A program made the position numbers and the translations under genes. From Rhodotorula mucilaginosa (taxonomy: Eukaryota; Basidiomycota; Microbotryomycetes; Sporidiobolales; Sporidiobolaceae): a stretch of 64,000 nt of DNA. The first letter of the stretch is position 1; the number at the start of each line of letters is the position of its first letter. Of this stretch, positions 1-64,000 are shown piece after piece. The stretch is from NCBI GenBank assembly GCA_034406715.1, contig CP137864.1, forward strand, positions 1,984,001 to 2,048,000, given 5' to 3'. The notes beneath the pieces were generated by a model, which was not told the origin of the DNA, searched no databases, and saw only the letters and a list, made by a program, of their open reading frames with translations.

Positions 1-691
1 ATGGGCGAGAGGCGGCCGGCTCGTCCGGATGTGCCAGCACCGCCGGTTTGAGAAGGCGGCGGTTCGGCGAGCGCCTGCGCGAGCTTGGAGGCGTGCGGAG
101 CGAAGGCCGAGGGGCCTGCTGGGACCTGAGAGAACGAGTTGGCGGCGGAGGAGGCCGAGGCCGAGGCGGGCGGGAGCTGGGTGAGGTCGGAAGGGACGTC
201 GAGCGGAGCGAGGGAAGGCGACGGCATCGAGCCGATCACGTCTCTCGGAGTCGGCTTGGACGGCGAGACGGGGAATCCAGACACCTCGGCGAGGGAGAGG
301 GACGCCAGGCGGGCCGAACCTGTACACATGCAGCGGCGATAAGGGATCAGTCCCATGCGGGAGAGAGAAGAGGAGAGTGCGTGAACTGACCGTCCCTGAT
401 CTCTTCTCGGGTGGCACTAAAGCTGCCGATCCTGGCTCTGATCTGCGCCTCTTCCATACTGCCAGCGTCGGAGTCCGAGAGGGCGGATTCGTTCGGCGCT
501 GCTGCTGCTGCTGCTGACGTCGAGTAGATCGGGATGACTGGTTTCCCGCCGAGGGAGGAGCGCAGTCCCGAGCGCTGGGACGAGCGCGAGAGACTGCGCC
601 TGCGCCCGATCTCGACTGCAGAGCTGTGCGCCGCAGTTGGTGTTGACGACGCCGACCGAGTCGACGAGGGGTCGGTCGACGAGTTGGTCAT
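1..691 (-). CDS. N-terminal part of an unrecognised Ser/Ala-rich protein (runs off the window start)
   Basis: The ATG is at 691-689. Exon 1 is 391..691 and exon 2 runs from 319 to the window edge, separated by a 71-nt intron (320..390) with a GTCAGT donor and a tacag acceptor that keeps the frame. The visible 200 or so residues are dominated by Ser, Ala, Pro and Arg, with a Glu-rich patch (SMEEAQIRARIGSF) just before the intron. No domain or catalytic motif can be seen, so this is probably the disordered N-terminus of a longer protein. It is divergent from DPH3, with 223 bp between the two start codons. Function unknown. Confidence 0.6.
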
Positions 692-914
692 CGTCCAGTC
701 TCTCTCTCGAGGGAGGGTGAGCGTGGCCGAGGCGAGTCAATGCTCGTAGTACCACGCTGTGCTCTGATCACCTCGTGTTAGGGCGCTGTGCGTGGTGACA
801 GGAGAGCGAACGAGGCGATAAGAGGACTTCCGCGTTTTTCACGCCGCTCTTTCTCGAGCGCTTCACTCGACATCCCGCGCTCCAGCTCCGTGTGTCTGTA
901 GAGTTCAGTCAATC

Positions 915-1463
915 ATGGTCTCGTACTGTAAGTCAGGGCCCAGTTCACCCTTTATCGCGAGGGAACGTCTCGCGCTCACCGCAATCCCATGTGGCAGACG
1001 ACGAACTCGAGATCGAAGACTTTGCGTGGGACGACGCCAAAAAGGTCAGTAGCCCTTGCTCATAGACAGAGCTATCGACCCCTTGCTGACCAGCCCAGCG
1101 TGTGTGACGGGAGCAGGTGTTTCATTACCCGTGTCCGTGCGGCGACCGCTTCGAGATCACCAGGGTGAGCTACCACTCTAGACACGCGGCTAGGCCGTAC
1201 AGCGCTGGTGATTTCAGATGAACTGACGCTATCGATTCACAGGCTCAACTCGCCAAGGGAGAAGAGGTGGCAACCTGCCCCAGCTGCAGCTTGCTCGTCC
1301 GAGTCGTCTACGACTTGGTCAGTCCCCGCACCGCTTACCGCTCCAGCTAGCAGGTAGACTGACCTGCACCTCGAAAACACAGATGGACTATGAAGACTAC
1401 GACGAGGACGAGGAGGAGGGCGAGCAGGAGGAGGCGAACGAGTCGGTCATCCCGGTGCTTTGA
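915..1463 (+). CDS. DPH3: Diphthamide biosynthesis protein 3 (CSL-type zinc finger)
   Basis: Five exons: 915..927, 998..1044, 1117..1164, 1243..1317, 1383..1463, giving 87 residues, the usual length for DPH3/Kti11. The protein begins [16 protein letters not shown] and carries the CSL zinc finger: CPCG at about residues 26-29 and CPSC near residue 48, which would hold one iron or zinc. The C-terminus is a short Asp/Glu-rich tail. In yeast, Dph3 is the electron donor for the radical-SAM Dph1-Dph2 enzyme that starts diphthamide formation on elongation factor 2, and it also supports Elongator-dependent wobble-uridine modification. Every intron has GT..AG ends and the splices rebuild the family sequence without gaps, so this is one of the safest calls here. 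Confidence 0.96.
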
Positions 1464-1740
1464 GGCAGCACTCCCACGCGCGCGCGGGGACGGGATGGCA
1501 GGACGGGTGCAGTCTGTCGTTCTCCCAGAGAGAGGGTCGAAGACGGGCGCGAGAGAGCCGATGCCACCCGCCCGGTGATGATGAAGGACGACGAACGAGG
1601 AATTGCCGCGACACGCCACATCCCAACACACGCACTCGGATATCTTGCCGGTCACACTTCCATACTCCATTTTGATACGTCGCCATCGAGGCGCACCATC
1701 CCGGCCGTTATAGTCTCTCCGGACCCGAAACTCGAGAAGC

Positions 1741-2133
1741 ATGCCGCGCAACCAGGAACTCGACCCGAGCGTCGACTTTGACGCCCGCCGCGCCGCCTAC
1801 ATGCGCCAAATGGTGAGTATTTGCGACGACTCTCTCTTCGCTGCTCGAAGCCTCCGTTTATAGCGCGCTCCCGAGCCTGCCACCGAGAGAGAGAGAGAGT
1901 TCTGCCTGACGAAGGAAAAAGACGAAACTGACACTGCCCTGCTTGTCCGCCATTACAGCGCTTCGGTCTGTTCGTGAGGATGGTGAGCTTCTCTCTCTCT
2001 CGCGCGCGCGCGAGCGTGGAGTCCCGCTCCGGGGGTGCGGCGTAGACATTCCTTCGAGACTGACCCTTTCCTCTGCCTCTCACAACTACAGGCGCTCCTC
2101 GCACTCGTCATCAACCCGAGTCTGACTGCCTGA
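1741..2133 (+). CDS. Small 45-residue protein, probably membrane-associated, three exons
   Basis: Exons 1741..1812, 1959..1982 and 2092..2133 join in phase 0 to give 45 residues: an N-terminal polar half (MPRNQELDPSVDFDARRA) and a hydrophobic C-terminal half (FGLFVRMALLALVINPSL) that could form one membrane helix. All three splices have good GTGAGT/GTGAGC donors and cag acceptors, and the middle exon is only 24 nt. I cannot assign a family. The size and one-helix layout recall small subunits of mitochondrial membrane complexes, but that is inference. It lies 277 bp downstream of DPH3 on the same strand. Confidence 0.55.
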
Positions 2134-2501
2134 GCGTAGCATACCATCTTCATATATCCTCCCTGTCTCTTTCTTCTCCATCGCGCCTCTCTCTCGTTAT
2201 GTCTCCTGCACTTGCATCCTTCCCACGCAGCTCTCTTTGATCCGTTGAATCCGCAATCTCGTGTTGCGGACTCGTTAGCTATGTACAGAGAAGATTTCCA
2301 CCCAAGTATGTGGCGCAAGTTGCTGCCGTCTACATCGTCCAAGAGAGTCATGCCCGCGCCAACAAGGCTGAGCGGAGGATAAATACAACAGCAGGTTCAT
2401 TGGAAACGCAAGCGAAAGAGATCGGAAGGGGGGATAAATAGCCTGTCAACATGGTGAAGTTGGCGGTCTGACAGCGGCGCAAATCGCGCGTGCGCTCTAA
2501 T
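2134..2501. other. Intergenic, convergent gene ends
   Basis: This 368-bp stretch lies between the stop of the 45-residue gene and the stop of the RA-PH gene. It is more AT-rich than its surroundings and presumably holds both 3' untranslated regions. I see no gene, repeat or structured RNA in it. Confidence 0.6.
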
Positions 2502-5500
2502 CTATCTCGAGAGGTCAACCAGAGGCGTCTTGGTCATCTTGGCGGCGCGCTCGCTCGCGCGCAACCACTCGTGCCGTTCCTCTTCGCCCATCGCGCCCCA
2601 CTGCCGCGAGTCGGGTTTGACGACGACGGTATTGTGCCGCGAGAGGTTCGAAGCGGTCGACGAACCGTCGAGTGAAGACGAGACGCTCATGGCTGGACTG
2701 ACGGGGTGCGGCAGAGTCTGCGACCGGACGGCGAGCGAGGGCGGCGCAGGCCGGCCTGGGTGTCGAGGCGGTGGTGCCGTCGGCGGCGGCGGCGGTGGAG
2801 CGAACGAAGTCGGAGAGAGCAAGGTGGGAGACGTTGTGTGAGGGGCATCGGACGCGTAAGAGGTGCTGCCGCTGCCGCTGCTGCCGCTGATCCGGAGACC
2901 GTCGAGTAACGGCGATGTGACGGGCGAAATGGGAGAGGAACCGAGCACTGCCTTCTCGCGATGACGAGCGAAAGGGTTCTGAGCAAGGAGGTGTGGGCAA
3001 GAGGGAGTGTCAGCTTCGATTGGATCTTGCCAAGGCGGTTTGAAAGGGAACTTACCCCGGCCTCGATAATCGTCTGGACCCATCCTGCAGCTTCGTCCGG
3101 CGTCTTTGTGCTGACGAGGTGGCACCACTGTGCCGAGTCTTCGAAGTGGGCTCTCGGCAACCGCGACTTGAGCGCAAAGACGTAGGGCTTCGGCGCGCGG
3201 TGGCGGTTGGCCGCTTCGGCCGACACCAGGAAGACATCGAACTGAGCGAGCTGGCAGAGGACAGAGGGATCTTTGAACTGTGCGGCGAGAGGCAAGGAAA
3301 GCAAGGAGTGAGCAGAGTCGTTCCGGACGATTTGGCAAAGCGAACTCGAGACGCACTCTTTCAGACTTGCACTGCTTCAGCACGCCATCATCGAGGCGGA
3401 GGTACCGCTTGTTCCATTTGCCGTCCTTAGTCTCGACCTGCACCGAGCCGGTCTTGACCGGGATCGGGTTTTCGCGCGCCTGATTCAGTCCACCTCATTT
3501 GTTGGTCAGTTCTCCAAGTCGAGAGGGGTCAAGGCTGCGAGACGTACATGACTGGACAAGATCGGCCACATGGTTGTTCGACGGAAAAAGAGCGCGTTCG
3601 ACTCGACATCCCAAGAGCGGGTCACATCGCTGACGAATTCATACTCGCGAACCGGCCGTTCTATCAATTCGCGGAGCGTCAGCAACGATGTCCCCGAGAA
3701 AGCGCGCGAAGATTGTGCTTACCGTAGCCCATCGATCGCCAAGACTCCCACAGTGCCCAACCGCCTTCCGAGGGACCAGCCGCTGCTAGTGCTCCCCGCG
3801 CTTTCGCCAACGCGACGACCTCGCCCGCCATAGTCTTGTCCGAGACGGGTACCGTCATGAACTGTCCGAACGCAGCATCGAGGTAGATGCGCTGCTCCGA
3901 CATGTGGCCCGTCGATGAAGACGCGGTCGATCGTGTCCGCTGGACGGTAGCTGCACCCTTGCTGTGAGACATTGTCGAGTGGGTCGACGACGACCCGCTG
4001 GCGTGCCGGCGAACACCTTGCGCGTGAGCGTCCGGGTGCAAGCTCGGCTGGCGATGAAGCGCCGCGGTGCTCGCACCGCCTTGAATAGACAACGAGCTTG
4101 TCCTCGATGCGACCAGAGGGCGGGATTGCGACGGCATGGTCGCCGGCGCGTAGGTGGTCGGGCTGCGGAAGGTCGTAGCGAAGTAGCCCTCTGTCGGAGA
4201 TCGGGGCGAGAGGGTCGAGTCCTTTGAAGCCTTCCGGACGGGGCGAGTCGGCTGAGTGTGGCTCGAAGGAGCAGGAAGGGAGGGCAGAGAACGTTTCTGA
4301 ATCTCGGGCGAATCGATGGTGAGCGCCGACTCGGCCACAACCGGCTCGAGCGGACTCGAAGGCGAGCGGGTCAAGCCGGCCGCGACCGTGCGTCTGTAGA
4401 TCGATGCGTCCGTCTGAGGGAGCAAGGAATCGTGTCCGGCCGACGGTGACCGCTGCCGAGGGTCGCCTTGTGCTGATGTCCCCGACGCGGAAAAGCGTTC
4501 GTGGCCATCTTTCGACCTTGGCGGAGTGTTGACCATCGCGGCCGTGCCTTCTAGCTCGAACGGATCTTCTCGCTGACGTGAACGACCGGTCGCCGGCGCC
4601 AGCTTGTCCTCGTTCTTGCGCGCCTTCCGCTCCGCCCGACTTTTCTTCGCCGCGGACAAGCGCAAGCTCTTCTGCGCCGTCAATGCGCCGGGAACAACGA
4701 CACCGAGCGGACGGTCGTCCTCGTCATCCGGCTGTTCCTCTATGCTGCTGCCGGTGCGCGAACCGTAGTCGTCGTCGTCCTCGTCGGAATCCGAGTCGGA
4801 ATGATCTCCGTCACCTCCGCCGCCGCTGCCTTCCATTGACGGGATGGTGGTCAAAACCGGGAAAGCTACGACGGTTCGTGGCGGTACGGGGGCGAGGATC
4901 TGTGCCAAGGCAAGATCGTTGACGTCGGTCACCGCGGAAGAGGATGCTGGGAGAGACGGCTCCTCGGCGGCCTCGAAAACGGAGAGTAAGGGACTTGACC
5001 CGTCCAGCTTTGTAGATCTGGGGGACTTTGTCGACGGGAAGACCGTGAGGGGGGACGTCGGGGTGGCCTCGTCCGGCGCAGCCTTCGACGGATCGAGGGC
5101 GTCAGCACGAAGAAAGCCGGCAATGGAGAACCTCGTCGATTCCTTCGAGTCTTGCGCGCTGCTGTGCTTGTTCGGTCCGAGGGAGAGCGTCGGGAAGACA
5201 AAGTTCGTTTGCGAAGCGGGGGCAGAGAACGGCGTCGGAGGAAGCGCGGAGGGTTCCGCTTTTTCGAAGAGCGCGCCATGCACGACCGCGGACATCGAAG
5301 AGATGCTGTCGCCGTGGTACTGGACCGACGCGGGCGGGCTGGTGGCAGTCGAGGGGAGAGTTCCGGAGAAGAGCGCACTCGGCGGGGCGGTCGCCGGAGG
5401 ACTGACAATCTCGAGCGTCGAGGCGATCGAGTGGTGCTCGCTGACGACGCGCGAGACCGGTCGGCCTTCGTTCGCCTTGTCGACATCGATCGAGATGCCA

Positions 5501-7596
5501 GCAGGTGCCCGCTCGCGGATCGGTGACGAAGGCTTCGGCTTCTGAACCGCCGGGGTGGGAGCGGCGGACGACCGCTTGTCGAAGTACATCGATATACGCT
5601 TTTTCATCTTGGACGAGGTAGTAGATTGCGCCATGGACTGGTCCGGATCGGCATGATTCGCAGTCGACGACGGAGTAGGTAGGTCCGGCACTTTCTCGGC
5701 AGTGGGATTGGACGACGCGAAGAGTTTCGAGAGCTTCGGTGTCGACGCCGACCGTTTCGCCAGACGGCGCGGAGGAAGGTTTGCAACGTTCTGCGCGGAA
5801 AGAGGCGCCGAGATGAAGGGTCTCCGAACACCAGTGTCGGCGGCTGGAGCGTTCTCCTTATCCTGCGCACGACTTCGACCGCCGGCGGCGCGCATGAGCG
5901 TATTCAAAGCCGCGTCGCTCTTGCGCTTGAACAAGCCCGGCATTTTTGGTCGCGCGGGCTCTTGCTGCTGCGACGAAGACGCGTCGCGGAGGACCGCTTC
6001 GCTCTTGCGTTTCTTGAGCAGGCCGAGGGAGGAGAACCTCCGCAGTGACTTTGGCTCGGGCGGCAGATCGGGTCTGACGAACGCCAACGGCGCTGGTCCA
6101 GAGGAGACGCCGGTTGGCTGCGAGGCAGCTTGTCGCGCCTGTTGTTGCCGCTCGTCTTCGATCTGTTGCGACACAAGCTCCTCGTGCAAGAGGGAAGCCG
6201 GCGACCGTCCGGTGACCCAGTTTGCGACTCCAGTCTCGTCGAGCGCGTCCGTCAAACCCTCGACGGCAAGTGGCGAAGTCCGAGTCTCAAGCTGCGCGGC
6301 TTCGAGAGACTCGTCTGCCTGTCCGGCCGGAGCTGCGACGCGGTTTGGAGACGACGAGGAGGCGGTGGCGAACGGCGAAGCGAGAGCGGGATGCGCGGAG
6401 CCGACGTCGATGGTCAACGCGTTGATTGGCTGCGGGAGCGACTGCATGAAGGTGCTCGGCGGCGACTGGGCGAACCACGGAATCGTGGCCGAGAGTTCGG
6501 GAGGGAACGCCTGCTCAAATGTCTCTTTGTGGATCGTCGCTCCGCTGAAGGAAGTGTTTGCGGCGGAGCTATCGAGCGTCGACGCGTCGAAGGACTTGCT
6601 CGAGAGGGAAGATGCTCCCGAGACGGACGACGCGCGCGAGCTGCTCGCTCCGACGCTATCCATCAACGCCGGCGACGGCATCGGCGTCGGGTCGTCCGAA
6701 AAGAAACCCAGACCGAGGCCCATGGAGCCTTGATGACGTTCCTCCAGTTCGGCGAAACGGCGGGTGCGAGCCTCCTCCACCGGATCCATTCTGGCGGGAG
6801 GTGGCGTCGACTGCCGCTGCGGCGGCATTTCGGGCAAAGCGGCCGGGGGTACCGGAAACGCGATGCGGTCCATCGACGCTTTACGGCCCGTCGGAATGTC
6901 AGTCAGGTCGAAAAGGTTGTAGGAAGAGTCGAGTTGAGCGAGCGAGGGGAACTCGGCGATGTCGAACGCGTCTTCCGACGAGGCGTTCGTGGAGATCGAG
7001 GCGAGGGAAGTCGACGATACCTCGGTTGACAAGCCCCTCGAGGCGGACTGTGGAGAGCGCGCATCAGCGCAGGCCAAAAACGGACTTGCAAATCAGTAGA
7101 AACTCACCGCGAGTCGCTGCCGACCAACCCCGGCCAAACCGGCTTCGAATGCCCCCGACGCCTCGACATGCAATGCTTCAATCCTCTCGATCTCGGCCAC
7201 CCGCTGATTGAGCAGCTGGATCGAGTCTCGCAAGCGGTCCCGCACGTTCTCCTGGTCCGAGTCGGCATCCGGGAGCGGCGCGTTGAATTCATTCTGCGGC
7301 AGCGGATCGGTCGCGGCCCGTCGTGGCGGGAGTATCTTGGCGGGCACCAGCTCGGTGACCGTCGTGATGGCGTCGAATGGGAGCGGGCAGGTCGGGAAGT
7401 CGGGGGTCGATGGCGAGAGGAGGATCGCTGGACTCTGCGGCGGAGGCGACGCCGACCTGCTCGGCGGGATGGGGAGCATGATCGGCGGAGGCATCATCCG
7501 GCTCTTGCTTGGTGAAAGGTCCGCCCCGTCGCCATCTTCGCTAAAGTAGGGCAGGTTTGATGAGGCGGACGATGTCGACCTCGATCGACCGCTCAT
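2502..7596 (-). CDS. Large disordered protein with C-terminal RA and PH domains
   Basis: Exons on the minus strand: 7596..7108, 7047..3723, 3660..3548, 3479..3357, 3277..3056, 2978..2502, giving 1582 residues. The first 1200 or so are Ser/Pro/Ala-rich and look disordered, with a short coiled-coil candidate at about 120-160 (RDRLRDSIQLLNQRVAEIE) and an acidic run near 840. A Ras-association-like region begins near residue 1216 (RIYLDAAFGQFMTVPVSD) and continues over two introns to about 1307. A pleckstrin-homology domain follows at about 1318-1425 (KDGKWNKRYLRLDDGVLKQ, then YVFALKSRLPRAHFED and a closing helix with W). RA followed directly by PH is the arrangement of the Grb7/MIG10/lamellipodin adaptors, which link Ras-type GTPases to membrane lipids. 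The RA call rests on fold-like pattern and position; the PH call is firmer. Confidence 0.8.
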
Positions 7597-8345
7597 GGTG
7601 TGCAGCTGGCTGGAGCAGCGGGCGAAGCGAGAGCGCTCAGCAGCTGGCTCGGAAGGTAATGTGACCGTCTAGCGACTGTCCGGCCTCCCCCGGCGTGTTG
7701 CGAGTCCTCCTAAACAGCCTGTTGAGGAAGAGCGATGAGCGAACGTCTCTCTGCACAGACCTGCCCGCCCGCGGCAGGGGCCTGATCGACGTACCTTCAG
7801 ATGGATCGTAGTCTGTAACGCTGATCCTTTCTAGCCAAGCAAGTGAGCGTACGGCACGTATGCGCGAGCGGACGACAGCGAACAAACAACAAACTCGCGT
7901 CGAGGCGCGCAAACTTTTCTTCCTCCGCCGATGCGATGGTGCGAGCGAGCCCGATCAGTCTCAGGATTAGCGCCCTTGCATTATCAGCTGTACCATCCCT
8001 CTTTGGTACAGACGCGCGGCGATTGACCGCCCTTCACAGACTCCTCCAGCCACTCCGGTTCAAGTGGCTCGTGCGAGTTCGAGCTGCATGTCCTCCCCGG
8101 AGCCATAGCCTTCCGACTTCTCCTGTGTTTTGCGCGGATCTCCTCCAGCATCGTCCGATGCGAAGGAATCGATATACCGTGTAACCCGATTGAAAAGTCT
8201 ACATGCTGCTGCGGGAGGAAGATGCGATGATCGAAACCCCCGAGATGACCGGAAGGGAGAGGGGGGCGATAGAGGCGAATAAATAGCGGTACAGAGTGAT
8301 CTGAATGGCGGGCGCAACACAGCCCACAGCGGGTGTCGTCGTTCG
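7597..8345. other. Intergenic, upstream of the RA-PH gene
   Basis: This 749-bp stretch lies between the start codon of the RA-PH gene and the stop codon of the carboxylesterase; both are on the minus strand. It should hold the RA-PH promoter and 5' leader and the esterase 3' end. Short open frames on both strands have no splice support or familiar motif, so I call no gene here. Confidence 0.55.
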
Positions 8346-11265
8346 TCAACGAGCAAAGATCGGGTTGTTGACGTTGAGGAAGCGCATCGCTTCGAGGCGG
8401 TCACTGTCCTCGATGACGGTCGTGTTGTCCCGCTGGAACTGCAGCGTCAGTCGGTCCATGCCGAATTTGGGCCAGCGGGGAACTGAGGCCGACGAAGAAG
8501 AGGGTCAATTCCAGGCAGGCAGGCAAGAGGAGAAAGAGGAGCGAGACGCACGACCCGGTCCATTGGGATCCAGCTTGTGGACAAAGTTACTGTACGTTAG
8601 TCAAGAGGTCAGCCGTCAGAGGACTGCATCATTCTCTTCCGCAGAGTCAGATGGCCACTGACATGAGGTATCCGGTCATGTCCCACGACAGCTCGAGCAT
8701 GGGCTCGTCCGTTTCGTCCGGGTGGCCAAACCAAGCCGGCAGGTCGGCGCCGTGCTGGACTGTTGAGAGGCAGGGGGGAGGCGAGGTGAGTCCAACCGGG
8801 GAATCGCATCGCGCGAAGGAGGAGAAGAAAAAAACCCGTACTGCCCATTCGAGCCTGCGCGCCCGCGCGCGGCTCCCGGTAGAGGTAGTTCCAGCTATCC
8901 TCTCCAAAATCTTTCGGCGTCTCGCGGAGGAAATGCCGCCTCGGAGCCTGGAAGAGTATGTCGCCGACGAAACTGCTCAGGCGCTTGTAGTTGCTCGAGA
9001 GGCCGAACGTTTCCGGGCCGGTGAAGAATGGGGATCCGACTTTCGGGTCGGGCGCGTAGTACGCGAGGATGGGCTCGAGGAGCTCTTCGACGGCGCCATA
9101 GGTGAAGTCAAAGATGTCTGTTGGATGAGCAGGTGCATCGTGAGCACTGTTGCGGGGAGGGAAACTGCTCTCTCCAATAAACAAACCTTTCACGACCTCC
9201 AAGAATTCGTTCTCTCCCTCAGCGATGTCGGGCCGGATGAATCGTGTGCCTTCATCGTCGACCGAACCCATCACGACTGGGATCTTGGCATAGTTGCCGC
9301 GAGTGATCCGCTCCGAAGGTCGAACATCGAGCCAAGGCCGGGCACCTCCCTCTTTCTCAGGTTCCCATTCACCTGCGCGCGCAAGAATTGGGATCAGTCG
9401 CAAGATCCTGCAGAGAATGGTGCGAGTAAGAGCGCGTCACTGACCTTCGAGAACGGGGTAGTAAGGGAACCAAGCATTCGCCGGCGAGTCGTCCGTCAAG
9501 ACCCTCGTCGCCTCGTACAGCCGTTCAATCGGCAACCCCCGCAAGCACTCGAGCAAGTCAACATTCTGTGGCGGACCGTGCTCGCGCTGGACGGGCGACG
9601 GGCACTGAGCGGGACCGGGGAGCGGATGCACGGTCCGGGCGGCGGCGTCGTGAGGCCAAGGGACGGGGAAGCTGCACAGGAGAGAGCCGAGTCAATGGGC
9701 ACGTCGCAATCAGAGGTGGCGCATGAACAGAGCAGGACTGACGAGGTCGGTGCACCAGAAAGCATGAAAGCTGCGAGCGAGAATAAGCCGAAACGTCAAT
9801 CCCCCGCGCGGTGCCCGGCAAAAGGAAAAACAAGACTCGCCACCTCGGAACAATCCCCGATCGCCGCTGTAAAGTTGATGCAACCCGACACTCATCGCCC
9901 CCGCCGAATGTCCGACCAAGACGATCTTGTCCGGGTCTCCTCCAAACTGGGCAATGTGGTCCCGGATCCACTCGAGCGCCATCAGTTGGTCTTTGAACGC
10001 GACGTTGAGGTCGAGTTCCGAAGCGGGTCGAGTCGGGATGTGAGGCGCCGTGGGAGGCGCGCCCGGTTCGGGAGGGCTTGCAGAAAGGCCGAGAGCGCCG
10101 AGGCGGTAGCTGGTGCGCGCGGACGTGCAGATGCGTCGGCCGGGTCAGCATTCGCGGGAGGTGAGGATCCGGAGAGAGCACCGCTGTTGCTGCTGCTGGC
10201 TCACTTGAAACTGGTAAAGACAAAAGGTTGTTCGAGGTCGATCGCGCGGTCGAGTAGCTCGCGCGGGTGGTAGTTCTCTTCTGATGACGTTCCAGAGACG
10301 AATCCTCCTGTGCGTTCCATGAGCATGTACATATAGCTCGTCAGTCCTGCAAGCACTTTGTCTCTGCTGCGGCGGTTCGAGCGCGTGTTGATAGAGTATC
10401 GACGCACCTCCGTGGATCCAGACCATGACAGGGAGAAGAGTTGCATTCGGCCGTTGCATCGGTGAAAAGACGTTGACCCTGCAGGGCGACGCGTCAGAGT
10501 TGAGGACGCGGACTCCGAGTGTCAGCAAGGAAAGGGGACGAACTTGAGGCAGTCTTCGTGCCCGAGGAACTCTTCGTGCGGACCGTCTGACCGGTCCTCT
10601 CTCGGTTTCGGCCTGATGCACCCTTCGTCCCACGTATCCATGACTCGTTCCCGTACTGTCCCCGCCCGCTTTGACCGGTCCTTGATCGGTTCCGCGACCC
10701 TGAACCTCCTCGCGCCGGTTGGCGGTTCGGCATACGGGACGGCCTTCCATGCCCAGAAGCGGTCCTCTTCGTCTTCCTGGTGGGCGCGGTACTTTGTCCC
10801 CTTGATGTGAGCGAGGGGGGCCACGTCGACCCAGAGGATGCCGTTCCGATGGCCGCCCGGGTGCCACGGGTTGTACCTCGCCGAGTACTCTTCGAGTTTC
10901 GATCTCACGACGCCGTAGTCGGGCTTGACCCCGGCGTAGTGTGAGGCTTTGTAGAGCCCGACGATGACGATTAGGATGACGAGGACTCGGCGAGTCGGGA
11001 GGCGGTCGAGCAACCCGAGGACGTTGGCAGCGGCACTGCTGGCGGATTTCCTCCTCCGGCACGTCCGAGATGCAGCGGCCGGTACAGGGAGCGAGTCGGC
11101 GTCTTCGTCGTCTTGATCGTCGTCGTCGTTGTCGTCTCCGGCGGAATCTCGGAACGCGGTCAGGGGAATGGTCTCGTCGTTGGAATTGGCCGATCCAGGC
11201 GCTCGTCTCGCCTTGTCTTGAGCTCCATTCCGGAGTCGGTCCCCGCCCTCGCCCTCGCCGCCGTG

Positions 11266-11298
<33 letters not shown>

Positions 11299-11430
11299 AT
11301 CTCCGAGGACATGTCGTTGCGGCAGTCTCGGGGTCGAACGCGTGGCGGGTGAGGACGCGGGCGAAGTGGGCGACGACTGGGCAGACTGGACGAGAGTCGC
11401 TAATGGTCGGAGTATAGTCGAGACGCGCAT
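8346..11430 (-). CDS. Membrane-anchored type-B carboxylesterase (cholinesterase-like alpha/beta hydrolase)
   Basis: Eleven exons on the minus strand: 11430..10544, 10478..10408, 10307..10205, 10109..9844, 9770..9743, 9671..9445, 9372..9187, 9117..8842, 8759..8663, 8589..8552, 8482..8346, giving 771 residues. The cytosolic N-terminus has two Asp runs and is followed by one membrane span at about 148-165 (VLVILIVIVGLY), implying a type II orientation. Then comes the esterase fold with its oxyanion motif HGGGF (318-322), nucleophile Ser422 in GHSAG, acid Glu568 in VDDEG and His684 in HGAD, so the full triad is present. The family hydrolyses carboxylic esters; the substrate cannot be read from sequence. 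Exon 5 is only 28 nt, yet frame and family motifs (FMLSGAPTS) support it. The anchor would put the catalytic domain in the ER or secretory lumen or at the cell surface. Confidence 0.9.
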
Positions 11431-11656
11431 TGGTCACAGTCCTCGTCGACTACCGGACCATACAGAGTCGCTATGGCTGGATCCGAACTCGGTTCAGCAC
11501 GCGTCGCTTCGATCGCGACTTTTTGTGGCTCAGGGGAGGCGCACGCCGGTACGCGCCTCCCCTCGGCTGGCACCGCCTCGTGGATCGGCAGCAGCAAGTC
11601 GATGTCAGCCGCCACTCTACACTCGTCCGAAGTGGACTAAGGAGCGTGCAGAAGAC

Positions 11657-13853
11657 ATGACTTCGCTGTTCAGGCTCGCGCAGTCTGCCATCAACCCGGC
11701 GCTGCACGGCTACAGCAACCCGCACCACGAGTCGCACCACCTCACCGATCCCGACCTCGACGCCTTTGCAGAGCCAGAGCTGCCGGACGACCAGGACGAC
11801 AGCGACGATGACGACCAGCCACTCGATCACTACGCACGCGGCCAGAGTCGAGGAGCCAACGCCACCTCGTCGTCGTCGTCGTCGTCGCCGGCAGCAGGAA
11901 CCTCGTCCGCCTACCCTCCAGCCAACGCCCAGGAGCACCGCCTACCCGGTGGTTACGACTTTGAACCGCAAGCAGAACCCATCAGATCAGTAGCAGCAGC
12001 AGCACCGTCGGCGCCGCGAACGAGACCTTCGTCGACGTCGACCTCTTCCAGAGATGGAGCCTTGGCACTGCCCATCTCGAGGCGCGCTTCACTCTCGTCC
12101 CAGCGGTACCGCGAGTCCTCTTCTTCCTATGCGACGGAACACGGCGCCACTGCCTCGGCCTCGGCGGGCGGCGAGCAACCCGCACTCGCAGTATGGCGCG
12201 GATTCGTCACCCGCTTGCGCGGCTCAAACGCAGGAGGTTCGACCGGCGGCGGCGCGCAGCAGCAGCACGCCGGAGAGGAAGGGCACGGCTTGCTCTTTTC
12301 GCAAGATGACTCGGAAGACCCCTCCGATGCCGATTGGCCGTTGCAGAGGTCGAATACAGCCGGCGGCGGCGGCGCGAGCCAGTACCCGCCGCCGAGGGAT
12401 CCTCACTTGCCCCTACCGCCTCGACCGCCTCAGTTCGCCCCGCCACCTTCTTCTTCGTCTGCTTCAGCTCCGACAGGCTCGACGGCGACCACCAACAACG
12501 CTGGCGGGCAGCGAGTGTTTGGAGGCGGACAGGGCAACGACGGCGTGTTCGCCAACTTGGCTGCCAAACCGGACAACCCGGGCGGGCTCGACATTGTCGG
12601 CGAAGGTCCCGACAAAGACGAGGTCCTTCCGGTGAGATCCCCCATCCCTTCCCCTCTCTGCCCCCGAGGCGAGCCTTGTGCTGACCCGTCCCTGGTACGT
12701 AGCCTTACGAAGCCGCCCAACATGACCCCTCGCCCGCCTACTGGGAGACGACTGTCATCGCTCCGAGTGGCCCCTTAGGTCCGGACGACATCCTCGTTGA
12801 CGGTATGCCGGTCGGCAACGTGTTCAGCTTTGTGTGGAACTTGCTCGTCTCGATGAGTTTCCAGTTCGTCGGTGCGTCCAAGGGATCTGCGTCATCAGCC
12901 CGGGCGCTGCCTGCGTGTATAGCTACCGAAGCTGATTGAATAAACTGTCGACCCAAATCGCACAGGCTTCCTCTTGACGTTCATCCTGCACACGACTCAC
13001 GCGGCCAAGAACGGTTCCCGCGCCGGTCTCGGCATCACCCTGATCCAACTCGGCGTGCGTCCTCCCCCCTTTCTTCTATGTCCGAGTGATGGTCAAAATG
13101 AACTCACAAGCGGGCACGCGTTCCGCCGCAGTTCTACCTCAAGCAACGGACCGACGGACTCTCGTCCAATCCGGGCGACGAAACCGGCCTGAACGGCGGC
13201 CTCGGCCCTTCCGAATCCGAGCAGAGCTGGTCCTGGTGGAACGATCCCGGCGGCGGCGGCGCGGATCAACCCACCGGGACTTTGCCGTCCGGATTGACTC
13301 CGACCGCGACTTTGGCCGAGGGCGTGTTTGGCAGCTTGCCGACGCAGGTGCATGGAGCGCTGGCCGGCGTACTGGCTGCGAGTGATGGTTTGACGCAGTC
13401 GCAAGGACCGGGAGCGGGAGCGGGGATGCCGACTCTGCAGGGAGACGGGGCGACGCTCGAAGAGATGCAGAGGATGAGCGAGGCCGCGAACGAGTGGATG
13501 GCGTTTGTGCTGGTCACGATCGGGGTGAGTGTACTCTCTTTGCTGCCTTCCCGCGATGGCGTCTTTGTCTTGCATTCCCTCTTCCTCTCTATGGCTGGCA
13601 TAGAGGGGAGGAATGCTGCGTGCCCAAGATGAGGGAGTCAAAGTGGCTGACTCGTTTCCTTTCACGAAACAGTCCTTCCTCCTAATCGGCAGTTGCCTGG
13701 CCTACTGGCGCGCAGTCCGGTTCGTTCAGCTTCCCGCCACACTCACGCCTGTGGGAGATATACTGATCGCGCCCTTTCTCGAACAGATGGGCCCGCGCTG
13801 TCCGAGCCGGACAAGGGCCGAACAACGATGCCGAAAGCGTCGTTGCGATCTGA
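11657..13853 (+). CDS. BSD2: Bsd2/NDFIP-family membrane adaptor (metal transporter sorting)
   Basis: Exons 11657..12631, 12703..12871, 12966..13054, 13132..13524, 13673..13719, 13787..13853, giving 579 residues. The first 325 or so are low-complexity with acidic and poly-Ser runs. The conserved part starts at about 330 with a PY-like SPAYW motif, followed by GPDDILVDGMPVGN and hydrophobic spans at about 365-392, 400-420 and 533-555. This is the layout of the Bsd2/NDFIP family, whose members recruit Rsp5/Nedd4 ubiquitin ligases; yeast Bsd2 sends Smf1/Smf2 manganese transporters to the vacuole. A Gly/Pro-rich insert between the second and third spans is longer than in yeast. Its closest downstream neighbours are an unknown gene and the His-tail pair, which may be relevant to metal handling. 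Confidence 0.85.
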
Positions 13854-13989
13854 TGCGGTTTCTTTGTTGTAGATCCTTTGGTTTCGCGTGGTTCTACTAC
13901 CATTTCTTGTTGCCAAATACTGTACGAGGAGGAACGAGGGAGACTTGACTGTTTCGCGAATTTGCTTTTCGTTGCTCTTGCTGTCCGTC

Positions 13990-15123
13990 ATGAATCCGGG
14001 TCCAGGAGCACTGACCCCGGTGAGTCGGCGCGAGTGCCTAGAAAGAGCATTGAGCTAATTCGTACATCGCCTGTGTGCAGGCGCCTACGCCACCGCCTCC
14101 GAGTGATCCTGCTCACCCCACCGGTCCGTCTCGCTCAAGAATGTCGCGCGTCACCTCTCTGCACGAAGCGGGCGACGGGGCTACTGCTACTGCCGACGAG
14201 TCGGACGCTGCTATGGGCTTTGCGGGCGAGGAAGTCGGCAGTGCGGCGAGCAGTGCGAGCAGCGTCGTCGACGACTTGATGAGGGACGACGACGAACTCG
14301 CGGCGGCGGCGGCGGCGGGAGGAGGAGAGCCTACGCGCGCTGCTGAGAGTGAGGAGATGATGGTCGTGACTGAGGCAGATGCGAACGAGGTACGCTCTCT
14401 CTCCGTTTAGTCGCCTCCTTTGCCTGACTCTTTCTCGCCCCCACCACCAGCAGGCTACGTCCGGTCCATCGTTCCCTGCTGCTTTCGGTTCGGTCTTCCC
14501 GCCATCGCCTTCCGGCCCTTCGACTGGCTCCTCTCGTCGCTCCGGCGCCCGTCCCTATCCGACTCGCGGAGCCAGCAGCAGTGCCGCCGGCGGTGGAAGT
14601 GGTGGTGCAGGAGGATCAGGAGGCGGCAGGTCCTCTCGCCGTGAACGCGCCGGACAGATGTTTGCTGCTGGCGGTACCGAGTTTGAACGCGAGAGGGCCA
14701 ACATTGAAGGTCGTCGTGGTGCCGGTGGAGGAGGAGGGAGGACGCTTGGAGACGGTCAAGAAGGAGAGGGGGGCAAGAGTCCGGAAGAGGTCGCGCTCGC
14801 CAAAGTGGTCGACAGGGGATACGCTGGTAAACGTGAGTTGCTCCCACCGGGTTGCATATCCGTTCAACCGGGTCTGCTCGATCTCAGAATGCTGATGCAA
14901 GCAATCGGTTCGCGTATTCACAGTCAACATCGATCCGTTCTGGTCGCAAGTCTGCGCCATGCGTCAGGCCAAAGCCGCGGCCGCCGAGAACGATCACGCT
15001 GCTACGACCAGCGATGCGCCGGGAGGAAGCGCTACTGCGACGAACGGCTCGACGTCCTTGCCGCCTCCAGTTCCCCTCACCGGAGATGGGAGCGCGCCGA
15101 TGCCTTCAGCCCCAGCTGCTTGA
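13990..15123 (+). CDS. Unrecognised Gly/Ser/Ala-rich protein
   Basis: Exons 13990..14019, 14081..14389, 14451..14832 and 14924..15123 join to 306 residues (the third exon could begin at 14454 instead, a one-codon difference at a cagcag acceptor). The first two thirds are disordered, with poly-Ala, poly-Gly and acidic stretches. The best candidate for a conserved core is the stretch around residue 225-260 (EEVALAKVVDRGYAGK, then LNIDPFWSQVCAMRQAKA), which crosses the last intron. I do not recognise it. It begins 136 bp after the BSD2 stop on the same strand and converges on the first His-tail gene. Confidence 0.6.
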
Positions 15124-15300
15124 TCCTCCCACCGCTTGACTTCTCAAGATCTACTCTACAGTACCCTCCACCTTCCTCGCCTGATACACCTGTTGTTCAT
15201 ACCGCTTGAGCTCTCGCTTGCTCTGTCTCTGCACTTTTCCTTTCCCTCAAGCTTTGCATTGTACCCGCACTTTCGCACTTCATTCAGAACGCTATACCTT

Positions 15301-16713
15301 TCACTCTGTCGGCATGGAGTCGCCTGCGTTTGCTGAAGCCACAGAGCTCGCAGCGGACTGCCGGCTCATGACATTCGCGTCCACCGTGGCTTTCTTTGAT
15401 CTTCGTCGCCTGTCTTCCTCGGAGGAGCTCGAATCTGTGTCAGAGGTTGTCCCATCTTGGTGGTGATGGTGGCAGTGGTGGTGGTGGTGATCGTGGTGGT
15501 GCCGGCCTTCGCGCCCGTGGACGTGCTTGCGCTGCTTATGCTCGTGCTCATGATGCGGCGCCTTCTTGTCTTCGCTCGTCCCGGTCTCCACCGTGTCGCT
15601 GTCAGTGCTCGGGTCATCGCCGTGTTTTTGCTGATGTGGAGACTCGTCGGTATCGTCTTGCCGATGACGATGGTGTGACTGCTTGCCGACCGATGCAAGA
15701 GAATGAGGCCAGAACCTCCGAGCGGTGGCGGTTCCTGAAGGTGCGCTGGAGAAGATGCCCGGCGCCTCCGGAAAGTCTGCAGTTCGCCTGCTCTCCCAAC
15801 TCGGAGCTCCGGAGCCTGAGAGTTCTCCGGCCCGAGTGTCGCGCGAGTCACGGAAGCTCGGACTGGTCCACGCACTCCGCGCAACCCAAAGCGCTTCGCC
15901 GTCCAGTTGATCCCGCCGCCATCGTGCATAGAGCATCGTCTCCCGGACTTCCGCACGGTAGACAGCCGCTTCGGCTTCCGGTCGAGTCGCGTGGAGATCG
16001 TAGGTGACGAGGATTCCGAGACTTGCAATGGCAACGATGGCGACGGCGAGCGCACAGATGGTGCGAATCGCTCGATTTTGGTGCTCGCACGCTTCGCCGT
16101 CGCTGCAGGTTCGGCAAGATGAGGAGGGTTAGGATGCAATAGATTTTGAGATCGATGTACTCACCAGCGAGCCAGAGGTGCCAACGCTACGAAAATCGAG
16201 GCGGTGGCGAATCCGATCGTTGCGAGGCACAAGACCTGTCGGGCTCGATTGGTCAGCGACGGCCAGAGCGAAATGGGAAGACAACGGACCATGATATAGC
16301 TGATGACCTGCGGCACGACTGCCCAGAGATTCGAAGCGGTTGGTGGCTGAACACGAACGTACTGCGGGTTCGGGAGATTAGCGACCGTTTATGGGCGGGG
16401 GCTTCGAGCGCGGTCGACCTTACTATTAGTGCGATTCCCGTCGCTACGACTACGCCGCAGAAGACGGCAGTAACTTCCAGCAGCGCCGACTCGCTGCTGC
16501 CCAACGAGTTCGCACAATACACCACCTGGCGGCGCGAGCTCATGTCAGCGCACGCTCTCGATGCAATATTTCCAAGCTCACCTCGGCTGTGGATACGAGC
16601 GCAATAAAGCTGGCAACACCGCTCAGTGCAGTCGCAACGGCCGCTACTCGTGCCGGGAGAAACACGAGCGAGACCTCCTTGGCGGTATTCGCATCGACGG
16701 GGTAATAGGACAT
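15301..16713 (-). CDS. Four-span membrane protein with His-rich tail, copy A (novel tandem pair)
   Basis: Exons on the minus strand: 16713..16582, 16525..16424, 16361..16290, 16235..16165, 16102..15301, giving 392 residues. Hydrophobic spans lie at about 16-42, 57-78, 97-124 and 138-158; a short tail region then leads to a His-rich segment at about 269-341 that includes a run of fifteen residues of which thirteen are His (around 327-341). The same architecture, exon lengths and phases recur in the neighbouring copy B, which supported the choice of a 54-nt intron at 16289..16236 that is in frame and would otherwise be read through. Conserved positions shared with copy B include LPAR before span 1, RxxPP after span 2, LAPL at the end of span 3 and TICAL in span 4. 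I do not recognise the family. Binding of zinc, nickel or copper by the tail is an inference from composition only. Confidence 0.78.
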
Positions 16714-17096
16714 GGGTCGCGGCCTGGCAGGAGACGAGCGGGCAGCCCGACTTGTGGCTCAGTGCTGTGTCTGCCGTCGCTACAAGCTACAGTTACAAGA
16801 GTAAGGTCGCCCAACCCGGAGAGGAACTGTGCTGACAAGAGGGTTCGGACATCCCGCGGAGGCGGTCGATTTGAGCTTCCAGCTTTGCAGTGGTCAATCC
16901 GAATCGAAGCCGAGGTGTCGTCCACCTCTCGGGAGCGCTCACTGGCTGTAAAGGCTTGCACGAAGCCATACAAAGGCTCTACACTCGGTAAACATCGTTA
17001 CGAGAGGAAGCGCGATGACCTTCTCAAAGGAAAGGCGACACCGAGCGTTCAGCACCGTACCGCAGACAGCAATCAAGTGGACCAGGAATTCATTGA
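16714..17096. other. Spacer between the two His-tail genes
   Basis: This 383-bp stretch separates the start of copy A from the stop of copy B (same strand). It must carry the copy A promoter. A direct TTGATCATTGATCAT-like motif lies at about 17091-17105 at the copy B stop, but I cannot link it to a function. Confidence 0.5.
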
Positions 17097-20000
17097 TCAT
17101 TGATCATATCTGCTACGAGCAGAGCGTGAACGGAACGCCCGTCGCACTTGGCCCGCTACCCGGTGATGCCAAGGCGCTCCGCGATCCATGCTCGTCCCTC
17201 TGCGCCTCCCGCGCTCCTCGTCGTCCGAGGCCCCGCGTCCAGAGTCTGAATAGCGAGCGTCATCCGTGCCGGTCTCCGAGCCTGAATCGGTACGGGAGCC
17301 ACGAGAAGCGGACGACGAGGAAGTTGTCCCGCTGCTGTCCGTATCATCCCTTCCTCTCGGTCGGTCGTGCTCCGGAGGTCGGGATCCTAGACGAGTCCGA
17401 GCGTCTGAACCGCGACGTCGCTTGGTGGGGTAAGGTCGCTGCGGCGGGTCGTCCTCATCCGACCCTTGGGTCGACGGATCAGAGAGAGGAGTGTCGTCGT
17501 CCGGATCTCTCCCCCGACGGCGCTCAAAAAACTTGTGAGACCTCGGAGCATCCCCAGCGTCCGACCTGCGAGGTCGTCGAGCTGGACGAATTGGTGGGGG
17601 CGGGTTGTCCTCGTCCGACCCCTGCGTCGACGGATCAGAAGGAGGGGCGTCGTCGTCCGCCGCATGAGATGGCCGACGCGGCTTTTTGTGAGCCGGCGTT
17701 CTTCGCGGAGGCGCATGTTTCGCGGATCTCGGCGGCGGAGTAGGCGGTGGATCATGCTCAGACGCAGAGGAATCGTCCGCGGCCGGCGACGAGGGCGCAC
17801 TCTCGGCGTCTTTGTTTTTCTTGCGGTGCTCATGTTTGGCCTTGAGTCGCTCACGCCAAGACCGCTTCGGAGGCGCATGCTTTGGTTCTTCATCTCTCTC
17901 GTCGCCGCTGGCAGCTTGCGCCGGCTTCGAGTGCGCGTGGTGCTGGTGGTCATTGCGCGGCTTCGAGTGCCCATAGCTCACTTTCTCGTCGTGCGACTTC
18001 GGGTGCTCCGCATGTCCACGCGGCTTGTCGGCGTGCTCCCCTTGAGCATGCGATTCCCCCTTAGCGGGTGTGGCGTGGTGCGGGTGATGGTGCGGCTCAT
18101 GATGCGCTGCATCCGATTTGAAAGACTCGTGCTCTTTCTCCTTGTGACTGTGCGGATCCGCTGCGTGCCGCGCAGGGTCGGCGTGATCACGGTCATGAGA
18201 ATGCCAATGCGTACGCGGATGATGCGCGCCCTTTTCCGGTGCGGCGTGCTTTTCGCCGTCGTGGTGATGCGAGTGAGGGTGCGAGTCGAAGCCTGAGGCG
18301 TGATGACCGTAGTCTTTTTCGGAAGGATGAGATCGACTGGGAGAGTGCGAGTGCGAGTGCGAGTGCGAGTGCGAGTGCGAGTGCGAGTGGTGAGAGTCGC
18401 AGCGCTTGCGATGAACGCGGGGACCGTCATCTTTATCGGAATGGTGAGACCGATCGGGAGTGTGCGAGTGGCGAGAGTCGCGGCGCTCATGATGACTGTC
18501 TTTGGCGTCGGCAGTGCCGTTCTTATGACTCTCCCGCTTGGAGTCATGGCCCTGCGAAGTTGCATGTGCCTTCTCGTGCCCACGAGAGTCCGCGTGCCCG
18601 TCCTCGTGTCGCTTCTTCTTCTTCTTCTGCGCCTCGCTGTGATGCGCTCGGCGCTTCTCCTTCTCGGCAGCTCGTTTCGCCTTTGCCTCCTTCTTCTCCG
18701 CCTGACGTCGTTTCCGCTCGGCCCGCAAGTCGTGCAGAACCTTTTGGTGGTCTGAGTGTGTTTTAGAGTCGGCGTGATCGCGGTCGTCGCCGTGATGCGA
18801 TTCCTTGTGCTCCGAATGAGCGTGCCCGTGCTTCTTTTCCTCGTGAGCGTGCCCGTGCTTCTTCTCCTCGTGAGCGTGTCCGTGCTCCTTCTCCTCGTGA
18901 CCGTGCTCATGTTTCTTCTCCTTCTCCTGATGAGCGTGCTTCGCCTTCTCGTGTGCGGCGTGTGCGGCGCGTTCGGCTTTGTGGCGCTTCTCGACTATTT
19001 CCTGACGCCGAAGATGTGCCTCGTGAGCTTCTCGAGCCTCGTAAATCTTGCGCTGGCGCTCCAACCCGGCGCGCTTGTGCTCAGCCCTCTTCCGCTCACG
19101 CTCCGCCGCCCGGTGCTTCGCCTTCTCCTCGGCCTTGCGCTTTTTCTCCTCGGCCTTGCGCTTCTTCTGCTGTTCCGCGGCGTGGTGATCGTGTTGATGG
19201 CCATGGTGACATTTGTGACCATGTCCGGGAGTCAGCATCACCAAGACGTGGTGAGGCTCTCTGGACGGCGGCGAGGCCGAAGCGGAGGCTTGGACGCGAG
19301 ATGGCACAGGTGGAGTCTCTTCCGTGGAACGCTCACGGGGAAGGAAAGGCGAGGAGTCGAGTGCATCGGGTGGAGGGGAGGCGATCGCGGCCGCGGTGAG
19401 AGCGAGAGACCGAAATGGATCTGCGCCGTCGAACGGCAACTTGGCGCGGTCGACAAGCGCCCGCTCCTCATCCATCTGAGCTGCATTCCACCGCTCATGG
19501 TCCAAGCGCTGGTACTGGGCTTGTCGCATATCGTCCAAGCCGATAAGAGCTCGCGTGTGCGGGAGATTGCGACGGAGGTCGTGGATCACCAGGAAGGCGA
19601 GAGCGAGAATGCAGAGGAGCGAGAGGGACAAGGCGCAGATGGTCTTGACTGCGAGGGATCGATTCGAGCAAGTATTATCGCTTTGACTGCGAGCGCGAGT
19701 AAGGGACCGACGGTTTAGCACTGAAATTGCACAGAAAGCGGTCGGATCGGCGTACCAAGACACGAGAGGAGCCAAGATCTCGATGATGACCGCCGGCGAG
19801 AGACTCAGCGTGAGGAGGCTGAGGAACTGCGGGCGCTCACTCAAAGAGCTTGATCAGCGGTGGCAGAAGGAGGGTGGGTGACAAAGCTGGAGGACTAGGC
19901 TCACGATGAGGTATGTCATGACCCGGTCGACAGACTGCCATAAGCGTGTGCTTTCGGGTGGGCGGAATCGGACGTGCTGCGTGGTTGTAGAACCCCTTTA

Positions 20001-20370
20001 GCCAACCCCGTTTCGCAAAGACAGGTAATGGGAGACCCCTCACGATGATCGCAAAACCGATGGCGATCACGATCCCCAGCAAAACCCCATCAGTGATCAG
20101 CAGACCCAAGTCATTGCCGTCGAGGTTCTCGACTTCGAACGCGACCTGGGGGGCTTGACCCTGTTAGCCTGTCATCGGGACGACCTCAGCGAGGGGGGGC
20201 GGGAAGAAAAGCGAACCCACCTCGATGACCAAGATGAGCGCCACCAAGCTCGAGATACTGCTGAGCGCCATAGCTACCACCGCTGCTCGTGCGGGTAAGA
20301 GGACGAGTGCGGCGCTACCGTCCCCGTCATCTGCATCATGGTCCACATGAGGAGGAGGAGGCGTCGGCAT
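17097..20370 (-). CDS. Four-span membrane protein with very long His/Lys/Arg-rich tail, copy B (novel tandem pair)
   Basis: Exons on the minus strand: 20370..20221, 20145..20044, 19976..19905, 19826..19756, 19686..17097, giving 994 residues. Exons 2, 3 and 4 are 102, 72 and 71 nt, exactly as in copy A. Spans lie at about 19-49, 63-84, 109-131 and 145-165. The tail of about 830 residues has zones: a GHGHKCHHGHQHDHH cluster (287-301), a Lys/Glu/Arg-rich stretch likely to be helical or coiled coil (about 305-400), repeated GHAHEEKKH units, an HSHSHS run, and a C-terminal Arg/Ser/Pro/Asp-rich zone holding a duplicated segment. Aligned span by span with copy A, the membrane part matches without gaps from exon 2 through exon 4, while the tails do not align. 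Function is unknown; metal buffering, metal sensing or tethering are all possible. Confidence 0.78.
17445..17638. repeat. Direct repeat inside the copy B tail
   Basis: About 38 bp at 17445-17482 recurs with a few changes at 17601-17638. Both copies are read in the same frame and encode SDPSTQGSDED on the minus strand, followed by a Pro/Arg-rich stretch. This points to a local duplication within the C-terminal tail. Confidence 0.75.
18343..18390. repeat. GAGTGC hexanucleotide tandem repeat
   Basis: Seven perfect gagtgc units followed by gagtgg. Read on the minus strand in frame they encode alternating His-Ser residues in the tail of copy B. A perfect hexamer array keeps the frame when it changes length, so the His-Ser run could vary between strains. 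Confidence 0.95.
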
Positions 20371-20938
20371 TTGCGATTTGGTCCCGCTCCTCGGCCGCGA
20401 CGGGGGCGCACACGCGTCTTGGGGGATTTTCCGGGACCAGAGCCTTTAGCAGTGAGCAGTGGAATTCTGTGCGAGACGTTGTCTGTAGCTCGGTGCAGAG
20501 AGGACGGGCGCGCCCACGCCGAGCCGAGAGCGCTCGAGCAGGCCCAGGTGTCGACCGGCCGGACAAGCCGCGGAGGAAGAAACGCAAAAGCGAACGACTT
20601 GTCTTGGGTTCGGCTCGGAACAGCCTCCCATCCTCTTGATGCTCAGCTATTGTCCCGCTTAGGCCGTAGCTCTAGCACGGTATTGGTCCCTGGTGTAGCC
20701 GTGAGGAGGATAGCAAGCGACGGGCTGACGATGCTGGGTCTTTTGGAGAAAGCCGGGCGACGAGCAGCGGCGAGCCTTTCTGCGAGGAACTTGTCGATTC
20801 GAGCCACAGGAAGCCAAAGAATAGCGCATAGTGAGCGAAAAGCTGATCGCTGTGACGGAGAGAGACGAGAGGAGAGTCGGCCGGCGAACGAAGGTCTCGT
20901 CTCGACCAAACACCACGCCTCGCCCTTACGCGCCCGCC
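20371..20938. promoter_or_regulatory. Divergent intergenic region, copy B / complex I subunit
   Basis: This 568-bp stretch lies between two start codons facing away from each other and so should hold both promoters. Open frames here (both strands) have no splice logic or family match. I see no recognisable factor site that I would stand behind. Confidence 0.5.
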
Positions 20939-21561
20939 ATGTCTGCGCTGTTCAGTCCGTTCCGTCGTACCTACTCCTACCTCGTACGCCCCTCTCTCCG
21001 CTTGGCGCTTCACGAGCGAGAGTGCTGACCCCCGCCTCGTCTCTTCTCCGACCTCTCGACTGCCATCAATGCCGTTGTACCGGCACTCGAATGTATGGAT
21101 TGACGGAAAATAGCAACGGACAGCACATGAGCAGCCCGCCGTGTACTACTCGATCTGGCTCGGCTTCCTCGGTCAGTCCTCGTCGTCTCGCACCGCACAG
21201 CCTCAATCCCGACTCGACCATCATCCGAACAGCAGATCGCCCAACGCCGTACAAGGGACTGACTCGCACAATTGTGCACGCAGGCCCGGTCATGGTCGTG
21301 ACGGTGCCCGAGATCCGGAAGCGCTTCTTTGGCTACAAGCCCGTCGAGCGTCCGCCTACGTCCTACCCGCGTGAGTGGTCCCGCCAAGCCCCGCCAGACC
21401 TCTAAATCGCTGACTCCTTGCTAAACCCCACTCGCTTCATCGGCCACCCCCGAATTCGACTTTGATCCACCCCCGCCCGCCGCGACCTCCTTCCGACAGT
21501 CCCGAACCGGCCACGAGAGGCGACCGAGGGTTACGAGGATGGCTGGGAGCTCAAGGCATAG
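20939..21561 (+). CDS. NADH:ubiquinone oxidoreductase 9.5 kDa subunit (NDUFA3-like)
   Basis: Exons 20939..20983, 21135..21171, 21284..21370 and 21500..21561 give 76 residues. The central sequence VYYSIWLGFLGPVMVVTVPE forms a single membrane helix and is followed by IRKRFFGYKP, then PPTSYPLPNRPRE and a short acidic end. This matches the fungal complex I 9.5 kDa subunit, where a helix ending in GP is followed by a basic loop and a TYPxPxxPR motif. It acts in the inner mitochondrial membrane as a supernumerary subunit. The second exon could begin one codon earlier (21132, gag acceptor). Presence of complex I fits a basidiomycete and rules out the Saccharomyces lineage. Confidence 0.88.
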
Positions 21562-21779
21562 AAAATGCACCCGTTGGCCAGTCACCGAGGGCGTGTGTGC
21601 AAAGAAACCGGACTTTTCTTTCTCTCTCTCTCTCCTGCTCACAGTCAGACGGCTTCGTTTCCCCTCCTGTGCCACTTACCCTGCGACGACGCGGCGAAAG
21701 CAGGAACTGCGAGGGCAATATATGGAGGATATCTACTACTGCAAAGGAGGGAACAAGCCGGGCAAGGAGAAGCAGTCTA

Positions 21780-22915
21780 CTACTTGGGCGCGACGGCTTC
21801 CTTGGCCTTTTCTGCAAGCTGATCCTTGTCCTTGTTGCCGAGGTCTGTGCGTGGTCAAGAAAAGAAACGAATCACGATTAGTTCTGACAGTCTGGAGCCG
21901 AAGATTTTCCCGACTCGAAAGCGGCACTGGCTCGTCACGCACAATTGTCTGCGCGCGGCGAGGGAATGGAAACGCTGTAGGTGAGCCTGGCTGTGCGCGT
22001 CGTCGAAATCTGGGAGGGAGACGGGCGACCACGCACATTGGATGAAACGGGCGCCTTGCAGACTCTGCGCGGTCGCGTTGGTTGCGTGCTGTGTGCGATC
22101 GCAGCAAATGGTGAGCCAGAGCTGGGGGAGCGACGCGCGCGAATCTCGTCCGAAACGCACGCAGGCAAAGAGCAAGTACTGCACAATGAACACAGAGAGT
22201 CAGTTGTAAGGTACTCGAGAGGGGATCACGGAGCAGCGAGTCAAGGACCACCTACATTCCGTGGTTGCACTCGCCAGGCTAAATTTGAGGAGTCGAGGAC
22301 ATCGGGCACAGGGACGGGTCAGCTCTTCTTTCAAGAGGTGGAAGCGCTTTGATTCTCCAAGAGAGAGGGGACACTGTACCGAAGCGCATAAAGACCAGAC
22401 TAGAGGTAGGAGGGACACCTCGGTCAGCGACAAAAGGTCACACCGAGCCGAGGGCAGAGAGAGGGGGGAGAGGGTGGTACTGACGAGTATGAGACGAGGG
22501 CGAGGGTCATCGGTCCCGAGATGAACTTGGCATCCTTGGACGTCAAGTCGGTGATAGCCGCGAGGGGCAATCCCCAGTTTGCAAGCGGTCTACACGGGTG
22601 CAGGTTCGGGCATGTCAGTCTCTTTGCCGCCCTAGTCCGCAGCGGCCGGACCTTGAGCCGCAAAGTCAGGAGAGACTGACCCCCAGAAATGAGTCGAGAG
22701 GAAGTATTTGCGCGCTTCGGGGGACCTGCGAGAGGGGCCAGGTGAGCGAGATGGAGTTGGCCACAGTTCGGGCTGGAGGAGAGGGCGCACTTCGCCCAGT
22801 GGATGAATGTAGACGCCACTGTTGCGTGCAGAGGTCAGCTAGAGCATACGGTCTGGACCATGACTGAGCTCGACTCACTTGATATGCGGTATGGTCCAAG
22901 AGAGAGTCTCATCAT
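21780..22915 (-). CDS. MPC1: Mitochondrial pyruvate carrier subunit 1
   Basis: Nine exons on the minus strand: 22915..22879, 22818..22791, 22725..22681, 22589..22485, 22399..22380, 22278..22256, 22178..22161, 22088..22037, 21844..21780, giving 130 residues, the same length as yeast Mpc1. The splices rebuild the family core: [20 protein letters not shown], then [37 protein letters not shown] and [12 protein letters not shown]. Mpc1 pairs with Mpc2/3 to import pyruvate through the inner mitochondrial membrane. Five exons are under 40 nt. The last intron (21845..22036, 192 nt) is unusually long here and could hide another small exon. The N-terminus is uncertain: either ATG at 22915, or the ATG made when exon 1's final A joins the TG of exon 2, which would give [10 protein letters not shown]. 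Confidence 0.9.
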
Positions 22916-23008
22916 GCAACTCGAGACTCTCTCTTGACCTGGTCGATCACGCTCGGCCTCCCTCTTTCTGTGCAAGAGCTGTCACTAGAAGATCATACGC
23001 AGGAGATT
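22916..23008. promoter_or_regulatory. Very short divergent promoter, MPC1 / EFM7
   Basis: Only 93 bp separate the proposed start codons of two genes transcribed away from each other. It contains pyrimidine-rich and AT-rich patches but no motif that I can name. The two genes almost certainly share regulatory DNA, or part of the promoter lies inside one transcribed region. Confidence 0.7.
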
Positions 23009-24429
23009 ATGGCCCGATCAGCCGCATCCGCGAGCGGTTCCGACGACGAAGGCTTCGGCGCAGTCTTCGAGGTCCGCCAACAAGATCCCTTCCCTCGCTC
23101 GCGTTCGATCGCATAGACTGAACTCGCGTTGCACGCACAGGAACCAGAAGATTTCCGCCCGCCGACTCCGCCACCGACAGTTCGCACCTATGAGCGGAGA
23201 GCGCTCGGCGGGGTTGATCCTCTCGTCGGAGATTCCCAAGTCCAGGTCGGACTCGTCTCGGGGCATCCGTTATGGGGTCCGTTTCTCACACTCTTTGCTC
23301 TGCGATTATTTCATGGCTGACGGGTGTTGGTCGGCGAGCGGCGCAGGTCACGTCCTGTACCCGGCTGCGATCGCTCTCGCTCGGTTTCTCGAACTGCACG
23401 CGGACCGACTCTTGCACGGCTCGGACGGCAAGGGCAAAGGAAAGGGCAAGGGCAAGGCTGTCCTCGAACTTGGAGCAGGTGGCGGACTACCGGGCCTCGT
23501 CGCTGCCCTCGAAGGCGCAGGCAACGTGAGCTAATAAAGACCGGGCTCCCGGCGCCTGGACCTGATCCGACTGACCCTTAGCACACTCTACTCAGGTGGT
23601 CATCTCTGACTTTCCTGACCCGGCCTTGGTCAACAACATTGCCAAGAACATCGACCTGAACATCGCCTCGCTCGATTCCGACGAGGTCGCCACCGCAGTG
23701 GCCAAGGTCAGTCTTTTGCACAGTACAAGTCGTCGACGACCGCTGACTCTTGACATGTACGACACCAGGGGTTCACTTGGGGTACACCTCCAGATACGCT
23801 GCTTGAGGTTGTGAACAAAAGCAGCGGCGACGGCGACGGCGACGTTCAGGAGCGGAAATTCGACCTGATCCTCCTGTCCGATCTCGTCTTTAACCACTCT
23901 CAGCACCTCGCCCTCTTGAACACTTGCCTCTCGTGCCTCTCCTCACCCGCATCCTCTTCCTCCTCCTCCTACTCAACATCCAAATCTGCGACGGAGACAC
24001 CGCGAGAGACCTCAATGCCCACGCGGCCGTCGAAGGAAGAAGGCGAGGAAGAATCCAAGGTCGACCTCTCGGATCCGACCACGCTCGAAACTCCCGCCGT
24101 CTTGTGCTTCTTTTCCCATCACAGGCCCTGGCTCGTCGACGCCGATCTTCAGATCCTCCAACTCGCACGGGACAAGGGGTGGCGGGTGAGCAAAGTTTGG
24201 GAGGACAAGCAGGCCGGCGTGAGTGGTCCTTATTCCACCTTCTCTCGACCTTTGTTTCTACGCGAGAACAGGGGTGTCGAGAAGGTACGATTGATAGGGA
24301 GGGATGGATGGCTGACTCTTGGTTCCCGCGCTCTTTTGCACCTGAATCGGACAGCCTGCTTTCCCGGAAGACGGCGGGGACCTCGCAATCCGGAGTACAG
24401 TCCACGGCTGGCTCTTCACTCGCCCGTAG
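23009..24429 (+). CDS. EFM7: eEF1A N-terminal/lysine methyltransferase EFM7 (Nnt1)
   Basis: Exons 23009..23071, 23141..23276, 23347..23525, 23596..23706, 23769..24218 and 24355..24429 give 337 residues. The N-terminus reads FEEPEDFRPPTPPPTVRTYE, the hallmark start of the Nnt1/EFM7 family. SAM-binding motif I is VLELGAGGG at about 105-113, the acidic motif is SDFPDP, and the post-motif is LILLSDLVFNHSQH. Yeast Efm7 methylates the N-terminal glycine and adjacent lysine of translation elongation factor 1-alpha. Odd features are a (Gly-Lys)5 insertion just before motif I and a Ser/Glu-rich insertion of about 50 residues after the NH motif; both look like low-complexity loops. Confidence 0.92.
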
Positions 24430-24739
24430 AAGTTGGCCGCAACATGCAATAGAGCGATACACACATCCGGGACGGTCCCCTTTCGGAACACATGCTCGTT
24501 GCCGTCTCCCTGTGCTGAGGCGCGTTCTTCTCTCTCTCCCTCCCTCTCTCTCTCTCAGAGCGCCTCTCTGTCCCCCGTGAATAGCCTGTGTTTTTGGCAG
24601 AACTCAAGAACGACCCGAATCGTCGATGCAGCGAAGCAACTACCAGCGCGGCGGAGAAGTTTAGCTGTGGAAGAGAAGGAGGAAAGAGAGTCAGCTTTCC
24701 GTGAGGACGCGATTTTAGTTGCGAGGGCGTGTGAAAGGC
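24430..24739. other. Intergenic, convergent EFM7 / RPL23 ends
   Basis: This 310-bp stretch lies between two stop codons. It includes a long pyrimidine-rich run at about 24528-24562 (ctctctccctc-type). I see no coding or RNA feature. Confidence 0.55.
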
Positions 24740-25637
24740 TTACACAACAGTTCCGGCGTTGGAGGCGATACGCGCTGTGCGGAGGAAACCCACGAGGATC
24801 GCGAGCAGGGAGAGAGTCAGCATACAAGGGCCTCCCCCAATTTATTCGAGCGCTAGAGGATTCAGCAAACGCACGCCAGAGGTCGGCGCACTCCTTGGCG
24901 ACGGGACCGGCGATCTGCGAGCCCTTCATCTCGCCCTTCGGGTTGACCTGCATGGTTGACGAGCGTCGTTGATAATAGACGGGAGCGTGAAAAGGGTAAA
25001 TCGGCAGTCAGCCCACTGCCCCACGCTTCTTCGCACACCGCACCGTCAGATCGAGCGAGCGAATGAAGGAACGCACGATGACACCGGCGTTGTCCTCGAA
25101 CATGAGGAAGACACCGTCGCGACGGCGCCACGCCTTGCGCTGGCGGACGACGATCGCGGGGTGGACCTTCTTCCTCAGGTCGGGCTTTCCCTTCTTGACC
25201 GTAGCCATGACCATGTCTGAACACCCCCAATCCCCACCGCGGATCAATGGCGAGCGGATGTCGAGTCGTGGTCGTGTATGGCGTGTCGAAGAGGGGGAAA
25301 CGGGTTGGTGGATGTCGGGTTGTTTGGAGGATTCGAATGTAACCTGTCAGCGTCCTCTCGCGTGCCTATACTCGTCGAGCGGGTTCTCTCGCGACGTACC
25401 GCCAGCGGAAGCAGCCGGGAGACGGTTGAGGCGGGCACCCGAACGGGTGACGGAGATGACCTGCATTTGAGAGTTGGTCAGCCTTCCCTCTACGGTTCTC
25501 GAGCGAGAAGGGATTGGACTTACGTAGAGGTTCTTGGCACCCGAGTTGTCAGCGCAGTTCATGACGGCGCCGACCGGGAGGGCCAAAGTCATACGGAACT
25601 TGTTGCCGGCAGAGCCACCACGACCGCGACCACCCAT
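24740..25637 (-). CDS. RPL23: 60S ribosomal protein L23 (uL14)
   Basis: Exons on the minus strand: 25637..25524, 25460..25400, 25216..25077, 24947..24875, 24774..24740, giving exactly 140 residues as in other eukaryotes. The splices rebuild the conserved sequence: [86 protein letters not shown]. uL14 sits at the subunit interface of the large ribosomal subunit and contributes to an intersubunit bridge. Intron 2 (25217..25399) is 183 nt, longer than most in the window. A 1.1-kb divergent region lies upstream, as expected for a strongly expressed gene. Confidence 0.98.
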
Positions 25638-26740
25638 TTTTGACTAGTGGGAAGGGAAAGGGGGGGAAGAGAGGGGAGACTGTTATACGGTGTCGGAGGT
25701 GCGTTTGATAGCGGGAGGAGGTGTGTACGGGAGGGGGTCAGCATAACCGGGTCCTTGTCGAGCTTTGGGACGGCCAACCTGCTCCCTCCATGTCTCTGCG
25801 CCCAGTCCGCCCGCTGCTATGCTGTTCCCTCCACAATGTCCATCCATGCTGCCCTGTCCCGCCATGCCCTTGAGTCTGCGATGGCGGTGGTGGCCCCGCG
25901 GCGTGTCGAGCTTTTTCGAGGGGAGGGCGAGCAGCGCGTCTTCGTGGTGGTCGTGACTGACTCGCTCGCGGCGTGCGGCGGTCGGATCGGCGCAGAGACG
26001 GACGCAGACAGGGTGTATAGCCTGCCTAGTATGCAGTCCGGTAGCTCACAGTTGAGTTGGCCGAGAGACGAGAAGTCGAAAAGGACGCGGCGGTGCTCGC
26101 TCGCCTCGGCCGCCTTTCCGCCTTTCCGCGCCAACTCGGCCCTCGCAGCTCTAGTCTCTCTCTCTCTCGCTCTATATGCTCATCGATGCTCTTAGGACAG
26201 TCAATCACCCGCTGTTACTCTTCGTGTAAGCCTCTGCATCGATCCGACTCGCTGGGCTCGTGCCTTTGCTGCTGCAGAGCTCGAGACGGCCCGTTCCTCC
26301 TGCTACACCGAACACTCGAACAAGCTACATAGCACTGCTGTACGTCTACCCCGCCGCTGTACTGCATTTGTCAACGGCCTGGCTTGGATCAGAGCTTATC
26401 CGGCTCTGCTCTAGTCTGCGCACCCCGCTCCTTCCCAACGCGGTATAGCCACGGAAGAGGATGACGCCTGCCACAAGTCGTAACCCCGGCCGGCGCGGGC
26501 AGCCGCGGGAAGTCTGCATGTGTCTTTTTTCCGTAAGTACTGACAAAAGCTTGTCGCCTCCGCGCGCGTAAGGTGCCCCCCAGGCGTTTGGCGCCCTCGC
26601 TCTTGACAGGAGACGGCTGCCTTTCCTCCGCCTCTCTTCTCCTCAAAGGACGATGCTTCCCTCCCTTCGCCGCTGCTGGCTCGCTCTCGACACGCCATAG
26701 AACGCCTTTTGCGCAGCGTACAAACGTCATCCTCCTCCAG
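25638..26740. promoter_or_regulatory. Long divergent intergenic region upstream of RPL23
   Basis: At 1103 bp this is the longest gene-free stretch in the window. It separates RPL23 from the 525-residue gene on the plus strand. Pyrimidine-rich runs lie near 26153-26170. A stretch at about 26220-26290 has intron-like ends (gtaag, then ctgcag) and could be a 5' leader intron of the plus-strand gene. Open frames here lack family motifs. I found no convincing tRNA. Confidence 0.5.
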
Positions 26741-28383
26741 ATGGACGACGCCTACTGGGGTTCCCACACGGGTCATCATCCTCCACGACGACCACTTGCT
26801 CCTGACGCTCCAGCCGTAGACTGGTCTCCCGCATACCAGCTACCATACGACGAGCAGCCCGAGTGGCCACACCAGCAACAGCACCGGCAGCAGCAACATC
26901 AGCACCCGCAACAGCCGTCTTATTACGCCTCTTTGTTTTCGGCTTATCGCGACGACCCGGCGACGACGAATCCACCCTCCCCTACCTCTCCGAATACGCG
27001 TGACTATAGAAGCGGCGGCTTTGCGACAACGACGAGCGCGAGCACGTTCTCCTCACCCGGAGGATCGTGGGAACAATGGCCGCCCGACCAGTCGGCGCTG
27101 CGCCCCGCGGCGGGACCAGCGGCCTCGACTTGGATCGCATTGCAGAATGAGCTCTCGATGCTGCAGCAAGTTGTGCCGAACAATGTGCCTCCGCCGCCGA
27201 CGGTGCCATTTTACGGGATGAGGACCCCGCCACCGACGGGACGGGTCCCGCCTGCCGAAGGGGCATTCCCTATTCAAGCGCACGACTCGTCACCCCAGGC
27301 AAGTCACTCCTCCAGAGCGCTCGGAGATCTGCAACACGCTGACGAGTGGCAAGTCCTTAACAGTTCTGGACGCAGCCTTGGTCGATGCCTGGAGGAGGAG
27401 GTGAAAGGCTCGAGATCTCCCAGCCGACCTCGCTGGAGCAGGCTCTCCCGCCGCCGCCGTCGCCGCCGCAGCGGACGCGGTATAGCGTCGCGGGCGTGAT
27501 CCTCGACGAAGAAGACTTTCTCGACTATGCCACCTCGTCGCTCGATTGGCTCGACTCGGCTGCGGCCGCCAATGTGGCGGCGGACCAGACCACGCGCCCA
27601 CAGCCGTCGTCGCCGCTCCCGAGGCTAGACCTCAACCTCCCGATCATGGAGACGAAACCAGTCTCGCCACGGCTGTATATGCAACTGCTCTCTCCGCTCG
27701 AACCGACGCGGCCGGCGTCCGCACCTCCGGAGAAGAGCAGACGCCCCCAGCGCCCGTCGGCGACGGGTCATTCCGGCGCGATCGAACACGAAGACGGCGA
27801 CGTGTTCTACCAGATTACGAATCGACGGAGGAGCTCTTCAGTCGACGCGACCATGGCCCGCGCAGCAGCGGCGACTTCAACCACAACAACCGCCACTCCG
27901 CCGTCGGTCGAAGAGAGACCGTCGTCCTCTTTCTCGAGGCCAGCTCCTCCCCAGCATCGCGCGTCGATGCGCGGTTGGGTGCACTACGAACGGAGGACTT
28001 CGATGGCGAGTCTGGAAGACCCGAATCCGTCCAGCACGACGGCGTACCTCTCTTCGGCCCCTTATCCGCCTCCACGACCAGGGACGCCGACTCGTCCTTC
28101 TCCTGCGGCTGCGAGACAGACTCGCCGCGCCTCCGCCGCCGCCTCCGCCTCCGCCTCCTCGCGCCGCTCCTCCGCCGCAGTCACGGAATCGGGATCACCG
28201 AACACCTCTCCGAGTCGAACCGGCGGTGGTCGCCACCATCGACCGTCGTCGCTCTCGTTTGTCAACTTTTCGAGCGCCGACGCTCCGAAACTGATGAAGG
28301 CCGTCTCGAAGAGCGGCGGCGTCGCCAAGCACAAGCGGGGTCCACCTCCGGAATCGCGCAAGGGGGATCATCCTCACCTGTAA
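26741..28383 (+). CDS. Disordered protein with a possible WetA-like C-terminal motif; GC-AG intron
   Basis: Exons 26741..27298 and 27364..28383 give 525 residues. The only splice that keeps the frame uses a GC donor (CAG|GCAAGT) with a normal ctgac branch region and aacag acceptor; the nearby GT alternative runs into a stop within 13 codons. The protein is Pro/Ser/Gln/Ala-rich throughout with a His/Gln cluster near residue 45-55. Two stretches look constrained: YSVAGVILDEEDFLDYATSS in the middle and SFVNFSSADAPKLMKAVSKS near the end, followed by a basic GGVAKHKRG. The second resembles my memory of the conserved C-terminal box of WetA-type developmental regulators, which has an FVNFT..D..KLL..VAPSGSSK pattern. 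I hold that assignment loosely. Confidence 0.7.
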
Positions 28384-28591
28384 ATGATCCGTACATAGCT
28401 GCATGCAATATCCGCCACACTGTTCGGCCTTTCATTCTGCTTCGGTTGGCAGGTTTCTTCATCCTGCAGCTCCACTGGTCCGTAGCAAAGGGAAGGCAAG
28501 GGGCTCGACAGCTGGAGACAGGACCTCTTTTGATTTCACGCTCCTCTTTTGCCTCAGTCCGCACACCCTGCTCGGCAAATACACTGCGAAT

Positions 28592-30130
28592 ATGACCGCT
28601 GCTGAATCTAACCAGCTTCCTGTCGCTGCACATGGCTCGCTCGAGCGCAGATCGGTCGCGTCCACCTCGAGTATCGCAGCGTCCAGCGGCTCGGCGAACA
28701 AAGACCACGGCGACGTCCTCGCAGCGGCGCATCTGGACACGAAGCTCCCGAGCGAGCTGGTCTACTCGCTCGTACTCAATTGGAGAGGCAGCAAGCAGCA
28801 GGTCACCGTTGTTGAGAGCGACACGGTGAGTCTCTTCTCGAGGTGGGGCCGTTGCTCTCTCGAGCGCTGACTTGACAGGCAACCCCATGTGTGTGATTAG
28901 GTCGGAGACTTGAAGGCAGTCCTGTTCAGCCTCACGAACGTTCCGCCCGAGCGTCAGAAGATTGTCGGCTTGACGAAGGGCAAAATCCCTGGCGACGAGC
29001 AAGCAGTCGTCAAACTCGGACTCGGGCCGGGGGCGTCGAGCAAGCCCAAAGAGTTCATGATGATGTACGCGATGCCACTATCCAAGAGCCAGTGAAGATC
29101 TCGGAGTGCGCTGACGGTCCCCACTCTTGCTGACAGCGGGACCCCCGAGGGTGAAGAAGCTCGCGCGGTCGGACCTACCGAGAAAGAGGACGGCGACATG
29201 GATTACGCGGACGAGGCCGCCAAACTCAAGGCGTTCATGGCCGTACAATCTGTCCGGAACCGCCGCAAACTGAAGGAGCATGCCGAGAAACTCGAGATGA
29301 ACCTGATTGTGCGTTCTCACTTGTCGCGTCCGCTCTTCAAATGTCTCGCCCGAGCTGACGGTATCCGAGCGCCCTGCAGCGCCAACCGAGGCCGGACAAG
29401 ATGCTGCTCGTCCTGGACCTCGATGGGTGCATCCTCGACACCGGATCGTGGAAGCACGAGGAACTCGCGACCGAACTCTTCGCTCGCCCGCACCTGCACG
29501 AGATGCTCAGCCTCGTCTCGCCTTACTACGACGTCATCATCTGGTCGCAGACGGCGTGGATCTACCTCGAACGCAAGATCATCGAGCTCGAGATGATTGG
29601 GCCGACCGCGCGCGGCGATTACCACATCGTTTCGTGCCTTGACAAGAGTTGCATGTTCTCCGTTTACAGCGAGAAAGAGGGCAAGGCGTGGACGCATCAG
29701 GTCAAGGTGAGCAGCGAGTGCTTCAAAGACTTCTGTGAGCAAGCCGCGCTGACTGTGCCCTGCAGGCTCTCGGAATCATTTGGGCCAACTTGCCGCAGTA
29801 CTCGCCCGAGAGGACGGTCCACCTCGACGACCTCTCGCGCAACTTTGCCATGAACCCGAAGAACGGCATCAAGTGTCACGCGTACAAGGTAAGTCCTCGA
29901 GAAGTGCGCGTGCCTGTTCTCTTCGCCTGACATTTGAACGACACACGCAGGACGCCCTCACCCGCGACAACATCGACAGCGACCACGAGTTGCTCTACGT
30001 CGCTCGCTACCTGTTGCAGCTCACGAAAGTACCCGACGTGACCCAGCTTGATCACTCCAAGTTCCGCAAATCCAAGCTCGCGTTGCCGGACGGGGTGGAA
30101 GATCCGCTCCGCCGCCTCAAGCGGGCGTGA
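28592..30130 (+). CDS. UBLCP1: Ubiquitin-like domain CTD/proteasome phosphatase (UBLCP1 type)
   Basis: Exons 28592..28825, 28901..29064, 29137..29308, 29380..29706, 29766..29888 and 29951..30130 give 399 residues. An N-terminal ubiquitin-like fold spans about 53-145 (ELVYSLVLNWRGSKQQVTV, IVGLTKGKIPGDE, FMMIGTPEGE). A linker helix leads to the HAD/FCP phosphatase domain at about 195-395: LLVLDLDGCILD, SPYYDVIIWSQTA, LGIIWANLPQYS, HLDDLSRNFAMNPKNGIK. In animals UBLCP1 is a nuclear phosphatase that acts on the 26S proteasome. The first motif is D203-L-D205-G-C207, where HAD phosphatases normally have Thr or Val at the position of Cys207. Both aspartates are kept, so activity is still likely. Confidence 0.93.
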
Positions 30131-30386
30131 ACTCCGTTTCCGAGCCTCGCGTTCTCCTGTCGGACGAGTACTTTCTCTTTGCTTGTTGTCAATAATAACG
30201 CAGTTCTCGCAGCCGGTGTATGAGCTCGGTGACAGCGCGTGCGGCTTTGCACCGCCCTCAGGGGTCAGCTTGGAAAAGTTGGGACCCCTTCGCCGGGTTG
30301 TCCGCGGATGCCTTTCTTTTTCCCTTCACCAACGTCGTGTTTCTCTCTCTCTCTTGGACTACTACTCTTCTCCGACCCGACCAGAG

Positions 30387-31577
30387 ATGACGCCCCCCGT
30401 CCTGCGTTCGCTCGGCACCGGCTACCAATGGCCCAAGGCGTTGAGCGACATCGACGTTGCGGTACGTTTACCTTTTCGCACGTCCCTCCCTGCTCTGGAC
30501 GGACAGACACTGATCCCTTTCATACAGCCGAACAGTGGTGCAGGTCGTGCGCTGCGTGACGCCCTTGACAAGGCAGGGATCGATGATGACACGCCCGAAA
30601 TCAGCCGTACACCGAAAGAACAGTCTCTGTATCGGATGGTACGGATGCCTCTCTCCTCTTCTATCGGTGGTGTAGGCGCTTTTTCTTTACTGACTCGTTC
30701 CCTTTCGCACGTCGTGCAGATGGACATGCACCGTTACTACACGGGCAACGATGGCAAACCGCGCGATCGCCACCTCCGCGCCGAGCTCGACGAACAGCAC
30801 GCTGCGACGAAGCACGTTTTCAAGACTCGCGATGGCAAGACGCCGAGCGTCAATGTCAAGCACGACCACAAGAAGGGCAAGTTGACGTACACCGACTTGC
30901 CGACTGGCCCCGGTAGCAGCGGCCTCGAGTCCGGATTCGGGGGACTCCGCGGTGCTACTGGCAACGGAGGAGGCGGCTCGTGCACTTGCCCTCTCTGCGT
31001 CGACGGTGCGCGGCCGCAGACGCAGCCCAAGTCAGGGTGCCAATGCCCCATCTGTCTTCCTGCTTTGCTGAACGGTCTCGGAGGAGGAAACGCCCGCCTC
31101 CTCACCAACGCCGGCGACGTTGATCCCGTTGCGCCAAACTCTCCCCGCACGTTGCAAGACTTGATGGACTTGTTGAGCGTGCACAAGCCGGGCAAGAAGA
31201 TCATTCAGGTCGCGGGTGATCTCGAGATTGTCCAGACCAAAGTCTGCATGCTTCCGATCGAGTTGGGCGAGACGGGTCAGTCGTGGGTTGCTTGAAGCCC
31301 GGGAGGGATCGTGGCCATACACTCTGGCGCTGACAAGGCCTTTTCCTTTCCTGCCGCTCCCGTCCGACTGACAGGTCCGGGCTTGATGGTCGTTTGCGCC
31401 GGCGGACTTCCCGACCAGAAAAGGATCCTCCAGAACCCGCTCCTGAACGAGGATTGGGCCGTCGGACCGCGCAGGCCCGGTCGCCAGCACCTGTTGCTCA
31501 AGATTAGTAAAAAAGTGCACATCCACGTACACTTTGTCTTGCAGATCCCGGTCGCCAACACCGACGACGACTTTTGA
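30387..31577 (+). CDS. Unrecognised protein with paired CxCxxC clusters
   Basis: Exons 30387..30461, 30528..30638, 30720..31275 and 31375..31577 give 314 residues. The N-terminal half is polar (RTPKEQSLYRMMDMHRYYTG, basic DHKKGKLTYTDLP). The middle holds two near-identical cysteine clusters, SCTCPLCVDG and GCQCPICLPA, about 20 residues apart, following a Gly-rich linker; six cysteines so spaced could bind zinc. The C-terminal half is more globular (TLQDLMDLLSVHKPGKKIIQ, VCMLPIELGETGPGLMVV) and ends NTDDDF. I do not recognise the family. A 38-nt GT..AG stretch near the end (31511-31548) is too short and breaks the frame if removed, so I kept it as coding. Confidence 0.65.
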
Positions 31578-31954
31578 GGGGCTTTGGTATGCCTGCCCCG
31601 TTGATCTCCTTTGGACTAGCTTTTCCTTCTCGTGCAAGACGACTGCTTTTTCTCTGGTCTGCGCTAGTGTCCCTACCATTTGGCAGCGAGAGAAAGGATC
31701 CTCAGATGAACGTAAAAACGGCAGATTTACACAGGGATGAGACCAGTTGAGTACGGACGATGCATGAGAGAAGTTGATGAAAGGCGGCGGAGAGGGCCGG
31801 TGTGAGTTTCGGATTGTTCACATGTGCGCGTTTGGGGATTATGAGGGAGGAAAGGAGAGGCGGGGCGAAAGCAAAGCGTATGTACTTTGGTCGGCGGGTC
31901 GGGGGCAACACCCGATCGCGAGAAGACTTTGTTGCGCGCGAGCTGGCGGCTCGG
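31578..31954. other. Intergenic, convergent gene ends
   Basis: This 377-bp stretch lies between the stops of the CxCxxC gene and the Pin1 gene. It has a purine-rich plus strand (ggaggaaaggagagg near 31845) and no visible gene. Confidence 0.55.
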
Positions 31955-32801
31955 TTACGCAGTGCGGAGGATCAGGTGCACGCCCGAGTCGGTCGAGACT
32001 GCGAGCAGGTTAGGTGTGTTAGCTGCTGTGTTGAGGAATCGGGGGGCCAAAATCAGTGCACGAACCGATGTCGGACAGCTCGTCGACTTTGAGGGCGAAC
32101 GCGGCGTCCTCGAAGGGCTTTTGCATCTGATTCCGACCAAAGACACCTGCAAGTATGTACGCATGTGTGAGTCAGGAGGGCAAATACGGGAAGGGGGGAC
32201 GGAGGGCGTACCGAGGTCGCCTCCGTCGCGAGCGGACGAGCAGTCGCTCTCGGTCGAGGCGAGTTTGGCAAAAGTGTCGCGGAGGTCTACGGCGTCCTTG
32301 AGGAGTTTCTGGTGCTGTTTGAGGATCTCGATCGCGTCTTGCTTGGAGCGGGTGATTTCCTTTTCGCGCCACGAGCTGGGCCTCCGACTTCCGCTGTGTT
32401 TGATGAGCAAGTGGGACGCGCGGATCTTGTTGTTGTTGTTTGAAGAGCTGGCTGCGTCGGACTCGGCGGTGCCGCCGCTGCTGCTGCTGTAGGACAAGTG
32501 TTGGGCTCCCGGGAGTTGAGTGAGGTCGGCGTCTGTGAGGGCGGGGGGCACTTCCCAGCACGACTGCTGCGTGTCCGAGTTGTAAAAGTAGGGGCGCTTG
32601 CGGGTGTTGCTGAAGCGGATCTCTGCGTGCGTGCCTTTGTTCAGTATGGTCTGGACTAATCGGGGAGCAAGAGCGAGGATGACGAGCGAGAGAGGGAGGG
32701 AGCGAAACGGACCCCAGGCTGCGTCCTGCGAGCGGGTCCACGGGGTTTAGCAGAGTCTCACTGGGAGAGTATAGCAACGCAGGGCTCACCTCGCCCGACA
32801 T
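31955..32801 (-). CDS. ESS1: Pin1/Ess1-type peptidyl-prolyl isomerase (WW + parvulin)
   Basis: Exons on the minus strand: 32801..32790 (12 nt), 32725..32713 (13 nt), 32622..32212, 32146..32066, 31998..31955, giving 186 residues. The WW domain is rebuilt only if exon 3 starts at 32622, not 12 nt upstream: this gives WEIRFSNTRKRPYFYNS...CW with Trp8 and Trp31 spaced 23 apart, as in Ess1. The parvulin domain follows at about 70-186: KIRASHLLIKHSGSRRPSSW, then SDCSSARDGGDLGVFGRNQM, PFEDAAFAL and GVHLILRT, including the active-site Cys. Ess1/Pin1 isomerises phospho-Ser/Thr-Pro bonds, in yeast mainly in the RNA polymerase II tail. A Ser/Asn-rich linker of about 25 residues joins the domains. Confidence 0.95.
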
Positions 32802-32932
32802 TGTAGCTCGCGTCAGTCGAGTGGTCGGAGGGGAAAGAAGAAGCGACGACTCGACGACTCTCGCTCCGACTGCTCACCCGCCTCGCAGCGCCAGTCCCGG
32901 GGGCAGAGCAGAGCGACAGGCGCTTGGATGGG

Positions 32933-35900
32933 ATGGCGAACGTGCAGCCCGCCCAGCCTGCGCCCCGCAAGGTCATCCCGCTCGCCCTCGTGATTGACCC
33001 CACTCCGGCTGGAGAACCCCTCGTCCTGCCTTACTGCCAACAGGTCATACAGTGAGTCACGGCGGTATAGACTGGCTCTTCGAGTCCAACTGACGCCCCC
33101 GCCCGCAGAGCGCTGCAGGCGTTGCATCCCAACAACCAGGTCCGTCCCACATATCCGCGGTCAACCCCCTCTCCGATCACCCGACACGCCTCACACTGAG
33201 CCTGCTGCATCCACGCAAATTGACCACGGCGATGGGACCACCCGCAGCTGCTCGTGACCTGCGTCGCCCCCTCTTCCCACGCCGTCCCGCTCAACCCGTT
33301 CCTACCCCCCGCCGCCTTCCTCGCCGCCCTCCCTTCCTTCACCCGCCGACCCGCCCGCCCCGCTTCCACCCTCTGGAGATCCACCACCGGTCTGCTCCGC
33401 GCTATCCGCATCGCCCGCAGGCGCTTGATCGAGGGGGCTCTCGCAGGCGCTGGAGGCGAAGGGAGAGGCCAACTTCCGAAATACGTCGTCGTCATCTCGG
33501 GCACCGACATTGAAAACGTCGGAGCAGGAGGAGACGACGTCTGGCTCGAAGACGACGACCAGAACGAACCGTGGGAATCGTTTGCAAAGAGCTTCTCGAG
33601 GGTCAGTCACTTCTCCTCGCCACCCCCACCGAGCCGCACAACACGGACCTGACTCTAGTCCAATCTTTTGCAGGGTCAACACTGCACGACTCTCTTCTCC
33701 CTCATCTCTCTCGGACATACACCACATCTCGAAGGATTCTGGAAAGAGGTGCGTACTCGTCCCTCGCCGGAGAATCCATCCGCACGCAAATGGTCGCTGA
33801 TGATTGCATCCTGCAGTGCTCCGGCCGCTTCCCGGCCAACCTGATCTATACTTCCCTCACCCCTCCTCCTAATGTAGCTTTCTCGTTCCCTCTCGCTTCT
33901 CCCTCGCACGCCTGCTTCCTACTCGGCTTTTACAACAACAACCGTCCGCAACCGCAACCCGCGCAACCGCCCGGCGGCGTCAACCAGCCGAATGCAACGA
34001 CCAACAACAACAACAACAAGCGCCCAACTCCCGTCACCGAGCCGAGTGGCGGAGGACCCAACAAAAAAGCCAAACCGAATCCGCCGACGACGATCGCACC
34101 AGGCCCTGCGATTGGCAGGCCGAAACCGACTCGGACTCCGAGCAACGCCGCGGCGGGCCAGCTCCCGCCGATGATCAAGCCTTCGCCGTCGAACAACAAC
34201 AACGACAACAACAACAACATCCAGCAGTACTTGAGCGACGTCAAGGCGAATGGAGGTCGTACGAGTCAGCAGAGCATGAACGGATCGGCCGGAGGAGGAG
34301 GAGGGGCGTTCGCGACTGGTTCGCAAGGTACACCTCGCAGCGTCGGCGGCGGCAGGTCCGCCGCGACGCCGACTACTGCCACGCCGCTCGGACCCCCACC
34401 TCCACCTTCAAACGCCGGAGGTCAACAACAACCACAACCACCGTATCAGCATTCGGGGGGACAACCGTTGCCGCAGATCCCACCCGAGATGCGAGCCAAA
34501 GTCGAGGCGCATTTGGAATCGATCCGGACGAGGGTCCAGCGCGGGCAGATGACGCAGGAACAGGCGGCGATGCAGATCCGGCAGCTGCAAGAGTTGACGA
34601 ACCAGTGCGTTTCCCCTTTTTCCTTTTCTTTCTTTGCTTTCTTTGCTTGCTGCTGTTGTGAGAGAGAAAGAGCTGGGGGTTTTTGGACGGCGTATCTGAT
34701 TCTCTTCCTTTTTTCGGGTTTCTTCCAACGACGCTCGTTGTGCAGACAACGACTACGGATTGCGCAGCAACAAGCAGCGATGGCTACCGCCGCTGCTGCC
34801 AACAACAACAACAACAACAACAACAACGGCGGCGGCGGTTCTGGCGCTTCCTCGACGACCAACTCGACTCCGACGACCGCGGGACCAATGGCCTCGCCCG
34901 CCCTCGGCGGCGGGGGTGGCCTCCACACCAATGCCGGCGCGCCGCAGCCGCAGCGAATGGACTCGCTGACGGGCCACCGACCGGTGTGGAAGGGCCAGAT
35001 CTCGTGGGCTTGGAACGCGGGCACGACGGGCGCGAGGACCGAATATACAATGTATTGCCAGGCGACGCCGATGCAGCAGAGCGCGGTCACCGAGTTGTGA
35101 GCATCCATCCATGTCTCCTTCCCTCCTTCTTCGCGCGGGTTTGAGGTTGAGACTGTGGTTCTGACACCCTTGTCGTCGTCGTGGGTCGAACAGATCGGGC
35201 GTCAAGTTCCAACAGGCGTGGCGGATCCTGAGCCTCGTCCAGATCCGGATGTCGAGCCTGCAAAAGCTCGCGCAGGAACACACCTTGCCGGCTCTGAGCC
35301 TCACCCCGCTCCCGAGCGAGGCGCTGCCGAAAGAGTTGAGGGATCGGCAGAGGGCGGTGCCTGGGGTGGAGAGTAACGAGGGCTTGTTCAGGATGTTTTC
35401 TGAGAGTATGGAGACGCGGCAGAATGTGAGTTCGTTTCGTTCTCTTCGTCTCCGTCTCTCGCTCTCCCGATGCACGGCCGTCTTCTTCGCCTCGCCTTGA
35501 ATTTAAGTTTGTACTGACAGGACTCCTTGCCTCCGCTTCTTGTAGTGCGGTATCGTGCGGTTCTCGGGCAGCAAGAACGGCCTCGTCATGGTCCCGGCGC
35601 CGCAGTCGTCGAAACTGATCGCGCTCGTGTTTCTCAAGATTCCCTTACCGGACGCGTGGCTCCGCACCGACGCCGCCGCCGCGGCGGAAGCGTCCCAAAC
35701 TTCGCCGAGCAGTCAGCACTCGCGAGCGACTCCGACTCAGCACCTGCTCCCGATCCCGACACCGCCGGCGGGGGCGACGTCGGGAATGTTTTCGTCGCCC
35801 AACATGCAACCGTACAACCTCCCGCCGCCGAGCGTCTCGCCCTCGCTCTCGTCCGTGTCGCCTTCGAGTTTTGTCACGACGGTCGGGATGCAGCAGCAGC

Positions 35901-36145
35901 AGCAGCAGCAGGCATCGTACAGCCAGCCGGCCCCCTTCGGAATCACGCCGGCGAGTATCCCACCTCCGCCATCGTCCCAGCCCTTCTTGACGCCGACGAT
36001 GCCGCAAGCGCAACTGCAGCAGCAACAACAACAACCCGTGCCGCCCGCTGCGTTCCCGTCCGAGGGCATCGCCGGCATGGACTTTTCCGAACTGCAGCGG
36101 TTGCTCGGACCGGAGCAGTTTGCGCAGATCATGAGCGGCGTGTGA
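32933..36145 (+). CDS. MED25-like Mediator subunit (VWA and ACID-like domains)
   Basis: Exons 32933..33051, 33109..33139, 33248..33601, 33674..33748, 33817..34604, 34746..35096, 35194..35425 and 35546..36145 give 849 residues. The N-terminal part (VIPLALVIDPTPAGEPLVLP, LLVTCVAPSSHAVPLNPFLP, KYVVVISGTDIENV) has the alternating strand/helix look of a von Willebrand A domain. After long Asn/Gln/Pro/Gly-rich stretches comes RPVWKGQISWAW at about 545, then FQQAWRILSLVQIRMSSLQK and GIVRFSGSKNGLVMVP with IALVFLKIPLP, which follows the pattern of the activator-binding ACID/PTOV domain. The tail is Gln/Pro-rich and ends in an LxxLLG-like helix (FSELQRLLGPEQFAQIM). MED25 bridges activators to Mediator. 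The family call is moderate; the gene itself is clear. Confidence 0.82.
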
Positions 36146-36485
36146 AGGAAGGCGGTCGGTCGGTCGGACCCTACGACAGATTATGGAAATATTGACGCGT
36201 GCCGAAGAGGACGAGGAGACGACCTGATTGAACGTAGATTCTGCAAGAAAGAGTTGACCTGGTGTCGTTTCCGCGTGGTCGTTTCGAGGAAGCGGTCGTC
36301 TACATCAGGCTTGATGCACGTGTAGACGCTCTTTAATGCTGGGTCCGAGTGAAAGTGCTGTCCTCGTCTCTGATCGAGTCTCAAGTTGCTCTCTTCCTTC
36401 GCTTCTCGACACTCGCCGGCTTTTTGCGTCTCGTCTCTCTTTCGCGTGTTTGCTCCGAGCGCTTCCTGATACGAGTGCAGGCACG
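36146..36485. other. Intergenic between MED25-like gene and EAF3
   Basis: This 340-bp stretch is on the plus strand between the MED25-like stop and the EAF3 initiation dinucleotide. It should carry the 3' end of the first and the promoter and leader of the second. No other feature seen. Confidence 0.55.
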
Positions 36486-38127
36486 ATGTAAGCGCTCCCG
36501 AACGCGCTGCCAGAGCAAAGTGCCGCCAGACTGACCCGACGCGCCGCATTCTCGCCTCGCTCTCGCAGGTCAAAGTTGACGTACGCCGAGAACGAAAAGG
36601 CGCTGTGCTTCCATGGACCGCTCATGTACGAGGCAAAGGTAAGCTCCTCCGCTCCGTCACGTCTTGTCCTGTCCCTATTTTGTCGGCGCCAACGAGCTGC
36701 CGTTCCTGTCGCGTCTCGCTCACTCGTACACACGCCTCTCGTCTGGCAGGTCCTCAAGGCCGAATACTGGCAGAAGGGGAGCAACAAGAATGGCGCAGAA
36801 GGGCCGCACTATTTCGTGCACTACAAAGGATGGAAGCAGACGTGCGTTTCTCCCTCCTCCTCTCCTCTCGGTGGCGCAACGCTCTTTACGGATGCTGCCC
36901 GCGCGCCATTGCATCTGCGCTCGATGCACGCAAAATTAGAAGGCGCGAAGCTGATGTCAGTTTCTGCTCGCGATTAGGTGGGACGAGTGGGTTCCCGAAG
37001 AGCGCCTCAACAAGTACAACGAGGAGGGCGTCCGGAAGCAAAAAGCCCTCATCGAGGCGCAGCGAGCGCGCGACGCCGCAGAACGCGAAGCCCTCAAGGC
37101 GGAAGAGGCGGCGAAAGCCAAGAGCATCGGCATCGTCGGCGTGCCCGGGCCGGCGGGACGAGGAACCGCGAGAGGGCAGAAGCGCGGACGCGAGGGCGAA
37201 GGCGTACGTCGTGCACGCGTTCTGACTCTTTGGCGAATTGTTTCCTGCCCCGAGACGTTGGCTAATTCTTAAGTGTGCTGGTGGCGTACAGGAGGAGGAA
37301 TACTTGAAGCGGCCCGAGGTCAAGATCTCGATTCCGGACAACCTCAAGGTCCAGCTTGTCGATGATTGGGAGGCGATCACGAAGAACCAGCAGGTTCGTC
37401 GTCACCTTCACCGCTCACTTCAGGCGCGCGTGCTCATCTCGAGACTTCTGCAGCTCGTGCCGTTGCCAAGGGTGCCGAACGTCGAAGTAATCCTCGACGA
37501 GTGGCTCATCTACCTGCAAAACGAGGAGGAAGAGAAGAAGCGGTGCGTTCAAACAGGGCCTGGAATTAGCGGTGGCGTACGGTTTCGTTTTCGAGCGCCT
37601 TGCTGATATCTCCCCGTGATACCGCACAGAATCGCCGCGGAAGTCGCTGCTGGTCTTGGCCTGTACTTCAACAAAGCCCTCGGGAACAACCTCCTGTACC
37701 GTTTCGAGCGAGGTCAATACCAGGAACACTACAAGCGGTTGCAGGGGACCGGCAAGGCGATGAGCTCCGTGTACGGTGGCGAGCACTTGCTCCGATTATT
37801 CGGTACGCTGTCGGGGAGGACTCTCTCTTCACTACCGCGTTGACATAAAGCTGATACGAAGACACCTTCTAGTGAACTTGCCCGAGTTGCTCGCGCACAC
37901 GACGCTGGATCCGGAGTCGATGGCCGTCCTGAAGGACAACCTGCATCAATTCCTCCAGTGAGCCCGCGTTTTCTCCCCCGAACAAAGAGGCGGCCGGCTG
38001 GATACTTTGGCGAGCCAGGGCTGACTTCGTACTCCTTTGCAGATGGATGGACCTGAACCGACGAGTCCTCTTTGTCTCCGAATACATCGGAACAAGCTCT
38101 GGTTATCAGAACAACAACCGCGGTTGA
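36486..38127 (+). CDS. EAF3: MRG15/Eaf3 chromodomain protein with an intron-split start codon
   Basis: Exons 36486..36487, 36569..36638, 36750..36841, 36978..37203, 37292..37393, 37454..37542, 37630..37802, 37873..37957 and 38043..38127 give 307 residues. The start codon is AT|G, divided by an 81-nt intron with a GTAAGC donor and tcgcag acceptor, so the protein begins MSKLTYAENEKALCFHGP. The chromodomain spans about 8-75 (MYEAKVLKAEYW, PHYFVHYKGWKQTWDEWVPE). A basic linker (RGQKRGREGEG) leads to the MRG domain at about 150-305 (VEVILDEWLIYLQNE, LYRFERGQYQEH, GGEHLLRLFVNLPELLA, WMDLNRRVLFVSEYI). Eaf3 reads methylated H3K36 in NuA4 and Rpd3S. The first in-frame ATG within exon 2 lies at the Met of PLMYEAK, which would delete part of the chromodomain. 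Confidence 0.95.
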
Positions 38128-38381
38128 AAGGAATCGCACTCAGTGCGCATGGTTTGTTTCCCACTCCGTCGGTCGTGTACCCTTTGTGTCACCCTTTTCT
38201 TGAGCTCCCTGTACTAGTGTGCATTACGAGACTTGTCCACGCTGAGCTGCTCCGTGCGGCGAAGATCGCCTTCTTGGGCGTTCGCGACTGCTTAAGAGAC
38301 TGGATCACTCGCTGTCCAAGGCAAAGAGGCAATATCTTTGTGGCTATGGATGTAAATACAACAGAAACAACATACTCTACT

Positions 38382-39169
38382 CTAAAGAGCGACCCGCGGA
38401 TTCCGCAGCCAGTCGACACTCGGGTCCGACAGGTGGTCGTCGAAATCTCCCAGATCGGCGTACCGGCCTTTTCGGGCGGCCGAGAATGCCTTTTGCGGTA
38501 TGGACGCGTCGGAGAGTGAAATCTTGGCGGAGGCGAGAGTCGTGGCGGTCCAGGTGCCGTTTTTCGAGCAGGTGTAAGGCTGGAATTGAGAAACAACAAC
38601 GCGTCAAGCAGGTCTCTCGGAAGGCCTGAAAAGGGCACGGAGAACGTACAATGAGGGCCGGTTCGGGCGAGGCGAGTTTCTCGTTGTCCACCTGCAGGTG
38701 TCGCGCGGTTCAGGAACAGAACTAGGCGAGCCAAGCTCTGCCCCTCGCTGGTACTCACAACGAGGACGAACGCTTGCGGGCGCTGTTTGCGCAGGGCATC
38801 CGCGACCTTCTGCGCTCCATGTGGGATTGCCTGGTCGTGCAATCGTTCGTTGGCAACGTACAGGCCGAGGAAGACTAGCTGCTGCTGGTCTGCGTAGATT
38901 TGGGCCTGTAAGAAGTGGGGTCAGCCAGCAAATCGACGACGACAACGGGCAACTGCCAACTCCAGGCTCTGACGCACCAATTGCAGCGCTGCTTCCGTCA
39001 TTGGCGACAAGTCTGTCCAGGCATGGACGAGCGGGATCGCATCCGACACGGTGCAGGTCGACGAGGCAGCGTCGACGGTGCCGACGAGGAGACCGAACAC
39101 CGTGTAGGCCGGGTACTTGGCTGCGTGTAGCACGACCTTGAGGTACGCCAAAGGCGATAGAGAAGCCAT
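38382..39169 (-). CDS. ER membrane protein complex subunit 8/9
   Basis: Exons on the minus strand: 39169..38978, 38905..38759, 38691..38650, 38579..38382, giving 192 residues. The N-terminus SLSPLAYLKVVLHAAKYPAY and FGLLVG, then DAIPLVHAWTDLSPMTEAAL and LGLYVANERL, match the MPN-like EMC8/9 (UPF0172) family; the C-terminal RYADLGDFDDHLSDPSVDWL is the conserved DFDxHL...DW motif. The family lacks the metalloprotease JAMM residues and forms the cytosolic cap of the EMC insertase, which inserts membrane proteins into the ER. One gene here likely serves for both vertebrate EMC8 and EMC9. Confidence 0.93.
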
Positions 39170-39797
39170 GTCTTGACCTTCTCGTGTCTATGCAAGATGC
39201 GAAGAGGAGGCGAAAGAACTTGACCTTTTCCTCACGACGATCATGCCAACGACGTGAACCCGAATTTCATATGACTATAGCGTTCATTACAGATAGCTCT
39301 CGCGAGTATATGAATACCTATGGAGAAGGTCGGCCGCGCCAAGCAGAGCCGATGTCTCTGCGACAAGATTGGCGACACCGATGGAGAGGCCACAACAGCT
39401 TAAGCGCTCTAAGCATCTTGCCAGAGCAGAGCTCGGTAGAGTATGTATCCCCTCCGTAAGAATGCGAGCCACGATAAGCAGACCTCAACTCGTGAACGTC
39501 TTCGCCCTCGCAGGTCGCGCCGCATGCCGGAGGCTTGAGCTGCTCGTGAGGACGAAACAGAGAGAAACCGGACGGAGATTGGAGAATCATTGATTGCGAA
39601 AACGATGTGCGACTCGGAAGGCGAAAAGGAGAACGTCGTTGGTACGCGGGAGGTGAAGTAAGAAAAGTAAAGGGGGTGGGGGGAAAGAGTTTTGTGTTTC
39701 GTTCGAGGCCGCGGAAAGAGGTAGTTCCGCGACTTGCCCGATAGAACGTAGTAAAAAGCAACAAGTACCAAAGACGCCTCACAACCTAGCGAGACGT
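39170..39797. other. Intergenic between EMC8/9 start and SSB stop
   Basis: This 628-bp stretch holds the EMC8/9 promoter and the SSB 3' end, both on the minus strand. Its plus strand has a short G-rich run (gggggtggggggaaag near 39671). Open frames in it are not supported by splice sites or family motifs. Confidence 0.5.
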
Positions 39798-40743
39798 TTA
39801 TCGGCCACCAGCCATACCCTGCGGAAGCGGAAACTCCGATGTCAGCAAGCTGCCGACGGACGCGAAATCGTAACAACGGGACAACAAGTCCTTTCAAAGC
39901 AATGTAAACACACCTTCTGCATAGCCCGCTTGAGGTGGAGGTTCGCCCGGCGGAAGTCGTCGGCCGACGAGTCCTCGATCTCGAGCTTCTCGAGAGCGTT
40001 GGCGAGCTCCTTCTCGATCGCACCCTTGTGCTGCCTCTTGAGCTTGGACGAAACCTCCGGCGAGGTGACTGTAGTGGTTGCATGGAGAGGGAAGAGTCAG
40101 TAAGAGTGGAACAAACTCGGCGGGAAGAAGTTGGCCGCGAGCGAAATCGCTCGCGACGCCGCGCTTCGACTCCTCGCGAACGGCGACCATAGCGGCAAGA
40201 TAGAGACTATACGCACTCGTAGACTCGACCGAAGCGATGTACGACTCAAGCTCCTGCTTGGCCTCGTGCCTCGCGGTGAACTCCTTGTCCTGGGCCGAAA
40301 ACCGCTGCGCATCGTTGATCATCTGGTCGATTTCCGACGAAGACAGACGGCCAACCGAGTTGGTGATCGTAATGTTGGCACGGCGACCCGAGGTCTTGTC
40401 GAGGGCGGAAACCTTGAGGAGACCGTTCGCGTCGATCTCGAACGTGCAGACGAGCTCGGCCTGGCCGCGCGGCTGCGGCGTGATGTTCGACAGCTCGAAC
40501 TCACCGAGGAGGCGGTTCTCCTTGCAGGTGACACGCTCACCCTCGTAGACGGGGAAGGTGACGGTGGTCTGGTTGTCCTCGACGGTCGTGAAGGTACGCG
40601 ACTTGTTGCAAGGGATCGGGGTGTTGCGCGGGACGACGACACCGAAGACGTCACCCTGCATGGCAACACCGAGCGAGAGCGGCGCGACATCGAGGAGGAG
40701 GAGGTCGGCAGTCTTCTCCGAGGTCTGGCCGGTGAGGACGGCG

Positions 40744-40778
<35 letters not shown>

Positions 40779-42293
40779 CGGGTTGATCGACTTGTTCAGC
40801 TGGCGACCGCCGAAGAACTCGGAGACGAGCGACTGGATCTTCGGGATACGGGTCGAGCCACCGACGAGGACAATGTCGTCGACCTTGGAGCGGTCCATCT
40901 TGGCGTCCTTGAGGACCTTCTCGACGGGGTCGAGGGTCGAGCGGAAGGTCGCGGCGTTGATGTCCTCGAAACGGGCACGGGTGATCGAAGCCGAGAAGTC
41001 CTCGCCCTGGAAGAGCGAGTCGACCTCGACGGTGGTCTGGGTGACCGACGAGAGGGTGCGCTTCGCACGCTCGCAGGCGGACCGGAGACGGCGGAGGGCA
41101 CGGGCGTCGCCCGAGATGTCGAGCTTCGTCTTCTTCTCAAACTCCTTCTTGAAGTGCTCGAGGAGGGCGTTGTCAAAGTCCTCACCACCGAGGTGAGTGT
41201 CACCGGCGGTGGCCTTGACGGCAAAGACGCCTCCGGTGATCGAGAGGAGCGAGACATCGAACGTGCCGCCACCCAAGTCGAAGATGAGGACCATCTTCTC
41301 CTTCTGCGACTTCTCGGTCGCCTCGCCGAGGCCGTACGCGATAGCGGCGGCGGTCGGCTCGTTGATGATACGGAGGACGTCGAGGCCGGCGATCGTGCCG
41401 GCGTCCTTGGTCGAGAGACGCTGCGAGTCGTTGAAGTAGGCCGGGACGGTGACGACGGCCTTCTTGACCTGCTTGCCGAGCTTGGCCTCGGCGGTGTCCT
41501 TGAGCTTGGTGAGGACCATAGCCGAGATCTCGGCGGGCGAGAACTGCTTCTTCTCACCGAGGTACGAGACCTCGATGTAGGGCGAGCCGTCCTTGTCGAC
41601 GACCGAGAAGGGCCAGTGGGCCATGTCCTTCTTGACCTCCTGGTCGTCGAAGCGGCGACCGATCAGACGCTTGGCGTCAAAGACGGTCTGGGTCGGGTTC
41701 ATCGCGGCCTGGTTCCTGTGAGGACGAAAGCGGGTTTAGCGACGAGAGCCCCAAGACGAGCGCAGAGTCGGGGCGAGCGTACTTGGCCGAGTCACCGATC
41801 AGACGCTCCGAGTCGGTGAAGGCGACGTAGGAGGGGGTGGTACGGTTACCCTGGTCCTGTTCATGGGCGCCAGAGCGGTGTCAGCGCGGAAAGGGGCGGG
41901 CGAGGAGAGCGAGAGAGAGACGAACGTTGGCGATGATCTCGACACGGTCGTTCTGCCAGACACCAACGCACGAGTACGTGGTTCCGAGATCGATACCTGT
42001 TGCATTACGGCACAGCGTAGAGCGCGCGGGGGAGAGCGAGGCGAGAGACGAGATGGTCAGCTGCTGCTGAGAGGCGAGGTCGGGCCGAGTCGCTGGGCGA
42101 TGCTCACCGATGGCTCCCTCGAAGACATCGTCAGCGCCGGCGGCGTCGACTTGCGGAATCTGTTCCGATGCAGGCTACGGTCAACTCTGTCCTGGCGTGG
42201 CTGCCCTCGTCGACAGCGAGTGTGCGTGGCGAGGTCGCCTGTTGCGCGTGAGCTGGGTCGTTGCTGGCTACTCACCTCACCCTCGGCAGACAT
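39798..42293 (-). CDS. SSB1: Ribosome-associated Hsp70 chaperone (SSB type)
   Basis: Exons on the minus strand: 42293..42276, 42159..42108, 41996..41926, 41856..41783, 41715..40217, 40068..39914, 39818..39798, giving 629 residues. Nucleotide-binding motifs are [15 protein letters not shown] (about 23-37), [16 protein letters not shown] and [18 protein letters not shown]-type markers are [53 protein letters not shown] and a C-terminus that ends [20 protein letters not shown] rather than the EEVD of cytosolic Ssa proteins. SSB binds near the ribosome exit tunnel with RAC and folds nascent chains. The N-terminus is about ten residues longer than in yeast. Four short exons precede one of 1499 nt. 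Confidence 0.97.
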
Positions 42294-42741
42294 GGCGGCT
42301 CTTTGGGGGGGATCTGGAGGGGCACGGTGCGGGCTCTGGTCAGCTCTGGGCAGGTCTGGAGCACTGCCTACACCCTCCTGCGACGTACAAAGAGTGGGGG
42401 AGGAAGGAGCGAACATCAACCTCGCCGCCGCCGCGCCGCGCCTCGCCGGGCTGAGTTTTCCAAACTCCGAAACTCCGAGCAATCTCCGCGAAAATCCCGA
42501 CTACTGCCCTTGACCCCGTCGTACCTTCTCCCTCGCAAGTAGACTGTCCTAGAATAGTGCCAATTTACATTACAAAGCTCTCAGCCCAGAGTTGGGAAGC
42601 GCCGCGGAGATAAGCTGACGTCTCTCACCGCGGTCACCGCGTCTCCGAGGCTCGCTTCGCTCAGCACTCTTGCTCTCGTGCGACCTAGAGAGCCGCCAGA
42701 GTAACAAGAAGAGCAACGCTGCTCCCCGGCCCCTGCCAACC
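42294..42741. promoter_or_regulatory. Divergent intergenic region, SSB / GID4 family gene
   Basis: This 448-bp stretch lies between two outward-facing start codons. A short repeat (ctccgaaactccgag at about 42466-42480) and a poly-G/C-rich section at 42303-42320 are the only things that stand out. I could not identify a convincing heat-shock element, which fits SSB being regulated like ribosomal genes. Confidence 0.5.
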
Positions 42742-45222
42742 ATGCCACCCCGGCCAGCCCGTTCGCCCACAGCTGGCGCGGGCGATGCCTCGACGCTGAC
42801 CGAACCAGAGCACCCGCGTGGACCGCCGCCAGCTGCGACGCTCATCACGGCAGATATGGATACGACTCCGCAAGAGACTTTTCTCCGCCTGCTCGAGTCG
42901 GCCCAGGCACGAGATTCGGACGCCAACATGGACCACGACGATGCAGCGCCTGGCGACGACGACGGCGGGGGTGGTGGAGGCGAGACGCTCGCGGCGTTGA
43001 TGCTCGCGGAGCGGCATGCAGCGAGACAACGCCAACAAGCTCGTGTCGACGCGGTCCGCCGCGAACTCGAGTGGGACGCCGCCGACACGCATCAGCGACG
43101 ACACTCGCTCCTCTCGGCCGTCATCGGCGCCGGCCGACCTTGGACCGGCGCCGCAAACGGAGATGGTTGGCTCGGAGCAGACATGAACAGTAGCGATATC
43201 GATGACGACCTTGCGGCTATGCTCGAGGAAGAAGATTCAGAAGACGATGACGACGACGACGAGGACGACGACGAGGACCAAGACGACCGAGACTTTGACG
43301 GCTTGATGCACGGTTCCGGACCCTTTGATACGGGCGCGTTCCCTCGCTCAAATGCCGAACAACACAATGCCCTTGCCGCTCTGCTCGAGATTGGCGGGTT
43401 CGCAGCCGCAGCCGCCGGAGCGAGACACCAAGAAGACGACGACATCGACTTTGATTTTGGCACCGCCGAAGGCGACAATGACGACGAGGATCTCCCGATG
43501 CGACACCTCGAAGAAGCAGGAGAAACGGAGGAAGAACGCCTGTACGGGTTCAGACTCCCTGTCGGCGCCGGTGCGATTGCCGCCCAGAGCAGACGCGTGC
43601 GCGCGAACCGGTTGCCGTCGCCGCGGAACGAAACCGACATCCAGCGAGACCTCGATGCGCTCTTGCAAGGTCGGTTGCTCGGGACCGAGCCGCTCAACTT
43701 CTCCCCTCGCGCCGGCAGATCGTCGTACGCCCCGGCCGCCACCGCCTCCACTAACGACCCTTCCTCCGCCTTGTCATACACTTCGTTTTTCCGCCCCGGC
43801 GCATCCTTCGTCGGCGAGCAGCGCTTCCCTTCCGCTCACGAATGCTCGTCTCACGATATACTCGCAGCGGCTCTCTCCTCGGACGGGTTCACCGCCGCGG
43901 ACGACCCGCTTCAAGTCGACCTGCGCAGGTGGCGAGAAGCGCACGGGATGCTTTCCCTCTCCTCCGCAACCGCCTCGGGTAGTGCGGGACCCAGCGCTGC
44001 ACGCGTCCCTCCATGGCATTCTTTCGATGACCGGGGCAGGCTGCTTCGTTCTTCGGGTCCTTCACACGACGTCGGAGGGCAGCAGCACCGAACCGACGGC
44101 CACGGCGGCAGGTCCGAGACGAGTCCTCTGCTCGGTTCGGCTCGAAATCGCGCGAGCAGTCACAACCGCTACGCTCCCTACTCTGCTGCCACCCCCAGCG
44201 GCCTTTCGTCATCGTCGGCTGCGCAACCCCAACCTCAACCTCAACCGGGCGCACCGCCCGCTCTGGGTGCTCCCATCGGCACGGGTACGCTCGAATCGCT
44301 CTCAGAGCGGGCGGGCGTCCCTGGAGTCTTTAGCATCCCTGTCTCGAACGATGTGCAGCGGACGGCCAGGTCCGATCGTCAGCGGCGGGTGGAGGCTACT
44401 GCCCGTCGAGTGAGTTCTGCGACCGAGCCGAGAGGAACGGAGCTGGTGGAGGATCAGCGCGAACGTTGGGGCGTCAAGGTGAGTGAAAATGCTTCTGTCC
44501 CCGCAAACAGGAGAGATTCCGTTGCTGAAGCGACGTGTCCGGGTCCGCAGGTCTCGATCGACACTTATGATCCGGTTCAGCGGCAACTCTCGGGCTTCAT
44601 GGCCGCCCACGGTATCACCGTCGCGTCTCGAACCGACGTTCCGATCTCGGCGCACGCCCCGACGACCAAGAGCGATATCACGACCTTCTTCACCGGCCAG
44701 ATCTTGCACCCCATCCTGGACGGCATCTTTACGATCCCCGCCCCGTCGCGGATCAACCTCGCCGCCGGCGGGTGGCCTTGCAAGTCTCGCTTGACGAGGT
44801 CGCACGAGGCGGACGGGTGGGTCCAGGTCGGGCCGTTCAAGGGCATGAAGAGCGCCGAGTTGCTCGAGAAGGGCAAGGACCGGCAGTGGATTCAGGAAGT
44901 CTCGAAGGGCTGGATTCTGTGTCGGTGGAAGGAGAAGGAGTTTATCAACGTCGCAGGTACGCCAGACCCTGCTTTGCGATTCCCCTGCGCTCGGAAAGCT
45001 TTTCTGGTTGCTTTTCGCTGATCTTCCGGACCGATGCCGCGTACAGCGAAAGACGCTCCGCTCTCCATCTCGGGACACTACCAAGTCGCCCTCGACCGCC
45101 GAACCGGCTTCCTCGAAGGCCTGTACATCGACCCGTTCGCGGCGCCGCAACAGCGACTCGTCCTCTCGCCGGCGATCGACGAGTCTGGCGCGATCGGCTT
45201 CGGCGCTTACGACTATCGCTGA
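42742..45222 (+). CDS. GID4: GID4/Vid24-family substrate receptor with a long acidic N-terminal extension
   Basis: Exons 42742..44478, 44551..44956 and 45047..45222 give 772 residues. The last 170 or so residues form the Vid24 domain: TTKSDITTFFTGQILHPILD, then EADGWVQVGPFKGMKSAEL, GWILCRWKEKEFINVAAKDA, PLSISGHYQVALDRRTGFLE, GLYIDPFAAPQQRLVL. Gid4-type proteins are substrate receptors of the GID/CTLH ubiquitin ligase and bind N-terminal degrons, in yeast proline-started gluconeogenic enzymes. The preceding 600 residues are disordered, with an Asp/Glu run at about 165-190 and Ser/Pro/Gly-rich stretches; yeast Gid4 lacks such an extension. Intron 1 (44479..44550) is 72 nt and open in frame, so retention would add 24 residues. 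Confidence 0.88.
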
Positions 45223-45613
45223 TACACATCAAAGACATCGGAGAGCAGCCGCTCCTGCATTCGACATGCTCTCTCTCTCGACAAACCCCTGTACATATTT
45301 CAGCAGTATCGTACCGCACGCATTCTCTCCCCTCGCATCTCCTTTCCTCCCCTTGCAATGTCTTTTCGCATCCCTACCTCTTTCTACACCATCGGCTGGG
45401 TCTACACGACTTCTCGGCTCGGGCGACCTTTGCTTGAGGGAAGAAGAGGTCCGTGCTCTTTCGGGCGGCGACCGGACAACCCGCGGACATCCCGGTACCG
45501 TTTGTTTCGCGTCCTCTGGCACTTATCCTTCCTCTCTCGCCGTACTGACAGCGTCTAGCACCATAGTCGCGTTCACCGTCGCTCGCAGGGCGCCTCCGCG
45601 GACGAAGCGAAGA
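45223..45613. other. Intergenic
   Basis: This 391-bp stretch lies between the GID4-family stop and the start of the next plus-strand gene. It contains the 3' end of one and the promoter of the other; nothing else seen. Confidence 0.55.
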
Positions 45614-47483
45614 ATGTCGCGGTACGCGAATCGCAATCTTGCCCCTCCTTCTGCCAATCGCGGTGAGCTCCGTCCCCCTTCCTTTCTTCATACCTTCCCT
45701 AGGTTTTGTGCCACTGACACGCGAGTTGACGTCGTCGACTCTCTGTGTTCTCAGCTCGAACGCCGCAGCCGGCTTCGCGATACGAAGACGAAGGAGGATA
45801 CGGCTACCGCAACCGAGCATACGGCCCGGGCACAGACGATGATGATGACACCACCGTGAGTTACATTGGTATACAAACTATCAGCAGAACCTGGCGATTC
45901 CTGACTCGAAGAATGACACCCCGCGCAAACAGGCTGTGGCGACCGATTTGTCTGGCTTGAGGCCGCCCGAACGGCGCGGAGTCTCTTTCGGCCCTAACGA
46001 AGTCGAAGAGTTCCACGGCAGTGAAGCCCCTGATGCTGTCGCTCCGGCGCCCTCGACTCGGCACCTCGGCGAGCGCTTGCCTGCTGGAATCGGCCGCCCT
46101 CGGTCCGTTTCGATTGACGGACGCAGGCGCGACGATCCGGTCTTGCCGCCGCCGCCGCCTCGGCAACGGTACGTGGTCACGGACCAACGTATCCGAGACG
46201 GGACGCCGGAAGCAGTCGAAATGTTGCCTCCGCCGTCCGCTGCCGCGCTCGGACAGCCTGCTTTCCGCCGGTCGATCGTTTCGCCTAGACCTGCCGACGA
46301 CGATTACCGCCAGTACGCTATCCGTATGCCACAGTCATTCTCTCGCTCGAGTGCTAGTCGGGCTGATCCGATGCGAGACGACTACAACCGCGACGAGCCG
46401 ATGGACGACGGGGACGACGGCTACACCGACATGGACAACGATACCGCCGTCGGGACCGGAGTCGCTTCCGAGCTCGATCTGGATGGCAACTCTGCAGTTC
46501 ATCAACTCCCCGCGAGTACGCGCTCGCCCGTCCCGTTGCAGCAGAGAGGAGCCGCCGCCTCCTCGAGCTTCTTGGCCGTGCAGCGTCCGCCTTCGCGGGG
46601 CGTGCAGGTTCGCAAATCCCTCTTACCGGCGCCGCCTCCGCCTCAGGTACCCTCCTACACCACCACGACCGACCGCTCTCGGTACTTGGACTATCCCCGT
46701 TCCGTCTCACAGTCGGGATACGACTCGAGCGATTTCGACTACCCCGAAGTGGAACTGCCGGCTGGTTTGCTGCTTCGTCAGCAACAGCAACAGCAGCAGC
46801 GTCAGGTTGAGCCTAATCAGTATGCGTATCGTGGACAACCGCAAGGTGCGAACCGAGCGGGCATCGCGAGGCCGACTTCGAGCTCGAGCGCGAGGATGCA
46901 GCTCGACGACCCCGTCACGCCCATCACGCCCGTCGAGCCATATTCTCGCCCTCCGATGGTGCGCCCCGAGCCGGAAGATAGTCCCCTCGAGAAAGAGTTG
47001 ATCGAGCTGCTCAAGGTGGGCATCAAAAAGACTCCTGAAATTTCCCCTCGCATTGGCTGATTTCCCTAACGACCCTCTTGTGTCGCGCGTCGCCCGCGCG
47101 CGCAGCAACTCAAATTCAGCATGGCGCTCAAGGACTTCCATGACGCGATGAAGATTGGCGTGCAAAAGACGCTCGTCGCCGAAGACGGGATGGGCCACGC
47201 TTTCTGCAAAGTGCACTGCAAGCGGCTGCCTCGCCACGAGGACATTGCCCGCGAACCGCACCTCCGGAATCACTGGGTCCCGCTCACGGGATCTCGCTGG
47301 GTATAGCCTCCTTTCTCTCCGACCTGTGTCAGGTTGTGCGGTCTCCTCGATACGGGTTAGCTGACTGTTGCGTCCTGATCGGCTGCACAGGAATTCCGGA
47401 CTGCTTCGCACAGCGTTACCGTCGTCTTCAAGACGGCCGCTTTGGCCGCTTACGAGGCTCAATTCCTCTCGGCGCGTCGCTAA
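45614..47483 (+). CDS. Unrecognised protein with conserved-looking C-terminus
   Basis: Exons 45614..45662, 45755..45855, 45933..47015, 47106..47300 and 47391..47483 give 506 residues. The first 370 residues are Pro/Asp/Arg/Gln-rich and look disordered (YGYRNRAYGPGTDDDDD near the start, a Gln run at about 340-346). The last 130 look globular: SPLEKELIELLKQLKFSMAL, KDFHDAMKIGVQKTLVAEDG, HAFCKVHCKRLPRHEDIARE, VTVVFKTAALAAYEAQFLSA. The CKVHC motif with His residues before it could bind a metal but is only one cluster. The donor of intron 3 (GTGGGC) is weak, although the frame supports it. I cannot assign a function. Confidence 0.65.
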
Positions 47484-47894
47484 GGGGGAGGAGTGTCATT
47501 CGTAACAGTTCTAGCTTGCTCATGTTTGGAAGGGTCATGTGTGATTGTCAACAACAACAGTTTGTACTTTGAGCGCGAATCATCCGATGCATGATGCGAC
47601 GAATAGAGAGAGAGTGTTGCGATGTAGAATCCCGCGCAGGGTGTTTGACCTGTGGCTCCCTCCGCCCAGCGGCTCTCGTTGACGCCAATCTCCGCCACTG
47701 TGCGATCGCGAGGTTCAGGCGGGAGCGGACGGTCGAGCCTGTAGAGGACAAGTCTCAGTGCACGGCGCACATTGCGGCGGGGACGACAAAAAGACACGCA
47801 CGCGTGATTGCTTTGGTGCATCGCGATCCGAGCGAGTAGGCCTCCTACCTCGCGAGGCTCCTGCCGCGAAAGCCGCGGATCGCAGATCCCCGCC
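47484..47894. other. Intergenic, convergent gene ends
   Basis: This 411-bp stretch lies between the stop of the 506-residue gene and the UreD stop. An AT-richer part with tgtcaacaacaac at about 47547-47560 may be part of a 3' untranslated region. No gene seen. Confidence 0.55.
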
Positions 47895-48987
47895 TTATGC
47901 CAGCGCGGTCTTCCACAGGTCTGGTCCCATGAGATCGGCAATGCCGCCGTTCCCGAGCATGTGGTCGATCCAGTCCTTGACTTCCTCGGTCGACGCGCCC
48001 GCGCAGCGAGCGATCCCGCCGCCGCCTGGATGACCCGCCAAGGGCGAGTAGGACCAGACGAGCGAGTAAGGGCGGGATTGGCTGTACTGGGAGATGGCGG
48101 AGAAGGCCGTGTCGAGGTGGGTGCGGAGTTTGGCCGTGTGCGGACCGAAGAGGAAGAGGGCGGCGTAGCAGGAGTACGGCGCGACGCGCGAACGGTAGCT
48201 TGTCGATCCGACTGGCGGCAACGGGTCCTCCGAAGATGGGGTCGCTTCGTCCGCGCCCGACTCCTCCGCGCCATCAGGCGATTCGTCTTCGAGGTGCAAG
48301 ACATCCTTGGCGAGCCTCTTGTCGCCGAGCCAAACCTCGTTCTCGCTCCTGTACATGGCGAATTCCCACTCTTCCCCTTCCTTGTGATCGCCGTACGTCA
48401 TCCTCCCCGAGGTGTACCAATCGAGCAAGACGAGGCTGCTCGACTCGTCGGCGAGGCGGACGACTTGTCGTTGCGAGTACCGCGCGCGCGAGAAGCACGT
48501 GACGGGGGCGGGGAGGAGGACGAGGCACGCCGAGCGGTCGACATCGAGTCGGTACAGTTGCTCGGTTGTGCTGGTCCGGTTGAAAGAGTTGGCAGTGAGG
48601 AACTCGCCGGGCCGGACCTTGAACACTTTGGTCGAGCCTGTTTTTGAGCAAAGCGGCCACGTATATTAGCCCCCGGACCGCGCTGTATTCTGCTGGAAAG
48701 CCAGGTCCGCGGCATAGGGACTCACCTTGCGTGAGCATGACGAGCGTGGTGCCTTGATTGACTTGGACTTTGAGGCGGACCCTGTCGCCGGCGACGAGAC
48801 CACCTCCGTACGAGAGGACATAGACGCACTGCATCCCGGGCAGGAAGCGCCTCGCAGGGACGATGAGCTTGAGCGGGTACGAGTACTGCAACTCGTCGAC
48901 GTGGGCGCGCTCGCGGTTGTCGCTCGACAGGACGAGGAGTCCGTCGCCTGGCGAGAGCCGCCGGTCCAGCGGCAGCGCGGCGTTCAT
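47895..48987 (-). CDS. ureD: Urease accessory protein UreD
   Basis: Exons on the minus strand: 48987..48726 and 48637..47895, giving 334 residues. Family motifs run in order: SYPLKLIVPARRFL, VYVLSYGGGLVAGDRVRLKV, TQGSTKVFKVRPGEFL, RYSQRQVVRLADESSSLVLL, DWYTSGRMTYGDHKEGEEWE. UreD (UreH in some bacteria) works with UreF and UreG to deliver nickel to apo-urease, so the organism should be urease-positive, as expected for a basidiomycete yeast. A Ser/Glu-rich loop of about 35 residues (DESPDGAEESGADE) is inserted near residue 200. No other urease gene is in the window. Confidence 0.95.
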
Positions 48988-49209
48988 GGTGGTCGGACGG
49001 CGGTCAAGTCACAGCTACTGCCGACTGCTCTTCCGGCGCCAGCTTGAACGGAGCAGAGAGAGAGAGAGTGAGGAGAAGCTGTCTAAGCCCGTGCGGCGGA
49101 TGTGGAGCGGCTCACGTGAGGAGGAGACGCCGCGCGGACATGGCGGAGATGATGCATACCAATACAACAAGGTTCTATGTACAGCACATGACACCGAGAG
49201 TAAATAAAC

Positions 49210-51572
49210 TCAAGAGGGCGCAGGCCTAGGCTGGCTGCGGAACCAACGCTGCCACCACCACCATCGACCGTCGCGCGCAAACTGTCCCTCCGGAGCAGCG
49301 CCGAGCCCGTCGTCATTGCTGTCCCCGTCATGGGACGGCGTATGCTCCGTCGAAAGATTGACCACGTAACTATGCGGTGGCGGACCGACGTACGGCACTC
49401 CGGTCAGCGAATCGTCTCTCCGGTGGTGGTGATGAGCTGTGCGTCGATTCCGGCGATGAGAGGGCGGTGGTTGAGCGCCATCGACTTCTTCAGCACAGGG
49501 TGGCGATTTGGTAAAGAAGCTGTCCCGCAGCTCCGTCCGCGACTGGTCGACCCTTGAAGAAGAAGGAGGAGGAGGAGGAGGAGGGAGCGAGCTCGTCGAC
49601 CTGCCGCCGTGGGGGAAGAGCTCGTTGCGCTGGCTGATCGTCGTCCCGTCGAGTGAAAGTCGGTTACGGCGAGGCGCAGCAGACGGACGGATCTCGAACC
49701 CGGGCGAGGCGGCCGAGATGCCGATCGAGAACCCGCGCGGTCGGTAAGGGACTGTTTTGACGCGCGAGGACAAGCTAGCTCAGTAGCCACGCCTTCACGA
49801 CGATGCGCACCGCCAGAGAGAGAAGAGGCATAAGTGAAAGGGCAGACACTTACTCAAATCGTCCGCGTCCTCGTCCTCCTCTTCGGAATCGAAGAAACTA
49901 TCCTCGTCTCCCATCATCTCGTCCATGCTCAATCCGCTCCCAGCGTCCGCGTAATCATCCTCTCTCCTCAATCCGACCGCCCCCATCTTGTCCCTCCTAG
50001 TTTCACTGATGCCCTCCGTCGACTCTGCAGGAGGAGCCGTGGGGGGTTTCACGCTCACGATCCACACCCCACCGAGCAAGACGCCACTCCCCAACGCGAT
50101 CAAGAACCCTTGCAAGGGACGGAGGGCGTCAAACTGCCGGTAGAAGATCAGGCCGGAGAGGATCGACGCGGCGTTGTAGAAGCAGAAGGCGGTCGGGCAG
50201 ACGAGGGTCGGACCGGCGAGGCGGAGGGCGCGGTTCAGGTACGAGAGCTGCACACGAACACGAGCGAGGTGGGTGGGCCGGGCAGGGTTGGGTGGTTTTG
50301 GATGGCATCAGCTTACATGCCGTTGATATGATACTGGAAAAGCCGAATGGGGTACTGTACCTGTGTGAGTTCGCATACGAGCAAGACGATCAAGAGCGCC
50401 CACGCTCCGAAGTGCCCAAACTGCGTATGTGTCGTAACCCGAAAAGTCAACATTCAGCCCCTCCCGCTCAGTCAAGGAGGGTGTGAACGAACACTCTTGA
50501 AAATGAAACATACCTGGTTGTTGCGATGAACAAGCGTCTGGATGACCAAGTCCATGCCGGTCTTGGTAAACAAGAGGCACAAGCCACTCAGCGTGCCAGA
50601 CGTGGCTCCGTACGCGATCGCGAGCCATAATCGCGTCCGCTCTGCCGCCGCGAGAATCCCATCGACTGCTGCTGCTGCTGCTGCTGGAGCGGACAACTGT
50701 TCACCGTTGTTCCCTCCCTCGTCGTCGTCGTCTTTGACTGTGGATGCAGATTGGGGAGGGTGAACAGTAGACGGTGGGGGAGGGAGTTTGAGCGCGCGAG
50801 GCCGGATGGGGTCGACTCGATCCGAGAAGCGGGTGCGCTTTAAGGAGGAGGAGGAGGAGGAGCAGGTTTGATTCTGGTGCGCTCGGGGACCTAGAAGCGG
50901 TTCTCGTTCGCCGCCGCCGCTCGATTCTGCTCCCGTGGTCGCGTCCGAGGGTCTCCGGAGAGACGAGGTCGGCAGGCTCCACCTCCTCCTGGTTCGGGTG
51001 CGCGCTGTCAGACGGTGACGACGATTCGCCGAGGACCGTGGCGACTTTGGCGCGGCCGGAAGGCTGGCGAGTGTGCGGGCAAGTCGCCACTCTACGAGGT
51101 GCGAGAGAGTGAGGACGAGGGCGAGCGCGACGGCGAGGAGGGCGAGCCAGGCGAGGAAGGGTGGTCTCTGGTAGAGGGCGACGAGTTGCGGGAGGGTGTG
51201 GGACTGTTCGGGCACTGCGCCAAAGATGCTGACGAGGGTGGCACCGGCTGCGATCAAGGCGGAACCGAATGCGAGTTGGAGGGAAAAGGCGTCGCCCAGG
51301 AGGAGGTGGGCAAAGAGGGCGTTGCAGACGAGGCTGACTGCGCCGAGGGGCCCGAGGACGACGAGGGGGAGGGTCGAGATCTGGAACAAGGTGCCGGTGA
51401 CGTTGGAGAGGAGAAAGATGGCGAGGCCGGTGAGCCAGAGGGGCCGTTGCCAGTCGGGGGTACTGCGCTGCTCGTTCGAGAGGTGGCTCAGGCGCTGGAG
51501 GGTCAGGCCGAGGGATTGGATGAAGCTGGCGGCGACTCCGACGAGGACTCCGACTGCAATGGGGACTGGCAT
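49210..51572 (-). CDS. NIPA-family magnesium transporter
   Basis: Exons on the minus strand: 51572..50514, 50420..50361, 50247..49854, 49751..49210, giving 684 residues. The start at 51572 gives MPVPIAVGVLVGVAASFIQS, matching the first span of NIPA proteins; the frame is open further upstream but without that similarity. Spans recognisable in order include LWLTGLAIFLLSNVTGTLF, LPLVVLGPLGAVSLVCNALF, LWLAIAYGATSGTLSGLCLL, GHFGAWALLIVLLVCELTQ and SYLNRALRLAGPTLVCPTAF. NIPA proteins carry magnesium and other divalent ions. A cytosolic loop of about 150 residues splits the bundle, and the C-terminal 200 residues are acidic, then Arg/Ser/His-rich, ending after a run of four Trp. Confidence 0.9.
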
Positions 51573-51893
51573 CGCCGGACCAGGGCTAGAGCCAGCGTAG
51601 GGCTGCGTCGTCGGGTCGCGGGGTCCGAGTCGATGTCGGTGGTGGGGGCGAGTGTTGGAGTCGGCGTCAATGCGGGCGAGCAGGACGAGCACAGCAGCGT
51701 TGAAGTACGCAATCCGAGTTGTTAGGCGTAGCAGCAGCAGCACCACGACACAGCGCGTAGAGCAAGAGGGCAAGAGTCATCACGTTCGCGCGGAAGCACC
51801 TCGAATCCGGTCGCGACTCTCTCTCTCTCTCTCTCTCCTGCTGCGACCTGACTGCTACCAGGTGGACCAGTGCAGTCACAGAGAAGCACGGAA
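51573..51893. promoter_or_regulatory. Divergent intergenic region, NIPA transporter / TRP1
   Basis: This 321-bp stretch separates the two start codons. It contains a CT dinucleotide run at about 51818-51837, a common promoter-type pyrimidine tract in this genome. The open frame of the transporter continues to 51773, so part of it could be coding if an earlier start is used. Confidence 0.5.
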
Positions 51894-54736
51894 ATGACCA
51901 CCGCTGCGACTGTCGACCTCGGCGCGATGGCCGGTCACGACGCCGCCTCGTTCCCAAAGATCGACCCCAACAACCATGTAGTCATGCTCGACAACTGTGA
52001 GCACCGCGTGCGTACAGGGGTTGATGGCACGCTGACCCACTCTTGCACCCCGACTCCCCGCCGCCCCGCAGATGACAGGTCAGCCTCGGCTCTCTCCCTC
52101 TCTCTTGACCGAGTTTTGACTCTGCTCGGCGTCGAACTTCGCCGTCTGTAGGCAAGGGACTGAGGGCTGACATGCAAACACTTGCCTCGACAGCTTCACT
52201 TGGAACCTCGTACGTGCACAGCCTGGGCACCCCCGCGTTTGAACCCGCAGACACTGACACCTCGCCCGCCCGCCCGCAGTACCAGTACCTGTGCCTCCTC
52301 GGCGCCAACATGACCGTCATCCGCTCCGAGGCCCTCACCCTCGAACAACTCAAGGCCGAGCACCCCACCATGACCCACTTGATCATCTCGCCCGGTCCGG
52401 GACACCCCCTCAAAGACTCGGGCATCTCGATCCCCGCCATCGACTACTACGCCGGAAAGATCCCCATCCTGGGCGTCTGCATGGGATTGCAGTGCATCAC
52501 CGTCAACTATGGTGGCATCGTCGACCAGGCCGGAGAGTACGTTCACGGCAAGACGTCGCCCATCCTCCACGACGGCAAAGGGCTCTTCAAGGGCCTTCAA
52601 CAAGGCGTCGCAGGGACGAGGTACCACTCGCTTGCGGCGAGGATCAACTCTCTCCCCGAATGCCTCGAGGTCACCTCGCGGACCGAGGGCGGGATTGTCA
52701 TGGGCTTGCGCCACCGCGACTTGGTCGTCGAGTCGGTCCAGTACCACCCCGAGTCGATCCTCTCGGACGAGGGCAAACTCATGCTCGCCAACTTCTTGTC
52801 CTGGAACGCAGGCAAGTGGTCCGACCTCCCGGACGCCCTCACCCCCGCCGGATCCCACGTCCCTCACGCCGCTTCGACCCTGGCGCCGGCGGCCAACTCG
52901 ACGACCCCGGCGACGGCGGTTCCGACGATCCTGAACAAGATTGAGAAGCAACGGATCCTCGACGTCGCAAAGGCGACAGAGACGCCGGGCTACCGCCCTG
53001 CCGACCTCGCTTCGCTGATCGCGTTGCAGGTCCCGCCGCCCCTGATCTCGTTCCACGAACGGTTGCGGCCGAGCCTGACCTCGACGTCGACCGCGCCTTC
53101 CCTCTCGGTCTCGAACCACGTCGCCCTCCTCGCTGAAGTCAAGCGCGCGTCCCCGTCCAAGGGCGACATTGTCGACGCGGCGTCGGCCCCCTCGGCGCCC
53201 GCCATCGCCCTCTCGTACGCCCTCGCCGGCGCGTCCGTCATCTCGGTCCTGACCGAACCGAAATGGTTCAAAGGCTCGCTCGACGACATGCGCGCCGTCC
53301 GCGCCGTCGTCGACTCGTTGCCGAACCGGCCCGCGATCCTCCGCAAGGACTTCATCCTCGACCCGTACCAGATCGACGAAGCCCGCGTCTACGGCGCCGA
53401 CACGGTCCTCTTGATCGTCGCCATGCTCGACGACGCTCAACTCGAATTGCTGTACGACCACGCAGTCGAGCGCGGGATGGAACCCCTCGTCGAAGTCAAC
53501 AACGCCGAAGAGCTCGAGCGCGCCCTCCGCGTCGGCGCCAAAGTCATCGGCGTCAACAACCGCAACTTGCACGACTTTAACGTCGACATGAACACGACTT
53601 CGCGCATCGCCGACGTCATCAGGGAGCGGTACCCCGAACGAGCGGGCGAAATCATCTTGATCGCCCTGTCGGGCATCACGGGCCGGGAGGACGTGGTCCG
53701 GTACCAGGAACAGGGCGTCAGTGCCGTCCTCGTCGGCGAGAGCCTCATGCGCGCCAACGACAAGGGCGCCTTTGTCCGCAAATTGCTCGGCCTCGACCAG
53801 CAGCCGGCGTCGTCGTCGTCGTCGTCCCTCGTCAACGGCGCAGCGGCGGCAGTCCAATCCGTCACTTCGACCGTTGTCAACGCCGTCAAGGGAACCGTCT
53901 CGACTGCCACTACGACCACTACGACCTCCCAGAAAGGCAGCCCGCTCGTCAAGATCTGTGGGCTCCAGACTCCCGAAGCGGCACTCGCAGCTGCCGAGGC
54001 GGGCGCCGACTTGCTCGGTCTTATCTTTGTCCCCAAGAGCAAGCGCAACGTTTCGTTGCCGCAAGCGCAAGTCATCGTTGATGCCGTCCGCGCTCGGCAC
54101 AACTCCTCCACGACCGTATCGGATGCAGCTGCTGCCGCGACGGCGCTCGACCCGACCGACTGGTTCTCGTTCCAGGCCTCGCGGATCGCCTCGCACCCTC
54201 GCAAACCCCTCTTTGTCGGCGTCTTCCAGAACGCCTCGCTCGCCACGATCCTCTCCGCGGTCGACTCGCTCCGACTCGACCTCGTCCAACTGCACGGGTC
54301 CGAACCGACCCACTGGGCGCGGTTGATCCCCGTTCCGGTGATCAGGGCGTTCCATGTCGATGAGAAGGTCGAGGCCGACTTGAAAGAGGCGGAACAATTG
54401 CGAGAGGCGACCCGTGAGGGGTACCATGCGCTCGCGCTTCTCGATACGAAAGTCTCGCACGAGCAGGGCGCCCTCAGTGGCGGCGCCGGCAAGGCATTCG
54501 ATTGGAACGTCGCTCGCAGGTTGGTCGGGTCGAGGCAGACCCTGATCGGCGGTGGTGGTCAGACGGCACGTTTGCCGATCGTGTTGGCGGGAGGGTTGGA
54601 CGCCGGGAACCTCCGCCAGGCGATCGAGACGGTCCGGCCGTTCGCGGTCGACGTTAGCGGCGGCGTCGAGACGGCCGGCGAGAAGGATTTGGACAAGATT
54701 CGCGAGTTTGTCCGGGTCGCCAAGCTGCAGGCATAG
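51894..54736 (+). CDS. TRP1: Trifunctional tryptophan enzyme: GATase, indole-3-glycerol phosphate synthase, PRA isomerase
   Basis: Exons 51894..51996, 52072..52078 (7 nt), 52194..52209 (16 nt) and 52280..54736 give 860 residues. The two tiny exons supply the conserved LDNYDSFTWNLYQYL start of the glutamine amidotransferase domain (about 30-235), with catalytic Cys109 in GVCMGLQ and the VQYHPESIL His-Glu pair. Indole-3-glycerol phosphate synthase follows at about 275-560 (LLAEVKRASPSKGDI, LRKDFILDPYQIDEARVYGA, VIGVNNRNL). PRA isomerase is at about 605-860 (VKICGLQTPEAALAAAEAGA, VQLHGSEPTHW, VLAGGLDAGNLRQA, VDVSGGVET). The amidotransferase works with a separate anthranilate synthase large subunit. 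Poly-Ser and Thr linkers join the parts. The order is the usual fungal one. Confidence 0.97.
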
Positions 54737-54897
54737 CATAGACTCCTTGATTGAAACGTAGACGCGCGCGCACGCATGCACACGGAACTTGGAACTGATC
54801 ATGACTCAACTGATATCGGGAATCGCGATCAAATGCAATTTCATCTGCACTCCGTGCAAAATCCAGTTGGGAAAGACACTATTGTGACTCGGTTCGG

Positions 54898-57800
54898 CTA
54901 TACGTCTCGCTTCAGGAGGTCCAAGTATCCCCACATGTCTTCGTTCAGCACCTTGTTCACCTCGTCCTGCTCGTGCTCGGAAAGCTCGGCTTCGTCTTCG
55001 AGGTTGGCAAAGCTGCGACGCCGCGCGAGGACCGCGCCGTCTTGATCGCTCGCCTGATCTTCGAGGCTGCCCGGTTCGTCGATCGCTTGCGTGAGCAGCG
55101 CGGCTTGCGAGAAGGGTTCACCCGCCAGGGCGGCACCGAAGTCGCCGTAAGAAGACGCACCGACATCGGCATCGTTCCCTTCGGACAACTCGTCGAATTC
55201 GTCGTCGACCAGCTCGCCCTCGCTCGCCTTTTCTTCCGCGATGCGGCGTCGCTCTGCTGCCTCCGACTCGACCGGGGTCTTGATGCGCAGCGCCTCAGCT
55301 TGATCGGCATCGTCCGCGGCGGCGATCGCGTCCTCCTTCTCCGGCGCCTGTTCCAGGCCGGAGGCGACCTCATTGGGAACGTCACGCGTGTTGCCTGAAT
55401 CCGACGACGAAACAGCAACGGCGACCTCCGCTGCAACAGCGCTCACGCCCGCCCCGGGAGCCGGCATAGAAGACGCCTTTAGAGCAGATTGCCGAGATTC
55501 CTCCATCGCGTCAAATTGCTGCACGACCTCTTCGACACTCAAGCTCGTTCGCAGGGCCGAATCGAGGTCGTCGTCCGAAGCGATTCCGTCTGTCTCTGTC
55601 GCGGCCGTCGATTCCGCGACTGCTGCAGGCTCGTGTTTTTCGGGCGCGGCGGGTCCAGCGACTGTCGGCTTGTCGATACTGGGCTGCGACCGCTCCTTGC
55701 TCGTAATTTTAGGTGAGTCTTGACTCGCCCTCGGCGGCAAGGACGATGCTCGCACTCGGCCGGAAACGCTCGGGTCGGAGCGGTACTCGAGTGGCGGTTC
55801 AGAGTATTCCCGCTTAAACTGACGATGCTGGGAAGCAAGCGAAGCAAAGTCGAACGTTGTCTTTCCCGAGGCCGACTCGTCGACGAGGGGGGTCGGCCTT
55901 GTGGCCTGCGAGCTCTTGGTCTCGTCTGTCGAAGCTGTGCGACCACTCGACCCCGTGCCGCTGGAGTCCTTCAAGGTCGATTCGACGTGATCGCTCGAAG
56001 GCCGGGCCAGGAAGCGGCTGCGCAGCGCACTCGGAATCGGGACCGGCGTGCCAACGACGTTCGTTTGTGCAGCGGGGGGAGGATCCATCGTCACGTTTCC
56101 ATCTTCTGCGACCGTGGCCGTCGTCGACCCAGTGAAGCCCGGTTGCGGAAAGATGACGCTGGTGGCACGGTCGCGGCGCACCTGCGCGGCCGACGGGAAC
56201 GACGCGTCCCCCTCCTTGCTGGAGCTTTGCGTCGACGCTTGTTCCTGCGAGTCGCGCACGACGCTGTCGGAACTTTGAGTAGAGGGATCCTGCGACGCTG
56301 TTGTGGCGGAATGGTCGGTCGAGGAGGTCGGGGTGGCATCGACGACGGTTTCGACAGAGACCACGGCGGCGGCTACTCCCGCTTCCGGCTCGGCTGTGGC
56401 GGGAACGAGGCCTTGGGACGGAGCGGCTCGAAATCTCGACTTGCTGTCACCTTTTGTCGGAGACTCGCGGCTGCCGGCCGTCGGAGGTGGCATCAGAATC
56501 GCGCTGCTCGTCGGCCCGAGTGATGTGGCCGACTTCTCGGCTTTTTCAGCTGGTTCGGCCGTCGGTGCATCGCAATCCATGGCTGAGGCATCGTCGACAT
56601 CGTTCCGAAATCCGCCTCGAGGCTCGAGGGTCGATGCATTTGCGGCAGAGTTTGGGGACGAAGATTCGGCGATGACGACCGCCGGCGAGTCCATCGCCGC
56701 CGAAGCAGCCGGCTGCACGGGCGGCGTAGCTGCTCGACCAGCGGACGTCACGTTCGCGAGGTTCCCATCGCTGCTCGCGTGCCTCCTTTCGCGCTCGAGT
56801 CGTTGTTGTTGTTCCGCAGCGCCCGCTTGAAGAAGAGAGAAGATTTGCCGACTGTCGACCGTCGAGGGGGGCAGCCCCTGGTTGACGTACGAGCTCGACG
56901 CCATCGTGCGCGCGAGTGTGGCGAGAGGCGGTGCTGCGGGTCGAGCGAGCGGAGGAGATCGAGTTCGCGGGCGAGGCGAGGTCCGCTCGACTGGTGCGGC
57001 GGTGGCGGGTGGTCTCGGTGCCGGACTCGTCGTCTTTGAAAGCGGTGCTTCGGGAGGCGGCGAGGTCTGAACGCTACTGTCGCGGAATTGAGGACGCGCC
57101 GGAGCCGGGGAGGAGGTGACCGGGGCTTCTCGTTTCGGTTGCGGTTCGCCTGGGGCCGATTCGGTCGGGACGTCGCGCAATGGCACCGGCTTCGGATCGG
57201 TCTGTTGACGGTCGGAATGTGTCTCGTCGTCGTCCATCTTGAACCTCTTCGCTTCCGGCGCTTCAGTCACGACGAGTTCATCGGCGGAAGGACTCCGTTC
57301 GTGCTTCCTCAAGTTTTGCGGTGGCGCCGACTCGACCTGCTGACTGGTCATTTTCTGACGACGAGGCGTAGGAGCGGATACGATCTCAATGCCGTCCGAG
57401 CTGGGATCGGGAGTCGGCAGCGAGTCTTGCGAGTTTCCCTGCGGTTGCGATTGCGAGCGGGTGCGGGAGGGTCCAGCTTGAGGCGTGGAGACCGCGGCGG
57501 CGGCGGCAGCGGCGGCTGACTCTGGCTCGGCGGCGGCGGCGGCGGGCACCGGGGCCGGCCAGATAACGCCGCTGATGAAGGGTCGGCACTGCAAGATCGT
57601 TGTCAGCTTCTGTGCGAGTTTGGTCGAGCCGAGCGAAGGGAGGCAAACCTTGAGGCAGATTGCGTCGATCCTGCGCAATTGTCGATACTCGCACGCCGCC
57701 CAGTCGACCGTCATCTTGACCAGCAACTCCTCTTCAGGCTCGACGAGGTGCTTGAAGCGCTTCGGCGGCCAAGTGACTTTCCTCTTCTCGCCGGTCCGCC

Positions 57801-58341
57801 TCGTGTGTTCCCGCACGGCGTCGACTTTTTGGAGATGCTGTTCGTACAAGCGAGCGAAAGTCTGCACGTGCTTGAGGGCTGCCTCTGGCTCGTGCTTCAT
57901 GACGTCGTGGAGTTTGGCTTGCGGCGAGGTGAAGTACGTCTCGAGAGCCTGGCGAGCGGCCGAGTAATCCTGCTGGCGGAGGAGTCGCTCGACGAGCTGC
58001 AAACGGTGGGAAGGTTCGTCAGCGCGAGTGCGCCTCTCGCACTGATGTGCTTTGTAACTTGCCAATCTCCTCCAGCTCAAGTCTATGGCGCAGAAGCGAA
58101 GGGTCCCCTCGTCGTGGTTCTGGTCATGGACGAGCGATCCGAGCCACGCGAGCTCGCGCGCGTCGAGGGCCAGAGCGCGGTTGTCTTCCTCGAGGATCGC
58201 GCACGCTACTTTGTGAGCCCACACGCGGCGCAGTTCCCACTGCGCGAGTGCCGAGACGATGCGGGCGGGGTCGCGGCGAGTGAGCGCCCTCTCGAGTCCG
58301 CCCACGCCCGGCAAGATGGGCAAGGAGCCGCCTTCAGCCAT
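54898..58341 (-). CDS. Large unrecognised disordered protein with an N-terminal helical region; probable GC-AG intron
   Basis: The frame is open from ATG 58341 to stop 54898 (1147 residues). I favour a 66-nt intron at 57997..58062 with a GC donor (TTG|GCAAGT), a cgctgac branch region and tttgcag acceptor; removing it gives 1125 residues in the same frame. The first 250 or so residues look helical and globular (RIVSALAQWELRRVWAHKVA, VERLLRQQDYSAARQALETY, TVDWAACEYRQLRRIDAICL). The rest is Ser/Ala/Glu/Pro-rich with a poly-Ala run, and ends with an acidic block (DDEFDELSEGNDADVGASSY) and a helix before the stop (NKVLNEDMWGYLDLLKRDV). I do not recognise a family. The 5' end is 178 bp from NAA40, divergent. 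Confidence 0.7.
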   Translation of the reverse strand: MAEGGSLPILPGVGGLERALTRRDPARIVSALAQWELRRVWAHKVACAILEEDNRALALDARELAWLGSLVHDQNHDEGTLRFCAIDLSWRRLASYKAHQCERRTRADEPSHRLQLVERLLRQQDYSAARQALETYFTSPQAKLHDVMKHEPEAALKHVQTFARLYEQHLQKVDAVREHTRRTGEKRKVTWPPKRFKHLVEPEEELLVKMTVDWAACEYRQLRRIDAICLKVCLPSLGSTKLAQKLTTILQCRPFISGVIWPAPVPAAAAAEPESAAAAAAAAVSTPQAGPSRTRSQSQPQGNSQDSLPTPDPSSDGIEIVSAPTPRRQKMTSQQVESAPPQNLRKHERSPSADELVVTEAPEAKRFKMDDDETHSDRQQTDPKPVPLRDVPTESAPGEPQPKREAPVTSSPAPARPQFRDSSVQTSPPPEAPLSKTTSPAPRPPATAAPVERTSPRPRTRSPPLARPAAPPLATLARTMASSSYVNQGLPPSTVDSRQIFSLLQAGAAEQQQRLERERRHASSDGNLANVTSAGRAATPPVQPAASAAMDSPAVVIAESSSPNSAANASTLEPRGGFRNDVDDASAMDCDAPTAEPAEKAEKSATSLGPTSSAILMPPPTAGSRESPTKGDSKSRFRAAPSQGLVPATAEPEAGVAAAVVSVETVVDATPTSSTDHSATTASQDPSTQSSDSVVRDSQEQASTQSSSKEGDASFPSAAQVRRDRATSVIFPQPGFTGSTTATVAEDGNVTMDPPPAAQTNVVGTPVPIPSALRSRFLARPSSDHVESTLKDSSGTGSSGRTASTDETKSSQATRPTPLVDESASGKTTFDFASLASQHRQFKREYSEPPLEYRSDPSVSGRVRASSLPPRASQDSPKITSKERSQPSIDKPTVAGPAAPEKHEPAAVAESTAATETDGIASDDDLDSALRTSLSVEEVVQQFDAMEESRQSALKASSMPAPGAGVSAVAAEVAVAVSSSDSGNTRDVPNEVASGLEQAPEKEDAIAAADDADQAEALRIKTPVESEAAERRRIAEEKASEGELVDDEFDELSEGNDADVGASSYGDFGAALAGEPFSQAALLTQAIDEPGSLEDQASDQDGAVLARRRSFANLEDEAELSEHEQDEVNKVLNEDMWGYLDLLKRDV

Positions 58342-58519
58342 CTGTGGCTCTGCTCAGCGGATCCGCTCCTCCCTCGTAGCTCCCGATAAACGTCCGCGAG
58401 TGAGAGGAATGGGCAGGTGAAAGAGGGCACGATTTCGAAGTTGACATCTGGTACATCTCGCTCAATAGCGCGTCAGTCGCGTGTATAGAACGTCGGTATC
58501 ACACTCTAGACTATACGCC

Positions 58520-59632
58520 ATGTCAGGACGCGCTCATCTCGCCGTCAAAGTCGCTAGTGAGGTGAGCCCACTCCTCCCCGATGACGGAAACGAGCCGAGA
58601 CTGATGATCGCGAACCCTCTGCAGGCACGGGCCGAGGCTCTGGCGGACAAATTGAGGACCGCGTACAAGGACGCAAAGGGCAAAGGGAGGCAGGTCCACG
58701 TCCCGTGGCGGCAAGAGACGTGCGTTGTCGTGGTTGATTCTCCCACGAAGCACCCTCTTTTTGCTCACCCCTTGAGCACGACAGAGCCGTGATCGATGTG
58801 TATCGAAATGCGCAGCTGTCCGAGAAGGAACGCGAAGGGATCTGGACGCTGTTCGAAACCAACATGCGGTCGCTGTGCGTTTGAGGGAACTCCCCCCTTT
58901 TCTTCTGCGTTGCTGCTGCAGGCTCACTCCGCTCTCCTTTGCCCGCCGCCAGATACGAGCGATCAACAGAAGGATATGACCCGGAGGAGAAGCGCGCCGA
59001 GCTGTTTCATCCCGAGGCGCGGTTCCTCCTCTTGCGGAGAGCGGGAGATCAGACGACGGAACCGCCACTCGGCTACTGCATCTTCAGGTTCGACACGGAG
59101 GAGACGGAAGCGGACGAAGGTGAAGATGATCTCTGTGATGTCGCGTATTGGTGAGTACAAACAGTATATCCGAAGTGAGGAGGAGGAGAAGGAGGAGAGA
59201 TCCTTAGCCATTCATTGCTGAACATTTACGCCCGTCCCGCAGCTATGAACTGCAAATCGAGTCGAGTCACCAAAAGCAGGGAGTTGGTCGAGTCCTGATG
59301 GATGCGCTCGAGCGACTAGCACGCGCTTACAAGATGGACAAGACCATGTTGACCGCTTTCAAAAGTAAACGCCTTCCTTCCGGAGGCTCGTCCAGGTCGC
59401 GCACTTATTGACTCGCCGCCTTACAGACAACACGGACGCGATCGCTTTCTACCGGCGTATCGGGTGCGTCGCTGGGTTTCGAAAGACGGAGAGCCTATGG
59501 TCCCTCGCACAGACACGCAAACTGACATCTGCGCTTCGCCACTGCTGCAGGTTTGCCACTGATGACGTTGATCCGAGCGAGTACGGGATCGACGACGTAG
59601 ACTATATCATATTGAGCAAGCTCTGCAATTAG
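58520..59632 (+). CDS. NAA40: N-alpha-acetyltransferase 40 (NatD, histone H4/H2A)
   Basis: Exons 58520..58561, 58625..58719, 58785..58874, 58953..59150, 59243..59364, 59427..59463 and 59551..59632 give 221 residues. The GNAT fold is shown by REGIWTLFETNMRSLYERST, then RFLLLRRAG, PLGYCIFRFDTEE, YELQIESSHQKQGVGRVLMD with the acetyl-CoA Q-x-x-G-x-G loop, KTMLTAFKNNTDAIAFYRRI and a closing YIILSKLCN. This matches Naa40, which acetylates the N-terminal serine of histones H4 and H2A. Intron 1 (63 nt) is open in frame, so it could be retained, but its GTGAGC donor, ctgatg branch region and tgcag acceptor are good. Confidence 0.94.
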
Positions 59633-59934
59633 CTATGCCTATCTCGGCGTGTACCGAGATCTGGTCTCGAGTTGCCCCTCCAGCAGTCGCGGCTCGACGA
59701 GAGATTCCAGCTTCCGCTCCACTCGCCACTCTCGGGCGAATCGTGGGCGTCTGGTGTCTCTCGCTGTTTGTCTCTGTGTGTGTGTACTTGTCGATACGCC
59801 CGTGCCCCCCTTTTGCCTCTCTCGTTCGGTGAGTCGGTCAAATGTTTCCACCGCGTTCGCAGTGACGCGCTCACTCTGTGGCTCGCACACGGGCCCGGCT
59901 GACGCGTTCGACGGTGTGCAGATACTCCTGAACC
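59633..59934. other. Intergenic between NAA40 and the RGG gene
   Basis: This 302-bp plus-strand spacer includes pyrimidine-rich and tgtgtgtg-type short runs (about 59769-59782). It should hold the promoter of the RGG gene. No other feature seen. Confidence 0.5.
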
Positions 59935-62766
59935 ATGTCTGTCCGCCCTGCCGCCCTCGATCTCCAGCGGGAGCGCGTCGAGCAGTCGAGTGCACCGCCT
60001 GCGTTCTCCACTCCTCCGCAACTCGCTCGCAACGACGCCAACGCGCCGAGTCAGGCGCGCAAACGCACCGCGCACAAGCCACGTCGCGCCGTCGTGAGGC
60101 GCCGCGGCGCTCGCGTCGATTCCGAATCCGAGCAAGACGACCTCGATCCTCAGCGCGCCAATGTCAAGTCACGCGATTCCGACTCCGATTCGGATGACCT
60201 GGAGCTGCCCTCTTCGGACGACGAAGACTCGGAGGAGGACGACGACGGTGTTGCGGAACCGAAAACGCCCGCCACCGCCTCTGTCGAACAGCTTCCTCAG
60301 TCTCTCGATACTGCGACGACGCCTCCTCGTCAGCCGGCCAAGTCGCGCAAAGCCGTCCTCGCAGGTCAGGTTCTGCACCCGAGTTGGTCCGACATGCCCG
60401 CGCCGGGAGAAGACGGCGACACGTCGTTGCCGACGCTCGACTTTTCAAACCTCTCGCTCGACGTCGTGCAGCACCTGCCTTCGCCCCCGCCCCGTTCTCG
60501 GCCCCTCCCAGTCGCGTCGACATCGAAAGTGGCGGCACTGTCTTCCGCACCTGTGTCGCAACCGCAGGCGTCCACGGCCGCGTCGGCGGTGCAGCCGGGC
60601 GGACTCTCCAAGAAGCAGCTGCAGGAGCAGAAGCGGCAGGCAAAGCTCGCCGTCCTCAAGCAGAAAGACCCCGAGGCAGCTGAGCGGATCGAGAAGGAAC
60701 ATCAGGAGCGAGCGGCTGCGAAGCGTCTCGCCAAGAAGGAGCGCTTGAAGGAGAAGAAGCGTGAACGCAAAGCGCTCGAGCAGGCTACCAAGGATGCGTC
60801 GGCCCAGCACGCACCACCGCAACTCGAGCAAGACGCCGCCGTTCCTGCAGCACCGCCTTCAGCTTCGAATGACAAGCCCGCGCGGCCAGCAAAGAGCGCG
60901 AGGCCCGTCGTTCCCTCCCGTCCTTCTCGCACGGCAGTCGCCCTCGGCCTGCTCGGACCCGAGTCGCCGCCGCCGGCCGCTGCGTCTTCCGAACGGCCTG
61001 CACCCGCGCTTCCCCCCTCCGCCTCGGCTACGACGCCCATCGTGCCCGCCGCGACGCGACAGCCTGCGTTCCTGCCTCGCGATTCCGAAGGTCGGCCCAT
61101 CGTGCAGAGCCTGCCTCCGACGCGGCCGCGTGCGCATCACCAAACGGACGACGACCACGCCGCTTCGCAATGGGTTCGGGGTCGTGGTGGCGCGCCGCGC
61201 GGCTTTGGCAGCTACCGCGGCGGCCGCGGTGCCGCTCGGTTCGCTCAACAACAAGATCGAGACGAGGTTTCGGCTCACCCGGACGCGGCCGAGGAGGATC
61301 GCGGCTTCCATGGACGTGGACGTGGACGCGGGCGTGGTGCGCTTGCGCGCGGAGGTGGCTTTGCCGGGCGTGGTGGACGCGGCGTCGTCGCCACCGGTCC
61401 GCCTGGGTCGATCAACCCTCGCTACGCCCACTTGCCCTTCCATCCTCTGCACCGCTTCCCGTCCCCGTCTCCTGCTGCTCCCAAATCGGCATCGCCGGCA
61501 CCATCGAATCGGTCGATCGATCAGGCTTCGAATTTCGGTCCCGAGGTGACGACTGCGAGTCCCGACGAGCGGTTGTTCGAAACCGAGGCCGAAACGTCCG
61601 CCGCCACGCAGGAAAAGCCCACAGGTGTCGTCAAGTTGCCCGCCAACGGTGCTGCGCAAATTATGATGACTGTCAAGGGAGCGGCGGCGGCTCAAGCTGC
61701 GCGGGACCACGGCGCCTCGAAGGAGAACCGGCCGCCGCCCGCCGAGACTGCCGATGCTGCCGCCGCGAATGGAGCGGAGCCGCACAAGCTCTCTGACCCG
61801 GGCATTCTCTACGCGTCGGCGCCTCGCCGGCCGACAGAGCAGGAGGCGGCAGACTCGTCGGTGGCAACGTCGTCAGAGGCTCCTCGCGAGCCGCTTTCGC
61901 TGCTGCACCAGGTTCCGCCTCACTTGCAGGCTTCGGCCGGCCCTCCCGTTGTCGAACAAGACACGCCCGTCTACTACCAGCAGCAGCAGCCGTACTCGGG
62001 TCCGTACTGGTCGTCCGAAGCGCCCGAGCCGTACCCGATCTCGACGCCTTCGCCTGCTCCTGCCTCGGATCAACAGCAGTTCAGCGTGCCGCTCGCCCAC
62101 CCTGCCCCGTCTTCGGCCTACTTTGTCCCGCCTCGCCCGAACAAGCGCGTCGAGATCAAGAACCCGTCTTCGCGGGATGGGCAATCGCCTGCGCCTTTGA
62201 CTGCGACGAAATCGGCCCCGCCGGCGCCGGTCGACGCTCTCGAAGCTGCGCGCGAGATCCGCGATGCCCAGATCTTGCAGCAGCAAGAACACCAGCGGCA
62301 AACCGAAGCGTCCTACATGTACGCCATGAACTACGGCTTCCAGCAGCAGCAGCAGCAGCAGCAGCAGGCTCCGGCACCGCCTACCCGGCCCCCGTTCCCT
62401 TCGTCGCCGACCTTTACGCGCGACGGCTTCCCGATCGCGGCTAATGCGCCTTTACCGCCCCCGTCAGTCGATCACCAGCAGGCCGTCCTGCAGCCTGTCC
62501 ACGCTCCTCAAATGTACAACCCCTACCCTCCCACGCATGCCATGGCTCAGCCGCCGCCGCCGCCTACGACGACGACCTACGAGCTCGTCGCTCCATACCC
62601 ATCGCACTATCCTGCCGCGGCGGCCTACTACGCCCCGCAACAGCAACCCATGTATCAGCCTACCCTTTCTCCGCCTGTCGGTCTGCCCGCCGGTTACTAC
62701 GGTGGCATGTACGGCGCTCGGCCGGTCGTGTTCGAGGAGCAGCAGCCGCAGTGGACCGGCTACTGA
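59935..62766 (+). CDS. Intronless RGG-motif, low-complexity protein, probably RNA-binding
   Basis: A single open exon of 943 residues. The N-terminal quarter is acidic (SDSDSDDLELPSSDDEDSEE). A Lys/Glu/Arg-rich stretch at about 225-285 (KKQLQEQKRQAKLAVLKQK, KERLKEKKRERKALEQ) should form a long helix. At about 415-485 there is an Arg-Gly box (RGRGGAPRGFGSYRGGRG and GRGRGRGRGALARGG), typical of RNA-binding proteins methylated on arginine. The last third is Pro/Gln/Tyr-rich and prion-like, with a poly-Gln run. I see no folded RNA-binding domain. Layout resembles mRNP or stress-granule proteins such as Btz- or Scd6-like factors, but no diagnostic motif of those families is clear. Confidence 0.8.
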   Translation: MSVRPAALDLQRERVEQSSAPPAFSTPPQLARNDANAPSQARKRTAHKPRRAVVRRRGARVDSESEQDDLDPQRANVKSRDSDSDSDDLELPSSDDEDSEEDDDGVAEPKTPATASVEQLPQSLDTATTPPRQPAKSRKAVLAGQVLHPSWSDMPAPGEDGDTSLPTLDFSNLSLDVVQHLPSPPPRSRPLPVASTSKVAALSSAPVSQPQASTAASAVQPGGLSKKQLQEQKRQAKLAVLKQKDPEAAERIEKEHQERAAAKRLAKKERLKEKKRERKALEQATKDASAQHAPPQLEQDAAVPAAPPSASNDKPARPAKSARPVVPSRPSRTAVALGLLGPESPPPAAASSERPAPALPPSASATTPIVPAATRQPAFLPRDSEGRPIVQSLPPTRPRAHHQTDDDHAASQWVRGRGGAPRGFGSYRGGRGAARFAQQQDRDEVSAHPDAAEEDRGFHGRGRGRGRGALARGGGFAGRGGRGVVATGPPGSINPRYAHLPFHPLHRFPSPSPAAPKSASPAPSNRSIDQASNFGPEVTTASPDERLFETEAETSAATQEKPTGVVKLPANGAAQIMMTVKGAAAAQAARDHGASKENRPPPAETADAAAANGAEPHKLSDPGILYASAPRRPTEQEAADSSVATSSEAPREPLSLLHQVPPHLQASAGPPVVEQDTPVYYQQQQPYSGPYWSSEAPEPYPISTPSPAPASDQQQFSVPLAHPAPSSAYFVPPRPNKRVEIKNPSSRDGQSPAPLTATKSAPPAPVDALEAAREIRDAQILQQQEHQRQTEASYMYAMNYGFQQQQQQQQQAPAPPTRPPFPSSPTFTRDGFPIAANAPLPPPSVDHQQAVLQPVHAPQMYNPYPPTHAMAQPPPPPTTTTYELVAPYPSHYPAAAAYYAPQQQPMYQPTLSPPVGLPAGYYGGMYGARPVVFEEQQPQWTGY
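62341..62367 (+). repeat. CAG trinucleotide repeat (poly-Gln)
   Basis: Nine tandem CAG codons in the prion-like third of the RGG protein, following FQ in a tyrosine-rich context. Pure CAG units are likely to vary in length between strains. Confidence 0.95.
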
Positions 62767-63089
62767 GCCAGCTCTCTGTGTGTCTCTCTCGGCGATATGT
62801 AGTATGCATTCCCTTTCTCTCCTCCCTCCTCCTCGACCTTTACGCGCGCTCTCATACATCATTTTTTTGGGTTTCACACGTCTTCTCATTCTCCCCAGCA
62901 ACCGCAAAACACCCGCAACACGCAAATGAAGTCTCTCTCTCCGAGCGATTGGGCCCCTCTTCTGGTGAGAGAAGCTATTTCTTGTTCTTGATTGCAAGCA
63001 CGAAAACGGGACCGAGACTGTCCCCAAGCTACCTCCACCTCCTCCCCCGCTGTCGAGCCTCGACGTTGCGGCTCTTTCCGCCCGACTCG
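62767..63089. other. Intergenic, convergent RGG gene / SCC1 ends
   Basis: This 323-bp stretch lies between two stop codons and is pyrimidine-rich on the plus strand (ctctctcctccctcctcctcg near 62815). It presumably holds both 3' untranslated regions. Confidence 0.55.
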
Positions 63090-64000
63090 TCACTTCAGCT
63101 CGATGGCGATCTGCGTTACGGGGGCGTCAGTCTGACAAAACGCATGCGACGAACTTCAATTAAGGAAGGTCGCGCACCTCTCCGAACGCGATCGGCTGCT
63201 CGACTTTCACGGCGCCTTTCATCGCCAACCCTAGCAGGTGGTACAGCGCTTGCGCCGCCACCGCCGGGGCCGTCGTTTTCTCAGGAACGATGTTGCTGAA
63301 ATAGAGAGGCTGACCTGCCGGGAGCGAGGCTGCTTGCTTGCGCGCGTAGCCCAGGAACTTGTTGGATTCGTTCTCCGCCAGCGCTGGCTCTTCCATCGCG
63401 AGGCCAGACGCCCGCGGAGACTGAGACGCTCTGACACCGGAGGCGGCTGCTATTGGGCGCCCGAAACAGTCAGCCGGTAACCAAGGTGACCGTGTCGCAA
63501 AGTGGAAACTGACCATCGACTTCATCTTCCAATCCGCCGGCCGATCCTCCGCGACCCGGAGATGGCAGCAAAGACGGCGAACGACTGCGCATCGGGCGTC
63601 TGGTGATCACCATGAGTAAGCAAACTTGCTCAATTCTCCGCACTGAGCCTGAAACGGTCTTGACCTACTCCACTCCAGGTTCGAGCGACACCTTTGAGCC
63701 ACCGCCGCCACTCGAAGCGCCGCCGAAATTTCCGCCGAATGGACCTGCGAGCGAAAGAGTGCGTCAAGACTCTCTGCCGCTCCGGACGACCTTTTCTCGC
63801 TCACCTCCGACATCGCTCGTGGCAGGCTCGGCCGCCCAAGGAACCGCTGACGCGCGATGACTGCCTGAACGACCAGTCGCGCTGGCAGCTCGGCCAAGCT
63901 CCACCTCCTGGAACTGATGAAGCGCACGAGTCAGTGAATCTTCTCCTCGGTGGTAATCTGCTCACTGACCTCGTCGAAGTAAATCTGGTCGAATCCTCCC
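63090..64000 (-). CDS. SCC1: C-terminal part of mitotic cohesin kleisin Scc1/Rad21 (runs off the window end)
   Basis: Exons on the minus strand, 3' part only: beyond 64000..63970, 63913..63805, 63744..63669, 63599..63514, 63449..63178, 63110..63090. The last 90 residues show the kleisin C-terminal winged helix: NESNKFLGYARKQ, PLYFSNIVPEKTTAPAVAA, QALYHLLGLAMKGAVKVEQP and FGEIAIELK at the end, which matches the conserved Rad21/Scc1 pattern that contacts the SMC1 head. The last exon encodes only IAIELK. Upstream residues are Gly/Ser/Arg-rich (RPMRSRSPSLLPS). Scc1 closes the cohesin ring. The N-terminal SMC3-binding part and separase sites lie outside the window or in the disordered part and cannot be judged. 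Rec8 is less likely given the tail. Confidence 0.85.

What the first reader, a model, noticed from the sequence alone, without database searches (positions are those of the whole stretch)
15301..20370. Tandem pair of four-span membrane proteins with extremely His-rich tails, apparently an undescribed family
Two adjacent minus-strand genes encode proteins that align through four hydrophobic spans (shared LPAR, RxxPP, LAPL, TICAL positions) and then end in His-rich tails. Copy A has 13 His in 15 residues near 327-341; copy B has a tail of about 830 residues with GHGHKCHHGHQHDHH, GHAHEEKKH repeats and an HSHSHS run. The layout (compact membrane module, cytosolic or lumenal metal-affinity tail) suggests a metal buffer, sensor or chaperone at a membrane. 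I know of no named fungal family with this architecture; ZIP and CDF transporters have His loops but a different span pattern.
Basis: partly seen in the sequence, partly recalled or inferred. Interest (0 to 1): 0.82.

Follow-up and report, generated by a model that had tools for sequence, protein, structure and literature searches.

The report
Paired yeast membrane proteins, histidine-rich tails
A red yeast carries two neighbouring duplicated genes for small four-span membrane proteins whose long, probably inward-facing tails are packed with histidine; they matched no family we could find and may hold or sense metal ions at a membrane, but that function is untested.

Summary
Two minus-strand genes of five exons each encode copy B (994 aa, 115 His) and copy A (392 aa, 26 His). 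Exons 2, 3 and 4 have identical lengths (102, 72, 71 nt) and phases, and the membrane modules are 36% identical (E 3e-37): a true tandem duplicate. The genome is Rhodotorula mucilaginosa or very close. Nine related records were found, six named (all Rhodotorula) and three without organism; 8 of 9 carry a His-rich tail, and the ninth ends before the tail. No Pfam, NCBIfam or PDB sequence match reached a cut-off. Charge bias puts both ends in the cytosol; a conserved Cys pair lies in the second outer loop. In B a confidently predicted 94-residue charged helix separates His clusters; the R. dairenensis gene model lacks that helix but keeps the histidines. Best reading: membrane-tethered cytosolic tails that buffer or sense zinc, nickel or copper, about 0.4. 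Against it: no metal-linked promoter site or adjacent gene found, common (CAY)n tracts in this genome, and only modest His conservation in R. pacifica. Scaffold and pH-responsive readings remain open. A Pucciniomycotina-wide family is not shown.

The parts
17097..20370 (-). Gene B: exons 20370-20221, 20145-20044, 19976-19905, 19826-19756, 19686-17097; 994 aa
   Evidence: GT-AG introns, open frame, same exon 2-4 lengths as gene A; start region and reading frame agree with P0005 (JG-1b), whose model lacks exon 2.
15301..16713 (-). Gene A: exons 16713-16582, 16525-16424, 16361-16290, 16235-16165, 16102-15301; 392 aa
   Evidence: identical to R. mucilaginosa JCM8115 protein P0002 once exon 2 is left out.
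19575..20370 (-). B membrane module, four spans (about residues 29-51, 66-85, 107-130, 147-168), Cys132...Cys138 in the second outer loop
   Evidence: the aligned pair C126 and C131 of A is invariant in alignments A1, A2 and A3.
16000..16713 (-). A membrane module, four spans (about residues 23-45, 60-79, 100-124, 140-160), Cys126...Cys131 in the second outer loop
   Evidence: orthologue P0001 is predicted as four helices (low confidence).
19440..19667 (-). B: last span running on into a juxtamembrane helix (residues 139-214)
   Evidence: 10-residue pLDDT means 94 in the span, 68 around residues 173-182, 82-91 after that; coordinates.
19182..19226 (-). B His cluster 1, residues 286-300, GHGHKCHHGHQHDHH
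   Evidence: mostly predicted disordered.
18906..19187 (-). B long charged helix, residues 299-392: 19 acidic, 32 K/R, 12 His, 19 Ala
   Evidence: 10-residue pLDDT means 90-96 over B 303-382; composition; i/i+4 pairs 19 attractive, 6 repulsive in an 88-residue stretch.
18789..18908 (-). B His cluster 2 with GHAHEEKKH repeats, residues 392-431
   Evidence: JG-1b has fewer repeat copies.
18648..18773 (-). B second charged helix, residues 437-478
   Evidence: means 48 to 93, rising along it; similar in all four rows aligned, window included.
18342..18392 (-). B HSHSHS run, residues 564-580, a hexanucleotide expansion; JG-1b has only a short HSHAHS there
   Evidence: residue 564; coordinates worked out by hand from the rule.
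15460..15555 (-). A His-rich tail core, residues 309-340
15304..15393 (-). A conserved C-terminal block, residues 363-392, after the His tract
   Evidence: 30 of 30 identical in P0001, 27 of 30 in P0005 and P0004.
16714..17096 (-). 383-bp gap between B stop and A start, with stops in all three frames; bridged into one B-A model in the records of two relatives

Best explanation
A and B are tandem duplicates of a small tetraspan protein, probably with both ends in the cytosol. Shown: gene structure, homology, four hydrophobic spans, a conserved Cys pair in the second outer loop, and long His-rich tails; predicted: helical rods between His clusters in B. Inferred: the membrane module anchors the tail at one membrane, and the flexible His clusters, held apart by the charged helix in B, bind zinc, nickel or copper with modest affinity, so that the pair buffers metal at the cytosolic face or reports its level to a partner such as a transporter. 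A would be a short form and B a high-capacity form.
For: His share of the tails is 7.7-14.6% in the eight A- or B-type rows compared, two from the window and six from four relatives. In the R. dairenensis gene model the long charged helix is missing and more His-rich sequence stands there, so His content persists where that helix does not. Aligned B-tail His are kept more often than other residues in JG-1b (83 of 93 against 480 of 643, Fisher p 0.0015) and above shuffled alignments in R. pacifica (49 of 86 against 39%). His pairs at spacing 2 and 4 exceed shuffles in B (32 against 14.8, 26 against 14.9), also with the HSHSHS run left out (25 against 12.7, 20 against 12.6); such spacings suit metal chelation (general knowledge). 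Both His codons are used (CAC 76, CAT 36 in B exon 5), so the tail is not one pure triplet repeat. Charge bias puts tails inside: K+R in the N-terminus, middle loop and first 40 tail residues against the two outer loops is 9 to 3 in A and 12 to 2 in B (summed). Precedent: a His-bearing cytosolic loop of a bacterial ZIP is proposed as its zinc sensor (PMC10256678, abstract lines and passages).
Against: No metal was tested. The module matches no transporter at threshold; a ZIP hit to P0001 (14.7 bits, cut-off 35.1) spans residues 85-252 and may be carried by the His tract. Zinc, copper and GATA-type promoter motifs are at or near chance. The two flanking frames scanned gave no Pfam hit. His tracts are common in this genome. 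In R. pacifica His is not kept significantly more than other residues (46 of 89 against 243 of 581, p 0.086); Ala is kept as well in both relatives and Pro better in R. pacifica. B also has excess His pairs at spacing 5 (20 against 12.8), which chelation does not predict. The tail cysteines of B are not conserved in JG-1b. His residues of the ZNT2 loop are not essential for transport (PMC6147782, abstract and passages).
Confidence: 0.4

Rival explanations
1. The proteins are tetraspan membrane organisers or scaffolds; the long charged helix of B acts as a spacer and the His content is a by-product of repeat growth in a fast-evolving tail.
Against: The module model has low confidence (mean pLDDT 62.6) and soluble four-helix bundles score as well, so no family follows. 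In the R. dairenensis model the helix is missing while His is kept.
Confidence: 0.27
2. The tails are pH-responsive: protonation of many His residues changes their charge, moving the tail on and off the membrane or a partner when cytosolic pH falls.
For: His titrates near neutral pH (general knowledge). Fungal pH sensors Rim21 and Rra1 rely on charged C-terminal tails that leave the plasma membrane (PMC10421798, passages). Hisactophilin is a His-rich protein with a pH-regulated myristoyl switch (PMC13405390, abstract and passages). The B tail helix mixes His with many K, R and E.
Against: PalH/Rim21, Dfg16 and Rra1 have seven spans, and the word histidine does not occur in that review. PacC-type sites upstream of A and B are near chance (1 against 0.5 and 1 against 1.44 expected).
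Confidence: 0.2
3. B and A are one gene giving a single eight-span protein, as annotated in JG-1b and R. pacifica.
For: Public models P0005 (1408 aa) and P0006 (1329 aa) join B and A.
Against: In the window each gene has its own start and stop with 383 bp between and stops in all three frames of the gap. A stands alone in public models P0001, P0002 and P0007. The JG-1b bridge resembles translated gap sequence of the window. Fused models are a common fault of gene callers (general knowledge).
Confidence: 0.08

Closest known systems
ZIP and CDF/ZnT metal transporters with His-rich cytosolic loops
   Same: Membrane proteins with His-rich cytosolic stretches
   Different: Here four spans and no larger transporter core; His lies in a C-terminal tail; no profile match above cut-off
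Tetraspan families: MS4A/FceRI beta, sarcospan, MARVEL/synaptogyrin (family names partly recalled)
   Same: Four helices, by topology both ends inside; among the structural neighbours of the low-confidence model
   Different: No sequence match; Cys pair in a very short second outer loop; His-rich tail
Fungal pH-sensing complex: PalH/Rim21, Rra1, and PalI/Rim9
   Same: Fungal membrane proteins; the sensors have charged cytosolic C-terminal tails
   Different: PalH, Rim21 and Rra1 have seven spans; no Pfam match to SUR7/PalI
Hisactophilin
   Same: His-rich, membrane-associated
   Different: Myristoylated soluble domain, no spans (partly recalled); unrelated architecture

Membership tests
ZIP zinc transporter (PF02535) | Profile match above the gathering score | tested here: not met
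   Best 14.7 bits against 35.1, only in P0001, over residues 85-252 that include its His tract
ZIP zinc transporter (PF02535) | Eight-span core (recalled) | tested here: not met
   Four spans by hydropathy; four helices in the low-confidence model of P0001
CDF/ZnT (PF01545) | Profile match above the gathering score | tested here: not met
   Not listed for any protein scanned
SUR7/PalI (PF06687) | Profile match above the gathering score | tested here: not met
   Not listed
MARVEL (PF01284) and tetraspanin (PF00335) | Profile match above the gathering score | tested here: not met
   Not listed
Tetraspan folds: MS4A, sarcospan, MARVEL | Shared fold | tested here: inconclusive
Metal-binding His-rich protein (functional class) | Binds transition metal | not testable with these tools
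   Composition only

The most novel reading that the evidence does not exclude
A lineage-specific membrane metal depot: a duplicated tetraspan pair whose B tail alternates His clusters with rigid charged helices, so that metal binding compacts or condenses the tail and signals metal status at the membrane without any transport activity of its own.
Probability: 0.15. Interest if true: 0.68.

Novelty: new variant of a known kind. Interest (0 to 1): 0.42.

Why it matters
If the tails bind metal, this would be a non-transporter way to hold or sense metal at a membrane, in a yeast studied for metal remediation (PMC11792481, listing and start of abstract only). The tandem short and long copies make a natural comparison for how much tail is needed. 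If the tails prove pH-responsive, they would be candidates for unexplained pH signalling in basidiomycete yeasts.

Tried and rejected
Homology: three protein searches. Searches scored only the candidates sharing most words, so absence from other genera is not proof. A scan of viral contigs with A's module found nothing, as expected.

Families: NCBIfam gave a weak MFS match in 4 of 8 rows (22 bits against a cut-off of 374 in the row shown). Pfam gave Gaa1 E 7.4e-4 in one row of A2, and E 0.3 with the whole protein P0005, probably the same stretch. Metal-named Pfam hits were all far below cut-off: CopD 11.3 against 32.1 bits in A, ZIP 14.7 against 35.1 and ZrgA 12.9 against 27.4 in P0001. I take all of these as composition noise. 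PDB sequences: one hit at E 1.4.

Promoters: eight motifs (zinc full and core, PacC, copper, GATA, MRE, stress, heat) upstream of both genes were absent or near chance; the short core ACCTT was 2 against 0.6 expected upstream of A, too weak to use.

Neighbours: Pfam on 20 open frames (16 of the 23 frames, the other seven dropped as overlapping or antisense, plus four frames) gave hits for six: an esterase, a methyltransferase, Hsp70, UreD, a NIPA-like frame and a tryptophan synthesis frame. Fourteen gave none, among them the two frames next to the pair. The nickel-linked UreD frame lies about 27.5 kb from B, too far to count.

Papers: ten searches. Those aimed at a description of this family returned 0, 3, 10, 4 and 4 papers; I read the listings, and passages of one of them (PMC10302677), and saw none that describes it. 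They cover open-licence full text only and match words, not meaning. One search listed 15 of 103 papers on metals and this yeast; I opened none of them.

Full report
Gene models. Copy B runs 20370 to 17097 and copy A 16713 to 15301, both minus strand, five exons each; borders were chosen by eye and give GT-AG at all eight introns. Exons 2, 3 and 4 are 102, 72 and 71 nt in both copies and break the frame at the same phases. The spliced modules align over 186 residues at 36% identity, E 3e-37. That is a tandem duplication, not chance likeness of hydrophobic stretches. One count was off by one: 12, not 13, His in 15 residues of copy A.

Source and relatives. P0002, a R. mucilaginosa JCM8115 protein, equals copy A letter for letter once exon 2 is left out, so the window is R. 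mucilaginosa or very close. Protein searches with A (4 hits), B (2 hits) and an alignment of both (7 hits, 4 of them seen before) gave nine distinct records, P0001 to P0009. Eight of nine have a His-rich tail (7.6 to 14.3% His by the cut, which for P0005 and P0006 takes the A part only, and for the fragment P0009, which lacks the spans, starts at residue 60); the ninth, P0007, ends before the tail. P0003 and P0004 have only part of the module in a correct frame. P0005 and P0006 are joined B-A models, which shows that the B-A order is conserved in JG-1b and R. pacifica, whether or not the join is real. In its own genome the family has only these two members at the sensitivity used.

Known families. 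Pfam and NCBIfam give nothing above a curated cut-off, and PDB sequences one hit at E 1.4. So the module is not filed under any family here. HHpred was not available.

Topology and structure. Hydropathy shows four spans. Basic residues favour both ends and the middle loop inside (9 to 3 in A, 12 to 2 in B, summed), leaving two short outer loops, the second with a Cys pair that is invariant in three alignments. AlphaFold2 on the module of P0001 gave four helices, the fourth running far beyond the membrane, at low confidence (mean 62.6). Structural neighbours are generic helical bundles, among them tetraspans; nothing firm follows.

The tail of B. A second model, of B residues 133 to 479 with three relatives, gave helices at B 139-214, 299-392 and 437-478. 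The middle one has 10-residue pLDDT means of 90-96 over B 303-382, and the His clusters on either side are largely disordered. It holds 19 acidic, 32 K/R and 12 His residues; an 88-residue stretch of it has 19 attractive against 6 repulsive i/i+4 pairs. That suggests a free-standing charged helix (recalled), but it is net basic and a coiled coil is not excluded. The R. dairenensis model lacks the middle rod and has His-rich sequence there instead, so the rod is not a fixed part of the family. That model also ends in an odd sequence and may be faulty.

Is the His content constrained? In JG-1b, 83 of 93 aligned His are kept against 480 of 643 other residues (p 0.0015). In R. pacifica the contrast is 46 of 89 against 243 of 581 (p 0.086), although the real alignment keeps more His than shuffled ones (49 of 86, 57%, against 39%). 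Gapped positions are left out of these counts: 16 and 20 window His fall opposite gaps. Ala (0.89 and 0.54) is kept as well and Pro (0.79 in R. pacifica) better. Repeat change is evident (HSHSHS and GHAHEEKKH copies differ from JG-1b), and (CAY)5 runs are frequent in the genome at DNA level (468 against 337 for the reversed pattern). I conclude that His richness is maintained within this group, with moderate support, on a background that produces such repeats readily.

Function. Cytosolic His-rich stretches are proposed to bind or sense zinc in ZIP and CDF transporters (PMC10256678, passages; PMC10302677, passages), though His residues of the ZNT2 loop are not essential for transport (PMC6147782, abstract and passages). 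With no transporter core, a buffer or sensor role fits best, at about 0.4. Scaffold (0.27) and pH response (0.2) are live; the pH reading leans on charged tails of fungal pH sensors (PMC10421798, passages) and on hisactophilin (PMC13405390, abstract and passages). Upstream motifs and neighbours do not decide.

Verdict. A real tetraspan pair with unusual tails, undescribed as far as the searches here reach, and seen only in Rhodotorula among named records.

Noticed in passing
16424-16525, 16290-16361, 20044-20145, 19905-19976: Exons 2 and 3 of both genes have lengths divisible by three, and the matching stretch is missing whole or in part in several public models (exon 2 in P0002, P0005 B part and partly P0007; exon 3 in P0006 B part and P0008). 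Skipping would remove a span or the middle loop. Alternative splicing or poor models; not decidable here.
   Followed up: no
47898-48665: UreD urease accessory frame (E 6.4e-33), a nickel-enzyme partner, about 27.5 kb from gene B.
   Followed up: no
50475-51776: NIPA-type magnesium transporter-like frame (E 1.8e-10).
   Followed up: no
15304-15393: The last 30 residues of copy A are identical in P0001 and 27 of 30 in P0005 and P0004 although the sequence before them varies freely; possibly a binding or sorting motif.
   Followed up: partly
17106-17165: Copy B ends in a basic, possibly amphipathic stretch with a likeness in R. pacifica (HRRIASHMRRIFHSR) that could touch a membrane.
   Followed up: no
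17409-18293 and 18756-19715, plus strand: Long open frames antisense to B's tail; most likely a by-product of its repetitive codons.
   Followed up: no
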